This document shows, piece after piece, positions 1 to 64,000 of a stretch of 64,000 nucleotides of DNA. The stretch is from Sthenelais limicola (taxonomy: Eukaryota; Annelida; Polychaeta; Phyllodocida; Sigalionidae): assembly GCA_942159475.1 (NCBI GenBank), contig OW804094.1, positions 50,464,966-50,528,965 on the forward strand, given 5' to 3'. The position numbers and the translations under genes were made by a program. Each line of letters begins with the position of its first letter. Position 1 is the first letter of the stretch. A model generated the notes under the pieces. That model searched no databases, was not told the origin of the DNA, and saw only the letters and a list, made by a program, of their open reading frames with translations.

Positions 1-262
1 TAGATATTGCATTAAAGTTCTATCGTTTTGAAGAGTATAATAGAGTATATTTAGCTATACTTTACTGGTAATTGCCCACCCAGAAATATTGAAAACTTCT
101 TCCAAACATAAATAATATGATATCAAACATAAAATATATACAAATACTTATTTGATGCCCTTAATGTTTACCATCATTGGAATCCCCTCGATCGCATCTT
201 TTCAAATATGATATCTCAAAATCCATTTTTTGCGACTCATTTACCTGTAACATATCACAAAT
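1..262 (+). mobile_element. Family A element, right part (left end outside window or truncated)
   Basis: From GAGTATATTTAGC through TTGCCCACCCAGAAATATTG to the inverted end GCGACTCATTTACCTGTAACATATCACA. Internal order matches the complete copies. Confidence 0.85.
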
Positions 263-483
263 GGGTTTGTCAGAAAGTGGGAGAAGTCTGGCAAAAACTT
301 TATATTTTTGCTTGCATATCAACCCATGAACAAAAAATGAAAAAGAATGAATGAGGAGGAATACATAATCCCCATGCGAGTAGTTTTATGAGTCAGACAG
401 CATCCCATGGTGTTTAGAAATAAAAATATAAAATAAACACGATTTAGGCAAGGTGGAAAAATATGTTTACAATTACAATGACT

Positions 484-654
484 TACCATTGTTTCCTGTG
501 TACCTCCTAGAAACAGCTCGGTACAATAGTCCACTGCTTGTTTGTATGTCTTCATAAAAAGTTCAACGGGTCTGCTTAAGTTGGCTGTGTATGTCAGAAT
601 GGACGCAGTGATCCAATAGTGTTGACGTGTGACGTCAGTCCTGCTATTCTGCAT
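484..654 (-). CDS. Weak candidate coding exon, unidentified
   Basis: On the minus strand an open frame starts MQNSRTDVTRQHYW and runs through NLSRPVELFMKTYKQAVDYC to GGTQETM. There it meets a perfect donor, ATG|GTAAGT, at about 485. The frame stays open past the donor but turns into low-complexity, intron-like residues. The composition of the first 56 residues is plausible for protein. No family is recognised and no strong acceptor or promoter is seen upstream, so it could be a chance frame or a first exon of a gene running off the left edge. Confidence 0.25.
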
Positions 655-747
655 CGGACTGGTAGGTCGCCTTCTGGCTCAGTAGTAATGCTATGTATTA
701 GGTATTAGTGATAGCGGAGAGGTTTTACTGAGAAAAGATATAAGCAT

Positions 748-950
748 ATATGGGTTGAAATCGCCAGAAAATGTACAATTCGTCTTCACTAATTCTCCCA
801 AATAACCCTAATTAAAGACAAATATAAAGACAAAACACAGATCAGCGTAACTGAACAGATACTTTGAATCAACCCAATACCAAATTTATATACTCAGATA
901 TACTTAATATTTATCCTTTTTCAGCCTGATTTATTATAATTCACTAAAAA
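748..950 (+). mobile_element. Family B element, right end lost
   Basis: GGGTTGAAATCGCCAGAAAA, TGTACAATTCG, then the AGATCAGCGTAACTGAACAG and ATCAACCCAATACC blocks. It stops near CACTAAAAAGG. Confidence 0.85.
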
Positions 951-1373
951 GGCAGCTAAGAAAGATACTATTAAGTAATGATTTGTTATGCAACGGGCCG
1001 CGGATGGGACTGGACAGTATAGGTCTACTTAAAAGAGATGGTTATAGATCTAACCAACATGATACATGAAAAGAACAGTTCCATGTTTTCTCCGAATCAT
1101 CTTTAATCTGTTCAAGGTATGTTTTCGTTCACTGATAACATTTCCATTTGAAATCTCATCCCAAACGAAGAGTTTTAAAATAAACTTTACTTTTTGAAAA
1201 CGTTGTTGTCAAGATAAAACTTACACGATAGAGATCTGTGTTCCATAAAGTGACTGCAGTGTGCATACATACATGAAGTAATCCCACCTAGTTCTGATTA
1301 GTCTCGCCAGGTGGCCGAACCCAACATAGCCTCTAGGTGAGTTTGTCTGGGGTCCATCCATCGTTTCGCGCCT

Positions 1374-1550
1374 CCCCCCCCCCCGCCTCTCACCACCACA
1401 ATCCCTTCCCCCAACCCTCTCACCCCCATAGCCACCCGCTTATCGCCTATCCTACATGCATACCTAACTCAACCCCCTCCCCTTCTCCCCCCTCCCCCAA
1501 CCCCCTCCCTTACCGTACATTTCCTACCACCTGCGTTTCCCTCCTAACGG
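1374..1550. repeat. C-rich low-complexity tract
   Basis: A C-homopolymer of about 11 followed by CCCAACCC/CCCTCCCC words. A proline-rich open frame here is a composition artefact. Confidence 0.8.
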
Positions 1551-1688
1551 CCGGGTAACTCACCTGATCAGTAACCAAGCAAGGCATGGTTATATAGAGG
1601 CTTCGCAAGGGCCAGCTGTAAAGTAAAACAGTTGTTATGTTACTATTAACAAAACTTTGGTTTAATTGTATCCAGTTAAAAAAGGTGG

Positions 1689-1722
1689 TGATGACTATTT
1701 ACCTATAGGTAAATAGTCATCA
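1689..1722. repeat. 34-bp perfect palindrome
   Basis: TGATGACTATTTACCTA is followed immediately by its exact reverse complement, with no spacer. Confidence 0.95.
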
Positions 1723-2237
1723 TAGGCTATTCATGTCATGCTGATATTAGTCTGTATGATGTCTTTCTCATCATGCATTTAGATAGATTAAGCCATATAT
1801 AGACGCGAGTATATCGATTAAAATACTCTAAAGGTGTACTTTGATACTTGATCGTATACGATTTGAACTGGATACATATATGGATCATATTTATTATAAG
1901 ATATAAAATAATATACTATGCATTATTATGCGTATAGTTTTATTGTGTATATCATCTCTTTAAGTATCTAATTATAATAGTTTACAAATACCGTCATCGA
2001 ATGTGTCAAGAACATTTATATATACAACAAACGGTGGTATAACATATACCTTGAATCACTGACAATGCTATAAATTGTTACCTAAGTTACATCAAAACTC
2101 AAAAGTAAAAGTTCCCTCAGTAGTACACAAAGTCATATAATTCCAAGCAACCAAGCCAAGCAAAATAGTTGTAATAGTTGCTCAGTTTTCGATATCACTA
2201 TCTTATAAAGTCAGTTTATGAGAATATTGTTTAAAAA

Positions 2238-2262
2238 AAATTCTTTCTTTCTTTCTTTTATT
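2238..2262. repeat. TTTC microsatellite
   Basis: TTCTTTCTTTCTTTCTTTTA. Confidence 0.8.
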
Positions 2263-2888
2263 TCTACAAGCTATCAACATTACATTAATATTTTCAGCTC
2301 ATATGTTAGAGAAGAAATAAAGTGACAGATACAACAATAACAGTGATCTAAGATAATTACCGTTTTTTTATTACAAATAAAGGCCAGTACATTTACAATA
2401 TATATATAGAAAAAAACGTATGTCGACCATGTCGATGTTTTGTTACGTTGCCTATACAATAACCTAACCGTTGAAATCATTCCATCAAGAACTAATTACT
2501 CTTTACCTTTACAATAATACCATTATTTCATTGTAAGTGTAAAGTATATTTGGTATTTCTTAGTGAGAGTAAAACTCTGGTGATATTTAGGGGATAGGCC
2601 TATATGATTATGGTTTTTCAGATTAATGCAGATGACAAAAACCAATTCTGATATAATTTTCTATGTAAATGACTTCAGAATAAAAGTATTATATATATTC
2701 CCAAACCTCGGTACACATAGGTCGTTGACATGATAGCGGTTCAGTTTCAGGAACGTAGTCACATTTAAAACAGATTTTTCTTATCTGACAAAGAGCAGTA
2801 TGTTGGGGAGTAGAGGAGGTATGGAGGAGCTTGACATTTCCTTGAAACAAGATGAATGAGGCAGCGGCAGCCAAAGTTGGAGGCAGGG

Positions 2889-3380
2889 TATATGTGATGT
2901 GTTATAGGAAAATGAGTCACAAGTCGCAAAAATTATGTTTTTCAACGTGTTTTTGGTAAGATATCTTTGCGGAAATGTGTTCATTTTTTTAAAATGTATT
3001 TCTTTATTTATTTCTTTATTTCTTTATTTATTTTATTTTGTGTGTGTGTGTGTGTGGGGGGGGGGGTTAACGTACGATGTACGTAGCATGTATACATTTA
3101 CCAAATTATTAGACAGTGTGATAAATATATTTATGCATTCATAAGGTCATCTTATTGAGTATATTTGTTTACTGTAATAGTAAATGTCCACCCAGATATA
3201 TTGCAAAATTCTTTTTAAGAAATAAACATATCAAACTTACAATCTAGAAATACTTATATTAGATGTGCAACTGTTTACTATCATTGGAATCGGCTTGATA
3301 TCATCTTTTCAAATACTATGATATCTCAAAATTCATTTTTGCGACTTGTGACTCATTCTGATTCAACACATCACATATAT
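2889..3380 (+). mobile_element. Family A element, complete (reference copy)
   Basis: Both ends are present: ATATGTGATGTGTTATAGG at the left and its inverted counterpart ending CACATCACATAT at the right. ATAT on both sides looks like a 4-bp target duplication. A TTTATTTC/TG/G low-complexity tract (2995-3066) expands the middle. No transposase is encoded, so it is a MITE-type non-autonomous DNA element. Confidence 0.9.
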
Positions 3381-3626
3381 GCAGGACCTGTAAGATAGGA
3401 GATGATAGACTTCAACAGGCTGGCACATACATTATCTATACTTAAATATCTGTATTCATTCATGTTAAATTGACATTATGTTTAAAGCTTCATTCACGAA
3501 TATTAATTTAAATATGCCCGATGTTTCAGTTGACTTTCCAATTTTAAAAGAAATTTTTACAATTGATGAATAATGCCTAACTTCCTCTATGATAGCGCCC
3601 TGACCCATGTGGGTATAAACAGTCTG

Positions 3627-3736
3627 GGCCCAGGTCTGACAGAGTCCCTCCAAACTGAGAGAAATCATATCGCTCCAGACCGCAAAATACCATTAGAATC
3701 ACATTATTACGCCTACTCCAGGGCTGGGTAAGACAT
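3627..3736 (+). mobile_element. Family C element, left half, diverged
   Basis: ACAGTCTGGGCCCAGGTCTG, GAGTCCCTCCAAACTGAGAG, ACCGCAAAATACCATTAG. Stops near GCTGGG. Confidence 0.65.
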
Positions 3737-3858
3737 TATGTTTGGTTTTAAACTTCCTGCAGCTCTTTCAATTGTTGTGTTTTAAGAAATATTTATTTAA
3801 AATCATTTGACAGATTAATATTTCCAGATACCTGTAGAATAATTTAGACGGATAAGGT

Positions 3859-4065
3859 AAGTCTAGGCTCAAAGATGAGAGAGTCCCTTCAAACGGAGGG
3901 CAAGCCTCTTCCCTCAAACCGCAAAGTGCCATTATAATTCCATTAAGACCGTAAAATATGATAATCGCATCAGAACGCCTAGGTCAGGAAACCGATCAAC
4001 GAAGTAGGGGTCCAATCACAGACATACCATTCTATCTGATCTGGGGGTTTGGGCCTAGACTAGGT
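3859..4065 (+). mobile_element. Family C element, complete
   Basis: AAGTCTAGGCTCAAAGATGA at the left is inverted as GGGTTTGGGCCTAGACTAGG at the right. Confidence 0.88.
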
Positions 4066-4742
4066 TGCTATCTTATAGGAGAAAAAGTTGTTACATAACT
4101 CAATATGCAAGTTAATGCCCCTTCCTATACATAGTATTCACATGACGTCACCCCAGTCAGCGGCTATCCTCACTGGCAGCCATACTGTGTGGCTGCATAG
4201 ATAGCGGGAGACAGGATTTCCCGTTTCGAATGTTTGCTAATGGCAATTATACTCATTATTCATGACACACTAAAAACTGACCATATAACCTATCAGCATA
4301 CTTTATATAACATCCTCTAAAACTTTCGGAGGTGAAAACTGCATTTTTGGGGCTTGGAGCACTCATGTCCAGCTAAAGTTGACCCACATTATGGCAAGCC
4401 GCGGCGAGCGCCGTGACGTCAGTGAATACTATGTATACGGACATGGTAAAACTACGATACCTCCTCTCATACCATCCTAGTATCTTCCAAACATGCCCAC
4501 CCGTACACTCTACCGTACTTACACCTCAACTTCAACATCACGTCTTTGTTATCTCACTCGACATTGGGTGAATATGCATAGAAATCCGATGAGGAATTTA
4601 CACCTTGACCTTCGACCTCTGCCTTGACCCCTAGACCCCTATGACTCAGACCCTGGAGAATTGGAGACCCCCATCAAGTCCAGATGGGGTAAAATCTTCT
4701 TCCGCATCTGCATTGATCACTATATTATGAAATAAAGAACAT
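4066..4742. other. Non-coding stretch
   Basis: No gene seen. 4603-4655 is a run of TTGACC/GACCCC-type words that could include nuclear-receptor half-sites but is more simply low complexity. Confidence 0.5.
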
Positions 4743-5915
4743 ATTCCCAAGATCCCTTTTTTGGAATGTTTTCAATTTTGGGGTGCTTAGCGCTGGTAGT
4801 ATCATGAACGCATGTACCGAATCTCAGGACAGTGTATTAAATATATTCATGTATATCTTAGGTCAAGCTATAGAATATATTTAGCTACTTTACTATAAGC
4901 TCAAACCCCTAAATAAGGCCCATAAACATTATGTTTCCAGACATCCCTCCAATTGAACCCTGATAGCTTTTTATTTTTTTTCTGAAAAAAAGTTCTGAAA
5001 AAGTATACATATTATCAGAGCGTACAATGTGGGGAACAGTTTGGTACAACTGCCACTTCTTAGAAATCATGTTTGATGGTCAAGTTGCCATGGCAACTGT
5101 TTCTGAAAAATTTTGAAATTGTAAAAACATAAGGACCTTGTGGCAATCAAATCGCTCCCATTTCAGGAATAATTAATGAAAACTAATTTTATCTCTACAG
5201 GTTGTGGTAAACAAATTTCTGCATCTGTTGATATATCATATGTGTCATTCCGATATTGTCACAAGGAATAAAAAGAGTTTGAGTCAAGGATCGACATGGT
5301 AAAAAATGACCAATTTCGGCATGGTTTGGGGAGACATCGGGAATGAGCAAACATCTTGTCTATAATCAGAATGATAGACCATCCAGATTATTTTATAAGG
5401 CTGTTGTCCAAATTCCATTGATAACATTATGTATTGTAGATAACAAATTCTCAAATAATAGGCTCTAGGAAAAAATGAAAGCAAATAAAACTGATGTAAA
5501 CACAATTGGAATACTAGTTAAATGGTGAATATAGCCCAAAACATGGCCAGAGTGATGACATTACCAATAATGAAGAATAGGTATGCTTAGTTGGTTGCCA
5601 TGGTTACATCAGTGATTTCAATTTTTAAAAAACAATTTAAATTTCAAGGTTGGCTCTAAAATTATAGATATACCAAATTTTAATTAACACATTCCGAATT
5701 AAAGGGTAGAATTTTATATTTCTATAAGTGTCCATGTTATGGGCCTTATTTAGTGCAATTACTTACCCAGAAATAAAGATATCAAACTTAAAATATAGAA
5801 ATACTTTTTAGTTGTCCTAATTAGAATCTACTTGGCCTTATCTTTTCAAATATGTTGATATCTCAAAATCCATTTCTTGTGACTCGTGACTCATTTTCCT
5901 GCAACACATCATACT
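4743..5915 (+). mobile_element. Family A element interrupted by another TIR element
   Basis: Family A sequence runs from about 4743 to 4895, is broken by the 4909-5753 element, and resumes at 5754 through the right end at 5915 (CACATCAT). The left terminal repeat is missing. Confidence 0.8.
4909..5753. mobile_element. 845-bp nested element with 20-bp terminal inverted repeats
   Basis: The left end CTAAATAAGGCCCATAA(A)CAT is the reverse complement of the right end ATGTTATGGGCCTTATTTAG. It lies inside a family A element. No open frame of note is present. It contains the perfect palindrome GTTGCCATGGCAAC at 5084-5097 and a related GGTTGCCATGG near 5593. No second copy was noticed. Confidence 0.75.
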
Positions 5916-6048
5916 CTATCTCATCCCTAGATCTACACGTTTGTAGTTTAATGCAATTATGACCCTCATCATCTGCTCTCATCTATACGGGTGAAATTAG
6001 GTTTACCTGTTCATTGGCCCGGCCATTAAAATAGGGGTTGGTGCGGAT

Positions 6049-6266
6049 ACAGTCTAGGCCCAAAGATGAGAGAATCCGTTCAAACGGAGGGATAGCCTCT
6101 CGCCTCAAACTGCAAACTGCCATTAAAATTCCATTAAGACCGCAAAATATTATCATAATCACATTAGAACCCTAGTCCCAGGCCAGGAAACCGATTAGCG
6201 AAGTAGGCGTCCAATCACTGACATAGCATTCTTATCTGATCTGAGGGTTTGAGCCTGGACTGTACT
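6049..6266 (+). mobile_element. Family C element, complete (reference copy)
   Basis: ACAGTCTAGGCCCAAAGATG to GGGTTTGAGCCTGGACTGT, 218 bp, non-coding, 16-bp ends. Confidence 0.9.
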
Positions 6267-6931
6267 GACCACAGTGGTGGTCCACTATAATTGATTTGAT
6301 TTGAAAAATATTTTTATTCAGGACTAAGGACATTACATCACTGATGCTATTCTCAGAATTGCCTGATGTTACAAAAAATTAATACAATACTTTAGAACAT
6401 ACTCTACGAGATGACATTGCAGAAGTTAATAGTTATATAAAGAAATAGTCTAAATAATACACCAGTTTAAAAGGAGTATGATTAATTAATGGCACTATTT
6501 GACAGACATGATAAGACTAACTGTCAAATTTCGATTCACGGGCAGACATGATATCAAGGCAAACAATAGTACTGCAGGTTAAGCCTAGGCAGTGATAGCA
6601 AAGCAAGAATAAAAACATTTGTTAAAAACGTAGGTACGTCGTGCTAGCAGAAAACCGTTGGGTATTACTTATTTATGTCAGAGAGAAAATAATAAACATC
6701 AATACTTGTACATTCGTTCAAGTTATACAGGTCAGACAAACAAAGCGATCAGGTCAAAATTACTGCACATAAATGGAAGTCTGTACACAGATTTAAGGAA
6801 ATTACAAGTCAATCTCTCGCAACCATGCAACCAAAAGAAAGAGGTCGATCAAACAAATTCAGGTAAAGGTGAATAAATCAATCAAAGTTACAACAACGGA
6901 AGAAAAGGTATCCAATGTTATCATAAGGTTT

Positions 6932-7138
6932 CTACATTTCTACTCTTGCAGAGTTCTTAAATCCTTCTAAATAATGTTTTTTAAGAGAGCGTTTAAAGGA
7001 GTTATCATCCTCTAATAACCTGATTCTCTCTGGCAAACGATTCCAGGAACCAGTTAGCCTCCCAAGCATGCTTCTACCTAGTCTGTTTTTTTTCCATCTA
7101 ATCGATTGTATTTTTCTCTGGTAGACATTTCTTAACAT
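6932..7138 (-). pseudogene. LINE ORF2 C-terminal fragment
   Basis: 68 residues with the W-N-x-L-P…F-K-x-x-L pattern common to the C-terminus of LINE ORF2 proteins. It is the same element and strand as the YADD fragment at 7519-7824, in a different frame, so at least one frameshift or deletion separates them. Confidence 0.65.
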
Positions 7139-7518
7139 ATATATGTCCAGGATCTATATTTACAAAAACACTAGTATTCTTTAATAAATTCAGAGCTTGC
7201 AGCTCGCGTATTATGGCAATAGGCATAATTTAAAAGGCATATTAAAAATACCTTCTGTGTCATAAGTTTTACCATAAATCAAGCGGAGGGCTTTGTTTTG
7301 CAATTTTTTAGCCTAATATAATTGGCCTTTGTAGACAGATAAATAAACACATATGATTTTTCAATAATCGGCAGAATGATGGTCTTATGAATTAAAAGGC
7401 GTCGATCACGATTTAATAGATGTTTTACTCTGGAAAGTTGTCTAATATAATTACTGGCAATGTCATAATTACAACTTACTTGTATTTACATAGAAAGCTG
7501 ACTACACAACCAACTTCC

Positions 7519-7824
7519 CTAATACTTGAAATCTTGAACATAACTCAATACACATTGATTTAGATAAACAGGGCATGTGTTTCGAATATGGGCACCTAAG
7601 TTGCCTTTAAATAATAAAATTTGGGATTTTTTTGCGTTCACCTGAAGGTAATTTTTTGAGGCGCAGTTACCAAATTTGTTCAAGTCATTCTGGATAACAA
7701 AAAAGGAGTCTTTGTTTAGAATTGGTGTACAGATAGCACAATCATCCGCATACATCACCAATTTAACTTTTTCGTTTATAATAGCAACCAGTCCACCAAT
7801 CTTACCTTCCATACAAGAGTCCAA
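7519..7824 (-). pseudogene. Reverse transcriptase fragment with YADD box (LINE ORF2)
   Basis: A 101-residue fragment with the RT catalytic motif YADD and the downstream N-x-L-x-V-N-x-x-K-S block. It lacks the fingers subdomain and the frame ends at VQDFKY, just where the FLG motif should follow. It belongs to the LINE at 6295-7865 and cannot be active. Confidence 0.8.
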
Positions 7825-7985
7825 AGACCAAGACTGAACCGACCACTAGACTTTGTACTTTGACAGATTTATAATATTTCAATGAAAGTCATTTAATAAC
7901 ACACCTATAATGGGATATACTGTAATGAAGATCTTGTTAAGAATGTCTTAACACAATTCTTTTTCTATACTTATCTTACTTCATC

Positions 7986-8096
7986 TTAAAGCCGCACTCT
8001 CAGTTAACATTGGTAAAAAATACAGTCCTAAAAGTCATAATATGAGGGAATTCGGTAAGATTTGTTTTGTTATAATAGATCAGAATGCAACTTTAA
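7986..8096 (-). mobile_element. Family E element, internally deleted short form
   Basis: TTAAAGCCGCACTCTCAGTT at the left. The right end GAATGCAACTTTAA is inverted relative to it, and AGTCATAATATG matches the family E left arm in reverse. Confidence 0.7.
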
Positions 8097-8266
8097 CCAA
8101 CAAGAAATAATGATGTAGTCTAAGGAGTGAATAACAAAACCGTATTATGAAGTATATTTCTTCAGAAATTTAAACACATAAATTAGAATACATTTCATCT
8201 GTACTCTTCATGCTGCTCTTCATACCTAATAATTAAACAAGTTAGTTAATTCAATATGTTTCACAA

Positions 8267-8676
8267 TTGTGATGTGTCACAGGCAAATGAGCCACAAGTC
8301 GCAAACAAATTAATTCTGGGATAATCATCATATCTGAAAAGATGAGATCAAGCCGATCCTAATGAACGTGAACATTAGGACATCTAATAAGTGTTTCTAT
8401 ATTTTAAGTTTAATATTTTCATTTTTGAAAAAATAGTTTGCTACGTACATCTCTGGGTGGCAATTACCAGTAAAGTAGCTAAATATATCCTATAACATGA
8501 GCTTCGAAGTGCATAGACATATTTAATACACTGGATCTGGAAACTTAGTAATTGTGTTCATACCGCTCGGACCATTAGATACCTAAAAAATCAGAGTATT
8601 CTTACAAAGAGATCTTGTGAACAAAATACTTAATTTTGCGATTCTGCGACTCATTTCCCTGAAGCACATCACAATT
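8267..8676 (-). mobile_element. Family A element, complete
   Basis: Both inverted ends are present (GTGATGTGTCACAGG and CACATCAC), flanked by AATT on each side. Confidence 0.9.
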
Positions 8677-9777
8677 TATTTAGGTTTTAAAAAGCTGGGT
8701 GAAAAAATCCGATGGCACATGTTATGTGGGCTGAGTGGTATACATATGTGTATAGCATGTAAAGCATGTAACCCATGTAAACTGCGCATCATGAAAACCA
8801 CAACCCTAGACCCGAGCACCACCCATACTCACATTTATTTAAACAGGGTTTGCACGGGGCGATAGCTGGGCCATGGCCTAAATCCGCAGTATCTATCCTC
8901 TCAACCTATAAATACATGCTTCTCTGCTCAATAATATATAGTAAACAACTAACTAAACTTGTCTGATGCTTTCTTTATACTTTTGAAATGCTGTTTTATA
9001 TAGTGTAAACCCCTAATTGATAATAATAATAACAATAAGTTCTAAAGACTACACAAATAAAATGCAAGATTTCTAGGACAACAGTTTTTGTGTTCTCTGA
9101 TATATTTAAATGCAACATTATAATATGAATAAGACGCTCGTGCTAATTATATAGCATGATACTTTGGCAACTTATCCAATATAATTAGTCTTTTAACAAA
9201 AGAAAATCCAAAGTAGTATACAAGTCCCATTATTGTACACATTTTGTGAGGAGTTTAGGCCAAACAAGTTGTTTATACATAGCCATGTTAATACAGTACG
9301 GAGTACTGCACGATTCCATGAAGTAAGTACAATTTGCCAAATAAAGTTGAATAGCGGGAACCACAGCGAATTCATGTCAGCATTACATCAAGATATAGCA
9401 TACACATATCATTTTCTAAAAAGACTTAAGATTTCACGTTTTTATTTTCGAATCCTCAAAAATCATTGGTTCCACCTGACAAATGCCAATCATTGATTAA
9501 ATCTGGATCAGATATGAGAAAATTCAGTGTTATATCAGATGTTGAACCAGATGATATCAAATTGCAAGTTTGTGTGATATCAGATGTAAAACCAGATGCT
9601 TTCAGATAATCTCTACATGCTCAACCCTTCCCCACCCATATAACACCCTTTTCTCACCTCTTACACAATTTGGGACAGTCCATTACAGTTGGACTTACCA
9701 ATCCTAACATGGGTGAGTCCAAATGTGGTAAATACAGTTTTTAAGGGTATATGGAGGGCTATGGACACTCAGAAATA
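8677..9777. other. Non-coding stretch
   Basis: AT-rich, only short chance frames on both strands. A GATATCAGATGT-type phrase recurs at 9508-9600. Nothing else recognised. Confidence 0.5.
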
Positions 9778-9895
9778 GTAGCTTTACAACCCCTTCAAAT
9801 GAAGGGAAAAATTAAATTAATCTCACAAAGACATACCATTCCAGGTCTAAACTCCACATATCCCTTCATTCCAAGGGGAACTAAAAACTTAAAGG
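9778..9895 (+). repeat. Dispersed repeat F, copy 1
   Basis: ACAACCCCTTCAAATGAAGG through GACATACCATTCCAGGTC to CTAAAAACTTAAA closely matches 15302-15420. No coding potential. Confidence 0.85.
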
Positions 9896-10230
9896 GGAAC
9901 ACTGGACTGAGTATAATGCGTTTTCAGACGTTGGGAAAAACTATAATATGATGTTCTGTAGGTTGTAATATGTAATTCAATTATTTATAAATCACTGGGG
10001 AGTAATTGTCTTTAATAGCAGATCTTTGGATTCTGCTGGGGTTCTGGATACTTATAAATTACTGTTTGGACAGGAAGTGGTCAAACCGGAAAACGGATGA
10101 AGTAAATTATTGTTCGGATTCAGGGGTTTATTTTGCGGATGTAGATTTATTTTGCGGATGTAGTTAAAATAAACCCCAGTCGGCGTTTCCGCTCAATCAG
10201 TCACTTACCTCATCAACTAGTTGTTTGTCG

Positions 10231-10345
10231 CCTAAATATCACTCCCAATAGCTCCAAAATCACCGATAATGTTCCAAATATCATTGTAGAAGGATATTCC
10301 GCTTGCTGAATGGTGGTGAACAACGAAATAGGGAATAATCGATTT
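10231..10345. repeat. Local duplication H, copy 1
   Basis: CCTAAATATCACTCCCAATA, GCTCCAAAATCACCGATAAT and ATTCC-GCTTGCTGAATGG match 10662-10775 in the same order. On the minus strand the shared part ends at GTGATATTTAGGC. Confidence 0.9.
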
Positions 10346-10661
10346 GTCAATTCCTGCAAATCATCGTCATGTTCGCCACAAGCGGCCATGACAGTTCCAG
10401 GTTCAGGGTTCAAGGTCGGGTCTTAACTAGAGTTTTTTGGTTGTTTTTCGTCGATTCCGCGTTCAGTTTGGAACGTGTATAAAGTCCTGGTCACATTAAA
10501 GTCATTCCTCCACTGTTTCCGATGGAAATATTAGCCATTTTTAAGTTTTTAGGGCATAGGGTTCGCCATAACGTGACGACGATAGACATCGTGCAAGCGA
10601 TGTTGTGACAATGGCTGTCTCCCAGTGACACTCAGACGAAACCATCCAGGCTCTGTACAAC

Positions 10662-10775
10662 TGCCTAAATATCACTCCCAATAGCTCCAAAATCACCGAT
10701 AATGTTCCAAATATCCTTGTACTTAGCATGATCTGCTTGCTGAATGGTGGTAAGCAACGAAATAGGGAATAATCC
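10662..10775. repeat. Local duplication H, copy 2
   Basis: Same block as 10231-10345. The adjacent phrase CGTGACGAC(G/A)(A/G)TAGACATCGTGC also occurs twice (10571-10592 and 10801-10824), so the region has duplicated more than once. Confidence 0.9.
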
Positions 10776-10968
10776 AAGTAATCACAGCCTAGGCCTCCAC
10801 ACGTGACGACAGTAGACATCGTGCAAGCTCCGGTTTGTTGACGTGGGGGCACTTTCGAATGAAATCCTCCGTGCGCTATATAGACTACCGTACACAATGC
10901 AACGCCAAGTTCACGGTGCACATGAGTGGCTATGCCGAAAGATCTCCACATCTCTTCCGGTCTATAAC

Positions 10969-11143
10969 GTAAGCACGTATAGCTTCTGAAATCGTCATTC
11001 ATTTATAACTTGATTCCCGTACACTAAATCTTCGCTATCAGGCTCAAACAACATTTAAAACATTTCTACCGATTCAAATATTTTATTTATTTCTCTTTAA
11101 GTCCGTAGACACACGCAACACGGCATTCGAGAACCGGAAGTCT
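10969..11143. repeat. Local duplication I, copy 1
   Basis: TTCTGAAATCGTCATTCATT, CATTTCTACCGATTCAAAT and CGGCATTCGAGAACCGGAAG match 11313-11484. Confidence 0.9.
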
Positions 11144-11312
11144 CCTCTGCTTTGGATGGCAAGCAGCGGATCCTTGCGAAAACAGGCCGGCTCGCTGAAC
11201 ATAAACATAAGTAAATACGCACCTCTGATTGGCTGTTGTACCTGGATGTTCATTCTGCCAGCCGTCGCGTTACCATGTAGGTTTCGACTAAAGCGTGCAA
11301 ACTTGCGGGCGT

Positions 11313-11484
11313 GTAAACACATGGTTTCTGAAGTCGCCATTCATTTATTACTTGATTTCCATAGAGGAAAACTTCGCTATCGGCTTAAAACAATATTTAA
11401 AACATTTCTACCGATTCAAATCTTTTATTTATTTCTTTTTTAAGTCCCTAGACACACGGATACGGCATTCGTAAACCGGAAGTC
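11313..11484. repeat. Local duplication I, copy 2
   Basis: Direct copy of 10969-11143, starting 344 bp downstream of it. The spacer contains ATTGGCTG (CCAAT-like) and is GC-richer than the flanks. Confidence 0.9.
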
Positions 11485-11857
11485 TGATGCTTGGTTGCAT
11501 GCAAAACTGGAAGCTTCGTTTGTTTCTGGAACGGAGAGTACGGCTGACGTAAACGACATTCTGAAGTTATGATTACGTGTACATATGTTATATTGGTTTG
11601 ACAGAGGTAAAAAAAAACAAATATTCGAATGTATTGGTTTTCAATGTGTAAAACATGCTAATTTGGACGTTATAAAGGCTCTTTTTGACTCGGTCCTTTC
11701 CATGTCAGATGTAAAATAGTAACCCATGTGTTCGAGTGGTGGAGCTAAATTATTGGAATTCATCCTGCTGTAAGTACATCTACAACCTTTTTTGAAGCCT
11801 AATATTGGTTAATATGTGTTTAAACAGTAGTATTGAATCCAAAAATCGGCTATTAAA

Positions 11858-11981
11858 GTGATTAATTCTCTCGATTTTGTGTCTTCGGCTTTTGCTTGAA
11901 AATAAACCCCTCGGCCCTCCGGGCCTCAGGGTTTATTTTCAAGCAAATGCCTCAGACACAAAATCTCGAGAAATTAATCAC
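11858..11981. repeat. Long imperfect hairpin (about 52-bp arms)
   Basis: The left arm (GTGATTAATTCTC…TTGCTTGAAAATAAACCC) is the near-complement of the right arm (GGGTTTATTTTCAAGCAA…GAGAAATTAATCAC). The loop itself contains GGCCC-TCC-GGGCC. Confidence 0.9.
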
Positions 11982-11984
11982 ATA

Positions 11985-12765
11985 GTGTTATAACTGGCTA
12001 TTATCCGGAATACTGGCAGCTACCATACTCCCAGAGTCCTATGTGAGAGTGACATCAGCGAAGCGCAGCTACCCTATGTGCACAGATGGCGGCTAAGGTG
12101 TTCCATGGGTGTTCCACAGGTGTGGATAACTAGGCTCCAGCTACAGGTAGCCGCGCGTCCACACTTGTGGACACCCCTGTAACCCCATGAGAGTGAACAA
12201 GCAAGCTTGTCCATTAGAGGCTTCGTGTAGCCACCTTTTTTCAATTGAGGAAAATCATTGTCATTATCAAAAATGTACACTGAATGTACACTGATTCTAA
12301 TGATATATATAATTGGTATTCCTGAGACTACTATGACGATGATTTTATTATAGTGTTGTATATGAACAATTGGAAAATAATTCTAGGATAGCAGTGGTTA
12401 CATGAAGCGTTCCTTTACAGGCTTCACAAAGCCTGCTAATACAGGCTAACTGTACACATAATTGGCACCGGAAATAATTAATCATGTGACCTAACGTATA
12501 TTTTTAAACATCAAGACGAAAGTGGGGCCTGTTGAAGATGCACAAGTCTACCCATATTTTGGGAATCTTCTACTTATATATCGTGAGTATCTTCCTTATT
12601 TGTAAGTTTTTCATTTCCTAAGAGATGTGGTAAACGAATGGATTTAAAGTGTACATGGACTGATGTGTAGGATTAGAACAATAGCCTGTTATGCCTTGTG
12701 TGTAAATTACCGTTACGGTTTCAAATCATCATACATAGCGGTACAAAAATCGTCATGACCGCCTC
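11985..12765. other. Non-coding stretch
   Basis: Contains an imperfect inverted pair around 12105-12120 and 12157-12175 (CCACAGGTGTGGA / TCCACACTTGTGGA). At 12537, ATGCACAAGTCTACC runs 15 codons to GTGAGT, which could be a small signal-peptide-like exon but is too short to support. Confidence 0.4.
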
Positions 12766-12917
12766 TTACCATGGCCGCCCCTCCATGACCACCTCGGTCG
12801 CGCAAATTAACGACGGCCCCCATATTTTTGCGCGCCGATTGACGGAGGTAGAAGGTGTAAATGCCGGTCATTTTCACGCACCTGACGACGCTCTTATGAT
12901 CGCCCGGCCATGGTAGC
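12766..12917. repeat. CpG-dense 150-bp block with 11-bp inverted ends
   Basis: TACCATGGCCG at the left and CGGCCATGGTA at the right bound a CpG-rich segment in AT-rich DNA. A similar CGGCCATGGTAG-GCTTTA occurs at 14270. Confidence 0.5.
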
Positions 12918-15105
12918 TTTTATATTTTGCTGTAAGGTCTTTGGATTAAGTTCTGTTGGGGTGATATTATTGGACACCTAATTTCAAATGTAAATATTTC
13001 ACATTCAAATGGGAGCAAATAAATTATTAAAATCGTTACATTAAAGCAACAACAATACTTCAATCTGATGTCGCATTTTTCCATTGTAGAAGAATTTATA
13101 ATATCAATTTCAGTGAAGGCATGATGGCTCGTTGTAGTGCAATTACCGTAAATACCTAACCTCTCCCGTCTCTCCCCCTTCAGGGGCGGCAGGGGCAAAC
13201 ACCAGGGGTAACATACATAGTGTAAGTGGGTATTTGCACGACTTTTCGACCATTTTCCACATTTACATTGATACATTAACATTGATTTGTACCAAAGGTC
13301 TATAGCGATTTGTATTAAACATTATTATTACTCTTGAGCATTTTTCACTTTTTCCCAATCGTCCCGCATTCATTTCCAGCATAGGTCAGTCAACATACTG
13401 TTTGTCTTACTGTGAATGGCCAGGGGGGTATTATGTGCACACATACAATCTATATGAGAAACCTACCTCGAATGGGGTAATGATCCTTACATTTCTTGTA
13501 ATGATCCTCATATCTATATGGGCTATACATTCCCTATGTTCAACGTTGTATCCAGTATTAGGCTACTATTTTATTTATCACACTTTCCTCATAGTAATCA
13601 ATTCTTATTAATCCTTATTTCTCCAATGAAATTCCCCATCAGGAAGCCTATTGTAAATCATTCCAGATTAAGGTAGGAATGTGCGCCCACCTTCATTGGT
13701 GCTCCTATGCACACAGAATGCATAATAAAAAGAGCTATGACTTTCTAAGGTGTCAAAAAGATGCCACCCCCACCCTTGCCCATTGACATGCCTAGCTCAA
13801 TAGCTGAGTGAAAATGTCAGTAGGTGTGAACTATAAAATATAGCTGTTAATAGTGGATTCGCAAGATATTTTGCACAATGTAGATAATAATAAATTGTCA
13901 TTATTGTAATGTTGATTGTTATCATTACATTGCAGTGATCGAAGTATGCCAGGATATCAGCAACATAGTGGAGAAGTGAGATGCAATATCAAATGCAATA
14001 AAGAGAAATACAAAACGCCATCTGCTTTCTTCATTATTTTATCTCCATTTAAATACCTAGTCCCCCATGAACCTACCTTAATAAATACCCCCCACCCCCC
14101 ACCCTGCCCCCTCCATAAGCTGTATTGACTGTTCCAAGGACGACCTATGCGAAGCACCCATGGACGGCTACATGTAGCGTCGATGGGCCGCTAAGTGTAG
14201 CCGTCCAAGGATGGCTATGGTAACACATCTGTAGCTGCGCGACTGGTTACGTTTGGCCAGGGTGAAAGACGGCCATGGTAGGCTTTAGTAAGCCTCCTTT
14301 GGAAAGCTAACCACTGGCTTGCGCACATAGGGTAACTTCCATCACTCTGTAGGTAGTGTTATTGTATACATGCTGCCCTACTGTATCCTACTATTTTGGT
14401 CCGCTCAAATCACTTCTTTTCAATAATGCCTGACTGTGAGGCTCATGGATGTTACACCAGAACTAATGAGGAATGAAAAGACCCTATGGATCTCATTGTT
14501 TACATTTTCAATGGAAGGATAATGGAAGGTGCAAAGAATAAACTTCCTCCTCCTCATTCCTGATCACTACCAACTTTTTGTTGACTAGTCAGGTTGACAG
14601 CCTTGCATGCATTACTATGGAAAGCTATTTATATTCATAATATAAAAGTGGGGTTCATTAACATTTCCTATATTGATAGATCTTTACTACCTTTAGAGCT
14701 GAGCTACCCCTATATTATGTCATAAGGTCCTATCATTATTATATGTAATATTAGCTCACAGGTATATCTGGGAGTATGTTTGTTTATTCGGGAGGATCAG
14801 TCACGTGTTTATAAATGGCTTTCCATACATACCATAGAGTGGACACTGTTTACTGTAACACTCATTAGACCATGACCACACACTGACCAGCAGATCGGTA
14901 GTTAGCCTGCCCTCTTTAGTGTCATACATCTAGCAATATGGAAGCACCCAGAGCTAGCTTTGGGGAGAGCGGGACAGAATTTACTTAATTGATTCTGGCA
15001 ATATCATTGCACAGAAATGCCTAATATAATGAAATATACCAGTATTTAACCATACTTGAGCTGTATGACCAGCAATTGTTCCAACCCAGTGTTTTACTTT
15101 AAACT
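12918..15105. other. Non-coding stretch
   Basis: No gene recognised. 14162-14206 is a hairpin with GGACGGCTACA / TGTAGCCGTCC arms. 14089-14113 is C-rich. Confidence 0.5.
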
Positions 15106-15490
15106 AATCAACCTTAAATCTCTACAGGCTCAAACCCCATATATTCCTTCATTCCAATGGAAATTATTTCATCTTGCAAATCCATGTCCAGCCTATGCTA
15201 CAGCATTGCATCATCCACTGCGCTATGAACCAAGATTAACCATTTTACTTGAAACCTTTATCCTCACATAATCAACCATATTACTTCAGGCTCAAATACT
15301 TTACAACCCCTTCAAATGAAGGGAAAAATTAAACTAATCTAACCAAGACATACCATTCCAGGTCCAAACTCCACATATATACATATATTCCTTCATTCCA
15401 AGGGAAACTAAAAACTTAAACTTATCAACCTTAAAACTCTATTGGCCCAAACCCCATATATCCCCTTATTCCAAGGGAAATTAAAACTAA
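15106..15490 (+). repeat. Dispersed repeat F, copy 2 with internal sub-repeats
   Basis: The phrase ATCAACCTTAAA…CAAACCCCATATAT…CATTCCAAGGGAAA-like recurs at about 15106, 15340 and 15424. The middle unit matches 9778-9895. Confidence 0.8.
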
Positions 15491-15879
15491 AATTAACCTA
15501 ATTTCAACACATCTCCCCTTTGCTCTTCACATGATCTGCCTTCATTAAAGAGGTTAGCGGATGTCCAAATGCACACCACCAAACAGTTCCTATGTTACTA
15601 ACTATTCATCCTGATGCTGATACAGTTTTTTAAAAAAATCTGTAGCATAATACACCAAATATATGTGTAGAAAGTTTTGATGAAAAATCACCGATCATTT
15701 TCTTTTTATATAGTGAAACCCACATTTTCCCATAGAGTTCAATGCTAAAGCACTGTTATTCTCAAGCGGCTGTAGAAAAAAAGGATGTCATTGACTATTT
15801 TTTCATTTCTTGCTTTCTTATGTAGTCAGGAACGATCCCTGAACGTTTCATGAAAAAGTCACTGACCAATCTTTTTTCC

Positions 15880-16035
15880 ATTGGACACTCGCATATACCT
15901 TTAATCCCAACCCTTCATTCCTTCTTCCCTCATTACCCTCCCTTTTCCCCCTCCCTCACTCCCCCCCCCTCCTCCCCCTCTTCTCTTTTCTCTCTCTCAC
16001 CACTCTCTCTCTTCTCTCTCCTCTCCCCTCTAAAT
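15880..16035. repeat. Polypyrimidine tract
   Basis: C/T-only words (CCCTCCC, TCTCTCTC) dominate about 15905-16030. Confidence 0.85.
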
Positions 16036-16379
16036 ACTCTTACTTGTGGACAAATTCTCACAAATGGTTATCTGTACAATATGAATGATACTGAGGGGTT
16101 ACAATAGACCACACTAAAATACATAGCATGACATAGCTAGTGAACCGATATACAAAAATCCACTTGTGATTCATCCCTTTATTATGCTGTAATCTAACTT
16201 CAAGTTTAAGGTTTTTTTAGGTAAATATTTAACATTTTCGGTCTGAGCACGACTTCATCGCAGTAACTATAACTTGACATCGGACACAAGTAACAGCCGA
16301 TGAGAAAACGTTTCCCTTGGAAACGCCAGGTAGGCTTTACATTAAGTTCACACTAATTGTAAAGTTAAATAGATCAATA

Positions 16380-16720
16380 GTTAATAAATAACTGTTTACT
16401 TAATACTTGTTTTATTTAGGAAATATCATTACATCGTGCGATGCTGTTCTCAGGTATCCCTGTTATACTTATATAATCGATAGTAAGAATGGACTTTAAC
16501 CATGACGTTGGCTAATTTGACGTTGAGAAATATTCCATTAAATTAATTAGAATCGAGACAATAGGAAATTCGAATAGTACAATAATGAATGTAAAAACAG
16601 ACAACTGCCATAAAAAATCGAAGTAGATAGAAGAATCACACCAATCACACAAATTATCTAATAGATCCAATTCATTCATAGTATTTTCAAGGACAATAAG
16701 AAATAATCATCGATTCTAAC
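16380..16720 (-). mobile_element. Possible LINE 3' UTR fragment
   Basis: The stretch around 16420-16470 (CATTACATC…GATGCTGTTCTCAG) resembles 6333-6370 inside the minus-strand LINE, and the AT-rich tail matches in orientation. No coding remnant is seen. Confidence 0.35.
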
Positions 16721-16728
16721 AATGCTAG

Positions 16729-17008
16729 TTAAAGCTGCATTCTTAGCTATTACGACAAAAACAATCTTACCAAACATACTCATGTTATGACTTCTAGGAC
16801 TGAATTTATCAATATTCTGCTGATTTTTTATAACTTATACAAGAATTTGAAGTTAAACCCGCTGAGAAACAGACGGCACTAAGCCTGGTGGTAGCAAATA
16901 CAAGCGGACAAAATCCTCCAAAATATTGGCCAATTGACTTTTAGATGACAAAATGGTACAAAAAGTAGAAAATATTTAGTTTTGAACCAATGTAAGAGCA
17001 CAGATTTA
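16729..17008 (+). mobile_element. Family E element, nearly complete
   Basis: TTAAAGCTGCATTCTTAGCT, GACTTCTAGGACTGAATTTA, CAATTGACTTTTAGATG. The right end is eroded. Confidence 0.82.
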
Positions 17009-17168
17009 ATAAATTCCATACATTCTGTTCTGGTAAAGAAACACGGCCTAGCATATATCGTGGGCGGTTTTAAATTCAAAATGATGCCAATTTCAGAGAC
17101 TATTATGAATCATTTCATGAATATATCATCGCGTGGGAGAGTAGCAGGAAGTCACATGTGAAACACAT

Positions 17169-17406
17169 GCGTCAGATCGTCAGAAAATGTACGATTCGAT
17201 TTCTGCTATCATCTCAAATAACCCACATTTAAGACAGAAATGAGCTTCAAAATACAATTTAACATAGCAGAACAGATATATTAAACAACACAAAGCCACA
17301 TGTACTCAGATATACTCAGTATTCATCATTTTTCAGCCTAGATCACCAGAATTTACTAAATGTATAGAGCTGCCAATTGTACATTTTCTGACAACCTGAC
17401 CCACAT
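17169..17406 (+). mobile_element. Family B element, complete (reference copy)
   Basis: GTCAGATCGTCAGAAAATGT at the left is inverted as TGTACATTTTCTGACAACCT-GACCCA at the right. About 240 bp, non-coding. Confidence 0.9.
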
Positions 17407-17587
17407 GCGAGGCATGCATATCCGTGGCGGTGTACTGCTAGGTTAATTTCCAATTTGGGAAATGGATTCGATTTCAAATTCCTCAATTTTGTGTTTATAA
17501 AGGAACGAAGGAGGCACGTCAAGACTACTCTTTGTCGAATTCGTAGGAAGTGCCCCGACCCCTGTCAATGGCAACACATGTTAAATA

Positions 17588-17808
17588 TGTGATGTGTTCA
17601 AGAAAATGAGTTACAAATCGCGAAGTTGATATTTTTCAAAGTGGTTTATTTACAAGATCTCTTTATAGGAATGTTCTCACCTTTGGAGTCCCAAATTTTG
17701 AGACTGTGTATTAAATATATCTATATGTATTACTACCATTGTAGCTACTTTACGAGTAGGCCTATTTGCCCTCAAAAAAAATATTGCAAACACTTTTTTA
17801 ACAAGAAC
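17588..17808 (+). mobile_element. Family A element, left half
   Basis: Starts ATATGTGATGTGTTC and ends near TTGCAAACACTTTTTTAAC. The right half resumes at 21087 after the 3.3-kb insertion. Confidence 0.85.
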
Positions 17809-18118
17809 TTTTGGCTGTGACCAAGGAAACAACGGTTTCCCCCGAATCCCCTTAACAAATAATTAGTATAGCTATTTTTCAATAAACATTATTTCAATTA
17901 GATCTATGTAACAGGCAACACTCTAGGATATCCATGATGGACGTAGTGTATTTACATATGAACATTATTTAATTGTCTTGGCCGTAATGGAAATAAAAAA
18001 AAGACCCCTCCCCTCCCCCAATCGATCCAACGATTCTGTGAAGTGACAACGCTTTTCCCCCAACTTAGCGCGGGAAACACGTTGTCAAGGACTCAAAGTA
18101 CAATGCGCGTTACTAACG

Positions 18119-18931
18119 TTGCATAAGAAAGACTCCAATTCAAATCCGGGTTTGCAAGAAGATTTAGATAGAATTGTTAAGTGGTGTGAGTTAAACAAGA
18201 TATCGCTCAACACCAAGAAATGCAAATCAATGACTATTTGTTTGAGGCCAGAAAAAATAGATGTATGTAATTTTAGCATTGGTCAAAATGATTTAGATGT
18301 GGTAGAGTGTTATAAATTCTTGGGAGTAGAAATAGACAGAAAGTTAAACTTCAAAACATTCATGGAGAAAAAAATTCATGCCATCAGAATGAAACTCAAA
18401 TCTATGTCGAAACTTTATGGAATCTGCGATACCAAAACCTTATTATTAATATTTAAAACCACAATACTTCCTCATATTGATTATGGGGACATATTTTACC
18501 AAACTACCCCAACAAAATATCTAGATCGATTACAATCTTTACAATACTCTGCGTTAAAAATAGCGCTGAAATTGCCTAAATTTACAAGTTCTAAAGATAT
18601 CCATAAAACTACGAATATGCCTTCACTCTCTACCAGGAGACAAGGACATATCCTCAAACTAGCCTTTAGGTGTTCTTTGGCACCTGAAAACATAGACGAT
18701 AGAAAAATCAACTTAAGAGGGTTGAGCGTAGGGAAAAAACTGAAAGTTCCCAAACCCAATAACGAAAATTTCAAAAAATCTTATATTTACAAAATGTCTA
18801 CACTTTGGAATGATTTATCACAAGATACTAGACAAATAAAAACAAGGGAAGCTTTCCGGAATTGGTTAAAAAACGGCTACCCCCAGGAATGTGACCAATA
18901 TCTGAAAAAGGAGACTGTAAACTCCTCATGA
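18119..18931 (+). pseudogene. LINE ORF2 C-terminal half (reverse transcriptase palm/thumb), 5'-truncated
   Basis: An open frame of about 270 residues, readable slightly upstream of 18119 and ending at TGA. It contains VKWCELNKISLNTKKCKS, YKFLGVEID…LNF, ILPHIDYGDIF, LQSLQYSALKIAL and STLWNDLSQDTRQIKTREAF. These are the ordered post-catalytic RT and C-terminal motifs of CR1/Jockey-type LINEs. The YxDD box and everything upstream are missing. It is intact over a long distance compared with the other LINE pieces, so it is probably the youngest copy here. The likely 3' end is at 19769 (ACTGAATAAAAGTTG then ATA repeats). Confidence 0.85.
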
Positions 18932-19769
18932 ACAGAAAATGTATTGAATTGTATTACAAGAGAATATGTACAAAGGTGCAATAATTCTATTTTTGTATGG
19001 TTGAAATAACAGGTTACCAGTAGACAAATCAGGTATTGCAATCGGGAAAATGGGAGGAGGTGAGTGGACATGTAAGTTGCCACCACTAAGGCCGATACAA
19101 CGGTAACAACTACTTTAGGGTGGGATGAGGGGACGAGGGATTCATTATTGTTAAGGATTATTCAATTATGCAACCGTATTCGCAAGACTGCCTTTTAATT
19201 CAATCCCTACCAGTACAGGTGGGAATTACATGCTCCGAACCTATCTTTTATTCATTTTACTTACGCTAACTCAAGTAAACTAGTAATTGCTTTACAAAGT
19301 CTTACATTAATACCCAGTACAGGGCTAGTAGTGGCAGTCAGGTGTATTGTAATTTATTAGTTTATTTTCTGGTATTAAGCCTCCTAGTATAACTGTGGGA
19401 TGATGTACTTTTAAGTTATTCATGTATCAACACTTCAATAGGAAAAGAAGAGGATCAAAAAACAAAAAGTAACACTGAAGATAAAGAAAAAGTATGAAAC
19501 ATCAAACCTTATAAGCCCAATACAGACTGAAATGCCGGACTTAAAAAATCATTGATGAATCTAGTTTAAATTTACCGTTGGAAAAACTTAAAAAATCTTG
19601 TTCATTTATGAATCACATTCATGAATCATCTTCTTTATGTATTCAAATCTTTTGTTAAAGGGCTACCAGGAAGATCTCCAGTGGAGAGGGAACAATGGTC
19701 CTATTCTTTATTTCATATTATGTATATGTTTACTGAATAAAAGTTGTATAATAATAATAATAATAAATA
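18932..19769 (+). mobile_element. 3' UTR and tail of the 18119-18931 LINE (inferred)
   Basis: AT-rich non-coding sequence follows the ORF2 stop and ends in an AATAAA signal (19737) and an ATA microsatellite tail (19748-19769), as many LINE 3' ends do. Continuity with the ORF is inferred from position only. Confidence 0.45.
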
Positions 19770-19829
19770 AGAAGACCTCACGATGCACATTATTGTGTCG
19801 TACTCGTCATGGGCATGATTTGGTTGTCA

Positions 19830-20885
19830 CTTATATAACAGTAAAGTTTTCCTCATTTATTCCTTATTTAAATACACATATTGATAGAACTACTATAGCT
19901 ATGTGGGTAGAAAAGCATGCTCTTTCTGAATTTCAACATCGAGGCAATGTATTTCGAGTAGAAATTTTATTATTTCGCGGGAGCGTAATTTCCCTGCGAT
20001 ATGTCGGATGTGTAGGCCAAACTGTAGTGTAGGCTCTACCAATATACAGTAGCCTATACTTTCCCATCTTCGGCCCATCTTCCTTATTTATAGTGGAAAT
20101 ATAGAGGCCTATAGCTTAGTCTACAGGAAGAAAGAGTTTTTTTTCTCAATTTCTACGTTTTAAAATGTTTTCTGTAGGGCCTATACACCTATGTTTTCTG
20201 TAGGCCCTATACACCGATCCGCTCAGTTGATGTTAGAACTGTCAATCCTGTCACGCTGATACAACAACACAGCTTCCCTCATATCTTCCTTACCGGTATT
20301 TGATTAACAGCATTGATAAAACTGCATATCTGGGGGGTAGAAAAGCAGGCTCTTTCATAATTTCAACATCCTGACAATGTATTTTGAGTAGAAATAGCGT
20401 TTTTTATTATTTCGCGGGAGCGTAATTTCTCTGCGATGTACCTGCCATGGCACAATAGGATCGATAGGCCTATAGGCCTACTTTCCCTATAAACTTCTTT
20501 CCTTCCCATGTTCATTATGTTTCCACCAATCCTGATGAAAATAAAGAATATGGAAGGAAGGGCTTGCCTTTCCTAGTTTATTTTGATGCATTAGGCCTAC
20601 TAGTGCAAATAGCGTTTTTCACCACATTTCTACTGATCAGCTCAGTCAAGATAGTCCTAGGTATGGCCTGGGAGGTCGTCGGGAAGGCTAGTATTTAAAA
20701 TAACAGTAGGCCCTACAGTTTCTCTCCTAGCTTCCTCATTTAATGACCAAATTTGGTGAGACTACTTATTTTGGGGTAGAAAAGTATGCACTTTCTGAAT
20801 TTCATGTTTTTGGCAATTTATTTTGAGTAGAAATAGCGATTTTTATCAATATGCGGGAGCGTAAAATCACCGCGATGTGTATGCA
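19830..20885 (+). repeat. Three-unit degenerate tandem repeat, period about 430-440 bp
   Basis: GGGTAGAAAAG recurs near 19906, 20335 and 20775, and GCGGGAGCGTAA near 19977, 20416 and 20853. Between these, each unit reads CTTTCTGAATTTCA…TTTTGAGTAGAAAT in the same order. The spacers contain repeated TAGGCCTA words. Confidence 0.8.
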
Positions 20886-21086
20886 AGTGCGTCGGAAATT
20901 CAGGTAGGAACAGGCGGAGTCGGGTTTTCCTTATAAGGGGGCGACGCGGACGTGCAAAGGACAGGCGGCAAAAACTGGAACCTATATAAGGTTTCCCAGT
21001 ACAAGTGCCTTCTCACCTTTTGGCTGTGACCTTCAGCACTCGTACCGCCTTTGGTGCTCGTACCGCCTTCGGCGGGGGAAACCTTA

Positions 21087-21180
21087 AAAAATATATATAA
21101 ACATCAAATTTAAATATATGAATACTTATTAGATGTCCTAGCATTTACTATCATTAGAATCGGCTTGATCTTATCACAAA
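21087..21180 (+). mobile_element. Family A element, right half of the 17588 copy
   Basis: AATACTTATTAGATGTCC…TTAGAATCGGCTTGATCTTATC matches the right half of family A. The terminal inverted repeat is reduced to CACAAATTG. Confidence 0.75.
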
Positions 21181-22537
21181 TTGTAGCCTAGTACATAACA
21201 TTATCTTTAGGGCGCTTTGGACTACCTATTTGCCAGATTGGAAGCTCGGATGAAACAGAGATAACTAATTAATTATTCCTTACTGGAAGACAAAGTCTTC
21301 GGTTGGGTGTCAAACCTTTTTACTTGACTACAGAAAATCAATTCCAGTCACAGTACAGTAAAAGACAAGTACAACTGTATTCTTATTCCATACCTGTATT
21401 TGCGTTCAGCCTAACTTATATGTACTTTTTAAAAAACTAGTGTAGAAAGGAACTCCTGGAAGAGCTGTGGTTTTCATAGAAGGGGTTCCCCATTTCCAGA
21501 TATCATATTATTCATTAGTAGTACTGATATTTTGAGTGTACAATGTGAACTGGAAATAAACAATATACATACATATATACACAAAGATATTTTATAAGAA
21601 AAATAATTGCTTCTTTGACTCTCTTATAACATTTGAAACTAATCTAAAGGCGAATTATTTCAGGCAAGAAGGTACAAAACCAGCCAGACGGTGGTCTAGA
21701 TAACTCCGAGGTGTTCAGCAATTTGTATGACAAGATGTGTTTTATGTCAATAAGCACGAAAACAAAGAGGGTAATAACTAACATGTCTTATGTTTAGAAG
21801 ATGTGAATACTCTAGTTATATACTATATTTTATGATATAACGACCTAACAAAAGTGTATATTTGGTACAGCACGTATTCAGTTGACGTCATTAGGTACTT
21901 TCCTTTGTTTTCTTTTCTCTTTCTCTTTCCATTCTCTCCTATGTTTTATTGTTGATGGTATGTTGAAAACATTAAAACAAACATTAAACATAGAAGGTTA
22001 GACAGGTTAAAAAAGGCAAGGTTTTTGTAGGTAAGTGATGTGATAAGAGGCGTCCCAGACGCTTGATAAGTGAATATTTTTCTGTTTTCCTCCTCTGCCA
22101 TTTGTTACTATTTATTCAGGAATCTAAATAACATAGTTTTCTGAAGATTCTGTTATGATTATAAAACACCTTTTATATATAAAAAAAAGAACAATTCTAT
22201 ATAAAGTATAATAGGAAAGAACTAAACTGTACAACCGTTCAGTACACATACACATCCGGTTCATAGAGAAATATTCCAGTATTCCTGAAAGACAATAGAC
22301 AAAAAATTAGAAACAGATGTAAACAGTTTTGTATCTTAGGACCGTCCATGCAGTAGTAGACACATGCTCACTCCAGACCAAGGCAATAATAATATACCCA
22401 ACCTCAATCAACAATTGCATTATTGATCTATTTAATGCTAAATAGGCTACACAACTACTACATGATTCCTAAAACATAATATTAGAAACATAATATCAGA
22501 AGGATTCTTTCAGAATGTTGATCTTATTTCGTCCTTA
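21181..22537. other. Non-coding stretch
   Basis: AT-rich; no repeat family member or gene recognised. Confidence 0.5.
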
Positions 22538-22640
22538 AGATGTCCTTTATGTTTACCATCATTGGAATCGGCTTCATTCCAAATATGATGATATCTCAGA
22601 ATCCATTTTTTGCCACTTGTTTTTCTGTAACACATCACAT
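22538..22640 (+). mobile_element. Family A element, right end fragment
   Basis: GATGTCC…ACCATCATTGGAATCGGCTTC to CTGTAACACATCACA. Truncated on the left. Confidence 0.85.
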
Positions 22641-22675
22641 ATTACCAAGGCCACTGCTGCTTGATTGGTGAACAT

Positions 22676-23021
22676 TAAAGCCACATTCTCAGTTATTACG
22701 ACAGAGCAAATCTAACCAGATTATTATTATGACTTATAAGACTGAATTCATCAACAATTTGCTGGTGGTTTATGTTATAACATGAATTTGAAGTCAAATC
22801 AGCCGAGCAAAAACGGCCGCCGGTGAACGGTAATAAGTGAAGTCTTCACTGGAAAGAATTGGGGTGGGTCCTCTAAAGACACATGGGAACGTTTTAGAAG
22901 CCATTTAGCAGAAACAACTACATCAAAGTTTTGGTCAAATGACTTTTAGATGGGATCAAAAGAATGGAACAAAAGAAATTGTTCAGTCCTTGACCAACGT
23001 TAGTTGAAAGTGCAGCTTTAA
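22676..23021 (+). mobile_element. Family E element, complete (reference copy)
   Basis: TTAAAGCCACATTCTCAGTT at the left is inverted as TAGTTGAAAGTGCAGCTTTA at the right. About 346 bp, non-coding. Confidence 0.87.
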
Positions 23022-24427
23022 ATTAAAACCTATTTAGCTCAAATGTCTTGGTATGTCAAAAAGAAGTTTGCGAGGGCGTCCAAGGATATCTCAGATGTCA
23101 GTAGATAAGTACAGAAGTAACTGTGTTACCGCTACCTTTGCCAGAGTATTTGGCTAATAGCTTACAATTTGACTCATTTGTGTCACTCCGATCTCATGCC
23201 TTTCCAGGTCAGCATATATCTTCTTTACTTCGACCGTATTTTAAATCCAGGTCTCTTATATCCAAGTCAAAACTTTACTACAGGAGCTACTATTCAATTG
23301 TACTAATCATTGCCCAGGTGTTCAGTTGGTAGAGAACTGGTTGGTTTATTATCAGCAAAACCTTTCCATTCTCTTCTCGATATTGAAACATGGCACCCCA
23401 ACTTGTTTCATGTTTCATTGCGCATGCCTCAAAGTATGTAAATGAGCAGATGAAGCAGATGAAAACTCTGCCCACAGTTGCTTAATTCTTGACATCCAGT
23501 ATTGCTAGGTAACAAGTAGAGACATAAGATAATAATCTTCGATTTTATTGTCATAGTGAGTGGTTAGAAACTTCTACAACTCTCCACAAACTACTGCAAC
23601 CCTAGCTACCCTGTTAGAATCGAGTCTAAGGCAAAGCCCTGTATTAGTGTATAGGGCTATCAAAGCTAGGGTAGAGGAAGTCATGTACTTTTAGAATCTT
23701 GACAATATCAAGCTGAGAACGTTGAGCGTTTTGAGAAATCCAAGATTGCCACCAAGATGGTCGCAAAAAAGGTTCTAAATCATAACTCTGCCAGTTTTAA
23801 TGTGATTTTCATGTGTAATACCACTAAATGAGGGTTTTGTGGGATGACAAATCAATAAAATCAATAAAATTGGTCAAGTTACCATTTAAATGCATATCAA
23901 TGGACACTGTTTCCATAGCAACCAATATGTGGTTTTTAACAATATGATTATATGAATTTTAAGCCACTTTTTAATGAATGAATGAATGCAACAGAGAAAG
24001 AGTTACATATTTCACATATTTATTGGTTTCCTTATGATGTTTTTGATGTTCACTGAATGTCTACTACTACATAAGCAGGGGAGGAACCTGCATCAATTGT
24101 GTAAATTGTGATACCTTTTTAAAATTTGGCATGCTGGTAGGTCGGCCCATGGGATTTTCAAAACCAACACCCCTGGTAGCCAGTACCTGCGAAAAACAAA
24201 ATGGCCAACACAAGACACCACATTCATCCTACTTGGCTTCTACTCGTCCTATTTTCAAGTATACTAATTTGTCTATGTTTTGAGGCGTGAGGAAACTATT
24301 TCTGACATCTTTTTTCTGATTCAAGGTCATTTTTAAGGTCAAAATCCAAAATGGCCACCCCAAAAAACAAAAATCTTATTTCAGTTCAAACTTTAAGTAC
24401 TTTAATCATTCTACCACAGTTGGTTTG
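23022..24427. other. Non-coding stretch, possibly an unclassified repeat
   Basis: 23690-24400 has the phrases AAGATGGTCGCAAAAA, GTTTCCATAGCAAC and CAAAATGGCCA, with an ATGA microsatellite at 23971-23988. No coding frame or boundaries were identified. Confidence 0.4.
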
Positions 24428-24509
24428 TATAGATGTGATGTGTTCCAGGAAAATGTCGGAAAAATTCACAAGTCGCAAAAATGACAATTTTACAAAGTGA
24501 TTTATTCAA

Positions 24510-25390
24510 TTCAATTCATTTAAACTAATTCTTTATTTTCAAAGATCTTACATGGGCATAAGGTTATGAGCCTATCCGGGGATCTCTTCCAGCCCATGCC
24601 TTATTTTTAACCTTAGATTCACTGTTTTTTCCCCTAAAAACTACATCATGGAGTATATTTCAGTGCGAAATACTAAAGATAAAAGGAGATTACAACACTT
24701 TTTCTATCTCAATGAGTGTCATCCGGGCTAAGATGGACACAGAATATCGTTTCTATATAAACAAGTACAATTGCTTCTTAGCTGCGATCTAACTGAGATC
24801 TAAGTTTACAAGTTATTAAGGTTACCTAGCGAAAAAGAAAGTACAGATTAATAAAGAATACAATAAATCACTCAGTAAGCAGGTTGCAGCAGAAGATGTA
24901 CAACAACAGCAAGAACATGAAATAAGATAGAAGGACGGTAATCAAAATAAACAATCATAAACAGTCATACCAAATTTTCAACAGATTAATGTGTAAGATT
25001 GGGATCCCATCACCCCGTTTCCCTATTGATATATGAGCAGAAGGCATGCCTGTCTGCAATTGTGTGTGCCTCAGTACTTAGATTGTTCCATTCGACTTGG
25101 CATTTATAAATGATAGAATTTTTAATTTTTGTTGTTTTAGGGGTTATTGTTATTGTTTTTAGATTTTTGTGGCTTGCATCATGACTTCTGGTTTTGAGCT
25201 TTCTGTGATCAATATTGTTTGGATTCTGAGCCAGGTGGTAGGCAATTTCAATAATATGTTTCTTCTTTTTTTCCTTAGGAGGTTGGATATTCATAATTTT
25301 ATATTCCTCATCAACGTTTTTAGTCTATTTTTGTCGAATATTGTTGTTAGTGCTGAGTTTGGCAGAGATTGAAGTTTATCAAGCATGTAC
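24510..25390 (-). mobile_element. 5'-truncated LINE inserted in a family A element, with 8-bp target duplications
   Basis: TTATTCAA at 24502-24509 and again at 25391-25398 flanks the insert. Removing the insert restores the family A order TTTATTCA-CAAGATCTC. The tail side (24510-24540) carries AATTGAA-type repeats on the minus strand. The coding remnant is at 25010-25294. Confidence 0.8.
25010..25294 (-). pseudogene. LINE ORF2 C-terminal remnant
   Basis: 94 residues with KNSIIYKCQVEWNNLSTEAHTIADRHAF. This aligns by pattern with KKSYIYKMSTLWNDLSQDTRQIKTREAF of the 18119-18931 LINE, so it is the same or a sister family. It is truncated at the N-terminal side. Confidence 0.75.
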
Positions 25391-25864
25391 TTATTCAAGA
25401 GATCTCTTTGTTGGAATGTTCTCCACTTTGGTTGTTTAGCGCATTAAGGCATAGGCTATGAATGTATGTACCAAATTTGAAGACCGCGCATTAAATATAT
25501 CCTTGTGTTTCGAAGGTCATCCTAGGGAGTATATTTTAGTTAAAATTGATAGTGAAATACCAACTAAACGACCAGTTCGCGGTGAGTTTTAGTGGAGATT
25601 TGATGGAGAATTATAGAATACAAGTTGCTATCGATGTGGAGGAAATATATCTACCGTGTTTGCATGATTATTTTCTTCTATTGGACTAAGGTCTATAATG
25701 GTGTGTCATTTGAACCGACCCATGAAGTATTAAGAATGGACTATGTGAAAGTGCACGGCGTCGGTGGTGGTATATGTTTTTTTACCTTGCCCCAAACCAT
25801 CCTATCATATTTTTATAGTATGTATGAATGACTGTGTGGTGGGATTTATTTTAATCGTATATTG

Positions 25865-26092
25865 TCTAATTGTTCGATGAGAAATTGGCTAACTTAAAAT
25901 TTTTGAATCATCAACTTGAAAAAACCTTTGTTTTATTGCATTATATTTGATAGATGTTACCCGTATTTGTATTAAATTCCTTATCGATAAAATTATTCTG
26001 TAATTCAGGCTGCTCTGGGAATATGTGTACCAGCATATGAAAATGTTCATTTTCCTGAATAAAATATTTCCAAATCAATCAAATCAGTTTGC
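25865..26092 (+). mobile_element. LINE 3' end fragment
   Basis: CCTGAATAAAATATTT followed by CAAATCAATCAAATCAG at 26055-26087 matches, in opposite orientation, the 3' terminus of the LINE at 6295. Upstream sequence back to about 25865 is AT-rich with no recognisable coding. It abuts the ribozyme-like motif at 26111. Confidence 0.5.
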
Positions 26093-26110
26093 TTCTTTGT
26101 TTTATTTCAT

Positions 26111-26152
26111 GTTCTCAACGTTTCGGTACTGGTAGTACCTTCATCAGGAGAA
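26111..26152 (-). ncRNA. Compact hammerhead-ribozyme-like motif (Penelope type)
   Basis: Minus strand, in order: TTCTC, CTGATGA, A, GGTACT-ACC-AGTACC (6-bp stem II), GAAA, C, GTT, GAGAAC. The leading TTCTC pairs with the trailing GAGAA to form stem I, and C…GTT supplies a one-pair stem III and the NUH cleavage triplet. This is the minimal, probably dimeric layout reported for Penelope-like elements. Departure: one extra A lies between CTGATGA and stem II. It sits between a LINE tail and a family A element, with no Penelope coding sequence adjacent. The structure is seen; activity is not established. Confidence 0.55.
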
Positions 26153-26155
26153 TAT

Positions 26156-26350
26156 TCTTTAGTTACTTTACTGGTAATTGCCCACCCAGAAATATTGCAA
26201 ACTTATTTTTCAAAAATAGAAATAGAAACCTAAAATATATAAATATTTAATAGCTGTCCTAATGTTTACCATCATTAGAATCGGCTTGCTCTTTTGATCT
26301 TTTCAAATAGGATGACCATTCTTTGTTCATTTTCCTGTGATACATCACAA
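26156..26350 (+). mobile_element. Family A element, right half
   Basis: TAGTTACTTTACTGGTAATTG through CCCACCCAGAAATATTGC to GATACATCACA. It begins immediately after the hammerhead-like motif. Confidence 0.85.
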
Positions 26351-26756
26351 TAATTTGTCCAGACTTTCTATCTCTACCGAAGTTACATTAATTGCTTGCA
26401 CTCTGCCTCTATATATGTATTATTGGCGTATTAGTCTACAATTCGAACTAAATCTAAAACGTAAAGATGTACAGAAAAAAAAGCCAAAGCCGTGCTTATT
26501 CTTGTCGACCAATACCACTACGAGAGCACGTGGAGTGGCCTCTCGTAAACAAAGACATAAATCAGGAAATGTATATAAAGACCCTTCAGTGCCCCTCCTG
26601 CATTTATATAAGCTTGACCTAATTACCCTATATGCGACCCCTAGGTCATAGGGGGCCTGGATGAGGGTGCAGCAGTTTCTGGGTTAGGCGTCCATGCTCG
26701 TCACTGTCCGAAGTACATCAGGTGCATTGAGAGCGCATTTTCTATTCCGACATCAG

Positions 26757-26869
26757 TTGTGATGTGTTACAGGAAAATGAGTCACAAGTCTAAAAAATGG
26801 TCTTTGAGATATCATCATATTTGAAAAGATGAGACCAAGTCGATTCTAATTATGTTAAACATTAAGACA
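26757..26869 (-). mobile_element. Family A end fragment fused to a family E fragment
   Basis: GTGATGTGTTACAGGAAAAT through the ATCAAG/ACCAAG-TCGATTCTAAT block to ACATTAAGACA. At about 26870 it passes directly into family E. Confidence 0.85.
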
Positions 26870-27042
26870 AATAATGAAGGTCCTCCAAATACAAATGAGG
26901 ACGTTTTAGAAACCCTGTAGCAAAAACAACTGGACTAAATCTTCCGAAATCTTGGGACAATGACATTTAGATGGGTTGCAAAAGAATGGAACAAAAAGTA
27001 AAAAATGTTTAGTTTTTGACCAACGTTAACTGAGAGTGCATG
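26870..27042 (+). mobile_element. Family E element, right half, fused to family A
   Basis: AGGACGTTTTAGAAACC, CAATGACATTTAGATGGG, then GTTAACTGAGAGTGCA. The left half is replaced by the family A fragment 26757-26869. Confidence 0.85.
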
Positions 27043-27110
27043 TCCATGGCATGTCCATTGATTGACAAAAGTCATAAGGCTATTAGGTGACTTTGTGACA
27101 GTTGATTATA

Positions 27111-27152
27111 CTCTATTGGATTGACCCTTATATTAGGGTGAATCCAATAGAG
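27111..27152. repeat. Hairpin with 17-bp arms
   Basis: CTCTATTGGATTGACCC, loop TTATATTA, then GGGTGAATCCAATAGAG; one mismatch. Confidence 0.9.
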
Positions 27153-27641
27153 CATAGTGAAAAAAACCCAGATTGGTTGCCATGACAACCCCACAACTCA
27201 CTCGTGCAATACGCACTATTGCTGTTGGTTTCACATCTCTGAAGTCTATGATAACCATTGAGACAAGCGTCCATACCACAACACCCATATATTTAATAGT
27301 AAATGTTCCCTTCATCTCATTCTCGTTCTATATGAACTTGGTTAAATCAAGCTCAACCAATGTCCATGAAAGCTTTAGCTACGTTTAAATGCATGGTAAT
27401 GTGCCCCAGTCCAAGGCAAACTGTGGTACTAATGCATAACATACACGCCATATTCACGGATGTCTGTGCACCCATCTTATACAATGGATGTTATATCACT
27501 GCATAAATACACCACAGTAGCCAGGCGCATTGTGCTACCGGGAACAAGACGCACAACAATCCCAGCTATGACCGTAAATCTGGCAGAACTGAAACGCTGT
27601 TATGTGTCCCTCCATAACCATGTGTATCAGAGGGAGGGAGG

Positions 27642-27975
27642 ATATATTGCGGTGTTACAGAAAAATGAGTCACATGTCGCAGAATTATTATTTTTCAAAA
27701 AGGCGTTTATTCACAAGATCTCTTTGTACCAATGTTCTCATTTTGGGCTAATCTAATGCCCCGATTCGTATGAACATGTGTGCCAAATTTCAAGACATTG
27801 TATTAAATGTATATTCAACTACTTTACTAGTAACGTTCCATCCAGAGACATTGCAAACTTTTTTTCAAAAGTTAAAATATCAAACTTCAACCAATATCAA
27901 ATATATCTCATCTTTTCAAATATATGATGGTATCACAATATCTATCTTTTCGACTTGCGACTCCAACACATATTG
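27642..27975 (+). mobile_element. Family A element, nearly complete, diverged ends
   Basis: GCGGTGTTACAGAAAAATGA to TTCGACTTGCGACTCCAACACAT. All internal blocks are present, with small deletions. Confidence 0.85.
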
Positions 27976-28409
27976 AGGAGTTATAAAAGAGATATAGAAG
28001 TAGGTTGATGGGGGGTAGGGGGGGGGGGTTACCTTGGATACTAAACGTAGACGAGCTAGGGAAAACAGGAAAATCAGCGAAGGTCAAAGATATCATTCGG
28101 TCCACAATGCATTTATTAGTATGTTTATTTCTGTTATCTATTTTCGATACAAAGTAAGTTCTCTGCTAGCTACAGTTCTCCCCGGCATTGCCTGAACTGA
28201 AGATAATACTCTAGAGTTATGGCAGAAGGTCAATATTTTGTATTGTGAGAGTAAATATGGGCGGATAATTATTTATATATATGATTAATCAGTTCAGTCA
28301 TAACTAATTATATACATTTTGCTTCATCACTGTCACTGATTGTTATACTTCGACTGGGAAGTACCAACGTCCTCCAGCCTTTAATTGACCCATTAGTTAA
28401 ATAGTAGTA

Positions 28410-28575
28410 ATAGGGGATTTGCATGTGTCACTGCGCCTGTCTGATTGGCATTAGAGCCCTGATAAATGTCCCATGCTGAACATGTTTTCTAAAGATTTTA
28501 TACGATACCATTAGTCCCATAATTCCATGTGAATCTCGATTCAATATGGCGGCTATGCAAATCCCCTATTATAGG
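28410..28575 (-). mobile_element. Family D element, short form
   Basis: AATAGGGGATTTGCATGTGT at the left and GCTATGCAAATCCCCTATT at the right. Contains AATATGGCGGC next to the right end. Confidence 0.87.
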
Positions 28576-28804
28576 AAATAGGGGAAACTGGTACTGGTTG
28601 AGGTGAGTGTCCGAGACCTTAATGTAACTATGATATAGATTGTTTTATTATTGTGTGGGTGGAGCATAAAGACATACGAAAGAGTCTCTTCAGAGAGAAG
28701 ATTCCTTTACATTTGTGTCTATAATTAAATATTTCTATCCCTGGCCATTTCGTCGGAGACAATAATTTATTTCAACGACAATACACATTCCTCCCATCTA
28801 TAGA

Positions 28805-28907
28805 GCCTAGTCCACCTGGCCGATTCTCATACGATTTTGCGCCAGAGAGGACACTTTCACACTACATTCTGTGAAAATAGCATAATAATCGGCTTAGTGG
28901 ACTAGGC
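28805..28907. mobile_element. 103-bp mini inverted-repeat element
   Basis: GCCTAGTCCACCTGGCCGAT at the left and ATCGGCTTAGTGGACTAGGC at the right are inverted with few mismatches. Non-coding, single copy seen. Confidence 0.6.
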
Positions 28908-29169
28908 CCTTCAGACGATATCCGAACGGAAAGAATAAAAGAACAATAAGTTTATTTCCTTCTCACTAGGCATCTTCATAATTAATAAGATAGTTATGAC
29001 ATCGACATGACAAAGGCTCCGTACATAAGGCAAGTAAAATTCCCAAACTTTCCACGCAGCTTACTTTGGCTTCAAGTGAGGTTACCACGGCCTTCGTTTT
29101 TCCCGATTATTTTTTTCCAGGAAGGTAGAAGCGAATCTGTTTAAATTAACGTAATCCGCCCTCTCCTTC

Positions 29170-29960
29170 TGCTTCGTCCCACTTACATTGTATTATTTGG
29201 CGACGCAACGTTCATACTTGCGATGCAACTTACATCCGCCCACCTATTTGGCGACGCAACGTTGTCGTAGTCGTAGAAGCGCTACCTATAGCAACATGCC
29301 ACACAGTATGCCCACATCATAGGATGTGCCTCTCGATTTTACATGCCTGAGTGACATAGATTGTCACTATCGTTTTGCATGCTACTTTAGTCTATAATTT
29401 CTACCCATGGGGAAGGGAAAGAGGATGTCTACCCGGTGATAAATGTAGAAACGCTACCTAGCAACATGCCTGAGATAGTCTGTGCGCTAAGCATTAGGCC
29501 TATTCATTCGAATTTCTGATCTTATGTATATATGCTAAAAATAATGATGGGGTGACGGGTGAAATGGAATTGGGAAAAGATGAAGAAGGGGGAGGCGGGG
29601 GGGGGGGGGGGTAGGAGATGGAGGAAGGGGAAGGGTGGAGAAGGGAGAGGGAGGGAACAGGGGATGTCTACCGGGTGATAACAAGGTGGCGGAGGACATG
29701 GGGCCGGGTGGGGAAGGGGGACGAGCCTGGAAAGAGGGAGGGGAGGGAAGGGGTTTCTGCGTAATTTTAAATATATCTCCCTGTTTGGACTTTTATTCTA
29801 TTGCTACCCATTAAAATTGCCCACGGTTTTCCTGCATGCTTGGCATTTTTTATTACAATTTCTTACTTTATAATTAATTTATGGAGTTCAACGTGTAATG
29901 TGAACAGGGGCTGGTGGGGAAGAAGGAAGGATTGAACAGGGTATGGCTAAGCCTATCCGT
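29170..29960. repeat. Degenerate local repeats and G-rich purine tract
   Basis: ATTTGGCGACGCAACGTT occurs at about 29193 and 29248. CGCTACCTA-(TA)GCAACATGCC occurs at about 29280 and 29452. GATGTCTACC(C/G)GGTGATAA occurs at about 29423 and 29662. 29578-29755 is almost pure A/G with a G-run of about 14. Confidence 0.75.
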
Positions 29961-32321
29961 TGATAAACGGGGGCAGCTAGTATGAATCAATTACGATATT
30001 TTTCAGACAAATTGTCATCTTCACTCGACTGTTGGACAAATGCCTGTTGTTTGGGCGTTGCTAGTTGATTCAATTCAGGCAGCAGTAGAGCATATAATAT
30101 ACAAAGCCTTTATTGATACCAGTATTTGTATTTAAATATTTTTATTCAACGCATGAAAACGTCCATGGCGCACACGGCGTCTTTGTTATGTATTTCTTAA
30201 ATATCATATTGGCCTTCAATGAATAAAAAAGGAAAACAAATGTAGCCAAACATTATGCGATTATACACTATTCTCAGTTGTAGCTGTACACTTAAATCAA
30301 TCGAGAAGTAAGACATATTAAAAAAGAAGGGTAACCACGATATAAATCAAAATTAGCTGGATTTCTAGCAGGTCTACCGTCAACCGTCGAAGGTAAAAAC
30401 ATACAGAATAATCTAAATTCTTGTCGCACTCATTGCAGTTACTGTCGTTTAAACTCATATTCATGATAGTCCAAACAAATAAGCAAGAAATGTTCATACA
30501 GAGTACTTTACATTACGATTTTGAGGTTATATTACAGATAGAAGTACTAAACTCTTTACTTTCGGTTATGTTGTAGTGGTATTGAAGTACCAATAGCCGC
30601 ATTTCCACGCATGTGGGACTCTTGCTTCCTGGTAAGGCATTACTATATACATATATGCTTGACCTATTATTTTCTGCAGTTCAATAAGACATATTTCCTA
30701 AGTTTGTTGTTAGAGATAATGTTCTTAGACTCAGGTTAAAGTAAAATAACAAACGCTTAGCCAAAATAATTCTCAGGCCTGGGAGGTTTTATACTAATTT
30801 TCATCACATAAAACCTGAACGGACTGATGAATCAACTTAATTCTTATTATTTCATGTTGATGGTATGCTTTCTGTGTGCGAAAAAAGAGGCTTCTGTGAA
30901 TCCACAAAGTCAGTATAGCAGCAATGTCGCACATGACACAGCTTTAACACCTGATTTCACTCACAGGGAGTGTGGGCTTATTGTAACAGCTTTTCAAGCT
31001 ATTGTAAACCCTAAAACGGAGGTTAGTAGTTTCAGATAGGTCGGTGAATGTTGCAAGGTGAGTCTTATCTATAAAAGTTGTAAAAATTGGTAGTACATAT
31101 TTGATATTCAAAGCCCTTTGGTCCCGATCAAATCATCTGAGAAAGGCCCTTTACCTGTATATTCACATAATCTAGTTACTGACAACATCAACCATTAGAT
31201 ATTGGTTTGTTATAATAATAACTACTCATGAACAGTCTTAATAATGTGAAATTCTTATGAAATCATGTTTTTTTAGAGATGAAACTAATGTAATTAAGGG
31301 ATATATGGGGATCACTGTTGGGACATTAGCTGAAGTCCTCTATGCTCTCACTCCATGGCTTGTGTCCACTTTGCAATTTAAATTTCGGTCAATTTATCCA
31401 AGTATAGGCATTTTCTTCTTGAATGTTACTTTACCTAATATTTAGTTATATCTTGGAAAAATAGCATTAATTGAGATCACTGATGGGACATAATTCAATG
31501 ATTTTTGTAACTTTCTGTAATTAGACAGAGAATACATGTATCAAACTTCAGCAAATTCCAGATGTTTTACTTGCCCCTGAACTTATTCCAGCATTAAAAA
31601 AACGTGTGGCGAAAATGATTTTTTGTAACCTCAGTTTTCTCTGCTTTTATATTGGTTTATACAGGAAAATAGGTATTTTAATATGTGATTAAAAGATCGT
31701 TTATAGTTCAAATGAAAAAAACCCTTTGGATTCTGGTATCTGACTGCATCGACATAGTCTTGCCATGTTTTCTGTAATACTTTTTTGTGATTCTGAGACT
31801 AAATTGACTCTATATGGAACTATATGACACTGGCCCTAGTCCTATGGCCCTTTTTAAAAAGCTCTATGGGATGAGAAGGAAGGGGGTGTATGTGAAAATA
31901 CCACCCTGGAAGCTATCAAACTGTATTAGTGCAGGGATGGCAAATGTATTATAGCCTGTATTTTTTTTTATATGCGATGAAGCTAAACACCTCTGCTCCC
32001 TTTGGTACTGCTACCACGTAATGAGAGAGGGAACTCTCACCTGGCGACGGTCTCTTTCACCTCACTACGGCCTATGACGTCATAGGCTGGTGCACTCGTT
32101 ACCAGGTGTGATGTCAGAACACACCTGGAAATTACACCCAAATTATTTTTTATAAATAAATAATGGATGTAGGACCCTTTTTCCCAAATATAAATAATTG
32201 ATGGACCAATAATAAAAACTGTCTTGTTTATTATTGACTTTGACACCTTAGTGACATCACTAGGCATCCTGTGTTTTTTTGGGGGGTCCCCTCCACCATC
32301 ACTGATGGTGTTTGGCACTAC
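29961..32321. other. Non-coding stretch up to the Penelope remnant
   Basis: AT-rich; only short chance frames. Nothing identified. Confidence 0.5.
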
Positions 32322-32324
32322 ATG

Positions 32325-32356
32325 GTTTTGCCCCTTTGATGGGCTCATCAGGCAGA
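32325..32356 (-). ncRNA. Degenerate hammerhead-like motif
   Basis: Minus strand: CTGATGA, GCCC-ATCAAAG-GGGC (4-bp stem II), then AAAAC where an active hammerhead needs GAAAC. No pairing stem I is evident. It is probably an inactivated relative of the motif at 26111-26152. Confidence 0.35.
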
Positions 32357-32782
32357 TCAGGGATCTTTGGGGGAGTGATATTATAATATCACCTCCCTAT
32401 TAAATAGTGTAACCGTGGTTTTGGGATTTACATATCATCATTACACAATAGTTTGTGTGATGTTAGACATATGTGTATCTCGACTGTGACACCTTAGTCA
32501 CAGTCCATGAGGTCCTGGTACCCATTCAATAGTGATGCCAGGGCCATATGCTACTTATGGTAGTATTATTTAGGGCATTAATGTTCACTTGTGAATCATT
32601 AATGAGTAATACAAGAGCATTGTGTCTCAATAGACAGGAAATCACTGTAGTTAGTGATTGCAGTTTGGGGTCTCCCTGTGGGGGATTTTTTCCATCAGGT
32701 GTCAATAGGTGATAAAAATTTAGAACGTGGCTAGACAGCCTGATGGAGTTCACCCACAGTCCGTTACCGAGGCCCCTTCCTG

Positions 32783-32880
32783 TTATTGTTGACGATTGCG
32801 CCATATGATGGCGTCCATGATGTTGAGACCTTGTGGGGCCATAGTCTTAAGGCGATGTATCCATTTTGCCATATTATAGC
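32783..32880 (-). pseudogene. GIY-YIG endonuclease C-terminal fragment (Penelope-like)
   Basis: The minus strand reads YNMAKWIHRLKTMAPQGLN followed by IMDAIIWRNRQQ and a stop at 32783-32785. The WI-x-x-L-x-T-x-x-P-x-GLN pattern is the usual end of the GIY-YIG domain in Penelope-like elements. An in-frame TGA about 30 codons upstream and loss of the rest show it is dead. Confidence 0.5.
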
Positions 32881-33861
32881 CTGTAGTGCTATATCATACA
32901 CACAGTAAATATTTTTAATTCATTTATTTTAAAATAATAATGTTAAAATATTGACCAAAATTGAGATGTGAAATACATGCATAAGTGTGGTGTCTAGGAC
33001 TAAACTTTATCGGATATCTTACAGAGTAATAAAACGCATTTTGAGACACATCTATGTAAAAGTACTGGTGTTATTTTGCCTTTTATCTTCACAAGTGTGG
33101 AGAGGTTCTATTTTAATTAAAGCTGAAAACGTCATTTACCTTTAATTCAGCCGCCCCCCCCCCCCCCCCCGCAAAAAAACAAACCTGAACCACTGCGAAT
33201 ATGTTAGTACAATTTATATCCGCTTGCTTGAAATTTGAAATGTACTCTATAGGTTAAGATCAGATGATATGTTAATTTACCAACTTTTTAAAATTGCCAT
33301 TCTGACAGCGATTGTACATTTCTAGGCGGCCTGACCCAAATACCAACCATTCATACGTCACAAGAAATATTTTAGAAACATTTCCTCAAAGTTCTGTGTA
33401 AATTCTGAGCGCGTTAACTTCACATGGAAACATATTAGTAACGAGCCTACCAACCGAAGAAACCCTTAAGTGGAAATATACACAAGAGTTACGGGTTCAA
33501 TCTAACATAACACGTTGGTTAGTCAGTGGGTGACCGGAGTAAATTTAGTTAGGGTATTCCCTTCCTATTTCTTGCACTAGGCCCCCGTAACTAGGCGTAA
33601 AAAGAGGTCAATCATCCCTTTCTCTCATCTTAACTTATTGTATTTATGGGAAAACTCATCCCAGCGATTTAATTAAGAGTTATTTACGTTTCAATCAATC
33701 AAATAGTGATAAGGAATAAGTAGAATTTACATTAACCAAATATTTACCGATTTGTGACAGCCTATACATGTGTTATTCTCTTTGATAGATAATCAATGAT
33801 ATGGTTTGATATTGCCTCAAGTTGACCCGAGTTGGACCACATTTGTGCAAGGCTCGAATAT
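32881..33861. other. Non-coding stretch
   Basis: Includes a C-run of about 18 at 33153-33170 and the family B end at 33308. No gene. Confidence 0.5.
33308..33340 (+). mobile_element. Family B right-end fragment
   Basis: GCGATTGTACATTTCTAGGC-GGCCTGACCCA only. Confidence 0.65.
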
Positions 33862-34098
33862 ATCTGTTTATGTTTTACAGCAAAATGAGTCACAAGTCGC
33901 AAAATTGATATTTGTCAAAGGGTTTTATTCACAAGATGTATTTGTGGGAATGTTTTCATTTTTGGGGTGCCTAATGCTGTCTGTAGCGTGAATATATGTA
34001 CCAAATCTGAAGATGGTGCATTATAAGTATATCCGTACATTCCAAAGGTCATCTTATAGAGTACATTTAGCTACTTTACTAGTGAATGGCCCCTCAGA
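33862..34098 (+). mobile_element. Family A element, left half
   Basis: TTTTACAGCAAAATGAGTCA through AAGGTCATCTTATAGAGTAC to CCTCAGAAATA. It stops where the duplicated block at 34099 begins. Confidence 0.85.
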
Positions 34099-34442
34099 AA
34101 TACCCGATGAAAGTAGGTTCAGCCCGGTAATGTGAGTAAGAGTTAAGTAAGTAAAGGAAGTTAATTGAAGAGACGAATTTTTAAATGGCAGACTTCTAGA
34201 ATGGAATAGTGATAAGGTTGTAGTACTCAACCAATTGGGTAAATGAAGACAAGCGGAGGGGAGGGGCTGTGGAGGAGGAGAGGGGCTGTGGAGGAGGATG
34301 GGTACGAAACAAATGTGATGTGTTACAGGAAAATGAGTCAGAAGATCTCTTTGTCAAAACTTTTTTTCAAAAACAAAGATATCAAACTTAAAATATAGAA
34401 ATACTTATTAGATTTCCTACTGTTTACTGTCACTAGAATCAT
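34099..34442 (+). repeat. Block duplicated at 49609-49970, copy 1 (includes a short family A element at 34316)
   Basis: CCCGATGAAAG-TAGGTTCAGC, GTGAGTAAGAGTTAAGTAAG, GGCAGACTTCTAGAATGG and a GGAGG-rich tract occur in the same order as at 49.6 kb. Both are followed by the same internally deleted family A element. Confidence 0.85.
34316..34442 (+). mobile_element. Family A element, internally deleted, right end lost
   Basis: GTGATGTGTTACAGGAAAAT joins almost directly to GATCTCTTTGTCAAAAC, then TATAGAAATACTTATTAGAT. This is the same deletion form as at 49848. Confidence 0.85.
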
Positions 34443-34916
34443 TAGAGGAGTATCAGAGTTGGCAATGATGATCTTGACCTTATGTCCCCTGTGTAATGGT
34501 GTCATAGAGGTACATGGAATGTTGTTCCAAAAGTGTTTGCTGCATAGAAACTGTCATAAAACTTTCGATCTGCATTATTGTTAGTATATTTCGCTCCAAG
34601 ATGGAAGAAAATCAATTTTATAGCGCATGCACTTCATGAGGATAGGAAATTAAGGAATTAGTTTCATTTTTCGTTTTTCCCATTTCTTGGGATCGTGGCT
34701 ATGAGGTCAATCTTAGACAGCACGACAAAAACATTATCGATTCTATTAATTATCTTTCCTCTGACAACAGCTAGTAATGACTCAATGAAATATACTATTA
34801 TGAAAGAAATGAAAATTATTATTATACATGTATTATTCATGGGAATATTACTTTTGTCTTGTTCTTTTTATTATGAGATCCAACCAATCCTGGTTGCATT
34901 GAATTAAATACAGAAA

Positions 34917-35290
34917 TGTGATTTCTGAAAATGAGTCACAAGTCGACTTTGAGATATGATCACATTTGAACAGATAAGATCAAGCCGATTCCAATGATAG
35001 TAAACAGTAGGACATCTAATACTTATTTCTATATTTTAAGTTTGATATTATTATTTTTGGAAAGAAGGTTTGCAATTTCTGGGTGGACAATTACCAGTAA
35101 TATAGCTAAATACAAAAGATGACTTTAGAGATGATCTTAGAAATGAAAGTTGGTACCTGTGGTCATGCTACTACCAGCTCCATAAACTACACAGATGAAA
35201 ATATTCTAAGCAAGGGTTCTTGTGAATAAATTACTTTGGAAAATATCGGTTTTGCGACCTGTGGCTCATTTTTCTATAACAGATCACAAA
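34917..35290 (-). mobile_element. Family A element, complete
   Basis: TTTCTGAAAATGAGTCACAA at the left to CTATAACAGATCACA at the right, with all inner blocks in reverse orientation. Confidence 0.88.
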
Positions 35291-35442
35291 TGATGAGGGA
35301 AAGATATACTCGGTCGATCTAGCTGAGAACTCATCAGAAGTACTTAAGGGTGGTGAGCCAAGAGCCTAATGGTAGATAGCAGTAGTAAAGGGCAGAATGA
35401 TAAGTGCAATATTTACCTACCCGTGCTGTGGACTGATTATAA

Positions 35443-35672
35443 GGGTCAGATCGCCTAGAAATGTAAAATTGCCAACTCTACACATTCATGAAATCCTGGT
35501 AAATTAGACTGAGAAATGATAAATACTAGGTGTAGCTTGGTATATTCTGTATTGAACTCTGCCAGTCTGTTGGGCTATATTTTAAACCGCAATTCTGTCT
35601 TAAATTTGATTTATTTTGAGAGGATTAGTGACGGTGAATTGTACATTTTTGGGGGATTTCACCCATAACACA
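35443..35672 (-). mobile_element. Family B element, complete
   Basis: AAGGGTCAGATCGCCTAGAA to GAATTGTACATTTTTGGGGG-ATTTCACCC, in reverse orientation. Confidence 0.88.
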
Positions 35673-35728
35673 TTAGTCCACAACTCCAACCTGGTTTACA
35701 ACTGCTGTCCAGCCTACTATACATGATA

Positions 35729-35870
35729 TGTGATGTGTTACAAACACAAGTCGCGAAAAATGGATTTAGAGATTTTATCATATTTGAAAAGATGAGATAA
35801 AGTGGATTCCATTGATAGTAACAATTAGGACGTCTAGTCCATTAAGTACCTCTATATTTGTTTATTCATG
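35729..35870 (-). mobile_element. Family A element, end fragment
   Basis: TATGTGATGTGTTACAAACA through GAAAAGATGAGATAAAGTGG to TACCTCTATATTTG. Confidence 0.85.
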
Positions 35871-35915
35871 AAGAACAAGTTTGGGATATCCTAGTATACA
35901 TGATATATGATAGGG

Positions 35916-36284
35916 TAATAGAGGATTTACATAGCCGCCATTGTGAATTTTGATTCGCATGGAATTATGGGACTAATGGTACAGTCTAAAATCTATAGAA
36001 AACATGACACATTCAACATAGACTATTTCTCAATGCTTCAATTAATGTCGATATCCATGTGTTATTCTTGTTTCCATAAGACAAGTCCCCATCTTTCCCA
36101 TCATGCATTAAGTTTTCATAGATATTTATACAATCTATGATATTGGTGATAAACATACAAGTTTGCATTTTTCGAAAAAAAAATGTTGCCAAATATTTGT
36201 ATGTTAGACTTCATCAGAATCCATCCCAGCATACCTTATAAAAGATATGCCCAATGCCAAGTGGTACATGCAAATCCCCTATTG
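35916..36284 (+). mobile_element. Family D element, complete long form
   Basis: TAATAGAGGATTTACATAGC to GTACATGCAAATCCCCTATT, about 370 bp, non-coding, with ATGTTGCCAAATATTTGTAT inside. Confidence 0.9.
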
Positions 36285-37185
36285 GAAGCATTCAGATATT
36301 GTCTTCAAGTTAAAACACAACAATTAAAGAGAAGCACTTAATGTGCCACAAAATAATCCTGATATTCTTGGAAAATGTAAAATTTGTAAGATAAGTAACA
36401 AAATAATTCGAGACATCACCAAAATATGTACCAGTTTAATTAAAAGCTTTGTATGAATAGGTATTATAAGAAATTGTATTGATGAAGGTATACATTTAAA
36501 AAGAAAAAAGTGCAAAATGGTTCTCCATCCTCTCAATATTAAATACAATACAATGAGGTTTACACAGGGAGACCTGGAAAACCTCCGAATGTTCACAGAA
36601 GGTTTATGTAGAATTCTGAAATATTAATTTTGTCCTTTATTCCTGGAATGTATACATATGTATATGATATAAGGAAATACAATTGATACATAAATATAAT
36701 ACTTATTATTTGTACCAGTATTTCTCTAATTCTACTCCTACAGCTGGACAAGCTCCTGGATCAGTATCCTACCGTAAATCCTAGCAAGCGAATTGATGCA
36801 AGCATAAGAACTAACCTAGAACATTATCTAGACTGATTATAAATCTAGTACGTCTCTCAGCCTTACCACTGCCTAGGGTCGTGCATCACCACTTATTGCA
36901 ATACTCCTGAGCCTACTCATGCTTCTGCCTTTGAGATATGAGCCTCTATGTATTATGTAGAGCTCCGATGTATTGGAGAATAGATGTTCATATATATAAT
37001 ATGCGCACATATATACTTACATGCTAGCCATATGTGGCAATATTTTGTAATCACATACATGTATACATATTACTATGAAACGTACATTTTAAAATATATA
37101 TTGCCTCTGAATGAGGTTCCATATGTTTGACCAGTGGACTTCACTGTGATCTGAAAGGTTTGTACTATTTCTTGGTGGACAACAT
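36285..37185. other. Non-coding stretch
   Basis: AT-rich, no gene or known repeat recognised. Confidence 0.5.
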
Positions 37186-37594
37186 ATCTGATGTGTTTCA
37201 GGTAATTCATGCAGTCACAAGTCGCAAAAAATGATTTTGAGATATCATCATATTTGAAAAGATGAGATCAAGCCGATTCTATTCATAGTAAACAGTAGGA
37301 AATCTAATAATTATTTCTATATTTTAAATTTGATATTTCTAGTTTTGAAAAAGAACGTTTGCAATATCTCTGGGTGGACCATTACTAGTAATGTAGCTAA
37401 GTATACTCTATAAGATGACCATCGAAATGCATGGCTATATCTAATATACCGTCTTGAAATTTGGTACCTGTGATCATGCTACTAGCAGAACTACACAAAT
37501 GAACATATTCTAAGCAAGGGTTCTTGTGAATAAATTACTTTGGAAAATATCATTTTTGCGACTTGTGACTCATTTTCCTGAAACACCTTACATA
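37186..37594 (-). mobile_element. Family A element, complete
   Basis: CTGATGTGTTTCAGG to CTGAAACACCTTACATATG. Close to the 34917 copy, including AAGCAAGGGTTCTTGTGAAT in the same internal place. Confidence 0.9.
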
Positions 37595-39489
37595 TGAGAC
37601 CCAGGGGTAATATGAAAGGACATTAGTTCAGAGTTGAAGATGTGCCGTCAGCCAGAATCAAGCATGTACGAATTTATTGCCATATTTTCAACCAGCAACC
37701 ATGGAGGAAGTCGCATGTCAAAAGAAAGCCTACAGCGGTAAGATATATAATCCAGGGTTTGAATTTTAAAAAGAATAACGTTCAGGATAGGTCACTTAAA
37801 CCTCGTATACATCATATGTATAATAAGTAACAAGGTTGAAAATGTAAGAAATATGATTTTCTTTACTTGGCAGAGTGAAATGTATCCATTTGGGAAATCT
37901 TCGGTCAATAATATTTTTTAACAAAAGTTGCGATTAAATCAAAGACAGTTTTTTTTAACTTGCTCAAGATACAATTTCTTCTTGCTTCCTTATTTTTACA
38001 AGATTATGGTGACAGTTGAGGTTTCATGAGAAGGTGAAGAAATAATGTGATGAGATGGGGTGAAAAAGAAACCTGGCTAGTATAATTATTTCATTACGCG
38101 CATAATATCAAAGAAGTGTGAGAGTTGTGTGATTTAATAATAGCTTCTTTCTCAGAGAAGTAAAAGAAACCAGGAGTTTTCGCTAACTCCATTAAAAATA
38201 CAACACAGTAATTTTAGGACAGAAAGCTTGTTGTAAGAGAACGAGCGTCCTCCTCCTGGGCAGAGGTTCAACAAGTGCCGAAGGCATGCATGAAAGACTT
38301 GCACCAAAAGCCACTTGCGTTTTGTGAATACGCCGTCGCATATATATATGCATCTCTCGTTTTGTCAATGGGTTGTCTCATACTCAGTTTGAGTTTAGTT
38401 CTATTTGTATGCCATGATATATATTTTTGCATCGTTTGATCTTTATTTATCTTCAGTTAAGGTATTGCAACCCTCTGACCAAATTTCAGGGATATGATGA
38501 TCAATCAGAGCGTCTGAATATTGGTGTTAGTTGCAGGCATGTGGGGATGCAATTAGGCAATGATTGGGAAATAATAGCATAAGTTAGGGCCCACAATAGG
38601 CTATAGCCACTGCGTTAGCCTCACTCAGCCCCTGCATCTGTAGTTATCTGATATTGATTTTGCTGGATATCGTAATCTAAAATGATGTTCGTTTAAATAT
38701 AACATTATATTGAGATGGTCTTGATGGCAGTTAGAGCTTTAGAAGCCAAAGACAACTTGCAGACATAGATGAGGTAAAAACTATTTTTTAAGAAAAATTT
38801 TATTACAGAGACAATTGTCAGAAAGTGATACATTTCATGTTTTCGTAACTACACTATTATAACACAAGAATTTAATTGCAATATATTACCAGTGACTGTC
38901 ACCCTTATAATGTATATGAATTAATCTCCACGATATGTAACCCTCAATACAACAGTATGTGCATATCCTTCTGGGTAAATCGGTATGTAATAAGTACAAA
39001 CTGGCACTTTATCTTGTCGAGTCAGTTTTGCTCTGCATGTCAAGACCGATTGCAAATAATACACAGTGCAATTTGGTATACTTATTCTGCAGAAACATGA
39101 AATAGATCATCTATATTCTTTCCTAATCAGATGTTGTTGAAGAGTAAGCCCCTGTGCCTTAAATGAATCATAACTGATAAATAGTAACCTTAAATCTTAA
39201 AAGCGGCCTTAAATTTAAGATTCCTTGTAAATCTTAAACCCATATATATACGACACTCTTATATTTACCATTTAATACGTCAGACGATTTTTTTTATGAA
39301 ACACCCCCAGGTTTCTTTTAAGGGAAATACGGTACGTTGCTTAGGCTATTACTCCTGCACAGTACTAAACACTCATCCTAGCTGTACCTAGACACAGGAC
39401 TGGTCCATAAATCAAGAGACAAATTAAACCTTAGAATACGCAGCATGTACTCCCAGTGTGTCAAAGTGCAGGTAACTAAGTATAGATGT
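37595..39489. other. Non-coding stretch
   Basis: No gene or repeat family member recognised. This is one of the longer repeat-poor stretches. Confidence 0.5.
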
Positions 39490-39707
39490 ATAAGGGTGAA
39501 ATCGCCAGAAAATATACAATTCGCCTTCACCAATTCTCCCAAATAACCCTAATTACAGACAAAAATGAGGTTCAAAACACAGATCAGCGTAACTGAACAG
39601 ATGAATCAACCCAATACCGAATATATTCAGATATACCAAATATTTATCATTTTTCAGCCTAATTTAACCTAATTCACTAACCATGTATAGAGATGTCAAT
39701 TGTACAT
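39490..39707 (+). mobile_element. Family B element fused to family A
   Basis: GGTGAAATCGCCAGAAAATA to CAATTGTACATTTTC, then directly ACAAGATCTCTTTG of family A. The last bases of the B terminus are missing. Confidence 0.87.
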
Positions 39708-39885
39708 TTTCACAAGATCTCTTTGTAGAAATGTTCTTTTTTTGGTGTTTACCTTTTAAAGTCGTATGAATACATGTACCACATTTCAAGACAGTGTATC
39801 AGATATATCCATGCGCCTGCTAAGGTCATCTTATAGAGTATGTTTAGCTACTTTACTAGACATTGGCCACACAAATATTGCAAAA
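39708..39885 (+). mobile_element. Family A middle segment fused to a family B element
   Basis: ACAAGATCTCTTTGTAGAAA through ATCTTATAGAGTATGTTTAG to the ATTGCAAAA block. Both terminal repeats are missing, and the left edge is the end of the family B copy at 39490. Confidence 0.85.
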
Positions 39886-40107
39886 TAGCAAGTATTCATA
39901 ATTAGTCAATTCCGATTTCAATTTTAGGGATCGTTTACATTCTTATTTTGTATTAGTGATTAACTCTGTGTTAGTTGCTATGTCAAAAAATAATTAATAC
40001 TTAATTAACCAATTCTTTATGTCATTGCCCCATCTAAAGATGAATAATCTTATGTTTTGTCAATTTGCATGAAATGAAACTCGCTCTGAGTGTATTGACA
40101 TACTATA

Positions 40108-40295
40108 TGGGTCAGATCGCCAAGAAAATACCAGGTAAATACCAGGTATATCTGGGTATATTTCTTATTGCCTTGACTCAGACAATTAATCTGTTGGGTT
40201 ATGTTGGGCTGTATTTCAAACTTCTATTCTGTCTTACATTTGGTCTATTTTGAGAGGATTAGCGAAAGCGAATTGTACATTTTCTGGCAAAATTG
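40108..40295 (-). mobile_element. Family B element, short form
   Basis: GGGTCAGATCGCCAAGAAAA to GAATTGTACATTTTCTGGC. Internally deleted. Confidence 0.87.
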
Positions 40296-40492
40296 TCAAG
40301 CCCAAATGTGACAAGAACATAAATACAAGCATCCTACCATCGCTATGGCCATTATATATTGTACAGACTCAATTCCAGTGGTTTGGGCATTCAACACAAA
40401 TTGCGGTTAAACAGAAACCCCACCTCAAAGCTGTATCTCTTCACAATCGTATCTTTCAAAACTTAGGAGAAATACCAATATGGAGCATACAA

Positions 40493-40712
40493 TTGTGATG
40501 TGTCACAGGAAAATGGGTCACAAGTCGAAAAAAAATGGATTTAGAGATATCATATTATTTGAAAAGATGAGATCAAGCCGATTCTAATGATGGTAAACAG
40601 TTTGCAATATTAAGCACCCGGAAAAATGAGAACATTCCCACAAATACATCATACAAATAAAACTTTGAAAACTATCAATTTTGCGACTCATTTTACTATA
40701 ACACATCACAAT
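40493..40712 (-). mobile_element. Family A element, short complete form
   Basis: Both ends are present (GTGATGTGTCACAGG and AACACATCAC), flanked by AATT on each side. The internal half is deleted. Confidence 0.9.
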
Positions 40713-41344
40713 TACCAATTAATGCAAGCCTTCTACACAATTGTATTAACCCAGAATGTAATCAGCGGCAATAAACTTGTGCATCTGAGTTAGCATGGAG
40801 TAGATTCTATTAATGGTCTATGCTCAACCTCTGGTCAGAAGCCAAGAATGCATGCTACTCCCAATCCTAACTCATCCTGCTATACATGTATATATACAAT
40901 TACAGTACTCTGAATACACCTTATTACTATAATAATACCTTCAATGTGTACTTTAGGGCTATTTAGAAAATGGGAAGGTCTAGACATATTTTGAGCTATT
41001 TTCTGTTCTTATGTTTGGATGACCAGATACATTTATAGAAACATACAATCTATTTGTTTATTCAAAACATATGTTTAATTATTCGCTTCAGAAGTGCAAG
41101 AAAGTCAGATCCAGGTTGTTGCCTATACAACTTGTGCTCATGCGATACAGAGAGTGAATAAAGTTTTCCACCCATCGCAAGTCTGACAAAATATGTGCTA
41201 ATGAAATAAACCTGAGGCTCACGCATTCTACAAGGGTTATAATTAAACGAAAGGGTCCATTTTTATTTCTCCAATAGGACAAGGAAATCGGTATGTGAGT
41301 GAGTGTGAGTGCTAAAGTGTGTTAGCAAGTTAATGTGTGACTGA
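40713..41344. other. Non-coding stretch
   Basis: Nothing identified. Confidence 0.5.
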
Positions 41345-41790
41345 ATTCGTATCCCCTCCTCCCCCTTCTTCACACCCCCTCCTCCTTCCCCTTCTCCCCT
41401 CCTCCCCCTCCTCCCCTGCTTCACTACCAACTCATTCTGGTCCTCTTGCTCCTCCTTCTTCTCCTCCTGCTCCTCCACCATCGCTCACACACCCTTAAAA
41501 AGAAAACCTTTGCACTCTAACAGGTTGTGTGCCCCTTCCGGCGCATGCTCGATAGCCTGCAGCCCCTGCCCCCTTCCCCCACAAGCCCCACCCCCTCCAA
41601 CTGTCTCCAACCACCCTCCCCCATCCCAGCTATATCCAATCTGACCGTCTATATACCCTCTAACTAATAACCAACTCTACCCCCATCCCTTCCGCATCCA
41701 ACCCCCCACTCCCACCCCCCGCCAAATCCTCCTCCTCTACTACCACGACCAACACCACCCTTTGCTACTACCTCCACACCACTCAGCCTG
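41345..41790. repeat. Polypyrimidine tracts upstream of SCP
   Basis: 41350-41480 is CCTCCTCC-type and 41560-41765 is CCCCAC/CCTCC-type. Open frames here are compositional. Confidence 0.85.
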
Positions 41791-41854
41791 TGGGTGAAAT
41801 CCTCCGAAAATGTTCCCATGGGCTTTACCAATCGCCTCCAATATAAACCCAAAT

Positions 41855-42017
41855 TCTAGACGACAATAAGTTTTCAAATACAACTAAATAGAACTAAAGT
41901 GATTTCTTAGTCAACCCTATACCAAATATACCAGTTTTCATCGGATTTAGTATAATTTAGCAGACTTTATTAAATGTGTACAGCTGCCGACTGTACATTT
42001 TCTGACGATCTTAACCC
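41855..42017 (+). mobile_element. Family B element just upstream of the SCP promoter
   Basis: The left end is eroded. CCCTATACCAAATATACC, CAGACTTTATTAAATGTG and CTGTACATTTTCTGACGATC are clear. It ends about 55 bp before the SCP TATA box and carries the E-box CAGCTG at 41981-41986. Confidence 0.8.
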
Positions 42018-42071
42018 CATAGTTCCTCCGTTTGCCACCAGCGATCAGCCAGCGCTAGTGTGCCAGTAGCG

Positions 42072-42078
42072 TATATAA
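42072..42078 (+). promoter_or_regulatory. TATA box of the SCP gene
   Basis: GTATATAAGC sits 129 bp before the SCP start codon in a locally GC-richer stretch. About 28 bp downstream is TTCAGAC (A at 42100), an initiator-like sequence at the spacing expected for a TATA promoter. This predicts a roughly 100-nt 5' UTR (42100-42200) with no upstream ATG. The TATA is seen; the start site is inferred. Confidence 0.75.
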
Positions 42079-42099
42079 GCACTGCAGGGACGCTGGTTC

Positions 42100-42200
42100 A
42101 GACGCAGACTGCCAGAGCAGGAATTGGATCCAGTCATCCTCCTTCTATACAACTTCTCAACTTTCCTTGTTAGATTTACCTAACTCACCAAACCGCAATC
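42100..42200 (+). other. Predicted SCP 5' UTR
   Basis: From the initiator-like A at 42100 to the ATG. The stretch is pyrimidine-rich near 42130-42165, has no ATG and no splice donor, and appears contiguous with coding exon 1. Confidence 0.5.
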
Positions 42201-42365
42201 ATGTCTCACTGGGAGCGTAAAATGAGGACCTACTTCACCAGGATCGACTTCGATCACGATGGTTCAATCACCAGGAAGGACTTCGAAGGCATGGCTGCTC
42301 GCTTCATCGAGCAGGGAAAGTTTGACGATGCCAAAGCCACCGACCTGAAAGGCACTCTCACAAAC
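42201..42365 (+). CDS. Sarcoplasmic calcium-binding protein, coding exon 1 (residues 1-55)
   Basis: Seen: an ATG with A at -3 opens a 55-codon exon ending exactly in phase 0 at a canonical GTAAG donor. It starts MSHWERKMRTYF and carries EF-hand 1 at residues 16-27 (D16, D18, D20, G21, S22, T24, D27). The last position is Asp rather than Glu, as in annelid SCP. Codons are C/G-ending and GC-rich, unlike the AT-rich surroundings, which fits a highly expressed gene. Family knowledge: SCPs are soluble cytosolic EF-hand proteins abundant in invertebrate muscle, buffering Ca2+ and Mg2+ and probably aiding relaxation. The start is chosen because the protein then begins at the usual SCP N-terminus with a tryptophan at residue 4, and a TATA box lies about 130 bp upstream. 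Exon 2 at 62957 continues the frame. The family call is near certain; muscle expression here is inferred. Confidence 0.95.
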
Positions 42366-44322
42366 GTAAGTTGAATACTTGTTTTTAAGTTGAACATTGA
42401 AGTTGCAAGGAAAGATACTTTTTAAAGGACTTCCTACATAAAAAAAATTCCAAGGAGGAAAACCCCCTGAAAAAAGAAACTGCAAAGAACATTTCATACC
42501 AGAAAAGCTTTGCAGTCTTTTCATAGGACGATAGTTTAGATGTTCCTTCTCAATTGACTTACTGTTCCTGTAGTCGCAAACCTTATCTATTTCTTTCACT
42601 TGCGAAAACCATTCATTTGCTGGGTGCAATCGTAGTCATACTATTGGTAGCGACTGAAATGTCTAGCTTATTAAATTCTTTATGCTTTGGGGTCCGAAAG
42701 TTAAATGTATTTTACATATATTTGTCTCGTTAATTCTAAAATACAGTCTCAGTTACATTATATCTAAACTTGTTATCTAAAATATCATATGCATCGATCT
42801 TGTAGCTTCAAAAGCGATGCAAAGTATTTGCTGCTAATCAGTATTTGACTATTGATATATAATGATATGGAAATTAAGGTTCTCATCATATAATCTATGT
42901 TCCTATGTTGTATTTTTATTTCCTTTATATCAAATCAAATTGATCCTAATAATGTGTCAGTCTTGGGGATTTCCAGTCTTCGGTCACAGGGCTATCACAT
43001 CACATACTATCTTTTTATGATCACACTAGCGATAGCCAATAACCATATCATTACATACAATTTACCGATATATCATCTATGAATTCAATCAAAGGCAAAG
43101 TCGCTCCTCCTTGCAAGTCTCTTTATGTACCGTAAACTTGTAGACATGTGCCCACGTGATGACACGGGACAGACTGAAATAGATCATGCCCTGGGGACCG
43201 CAGTATAAGACCTTTGTTAGGTGTATATCCATTACATGGTTAAATATGTGTGATAGGGCATGCAAATCACTGTCGATTGCATGCAAAAGGCCAGCCCTTA
43301 ACGGCCCTCACTGGAGCTGAGCTATTGTCATGGAGTTGCAAATGGGTTGAGATGTAAATATGGACGTTAATCTGTCTCGGATTATATCCCCGGATATTGA
43401 GGATTACCAATACAGTTCTAATCTCTTGTCACAACAGGGTTATCCCTAGGTGCAGGAAATGAGAAAGTCTATGGTTTAATAGTGATTGCAAACTGACGCG
43501 GTCCATAGGAGTAATACTAGAGTTTACCATTAGTGACTAGATATTAGACCATTGCTGTATTTCTAGTCATACCTAAATTTGTCTTAAAATAAATTTTATT
43601 GAGAGCAATTCCATAATACATGATATTCTCTTGGAGCTCAAGTGAAAGGTAATACATAGATTAATACATGATGCAAAGGAAACAAAAACATGCTTTGTCG
43701 TATTAAACAAAACACCAAACTGCACTGTATGCTCATCAACGCTTAAATTCCTAAAATACCGAAATAAATCACACAAAGAACACTTGAATTAGTGCTCATG
43801 TGATATTATTTATTGTGTTGTAAAACCATTTTATTTGACAAAAGCAAAATTGAGAGTAAAGCTAGTACTCAATGCACTGCTAAGGTTTTGCCTTGGGGAA
43901 AAAGGGCTCTCTCATATGATCTGTATACGATATGTTTAAGTTACTATAGTGATAGCATATGTATCCAAGCAACAGCAGCGTCCATCGTAACCACATGTAT
44001 GATACCGGCGTCCCCTGACCTTGTTGGTGGTATGTATAGAAGGATACTAGAATATCAAGGTGGTAGGTAGGCTAGTGATACCCAAAATACACTCTCTATG
44101 TATATACCAACAGTGGGGCCAACATCCAGGTAGGCCGATAGCCCTCACTGTCCCTTCTATCAGGTGACAGGTTAAAGGATGATAATGCTACCAGAAACAA
44201 TCATATAGCTAAACAATAACACTTGATGGAGCATGGTATTGTAGAGATAAGATAACAATGGGTTGGGGCATACGGTTGAGGAGTGGCGGTGGTGATACCA
44301 TGGCAAACACCTGCGGAATATA
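42366..44322. other. SCP intron, first 2 kb
   Basis: No repeat family member recognised. AT-rich with no exon-like frame. Confidence 0.5.
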
Positions 44323-44560
44323 TGGATGAAATTGCCAGAAAATGTACAATTCCTCTTCACCAATCTTCTCAAATAATCCACATTTAAGACAGAAATAAGC
44401 TTCAAAACACAATTCAGCATAACCAAACAAATCCTTTGAATCAACTCAATACCGAATATACTGAGATATGGTTAGTATTTATCATTTTTCAGTCGAATTT
44501 AACAGAATTTACTAAATATGTAGATCTGCAGATTGTACATTTTCTGAATATCTTACCCAT
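44323..44560 (+). mobile_element. Family B element, complete, in the SCP intron
   Basis: GATGAAATTGCCAGAAAATG to GATTGTACATTTTCTGAATA-TCTTACCCA. Confidence 0.9.
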
Positions 44561-44605
44561 ATGTCTCTTATGTGTACGGCGCACCACAACCATCACCAAC
44601 AAGTG

Positions 44606-44665
44606 CGTTGGTAGGTAGGTGGTGGTAGAATCTACCTGTCTATCAACCCACCTACCTACCTAACT
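44606..44665. repeat. Intronic hairpin
   Basis: TTGGTAGGTAGGTGG at 44608-44622 pairs with CCACCTACCTACCTAA at 44648-44663. Confidence 0.8.
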
Positions 44666-44717
44666 GTACTTACCTGGATACAATCCGTTATACCCTGGAG
44701 GAGAAGGAGGAAGATAC

Positions 44718-44783
44718 CAGCTGGCTGTTAAACGCTGGTCTCTACCACTCCCACCACCACACCTACACAGCTGATACCAGGTG
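44718..44783. promoter_or_regulatory. Cluster of three E-boxes in the SCP intron
   Basis: CAGCTG at 44718 and 44768 and CAGGTG at 44778, in a GC-richer island of the intron. E-boxes bind myogenic bHLH factors, which would suit a muscle gene. The enhancer role is inference only. Confidence 0.25.
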
Positions 44784-45001
44784 AAATATACCAGCAGTTA
44801 AAGGAACGCCCGCATACAGCGTCCGTCAGGATATGAAGCTGATATCTTGAGATAAACTAGCTTTATCTCCTCCTCCGGGATGAACCCTGGAGAAGGAAGG
44901 ATTGTGCCTTAGCTTCTCCAGGTGGGAGGATTGCACTGTGACAGGAATTAAAGTTGGGAAAGAAAATAGGCTGGATCCAATGATTAAGTGCATAATCAAT
45001 G

Positions 45002-45014
45002 CCCCCCCCCCCCC
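45002..45014. repeat. C homopolymer
   Basis: About 13 consecutive C in the SCP intron. Confidence 0.85.
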
Positions 45015-47423
45015 TTGGTTAATGAAATTAACTTCCGATTTCTGATCAGCTCATATCGAATTAATGAGTTTTGAATGAATTGACAGAAACCACGTGCAAT
45101 ATAAATAATCTAAACAATGGCAAGGGATAATTCTGTCCAAACTATATCAGTCCTCTCAGCTACCCTGGTGTGATGACAGGAGAGGTTTAATGGTGCCCAA
45201 CGCTATGCAGTAATCGCATGACAGGTGGCACAATACGCATAGCACTTGAGGGCATAATTCGTGCAGGAAAGTATCCTAAATTTGACTTATAGTGTGGCCT
45301 GGAATACATACGAATAGTTTGCAGTGCACAGCCTTTGCATGGGGTTATTACGAATGTTTCGGAATACGTATCCCAAGTATTTTAATGGGTAATTACATAA
45401 AGGTTATGTCTGGTTGAGCGTATAGTTAAGGCCTGGACCTATGTTTATTGGTTCGGTACCAAGCGATACTTGCTACTTAACACATGGGAAATCCTACCAG
45501 GGAATATACTGGCAAATTGCTGGGCAATCTAACTTTTAACGACCTGCACCTGGGGTCTATATGTCATTATATTACCCCGCCATATTGTCTTAAATCTTTT
45601 AGAAACCTAGATTTCATGAGTCAAATCTGTTATTTAGTAATTGTGACCAAAGTTCCAATGTATATGAAATATCAATTATTGAATACTTTTGTTTCGTTCT
45701 TAATAATATATTGTATTCCTTATATTAATTATTCTACCCACTGTGGTGTTTATTTGCTTTTACGGTCATGGGAATCTTTTTAGCTGGATGTTATCTAGTT
45801 TGTCCCTGATTGGACCGCTTAATACCAACATGATTATGTTCTCCAGCATTTTTTCCATTAGCCTCGCCTTTTCCAACTGCTCCTTTTTCCTCTGCTCTTG
45901 GTCCTATCCCGCGAGTCGCATCCGTATCGGGATGGTGCAGGCTGCACTTACCAATATATATCTATATAAATAGAGACTATCACACCAAACCCCCTCCCCC
46001 ACCACGCTCCTCAACCTTCCTCACGCCTGATCCCAAAATACAGGGATCCTCCTGCTGTCCCTCCTCCTTAAATCCAGACCATCCAGTTGCTGCTCCTGCT
46101 CCTGCTCCTGCTCAGACTCTCCTCACATCCTCCCACCCAACCCCGAGAGCCCCCTAGCGCAAGGGGCCAGAGGTAATGGTTATTTTGATGACTGGGGGAC
46201 CAGGAAGGAGAAGTGAGATATAAATAGGGGACCAGTATTTGTCTACTTACTCACTCCCAGCGTCCACAAACGTCACTTCCGGGTGGCCATCATCATCATA
46301 ATCACCAACTTCTGCCTTAACTAATTAATAAATTATGTTCTCCCTCTCAACTCTAGGGGGAATCTTTCGGTCGGTAACTTTTATTCCGCTACTCTTAGGG
46401 GACACAACAATTTATTATGGACGAATGAAAGCCTGGTCAATACATAATAGACACAAAATTGAAAATCATTACGGTTAAATTATTCATGGAAGATTTTCGG
46501 TAGCAAATTCCTGGTCTGGGTTATCATTTAGGTCCCCCGAAGCTTTAGTTGTTAACGATTGTAAGGTCATGAAATAAGATCTGAATGTGATCAAATGTAT
46601 TGGAAGCCAATACAGATCAAATAGAATGACAAGATGAAATAGGGAAAAAAATCAACCATAGAGATATTTTGATATGCAGATTATAACTCTCTTTGATGAT
46701 ATGTTTAATATTGTATGTGCCTAGAGGGCAGGATAAACGAAATGAAGGATGTTGCAATAAAACAAAAAAAAAGATCATTCTAGGAATGTAAATCAGGTTA
46801 TGGCCGATATTTTACCATTAACTGAATAGTCTAACACTCTACCTCACTCTAATGTATCACTCCAACTATAAATATGCACCTAGACATTCGACATATTTCA
46901 GATACCACAATTTATGGGGTTTTCCTTGCAGTGTGGGAGTTCATATGTAGAGAAATTTAATGCTGCAGTCTACAGGGTTAAAAACAGGCGGTGAATGATG
47001 GAGAGAGTTTTGAGAGTAATTCTCTTTGCACCAGAATTTGAAATATTCCATTAAACTAGCTAGTTTATGACTATGCCCTGGAAAATAAAAGTTAGAATCT
47101 AGTCAGTGGGTTAGAGTGGCCTGAAATAACTAGTACCGAGGACATAAAATATTTATTTAGTTTAACTCTTTGTAATTCATCGCTCGATGCATCAAACACA
47201 GTGAAATAACAATTAAATTCATCATAATGCAGTTGCAAAAACATATCTGGAGTGTCAGGAAACAGTCGCTTTGCTATAGCCGTGTAACAGAATCTCTGAC
47301 TCTGACTGATTTGATACCGAAATTATAGCAAAGCTTCCCTTTCTGCTATTCCTTTACAATACACATAGCTAAAACCAAACAACATACAGTTCCATTTGGG
47401 AGAATATTGTGAATGCGAACGAA
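45015..47423. other. SCP intron, repeat-poor stretch
   Basis: Contains GCTCCT repeats at 46091-46112. No exon recognised. Confidence 0.5.
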
Positions 47424-47598
47424 TAGGGGATTTGCTGCCATTTTATCATTTATAATGATATGATGAAGCTATGATATTGGTGAAAATATATGCAATTATC
47501 AATAAAAATGTTGCCAAAGATTGTCTGTCAGATTCCATCATAATCCATCCCAGGATGCACTGTAACAGACAGTGCAGTGGTACATGCAAATCCCCTAT
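47424..47598 (+). mobile_element. Family D element, short form, in the SCP intron
   Basis: GAATAGGGGATTTGCTGCCA to GTACATGCAAATCCCCTATT. The left half is deleted. Confidence 0.9.
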
Positions 47599-48378
47599 TA
47601 ACAAGCACCTGCAGCTCATACGTCAATGTTGGATACAAAGTTCAACAGGAGGTTCCTAAGAACGTCCTTCTTTCACCTAACATCGCTCACTGACCGCTCT
47701 ATGGCTGCTACAGAGAGAACAACAGGGTACCTGTTGAGGCATGTCCGGGGACTGGGCTACCAGCTGAGCTTTGATTGCCATGGTAACCTGCAGTCTGGTA
47801 CCCTGGTACAACCATAAATAAATGTGTAACCAGGTGTTCCATTGGTCTCCCAGCGAACTGACATCCCCGCCCTGTCAGGTAGAGTAAAATTTAGATTTAA
47901 CAAAACAAACATAAGTAAGTTTCTGGTAGGAAGAGCTTTTGCTCCAACTCTAATTTCTGGGCAGGGTGCCCACATGCTTGACATGAAATTTACAACTGTT
48001 ATGTATACACTACTGGATATATATTAGTATACCTATTCGTATGTAACTTTTCTCAAATGTTTCTGAATATATTAGATGAAACAATTTATTTGTTACATAT
48101 GGTTATTTATTTTATACATATGTTTCTTTTTAGTTACGGCAATATGTTAAATCTAATAAAGATCAAGGCAAATGGGTGCACATTGTCCGGAAATTTAAAG
48201 TTAGAACTGCTGAGTTATTAATATAGAACGTAGGGCAGAATTTAAGAGTTAAAACTTAGGAAATCAAATCCTAAAATGTTCATACAGGTCTGGAGGTTAT
48301 TCCTAAATCAGATTTGAAATTATACCGGTCATATTCAATTTTATGCGAGTAATAGAACAATGTTATGTGTTTCATTGA

Positions 48379-48434
<56 letters not shown>

Positions 48435-48995
48435 GACAATCTATCGCAATTAACCTAGACCTAAGCAAATCATACGCGTGGAACCACTGCAGTGACTATA
48501 GCAGTTAAACATGGCAGGAGTGTGAGTAGGACGTAGACAGAGCAGGGTAGCAAATTATGTACAGTCGGACAATTCATAAATTCCAACCTTTTGAGAATAA
48601 ACTGACATACTGGGAACATTTTCAATACATTTTGCCTCACCAATACAACTGAGAATGTTATGAAATAAATACTTGCATTTTGAGCTTAATTCGGGTGAAA
48701 ATCCTTTACTGTTCACTATTGGTTTTACAAGCAGTTCAGCGTATACATATGCTTGAGCACTGAGTTTAGAAAGCTTGGATTAAGGAGGATTGGGAGGAGC
48801 AGGTGGTGGTGGAATGTAAAATGATCAGTGCAAATGTGAAATCGGACAAAAATAACACAGGAATCCTCATAAGATAAAGTAATCAGTAAGGGGAGCTGCC
48901 TGATCCTTAGAGTTTGATAAGTCAAAATAACACTTGCCGGGAGTCGCAGTACCTGGAAATAGTCTCGTCTTGCATTCTTATCCTCTCATCTCTTC
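47599..48995. other. SCP intron, non-coding
   Basis: Only the AT microsatellite stands out. Confidence 0.5.
48381..48432. repeat. (AT)n microsatellite
   Basis: About 26 AT units without interruption. Confidence 0.95.
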
Positions 48996-49608
48996 AGTCT
49001 AGGTCCAAACCATCAGATCAGAAAATAATGGTATGTCAGTGATTAGACGCCTGCTTCGCTAATTTGTTTCCTGGCCTAGGACTTGGAGTTCTAATGGGAT
49101 TATAATGGCAGTTTACGGTCTTAATGGAATTATAATGGCACTAAAGAAAGACATTTTACGAATGGAATTGAGGCACAACAGGATACGCAAGGTGTTATAT
49201 CAGCCTCAATTATTATGTTTAATCTATGACATTTAGAATAGGTTGGGGATGAGTATTAATGATATAAGGTCATGGAATGAAGTGTTGTCTAAGTTGGTCA
49301 AGGAGGAGAAGAAGCAGAGGCCAAACTGGTGGTAATTAAGTCTATTGGTATGTCGGGGGCAGCGGGGAGGGGAGAGGCTATTTGGGTGAGTGTGCTTAGT
49401 GTGCGTGTGGTGCAGATAGGGGAGACTAGGGTAAAAATAGAACACTGAGTAATGGGGGTTGGGGTGGAAGAATAAACCAGGAAAATCTGGTAAAACTCTT
49501 CTCATATTTAGAAAATATAAAATTATTGCTTATTGTGTTCGACCTGATGCAAAGATTAACACTTAAATATGGCAAATTTAAATGCGATTGACTAGCTTAA
49601 CTGATGTT

Positions 49609-49970
49609 TTCCCGATGAAAGGTAGGTTCAGCCCGGTAATGTGAGTAAGAGTTAAGTAAGTAAAGGAAGTTAATTCAAAGGACTTGTTGTTCAACGGCAG
49701 ACTTCTAGAATGGAATAGTAATGAGGTTATAGGACTCAACCGATTGGGTAAATGAAGACTGATCGACAAGAAGAGGGGAGGGGCTGAGGAGGAGGAGGAG
49801 GAGGAGGAGGAGGGGAGGGCCTGCGGAGGGGGATGGGTATGAAACATATGTGATGTGTTACAGGAAAATGAGTCACACGATTTCTTTATCAAAACTTATT
49901 TTCAAAAACAAAAATATCAAACTTAAAATATAGAAATACTTATTAGAAGTCCAACTATTTACTATCATTG
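49609..49970 (+). repeat. Block duplicated at 34099-34442, copy 2
   Basis: CCCGATGAAAG-GTAGGTTCAG, GTGAGTAAGAGTTAAGTAAG, GGCAGACTTCTAGAATGG, then a longer GGA microsatellite (49788-49818) and an internally deleted family A element. It forms the core of the insert in the family C copy. Confidence 0.85.
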
Positions 49971-50070
49971 GAATCGGCTTGATCTCATCCTTTCAAATAT
50001 GATGATATCTCAAAATCCATTTCTTTGCTTGTGACTTGTGACTCATTTCCCTGAAGGACATCACATATGA
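49848..50070 (+). mobile_element. Family A element, short complete form
   Basis: CATAT-GTGATGTGTTACAGG at the left, GGACATCAC-ATATG at the right. It has the same internal deletion as the 34316 copy and lies inside the insert that splits the C element. Confidence 0.9.
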
Positions 50071-50785
50071 GGAGGAAGGCTGGGGCGAGGCAAATGGGGA
50101 GGTGGAATAGGAGGAGGTGGAAGAAGGGGAAAATATGGGTAGAATCAGATGGAGTGAAGAAGGAGCAAAAGGCTGAGGAGAAGGCAGCCGTTGGAGTGGA
50201 CGACAGCCTAGAAGAGCACTAAACAAAAATAAACCTGGTACCAATTAGAAATGGCAGATTCAATTATGGAAGGTCAGCTAGGAGGGCAGGGGTAGAAGGA
50301 CGAGAGTACAGAGAGTTGAGAGGTATGTAGGTGAAAGGTAACATATAACTAGGGGCATGGACACTCAGTCCACGTGCCAGACCCACATACCTTCCCAGCT
50401 ATGTACCTCTTATGTGCTTTGTGGTTTGAGGCGAGAGGCTTTCCCTCCGTTTGAAGGGTCTCTCTCAACTTTGGGCCTAGACTGCTCTGAAAATCTTATT
50501 TTCTTTGACGACTAGTTTAGATATAGCGAGGAGAAGGTTGTCGCTGTACAGTGGGGATCCCGGGGATTTTAGTTTTAGTTTCTTTGGTGGTGAGGAATAA
50601 TTCCCAAAGTAAATGGTTTAGTGGGATTTTTATTCTTTCAGTTTAGATGTAGTAATATTGAGTTGCTTTTACCAGTTATAAAAATCCCCTCTCCCATGCA
50701 TTTAATAGGGCAAACTACTTATCTTATATTATGAACATTAGATATATGTGTACCATATAGTTTAGGCTTAGTGAATTGGAAGAGC

Positions 50786-50933
50786 AATAGGTGATTTGCA
50801 TGTGCCACTCCGCATGTCATCATGGGATGGATTCCGATGAAATCTGGCATACCAATAGTTGTCAACATTTTTATCGATGATTTGAGCGAATCAAGATTCA
50901 AAGTGGCAGCTAGGCAAATCCCCTATTAACCCT
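50786..50933 (-). mobile_element. Family D element, short form, in the SCP intron
   Basis: CAATAGGTGATTTGCATGTG to GGCAAATCCCCTATT. Confidence 0.87.
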
Positions 50934-51885
50934 TTATTGAAGAAACCTTTCCCTTCATTCCAACACAGGTGGTCAGCATCTATGAAAATCCACCTGGTTA
51001 AATAGGCTGGGGAGTGACCACAACAACCCCTCCAGCAACTGACCCCCTGACCTCGCCACTCATTGACCACTTACCCTCCTCCTACATCCCTTGCAGCGAA
51101 GGTGGCTGGCTTTAGGGATTATGTAGCAGGGATCCGGACACTAATCTGGACATGGGGTATAGATTAGCTCTACCAATATACCAGCAACCCCCTCCAGCGT
51201 CCCGTTACTGCCTGGTAGGGGGAAACGAGTCTACCAAGGCTAAGAGACAGGTGGGCAGGTAGACACGGGATTATATAGGGAATATCTGCTCCAGGGTTGG
51301 ATGAAGAGTTCGTAGGTCAAGATTAAGTGATCAAGCTAGAGGTAAATAATCAGCAGGGGAGTGTCTCAGTGTGGGTGGGACTGGCATGTTTCTATAAACC
51401 GAGGTGTACAGATTAAGTGATGGATTTGTGAAGGAATTAATTGTATATGTATCTCAAAAGAGCATTCATTTTAATCTTGGCCTGTTACCATTCTTCCCCA
51501 TTGCCCGACGGAATATCGATAAAAACTTCATTTAGATCCATTATAAAGAATAAACAATTCTAATAATGATATAGAGTAGCAACCTAAAAGTGTGAAATAT
51601 CTTTAGCTGACAAATGCGTTATCTCAGGGCAAAATTAATTCTGTCCCATCGAAGAATCAAAACGATTAATCAAACGTGTATAACTAAATACTATGACAGG
51701 TGCTAGTGTTTAACACCTCAGGACCAAGGTCCAGTTCAAGCAAAATCTCGTTAAGCAAGCAAAATCCAGTTACATTAGAAGCGCATACACAAATATAATA
51801 ACATTATTTCAGGAAATTAAATAAGATCCTTTATTTCTTAGACATAAGGCCTATGTAAAGGAGCTTTACAGGCATTAGTGATATG
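50934..51885. other. SCP intron, non-coding, locally GC-richer
   Basis: 51000-51370 is GC-richer than average with no frame or known repeat. Possible conserved non-coding sequence, unproven. Confidence 0.4.
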
Positions 51886-52230
51886 AATAGGGGATTTGCA
51901 TAGCCATAATTTTGAATCTAGATTCGCATGGAAGTATGGGACGAATGGTATAGTATAACATCCATAGAAAACATGCCATGTTCAGCATGGACTATTTATC
52001 AATGTTCTAATGCAATATCCATGTGTTATGTATATTTCCATAACACAAGCCTCCATCTTTCCTATCATGCATTTGGTTAACACAGATCATTTATAAAAAG
52101 CTATGATATTGGTGAAAACATTCTTGCAGTTTTATAAAAATGTTGCCAAATATTTGTATATCAGATTTGAACTGAATCCATCCCAGTATGCATTGTAAAA
52201 GACATGCGCAGTGGCACATGTAAATCCCCT
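51886..52230 (+). mobile_element. Family D element, long form, in the SCP intron
   Basis: GAATAGGGGATTTGCATAGC to GGCACATGTAAATCCCCTTT. Colinear with 35916-36284. Confidence 0.9.
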
Positions 52231-52440
52231 TTTGGCAGAGTATATAGGGAGGGGGTTCTGGCACGCCCAATGCCTTTATGTTGTATCCAATTGTTTGCTG
52301 CTTTACATATGTAGATACATCCATTCTTATACTGTCCACATTACTGTCTGACATGCTCTCATATTACTAAACGTCAAGCGCTCACGCCCTTCTGTACGCA
52401 TAGGAATCTAGGAATTCTGTATGAAGATATAATATTATGA

Positions 52441-52756
52441 TTCAGGAATGTCACAAGTCGCAACAAATGAGTTTTGAGATATCACCAGATTTCACAAGAT
52501 GAGATCAAGCATCGATTCCAATGATAGTTCACATTAAGGACATCTAAGATGTGTTTCTATATTTTATGTTTTATATATAGATCTATGTTTGAAAGGAAGT
52601 TTGCAATATTTCTGGTTGGGCAGTTACCAGTAGTCTAAAGTAACCAAATGTACTCCATAGGATGACCTTTGAAACCCAAGGTGATATATTCGATAAACTG
52701 CCTTAAAATTTGATATACATGACTTGTGACTCATTTTCCTGGAACACATCACATAT
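52441..52756 (-). mobile_element. Family A element, nearly complete
   Basis: The left end is eroded (CAGGAATGTCACAAGTCGC). The right end, GACTTGTGACTCATTTTCC to CACATCACATAT, is intact. Confidence 0.87.
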
Positions 52757-53807
52757 ATCTCTGTTCATCTCCCTCCCCTACCTCTCTCTCTCACACACAC
52801 TGCCTCTTGATACATTAACTTACAGTGTTCCCAATCTTCACAGTAGAAAGCATATGACTGCACTGACTACGATAGGTGTGGTCACAGACGCTGTCGGGGT
52901 ATTAGCTAAATCAGACCGTGTGTACAACCCAGTTAGTCCCTCATCAAAGGCACACAATGCGTACACTTATATATCAGAAGCATTTACTAACGCCTGATTA
53001 TGAGTGCATGTTATTATGAAAGGTTGGCAGTTGAGTAGTGTGTATTGCTTGGTGGGGGTTATGTATTGCCAGAACAGGGATTTCTACTTGTGGATTGGGT
53101 GGGGCCAGTGTACAGCAAGGGGAATGTATATGATCGCGATGCTTCCTTCGCAAAAAGTATTCAAACTCATTTTTGAAACGATATTGGTTCAAATTCTGTT
53201 CTCAATTTACCAGGAATTCTAGGTTAATTTTGAAAAAGGAATAGGTCGTGGGCATTCGCAGAATTGGAGCCCATCCCCAACTCCATACCCTTGAAGCAGC
53301 GTAGGATCGATGGATTGTGGTACAATCTCGTTGTAAATGACTGCACAAAATCTGGTCATGTGTGCATGGCAATTGTGATGGTAATTTTCCATGCTATTTA
53401 AGTTGAAAGGATTAGCGCAGATATAACCTTACGGCATGGTGGAATATTACTGAAGATATGTAGATGATTTCATCAGATTATCAGCGGCTGTTGCAAACAC
53501 GTGTATTATGCAACAAACTTATGCAAATATGCAATTATGCAATTGGTATGAGCGAGGCAGCGTCAGATTCCCAAGTGTTGTCATTCTCTTTCATGGAATT
53601 ATACTGGCATCACTTTGTTCTGAAGAATCATAGATGAACTTCAGATTTGCGGAAGCGCGTGATTACTGCCTAGTGGCCTGTGCCTTATGCGGCATATATT
53701 TTAAGTCAATTTTAGAATTATTTAAAGAGATTCTATTACTTATTTTGGCCCAATAAACATTTTTTTCAAAGATATATCAAGATTTTATCCATATGAAAAG
53801 GACACTT
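52757..53807. other. SCP intron, non-coding
   Basis: Nothing beyond short chance frames. Confidence 0.5.
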
Positions 53808-53966
53808 TTCAAAATAAAATATCAAGCTTAAAATATAAACATACTTATAAGATCTCCAACTGTTTACTATCATTGGAATCGGCTTGATCTAATCTTTTCA
53901 AATATGATAATATCTCAAAATCCATTTCTGCGAGTTGTGATTCATTTCCATGTAACACATCACACA
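53808..53966 (+). mobile_element. Family A element, right half
   Basis: TTTCAAAATAAAATATCAAG through ACTATCATTGGAATCGGC to GTAACACATCAC. Confidence 0.87.
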
Positions 53967-54439
53967 TGAAAAGAAGACTTTTATACGGGGTAGAACTATT
54001 TTTCACATCCCCCTGGATCGGCTGAAGGCTCAAAAGTTGCACCTCTTCCCTTCAGCCTTAACCTTCTACACCCCTTCAATCCGTATCATGCATTACACAC
54101 GATAAAAACTGTTCACAATGGAAACGTTACTTTGTCCGTCTCACCACATCATTTCCCACTTCGCCATCATCCTTCTAAGATGCTGACCCGCCGCCATTTC
54201 TTGTCGGGATCAAAGCCGGTCTGAATAAAGCATGATGGGATATAAAAGCTTCCTCCTCTTCACACTAGAGGGGTTTTATTACTTATTAACGCCCGCGACG
54301 AGAGCTAGACGAGACTTGAGGAGACTTGGGGGTGTTTTGTTCTCAGAACAGTTACTTGTCCTAGAAAGGCAAGCTCCTAGGCTTTTGTACCACAGAAAAA
54401 GAGATTTCACTGTCCAATAGATAGGATAACTGCTTAAAT

Positions 54440-54530
54440 ATGATGTGTTACAGACAAATGAGTCACAAGTTGCACAGTTATTATTTTTCAAAGTGTTTTA
54501 TTTACCAGATGTAATGTATTGGGAATGTTT
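54440..54530 (+). mobile_element. Family A element, left end fragment
   Basis: ATGATGTGTTACAGACAAAT to GGGAATGTTTTCATTTTG. It faces the 54933-55088 fragment in inverted arrangement. Confidence 0.85.
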
Positions 54531-54932
54531 TCATTTTGACTTTCTCGCACATCAGCGGTGAGATACGAACCTATGCGAATTTCTCTAGTGAAGCATTCTG
54601 AGTAAGGATATATGAAGTCCTTAGGTTGTACCCTGGCTTCCTGCCTTGCTCCACTGCCATAATGAACTCTCAACTCTGACCTTCTCATTTGTCCTCCTTC
54701 GTAAACACTCCATACAGAGGGCTATTTCCCATTTAAATTCCAATCCTTTAGCTTATTTCCCAATCTCAACAACATGCCTTATCCATTTTGAAATTTCATT
54801 TAAGAAAGGTTTTAGCCAAGGAGTATTTATGAAACTAGATGAATTACTAAAATATAGTTTGCATGATAAAAAAGCCCCTATATATCTAGTATCTAAAGTA
54901 TCTAAATGTCCTAATATAATATATATAATTAA

Positions 54933-55088
54933 TGCACTGTCTTGAAAGTTGGTACATGTCTTTATACAACTCCGTGCACTATATACCCCAAAGATGAAAA
55001 CATTCCTACAAAGAGATCTTGTAAATAAAACACTTAGAAAAATATCGATTTTGCGACTTGTAACTCGTTTTCCTGTAACACATCTCAA
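54933..55088 (-). mobile_element. Family A element, left-half fragment in reverse
   Basis: GCACTGTCTTGAAAGTTGGT to CCTGTAACACATCTC. It is the inverted counterpart of 54440-54530. Confidence 0.85.
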
Positions 55089-57283
55089 GTAAGTACCAGC
55101 TCGTGCCTATGATCCATCCCATCAACCTCCTCCTCCATCCTCCCTTGATCTCCCTTTGATCCTGGAACAACCTAACGACATATTACCAGATTATCCTGAC
55201 GATAATCTCTCGTCTCAGTTGAAACTTTTCTAAAGCCATTCACCAATTCCTGCACATACCTACAGATACATATTCAGCATACAGCACATAGCTGGCATTC
55301 CATACATAAACCCTCTGAACACCGACTTTGGGGTATCCAGGGGTTTGAGGCAATGTTATGCACTGCTTTGAGGCTAGACCAGCATTTCCGGCATACCTTT
55401 AATCGGGGAGGCCACATGGTTACAGTTACATTACATGTTGGTATATTATGACTTTGGATCCCCTTCAAACCCTTGGGGAATCAAAAGAAATGGGAAGAGC
55501 TGATGGGAAGGAATGGAAGGGAATGACATACGTGAGCTTAATGCAGCAACCCTTAAGTTGTATCGACAGTTCCTTTTACATTCCTCTAAAGGTTGGTATA
55601 CCGTGGCAAGGAAGTTTGCTGTCAGAAATCTCTAAGTAACACGATAAGTTCTAACGCCATGATGTCATATGTATTTGTGACCCGATGTGTTTATATATAA
55701 ATGTTCAGGAAAAAAGAGAATATTTGATCATCAAAATAAATAATATGAATTCCCCATATCCCAGACATATTCATTCTACATTTTATCATCATATCCTATT
55801 TAGCCAAGGGTATATCTTATCTTATCTTATCTTATACTTCTCTGCTGGTATTTATGCATAACTATATACCTTGAGTCAACACAATGGTTAGTAAAGATAA
55901 TTCAAAGAAATACGCTCCAGATTCTCAATGAAAACCAGATACAAACACGTCAGTTCTCCAGGAAGGAGGACATATTTGAGAGGGATAAATGTTTAAATAA
56001 ACCGACACCCTGTACTGTTTTATCAGTGGCAGTATATAAGCAACCTTTTACCCAGATGAAAAGGGGAAAAGTTGTTTCTACAGTGGATGGGTGCGAGTAT
56101 CCTCTTCTACAGGTCTTTCATCAGTTACCTGCCAGTAACCAATCTTACCTGCGAGTACACAATCTTGGCACAAACACTATTAAACCTATATAAACATGGC
56201 CACGTGATCCAAAGAGGGTCGTGTGACCTGGGCTTACTATAGGGATACATGATAAACATACATGGTGTGTGATCTTGCAAGTGTGTCGGAGGAGGAAGGG
56301 GAGAGAGTGAGGGGGAAGAAGAAGAGGAATAGAGAGTGAAAAAGATGGTTGGAGGGTGCTAAAGAGTTATAGTGATACATTGTGATAGACAGGGTGGTAC
56401 CAATGGAAAGAGAGAGAGAGAGAGATTCATTCAGGAGGGAACAAGACGGATGTGAAAATGAGAGCAAGAAACTAAGGAGTAAACACGAAACGAAATCCAC
56501 AAGGTAGTTTGTTAAAATTGTCTATGAAGTAACGTGAAATTATTAAAAGATCACTTTCAAATTATGTGTTGTAGATGGCAAAAATGAAACCAATAAAATC
56601 TGTTTTATTTTTAAGAAAAAAAAACATCCCCTAACCTGAAACAATGTCATGCTATACTTGATAAGGATGCACAGGGTCATAGCAAGAAAGCTATACAACA
56701 TGTACACATGATACAAATCTCTTCGCGTGGCCCATATTTCTTCAAGAAACTTTCCAATGCACTCCACAGGAAGCGAAATAAATCTAGAATAGAGAACTCC
56801 TCGACAGGTGATCCATCATCACCCATAAGAGAAAAATAGAAGCGTGGGTAAAATATCAGTATATTCTCCCACAATACTTTATTTATGTATGTTACAGAGT
56901 ATGCTTGGGAGGAGGTCGCAGAGTCCTTTCCCTCCCCTCGGGCGGGCAGTACAATTATAAAACATTGCTTGTTTTCTGACACAATAATTTCCATGTTTGA
57001 TGATTAATGCTAGTCTCGTGTCCAATCGATCTGAGCAACGCTCTCATGTATGGTATCCCAACATTCCTTGCGCCCGGTGGGATCACGTGACAGACCCCTG
57101 CTATGGGGTGGTACCCCAAGAGGCCAGTAGGGGCATCTTCCAGGTGATTAGGAACTCTGGGCCAAATTATATGCATGTTTTCTGTGCCTACGCACACCTC
57201 AGGTGAATAGTGAGCTACCTGGATTCACGTGATCTATTCCTTTGTTTGAGTAATTACTGTTCTCAGGTGTGAAATAAACACAA
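55089..57283. other. SCP intron, non-coding
   Basis: A TATCT microsatellite at 55812-55836, an AG run at 56407-56426 and a purine-rich tract at 56285-56350. No exon recognised. Confidence 0.5.
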
Positions 57284-57527
57284 TGTCTGAAATCGCCAAA
57301 AAATGTACAATTCGACTTCACCAATCCTCTTAAATAAACCAAATCTAAGACAGAAATGAAGTTCAAAATACAGCCCAACATAACCCAACAGATTCTCTGA
57401 GTCAAGGCAATACCAAATATATCCAAATATACCTTGTATTTATCATTTCTTAGCCTAATCTACCAGAATTTCACGAATGTGTAGAGCTGCCGATTGTACA
57501 TTTCTAAGCGAGCTGACCCATATATAT
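57284..57527 (+). mobile_element. Family B element, complete, in the SCP intron
   Basis: CTGAAATCGCCAAAAAATGT to GATTGTACATTTCTAAGCGA-GCTGACCCA. Confidence 0.9.
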
Positions 57528-58504
57528 TATATATACCCATGTGACTATGTTTTTAACAATCATCCAAGGCAGTAGATGACTGGAGAGCGATTCTGTATTA
57601 AAAGGTTATGTAATAATAGGAGACATATTCGATGCCATTAACCCTGCTTTGATGAGGGCCTACAAACTCAAGCAGATGGTTTGAAAGAGTATGTATGTGG
57701 TGGCTCAAAAGAGTATGTTTGAACCAAAAGGGCGCACTTGTAAATTTCATGTAGAGTAACAAACTAATTTACAGTCTTGAGAGCCCATAAAGTCGACAGT
57801 TCTCGTTGGAAACATCAATGATCGTTGAGTCCCACATTTTCGCCTCAGCTCAGGCTTAAATCTGCAGTGCTGCCCTCTTAGTTGAATAGTGAGCACTAGT
57901 GGTACAGCTTGCGCCCCCTGGGTGGATTTAATGTAACCACGTGTTCAGAGGACTATGTGAGAAGGGGTAAAAATAGGCAAGAAGTATGAGACTTGTAGCT
58001 AGTTGTATCGGAGAGGGAGATGGAGTGGTGGAAAGGGCATCGGGTTGGGGTGAAAATATAGATTTGAAACTCTTAGCTACAGAAATATTTCCCGGAGCTT
58101 GCGTTCTTGATGCAATTAAAATTAAATTGTAATAATTACGGTTTGTTATGTTCTTGAGATAGAAATAGTTTGTGAATGCCAAACTAGAAATACGTCACAT
58201 CATATTATATAGATCCTATGTCGCTCAGTCTAAACGGAAATTTACTCATACTCCAATTCAGTTATCGAGAATGTATTCACATAAAATTGCATCATGCCTA
58301 ACAATGTAAGAATGGTACAATATGACGATGACTAGCACTTGAATAGTGTAACTTGGCACAGTCGGCAACTGTTAAGGGAATGATTTCGTGCAGTGATTTG
58401 TGAACGCCTTGTACAATCATATTGATCTTGCAGCTAGTGTACCAATTATCATTTTATTCGACCCTTCTGGAAGGGTTCTACCTACCCCTTCATTCACATG
58501 CTTA
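57528..58504. other. SCP intron, non-coding
   Basis: Nothing identified. Confidence 0.5.
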
Positions 58505-58715
58505 CATATGTGATGTGTTATACAAACATGTGTCACAAGTCGCAAACAATGGATAATGAGATATGATCATATTTGAAAAGGTGAGATCAAGCCCATTTCA
58601 ATGATAGTAAACAATAGGACATCTAATAAGTACTTCTATAGTATGTTTCATATTTTTATTTTTGAAAAACAAGTTTGCAATATTTCTGGCTGGATATTGA
58701 ATAGTAAAGTCACAT
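58505..58715 (-). mobile_element. Family A element, end fragment
   Basis: ATATGTGATGTGTTATAC through GAGATCAAGCCCATTTCAAT to TTGCAATATTTCTGGCTGG. Confidence 0.87.
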
Positions 58716-59436
58716 ACGGCTTTGTTCTATAACTGCAACATCGAACAAGGACACAAACAGTACAGAGAGTATGGAATCAATTCAGCATTTGCAGCTTGGT
58801 TAAGTCATGGAAAAGCTTATAAACTTCCCCGCCGGCAGTAAAACCGTCATACAATAGATTACCCCTCATGCATTATATGATATGCTTCTTCTTTCGCTTT
58901 CCAACTGCTGTCCTCGTATTTATATTCCCTCCCTCCTCCCAATTATTCCTAGCCCTTAGATCTCACTCCCCCTCTTCTGAAACAACAATCATACACCAAA
59001 ATTAACTCTGTAAACACTCACTAGTGTGCGTTCTAGCATCGCACTGCAAGATGGGTAGCTTAAAATAGACCTATAAGTGTGTAGGTGTGTGTGTGGGGGG
59101 GGGGGGGGGGGGCAAGATGGCGCTCGAGTTAATTATAACATTAGCATAGACAAGTCCATTTCCATGGTAGCTGTACTCTTAACAAATCCTTAAGCTTGAA
59201 GCTTGAATATCTCCTGTGATTGTTTCGGTTACACCATGAACAATTAACCACTTGTAGGTGACGTAATCTTATCATCAGGAAATAGCAAATAATCGGAGGA
59301 TTTGAGCGACGTGTCGTTGCCTGGGTAACGGAACGTCACGGGACGTCATGTTATGTCACCCCCGGCAGTATTGGGCACATGAGGGAACATACTGAGATAA
59401 ATTCAGCAAGAATACGTTTGTAGCAATCCTTTTACA
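58716..59436. other. SCP intron, non-coding
   Basis: A G-run of about 19 at 59095-59112, and GTTGCCTGGGTAAC (X-box-like) at 59316-59329 close to GACGTCAT. Confidence 0.5.
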
Positions 59437-59649
59437 GTTTAGGTCCAACGATGATAGAGTCCGTTCAAACTAAGGGAAAGCCTCTCGCCTCAAACCGCAA
59501 AGTGCCATTATAAGTCCATTTAGACCGCAAAATGTCATAATAATCCCATTAGAACGCCTAGTCTTAGGCCAGGGAATCGAGTAACGAAGTAGGCGTCCAA
59601 TCATTGACACACCATTCTTATCTGATCTGAGGGTTTGGGCCTAGACTGT
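59437..59649 (+). mobile_element. Family C element, complete, in the SCP intron
   Basis: ACAGTTTAGGTCCAACGATG to GGGTTTGGGCCTAGACTGT. Confidence 0.9.
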
Positions 59650-60111
59650 TTACTTCAACTTACTTCGAGCTGACTGACTTTCATGCTTTCTAATCCATGG
59701 GTCTGAAGTAAGTATCTGCCAATCAAGTGTCAATCTTTTTCAAGGCTGTCTTTATGTTTCTCTAGAACTTTTAAAAAATTTAGCTCTGAATATTTCAGTG
59801 CAAAATCCTCTAACTCTAGGAATGCCTTTTTGTATGGAGATGGATGTTTTATCTCTATCACGCCTAGGTTGATCCAAAGACATGAATAAAAAATGATGAC
59901 AGGGGATGTCATTTCATGTGACACATGATGTCACTTTATAGGCCCTAGGAGCGGCAAACTGAAGCTTCGTCACCATGGTAACATGCCACATTCCTTTCAC
60001 CTTGCTGGGATTGAACTTGGCTGTTAGTTACAGAAAATGCACTCCTTGAATTCTGGCAAACTGAGCCTAGTAGGACTAGTTAGCTTGCTATGAACTTGGG
60101 TACATTTAATC

Positions 60112-60423
60112 ATCATGGAATTATGGACTAATGGTACAGTGTAAAATCCATAGAACACAGTCCATGTTCAGCATGAACTATTTATCAATGCTCTATAGTG
60201 TCAATATCCATGTGTTATACATGTTTCCATAACACAAGTCTCCATCTTTCCCATCATGCATTTGGTTTTCATAGACCATTTATACCGGCTATGATATTGG
60301 TTAAAATATTCTAGCAATTTTCAATACAAATGTTGCCAAATATTTATATGTCCGATTTCATCAGAATCCATCCCAGGATGCACTGCAACAGACATGCGCA
60401 GTGACACATGCAAATGTCCTATT
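60112..60423 (+). mobile_element. Family D element, left end lost, in the SCP intron
   Basis: ATGGAATTATGGACTAATGG through TGTTGCCAAATATTTATATG to GACACATGCAAATGTCCTAT. Confidence 0.88.
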
Positions 60424-61149
60424 CTGTAACTGTACAGACCGACCCAGTAGACCTGACATAAGAAGTGGCATTATATACAAATCTCCTATGATAAATAAGT
60501 GCTAGCTAGTTTATATCCTCTCAATACACCATTGTATCTGCTGCACAATCCTACGTCACATGTCACTACGCAACCACCTCTATTGTGTGGCATCGTGAGA
60601 TTGCCACAGGAATACCAGGCACAGCTATGCCTCCTATCGACCAAATGTTGTGCATAATTTCGAGGTCTCGCAATATCACACGAGACCTTACTTGAGTTCT
60701 CACAGTTACAACTCCTATTTCAATTTTATTGACATAAAGGGCACTTTCTTGTTATGTTAGGGGAAGGAATCCGAGAACATATAATCTTCACACTCTAATA
60801 ATAGAATAGTGGAATAATAATTATATTTAATTCATTAGTTGTAGAAAATCAGTGAGTGACTTATAGAAAGGACAATATATACATAGGGAAAGAGTAGCTG
60901 AGGCTGATGGATACCTACCTACAGCTGGAGGAGTGGGGAGTGTATACAAATAGGACAATGGATAAGAAATAGGTAAGATTGAAGTGGCTAACTGACATAA
61001 TGCAGCGTTGATGAGAGGGTAAGGAGGAGGGCAGGTGTGCCAGTGGGAACAGCTGTCAGACATGTATAAAAACACTGTATAAATACACACTGGAAGATAG
61101 GGGAAACATTCTATGGTGAAGGTTGGGTTAATCCCATACCATTCCCCAG

Positions 61150-61390
61150 ATATGTGATGAGTTACAGGAAAATCAGTCACAATTCTAAAATTGAGATATT
61201 ATCATATTTGAAAAGATGAGATCAAGCCGATTCTAATGATAGTAAACATGAAGGACGTCTAATAAGTACTTCTACATTTTAAGTTTGATATTTTTATTTT
61301 TGAAAACAAGTTTGCAATATTTCTTGGTGGACATAATATACTCCATAGGATGAGCTTAGAAATGCATGGATATATTTAATACACTGCCTG
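61150..61390 (-). mobile_element. Family A element, end fragment
   Basis: ATATGTGATGAGTTACAGG through GAGATCAAGCCGATTCTAAT to ATATATTTAATACACTGCCT. Confidence 0.87.
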
Positions 61391-62439
61391 CTTTCTGTGC
61401 CATATGGTATTTAAATCCTACAATTCAGGCGATATGTTTTCCCAACAGACTAACTTTTCTAGAAGCATTTGGTCGATGGCCCCCATACCCATTACGACAA
61501 AACAAATTGTTTCTATTTTACCATCTGGCAGGAAGCATATCAGTCACGTGCCAAAGAAGAAGTTCCCGGCTGTAAAATTGACAGCTCACCGATGAGAAAA
61601 ATGGGGGGAACATAATCCTGTTGCACCTCGTTGAGGTAAACTCATTTCAGGACAGCTTGCTGTCTCAACCCGGAAGTTGGCACAGGTATCCCATTATCCC
61701 CTCCTCCTCCTCCTCCCCACCTCCTCTTCAGGAGAGTTAGATGTTTTGTATCCCTCCGCCGCCTAAGATACCTCCCAGGGTAGTAAGAGGCGCATCGCAA
61801 ATAGAATAAGGTAGATAAAACTGAGCCAAAGAAAATAGTCCATGATAGAAGGAGTGGAAAATTGCTGACGACGGGTTTCTGTTGATAGTGGAAACAAATA
61901 AAATGTCCCTTTCCACTGCACCTTCACCTCCTGAGACTTCGTCTTGAAAGGAGGGACATCGGTTGGGATTTTCAAATGCGCATATATAAGATGTCCCGAA
62001 TATTATTCTTCAAAGTGAATGTGACTGTATGATTAACGATATCCATTCATGGCTTCTTTTACGTAACATATCATTCACTTAGCCTTCTTCGATGTAAACA
62101 TATTCTTGGATGAAAACGCAGGCCTAATATGACTGCCTGAGTGTGAACATCTTTTAAATGATGAATTTCAAGATCTAATGCATAGAGGTGGAGCGTCTTA
62201 CTTCAAACAACTCAAGTGATCCTCTTTTAATCGTAAAACCAAGTATAAGGAGGGGGAGAGGGGATAAGAATCCATACACTCAACCTCAAACAGATCGCGA
62301 ACTCAACTCTAAGTGATCTGCTGCGGTCTTGCTGCACTGAGACCCATATCATCCCACCCTAGTAGTGAACCATCTGCAAAGAGGAAAATTGCCACTGTTG
62401 TTATGGTGGAAGAAAATAGAGATTTAGATTTTGGACTTA

Positions 62440-62704
62440 AAATAGTACTTATTAGATGTGCTACTGTTTACTATCATTGGAATCGGTTTGATCTCATCTT
62501 TTAAAATATGATGGTATTTCAAAATCCTTTTTTGCGAGGATCATCTTATACTTATAGAGTATATTTAGCTACTTTATTAGTAATTGATCACCTAGAACTA
62601 ATGCAAACCTTTTCAAAACCAGATATATCAAACATAAAATATAGAAACACTATAGATGTCCTTCATGTTCATCATTGGCTGATTTCCTTGTAACACATCA
62701 CAAA
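62440..62704 (+). mobile_element. Two family A right-hand fragments fused head to tail
   Basis: The first runs TACTTATTAGATGTGCTACT to TTTTTTGCGAG (62537). It then jumps back to GATCATCTTATACTTATAG and runs through to GTAACACATCACA at 62704. Confidence 0.85.
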
Positions 62705-62789
62705 TGTTGAATCATACGCTTCAGACATGATATGTTATACTTATTTGTTATATTATCTGTTATATAGTATAGTTTCAACAGAAATATGA

Positions 62790-62832
62790 TGTTGATATCT
62801 TTTTGCGACTTGTGACTCGTTCCCGTGAAACA
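62790..62832 (+). mobile_element. Family A right terminal repeat fragment
   Basis: TTTTTGCGACTTGTGACTCG then GTGAAACACAT. Only the terminus remains. Confidence 0.7.
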
Positions 62833-62849
62833 CATACTAGATAAATAAC

Positions 62850-62935
62850 GTTTTCTGGTGTTGTTCTAGTCCACACTTTGTATTATACATTGTAAACGTT
62901 TATGGAAATAAAAATCTATTATTATTAATATAACT
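62850..62935 (+). mobile_element. Possible LINE/SINE 3' tail just before SCP exon 2
   Basis: GTAAACGTTTATGGAAATAA followed by an ATT microsatellite (62918-62933) looks like a retroelement 3' end. It lies about 20 bp upstream of the acceptor. Confidence 0.35.
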
Positions 62936-62956
62936 TTTTCTTTTCTGTCTTTCCAG

Positions 62957-63319
62957 GTGTGGGACAAGTACCTGTCCGGTGTTGGTGGCGGTGATGCTAT
63001 CTCTCAAGACGCATTCATCTCCGCCATGCAGAAGCTCGTCAAGGAGGCAGGTATGAAGGAGACCCTTGAGGGACCTCTTCCTCTCTTCTTCCACGCCGTC
63101 GACAGCAACAATGACGGTCTCATCTCCCAGTCGGAATACTCCGAGTTCTTCCGCATCCTTGGGTTGGACGTTAGCTTGGCTGGCCCAGCCTTCGCCGCCA
63201 TTGACACAAACGGTGACGGTGACATCTCCTTGGACGAGTTCAAGGCCGCTGGTTCTGATTTCTTCATGCAGCAGAACGCAGGCCATGCCAGCGACATCTT
63301 CTGGGGCCCACTCGTCTAA
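62957..63319 (+). CDS. Sarcoplasmic calcium-binding protein, coding exon 2 (residues 56-175, stop)
   Basis: Seen: a pyrimidine-rich acceptor (…CTGTCTTTCCAG) precedes 120 codons beginning VWDKYLSG and ending FWGPLV then TAA. EF-hand 2 (about residues 62-75, GVGGGDAISQD) lacks the acidic ligands and should be silent. EF-hand 3 is canonical at 104-115 (D104, N106, D108, G109, S112, E115). EF-hand 4 is canonical at 138-149 (D138, N140, D142, G143, S146, E149). So hands 1, 3 and 4 should bind Ca2+/Mg2+, the pattern known for Nereis SCP. The EGPLPLFF linker and the WGPLV end are also SCP hallmarks. Total length of 175 residues matches the family. There is no signal peptide or membrane segment. Long open frames on the opposite strand are shadows of the GC-rich codons. 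Calexcitin-like relatives are less likely because of the C-terminus. Confidence 0.96.
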   Translation: MWDKYLSGVGGGDAISQDAFISAMQKLVKEAGMKETLEGPLPLFFHAVDSNNDGLISQSEYSEFFRILGLDVSLAGPAFAAIDTNGDGDISLDEFKAAGSDFFMQQNAGHASDIFWGPLV

Positions 63320-63540
63320 ACATTTCCATGTTGAAGTTGTTTCATCATGAAGAACAAAATGTGACAGTAGTACTTCAAAAATTATTTTGTCGTATTTTGT
63401 CGCTTATAATGTAAAAAAAAAAGAGAAAAATTCCACTTTTTTATTATGTTTCTGTACATTGGGCATCGAAAGTCTCTTCTCTACTCATGTCTTTCTCTCT
63501 CATGTTACACTATTATATAAATGCGCTGGAGGTTAGTTGT
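63320..63540 (+). other. Predicted SCP 3' UTR with non-canonical poly(A) signal
   Basis: No AATAAA or ATTAAA occurs after the TAA. TATAAA at 63516-63521, followed by a GT-rich stretch (63529-63556), is the best candidate for the poly(A) signal and cleavage region, giving a 3' UTR of about 220 nt. A poly(A) run at 63412-63422 is genomic and could mimic a 3' end in oligo-dT data. Confidence 0.35.
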
Positions 63541-63779
63541 TGGTGCTGACGCCTGGTGTATATATATATATATTCTCACCCTGTCACCTACCAACGTCAG
63601 GGGCAAATGAAGCAGGACATTTTGTTGATCGTCATATGAGTATTCATCTTTATGTGTCAGTCTAACATTCAAAATATACAAATCGGACCTACAATTTATA
63701 TGCGGATAGAACAACATCAAGGCCACTCTCACAAGGTCTTCATCATGACTTTAGGCAGCCTCATTCTCAATTGCTGGCA

Positions 63780-63975
63780 GCCGCCATGTTCCCATGATGC
63801 TCTTACCTGGTCTCACGTGACAGTTGCTATGGCAACTAGGCCATGTATTCAGGGAAGGGCAGGAATCACTGGAAACTTCTATGGTATGACTATTACTACT
63901 ACTACAGCCAAGTGAAAGTGATTTCTATATGTCGTCTGGGTGACGTCGTTGCCAAGGTGACTTTTCATGACGTCA
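63780..63975. promoter_or_regulatory. Clustered transcription-factor-like motifs downstream of SCP
   Basis: GCCGCCATGTT (YY1-like) at 63780, CACGTG at 63814, GTTGCTATGGCAAC (RFX X-box-like) at 63823, TGACGTCG at 63941 and the full CRE TGACGTCA at 63968. Such a set is typical of promoters, so a neighbouring gene may start beyond the right edge. No gene is visible in the window. Confidence 0.35.
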
Positions 63976-64000
63976 TCATCATCCAGGTATGCCTACGTTC

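What the first reader, a model, noticed from the sequence alone, without database searches (positions are those of the whole stretch)
26111..26152. Minimal hammerhead-ribozyme motif stranded between a LINE tail and a MITE
The minus strand shows, in order, a stem I strand (TTCTC), CTGATGA, a 6-bp stem II hairpin, GAAA, C-GTT and the complementary stem I strand (GAGAA). This is the compact layout, with almost no stem III, described for Penelope-like elements and proposed to act as dimers. An extra A between CTGATGA and stem II departs from the textbook core. No Penelope coding sequence is adjacent, so the ribozyme has been separated from its element or belongs to a small non-autonomous carrier.
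Basis: partly seen in the sequence, partly recalled or inferred. Interest (0 to 1): 0.75.

Follow-up and report, generated by a model that had tools for sequence, protein, structure and literature searches.

The report
Retrotransposon fragment with hammerhead ribozyme
A 110-letter fossil copy of the start of a Penelope-type jumping gene, carrying that element's minimal hammerhead ribozyme, lies inside another repeat and was later split by a third; its relatives suggest how such dispersed ribozymes arise.

Summary
The motif is real and beyond chance: ATTCTC-CTGATGA-A-GGTACT-ACC-AGTACC-GAAA-CGTT-GAGAA on the minus strand (26153-26112). The window's genome has 110 copies of the pattern, this one included (reversed control 0), and the stems covary. 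It is a minimal type I hammerhead of the Penelope-like element (PLE) kind; two copies flank a 787-aa reverse transcriptase frame with a sub-threshold GIY-YIG match. The 'extra A' is a family feature (97 of 100 listed copies). Rfam's models do not find it.

It is not stranded between two elements: a 110-bp PLE piece inserted into a MITE-like repeat (8-bp duplication), and a LINE 3' fragment later split it; the other half lies at 25584-25543.

New point: in the largest subfamily, 17-19 of 24 5' breakpoints lie within 12 nt of CTGATGA, near a predicted start site, often after a non-element G. The simplest reading is reverse transcription from an internal start just 3' of the ribozyme to the capped 5' end of uncleaved PLE RNA, which would explain scattered hammerheads without coding sequence. 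Cleavage was not tested; RNA folding does not favour the active core; a decisive genome count did not complete.

The parts
26148..26153 (-). A + TTCTC: predicted first nucleotides of the PLE RNA; TTCTC is the 5' strand of stem I
   Evidence: Inr-like TCATTCT and a TATA-like box about 38 nt upstream of CTGATGA in long relatives (read by eye)
26141..26147 (-). CTGATGA hammerhead core
26140..26140 (-). extra A between core and stem II, a family feature
   Evidence: 97 of 100 listed copies have A, 2 C, 1 G (read by eye); 44 of 46 distinct cores A, 2 C
26125..26139 (-). stem II hairpin GGTACT-ACC-AGTACC
   Evidence: two-sided changes at 5 of 6 pairs in A2
26121..26124 (-). GAAA core
26117..26120 (-). 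CGTT: stem III reduced to A-U and C-G with no loop; predicted cleavage after 26117
   Evidence: numbering from general knowledge of hammerheads (recalled)
26112..26116 (-). GAGAA: 3' strand of stem I
26086..26111 (-). PLE leader downstream of the ribozyme, first half
   Evidence: aligned with L062-L066 and L068
25543..25584 (-). second half of the same PLE copy, separated by the LINE; the 110-nt sum aligns 101 of 108 with L064 and 98 of 110 with L066
26158..26165 (-). TAACTAAA, target-site duplication copy at the 5' side of the PLE copy (followed by GAAT at 26157-26154)
   Evidence: comparison with other copies of the repeat
25535..25542 (-). TAACTAAA, target-site duplication copy at the 3' side of the PLE copy
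25590..26085 (+). LINE-like 3' fragment (AATAAA, AAATCAATCAAATC tail) inserted in the PLE copy; possible 5-bp duplication AGTTT at 25585-25589 and 26086-26090
   Evidence: repeat matches; boundaries; LINE name by its tail, by eye
26166..26350 (-). MITE-like repeat, side upstream of the PLE copy
25362..25534 (-). MITE-like repeat, side downstream of the PLE copy

Best explanation
This is an old, 110-bp, 5'-leader copy of a Penelope-like element carrying the element's minimal type I hammerhead. Seen in sequence: long relatives have a TATA-like box about 38 nt and an initiator-like TCATTCT about 6 nt before CTGATGA, then the ribozyme, then about 70 nt up to a site where most copies of the largest subfamily end. 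Inferred: RNA polymerase II starts at the A 6 nt before CTGATGA, so the ribozyme is the 5'-terminal structure of the capped RNA. The PLE enzyme nicks AT-rich DNA, starts copying internally about 70 nt 3' of the ribozyme, and runs to the cap, leaving a ~110-bp insert with the ribozyme and no coding sequence. Here it landed in a MITE-like repeat and was later split by a LINE fragment. In the live element, cleavage after GUU would need two ribozymes, because stem III is only ACGU, self-complementary between two copies such as those of the two pseudo-LTRs, or protein help. Such cleavage would cut the cap, or an upstream unit in a read-through RNA, away from the copying start site. This particular copy is probably a fossil.
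For: 110 matches, control 0. Covariation score 0.455 against 0.205 in shuffles (0 of 500 as high) and at most 0.121 for slid partners; 86.8% of cells paired against 70.9%. Four stem II pairs form in 35 of 46 distinct cores with the extra nucleotide skipped, 0 of 46 otherwise. The 110-nt copy aligns over 104-110 nt with six other copies, 93-101 identities. Target-site duplication and other copies of the host repeat without the insert. Two pseudo-LTR copies 4.6 kb apart flank a 787-aa frame with RVT_1, 43.8 bits. Flank duplications: 24 of 64 copies score >=10 against about 2% of 1261 shuffled pairings. Largest subfamily, all 33 members among the 100 listed places, 32 independent: 8 keep upstream element sequence to -72, 24 break before; of these 24, 17 (gapped script), 18 (ungapped script) or 19 (by hand) break within 12 nt of CTGATGA; an even spread gives 18 or more of 24 with chance 5e-10. 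Base -7 is G in 9, C in 6, A in 2 of the 17 copies that lack the upstream marker and keep ATTCTC (one insertion counted twice among the G), but C in 12 of 12 that keep the marker; flank G is 17%. [quoted passage not shown]
Against: No Rfam hammerhead match. ViennaRNA prefers a longer hairpin over the hammerhead core for one strand, and the same pairs between two strands. In one search two of five measures (pairs and pair types with change) did not exceed shuffles. The GIY-YIG match of the 787-aa frame is below its cut-off (18.1 of 22.6 bits). Copies were found with a pattern that fixes CTGATGA, GAAAC and GTTGAG, so core conservation was not tested and copies starting at the cleavage site could not appear. 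L065 and L068 start at CTGATGA, not at -6; L093, L131, L133, L135, L081 and L072 break further upstream by script; L117 and others have filler; in L099/L127 and L131 the G may belong to the duplication. TATA and initiator calls are by eye, without RNA data. The window copy itself has GAAT before ATTCTC, not a clean G. PMC11167929 found no RNA-seq reads beginning or ending at the cleavage site, so in vivo cleavage is unproven there too.
Confidence: 0.78

Rival explanations
1. The short copies are retrocopies of a separate ~115-nt RNA started in the 3' pseudo-LTR and ended at the element's end, i.e. a SINE-like non-autonomous element mobilised by the PLE enzyme.
For: Same 5' ends and same length would result; the 3' pseudo-LTR copy L110 carries the same promoter-like upstream sequence.
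Against: Not needed: in three copies (L100, L109, L111) the sequence simply runs on past the usual 3' end into CAACAACAACTCACC, the element body, and internal initiation is shown for a lizard PLE (PMC11167929).
Confidence: 0.2
2. The motif is conserved as a protein-binding hairpin for the PLE enzyme, and hammerhead likeness is a relic; the fold GAUG/CGUU continuous with stems I and II is the working form.
For: ViennaRNA MFE forms exactly this hairpin, z -2.8; catalytic mutants of the lizard element still insert in vitro (PMC11167929).
Against: The motif has the full hammerhead core including unpaired GAAA (though the search pattern fixed it); the lizard ribozyme cleaves with protein and obeys the C3G/G8C rescue rule (same paper).
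Confidence: 0.2
3. A retrozyme (tandem non-autonomous circular-RNA element with canonical hammerhead).
For: Small non-coding carrier of a type I hammerhead.
Against: No second copy in the window (one search shows only a second match at E 0.67), stem III nearly absent, ends and tail shared with a PLE.
Confidence: 0.03
4. Chance hairpin resemblance.
For: The loose core alone occurs in 23 of 100 shuffled windows; no Rfam hit.
Against: 0 of 100 for the full structure, 110 copies against 0, covariation.
Confidence: 0.005

Closest known systems
Minimal type I hammerheads of Penelope-like elements (Cervera and De la Pena 2014, seen only as cited in PMC7229834, PMC7761336 and PMC11167929; Lunse, Weinberg and Breaker 2017, seen only as cited in PMC7761336 and PMC10085705; neither is held)
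   Different: Nothing essential shown; whether the extra A is drawn in those papers could not be checked
PAc, the Anolis Poseidon PLE with internal initiation of reverse transcription (PMC11167929, main text read)
   Same: HHR at the pseudo-LTR/ORF junction, RT start shortly downstream of it in AC-rich sequence, AT-rich targets, insertion without HHR cleavage
   Different: The main text does not describe 5' ends of genomic copies at a capped start site next to the ribozyme; its supplements were not seen. In PAc the ORF starts in the ribozyme; here the first long frame starts further down
Bdelloid Penelope elements with solo pLTRs and target-site duplications (PMC3846280, passages read)
   Same: pLTR pieces without coding sequence, duplications of 8-10 bp, putative TATA and initiator in the pLTR
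   Different: Solo pLTRs there are put down to possible recombination or deletion; no start-site ends reported in the passages seen
Animal retrozymes (PMC7229834, passages read)
   Same: Small non-coding carriers of type I hammerheads
   Different: Tandem, canonical hammerheads with tertiary contacts, circular RNA

Membership tests
PLE-type minimal hammerhead | CUGANGA and GAAA core with UH before the cleavage site | tested here: met
PLE-type minimal hammerhead | stems I and II conserved as pairs with compensatory change | tested here: met
   89.4% and 84.6% of cells paired, 95 cells with two-sided change against 42.8 in shuffles (0 of 500)
PLE-type minimal hammerhead | stem III absent or one to two pairs | tested here: met
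   CGTT, no loop
PLE-type minimal hammerhead | lies in the pseudo-LTR of a PLE | tested here: met
   relatives L109 and L110 flank L129 with a reverse transcriptase frame; the window copy is a detached piece
PLE-type minimal hammerhead | cleaves as dimer or with protein | not testable with these tools
   no wet test; RNA folding does not favour the active core
Rfam hammerhead families | score over gathering threshold | tested here: not met
Penelope-like element (source element L109-L129-L110) | reverse transcriptase plus GIY-YIG endonuclease in one ORF between pLTRs | tested here: inconclusive
   RVT_1 43.8 bits over cut-off 29.6; GIY-YIG 18.1 bits under cut-off 22.6 at residues 694-745
Retrozyme | tandem units with canonical hammerhead and circular RNA | tested here: not met
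   single copy in the window; circular RNA not tested

The most novel reading that the evidence does not exclude
Dispersed minimal hammerheads are mostly the footprint of reverse transcription that starts just 3' of the ribozyme and reaches the 5' cap of an uncleaved PLE RNA: the ribozyme is the cap-proximal structure of the mRNA, the extra G at many 5' junctions is copied from or added at the cap, and the genome thus records whether template RNAs had been cleaved. If copies starting at the cleavage site are rare everywhere, hammerhead cleavage does not feed, and may rather prevent, transposition, for instance by decapping PLE mRNA or severing read-through units.
Probability: 0.5. Interest if true: 0.62.

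Novelty: new member of a known kind. Interest (0 to 1): 0.45.

Why it matters
[quoted passage not shown] If short copies record the 5' ends of template RNAs, any genome with PLEs can be used to ask whether cleaved or uncleaved RNA was copied, without new experiments. It also gives a concrete reason why many minimal hammerheads are found away from any PLE gene, and places the ribozyme at the capped end of the mRNA, where cleavage would decap it.

Tried and rejected
Rfam scan: no hammerhead. Phage collection with 25900-26400: no match. First idea that the whole stretch 25542-26147 was one 611-bp carrier: rejected when its inner part matched other repeat copies and its last 47 nt matched four loci of which three carry a whole or worn ribozyme just upstream (L065, L066, L068) and one a cut one (L067). 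The repeat CTTTGTTTTATTGCAT/TTTCAT (D6), taken at first for the LINE's duplication (note), was dropped for AGTTT after comparison with L064. A duplication of 17-19 bp was cut to 8 bp because part of the likeness is the ribozyme's own stem I. The idea that copies ending just after GAAAC (L026, L014, L027) reflect cleavage was not followed far. Dimer folding gave no hammerhead core (which then stopped with an error; its scan was rerun). The 787-aa frame found no solved structure. Literature: searches (start site, cap-derived G; solo or dispersed copies, PLE with HHR) showed nothing that states the start-site reading in the titles and abstract starts seen; most papers are not held, and no supplement was read.

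Selection effects: one search used a stem that I mistyped (GACC instead of GGTAC), so its 59 copies all carry the forced AAGACC and were not used for the extra-A claim. Of the 100 places listed (110 in all), flanks of 85 were read: 83 in the scripts, the window and L056; 15 were not fetched. Seven of the last 19 fetched were picked because they belong to the largest subfamily, so that all 33 listed members were read. L099 and L127 are one insertion copied with its flanks. The flank-duplication scan used 64 of the 83.

Full report
Observation. Rfam does not see it; that its models need more of a stem III is my guess at the reason.

Family. The window lies in a 1.13-Gb genome of an organism that I did not identify. 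The pattern CTGATGAN{10,30}GAAACGTTGAG has 110 matches there and its reversed control none; 100 are listed, this copy among them. The nucleotide after CTGATGA was free in this pattern: A in 97, C in 2, G in 1 of 100 (by eye). Among 46 distinct cores, from 83 copies with flanks, four stem II pairs form in 35 when this nucleotide is skipped and in none when it is not. On an alignment of this copy and the 46, 86.8% of cells pair against 70.9% in shuffles, with 95 two-sided changes against 42.8 and a covariation score of 0.455 against 0.205; no shuffle of 500 reaches these three, and sliding the partners gives a score of at most 0.121. The numbers of pairs and of pair types with change did not exceed shuffles (362 and 253 of 500 as high), so the support rests on cells, score and the slid control. 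Stem I has at least two forms, TTCTC/GAGAA and GCTTC/GAGGC. Another form, with CGCGTT and CCC/GGG, was common among the 59 copies.

Source element. L109 and L110 are two copies of the pseudo-LTR 4.6 kb apart. The stretch between them (L129) holds a 787-aa frame with RVT_1 (43.8 bits, over the cut-off) and a weak GIY-YIG near its C-terminal end (18.1 bits, under 22.6). I call it Penelope-like on these grounds and on the shared ribozyme; the weak GIY-YIG match leaves that test formally open. The genome has 150 GIY-YIG matches among the 150 best of 739 candidates scored, several in frames of 770-800 aa.

Anatomy of the window copy. The 110-nt sum of 26153-26086 and 25584-25543 aligns to other copies: 101 of 108 with L064, 98 of 110 with L066, 96 of 104 with L068. 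It lies between two TAACTAAA duplications in a MITE-like repeat that has other copies without the insert in the same window. The stretch between the halves is a LINE-like 3' fragment on the plus strand with AATAAA and an AATC-rich tail; related stretches lie elsewhere.

Ends of the relatives. In the subfamily closest to GGTACACTGTACC all 33 members among the 100 listed places were read; L099 and L127 are one insertion, so 32 are independent. Eight keep upstream element sequence to -72; 24 break before. Of these 24, 17 by a gapped script, 18 by an ungapped script and 19 by hand break within 12 nt of CTGATGA; with an even spread 18 or more of 24 would have chance 5e-10. An even spread is a crude null. 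By another cut, 12 of 33 keep the marker ACACCATG or ATACCATG within 45 nt and 21 lack it. Seventeen of the 21 keep ATTCTC; the base before it is G in 9, C in 6, A in 2, while it is C in 12 of the 12 with the marker; G makes up 17% of the flanks. In L074 and L115 the G stands between the duplication and ATTCTC and is absent from the other duplication copy (and for L074). In L099, L127 and L131 it may belong to the duplication. In the other subfamilies read, 29 copies keep ATTCTC, with C in 17, T in 7, G in 3 and A in 2 before it, so the G excess is seen in the largest subfamily and not generally. Across 64 copies, 24 have flank matches of score 10 or more against about 2% of 1261 shuffled pairings. 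At the other end, 30 of 33 follow the common tail for 67-70 nt, to CAATTT or close to it, two for 61 and one for 14 by an ungapped count, whereas L100, L109 and L111 run on into CAACAACAACTCACC, the element body upstream of its first long frame.

Four copies were found by their tail: L066 starts with G plus ATTCTC, L065 (also listed) and L068 start at CTGATGA, L067 starts inside stem II; none of the four starts at the cleavage site (by eye). This is a small sample.

Mechanism. PMC11167929 (main text read) shows for a lizard PLE that copying starts inside the RNA, in an AC-rich loop near the ORF start, at AT-rich DNA, and that catalytic ribozyme mutants do not stop insertion. Put together with the ends above, the short copies are best read as run-offs from that inner start to the capped 5' end. 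The published step is internal initiation; the capped end, the extra G as cap-derived, and the uncleaved state of the template are my inference. Stem III here is only ACGU, so one copy cannot form it; two copies could. Neither one nor two strands are predicted to take the hammerhead fold by ViennaRNA, in line with the protein need reported for the lizard ribozyme.

Known and new. The ribozyme is a member of a known kind. [quoted passage not shown] The start-site clustering was not found in print in searches of open papers (titles and abstract starts); the two main papers on these ribozymes are not held, so prior description cannot be excluded.

Noticed in passing
L030 (C8:68.80 Mb) and window 26147: A PLE hammerhead copy of another subfamily sits in the same MITE-like repeat at almost the same site and in the same direction (repeat positions 211-218 against 216-226): a possible target preference.
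   Followed up: partly
window, many places: The ~417-bp MITE-like repeat has more than 20 partial matches in 64 kb, so it is probably a large part of this genome.
   Followed up: partly
genome C3:1930732, C3:16758382, C4:129379636 and others: GIY-YIG frames, mostly of 797 aa, in regular arrays at about 5.8-6.0 kb spacing, as in tandem PLEs.
   Followed up: no
genome, for example C2:111923793, C4:126664951: GIY-YIG matches inside single open frames of about 2260-2430 aa, much longer than the ~800 aa of other hits.
   Followed up: no
L026, L014, L027: Copies whose likeness to the family stops just after GAAAC, next to the cleavage site.
   Followed up: partly
L097, L117: Short filler between target duplication and ribozyme; in L097 it resembles the element's own start, as if the enzyme had jumped template (by eye).
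   Followed up: no
window 18047-18931 +: A 294-aa frame that looks like the end of a LINE reverse transcriptase (by eye, no search).
   Followed up: no
window 62912-63319 +: A 135-aa frame with EF-hand-like repeats, probably a host exon (by eye, no search).
   Followed up: no
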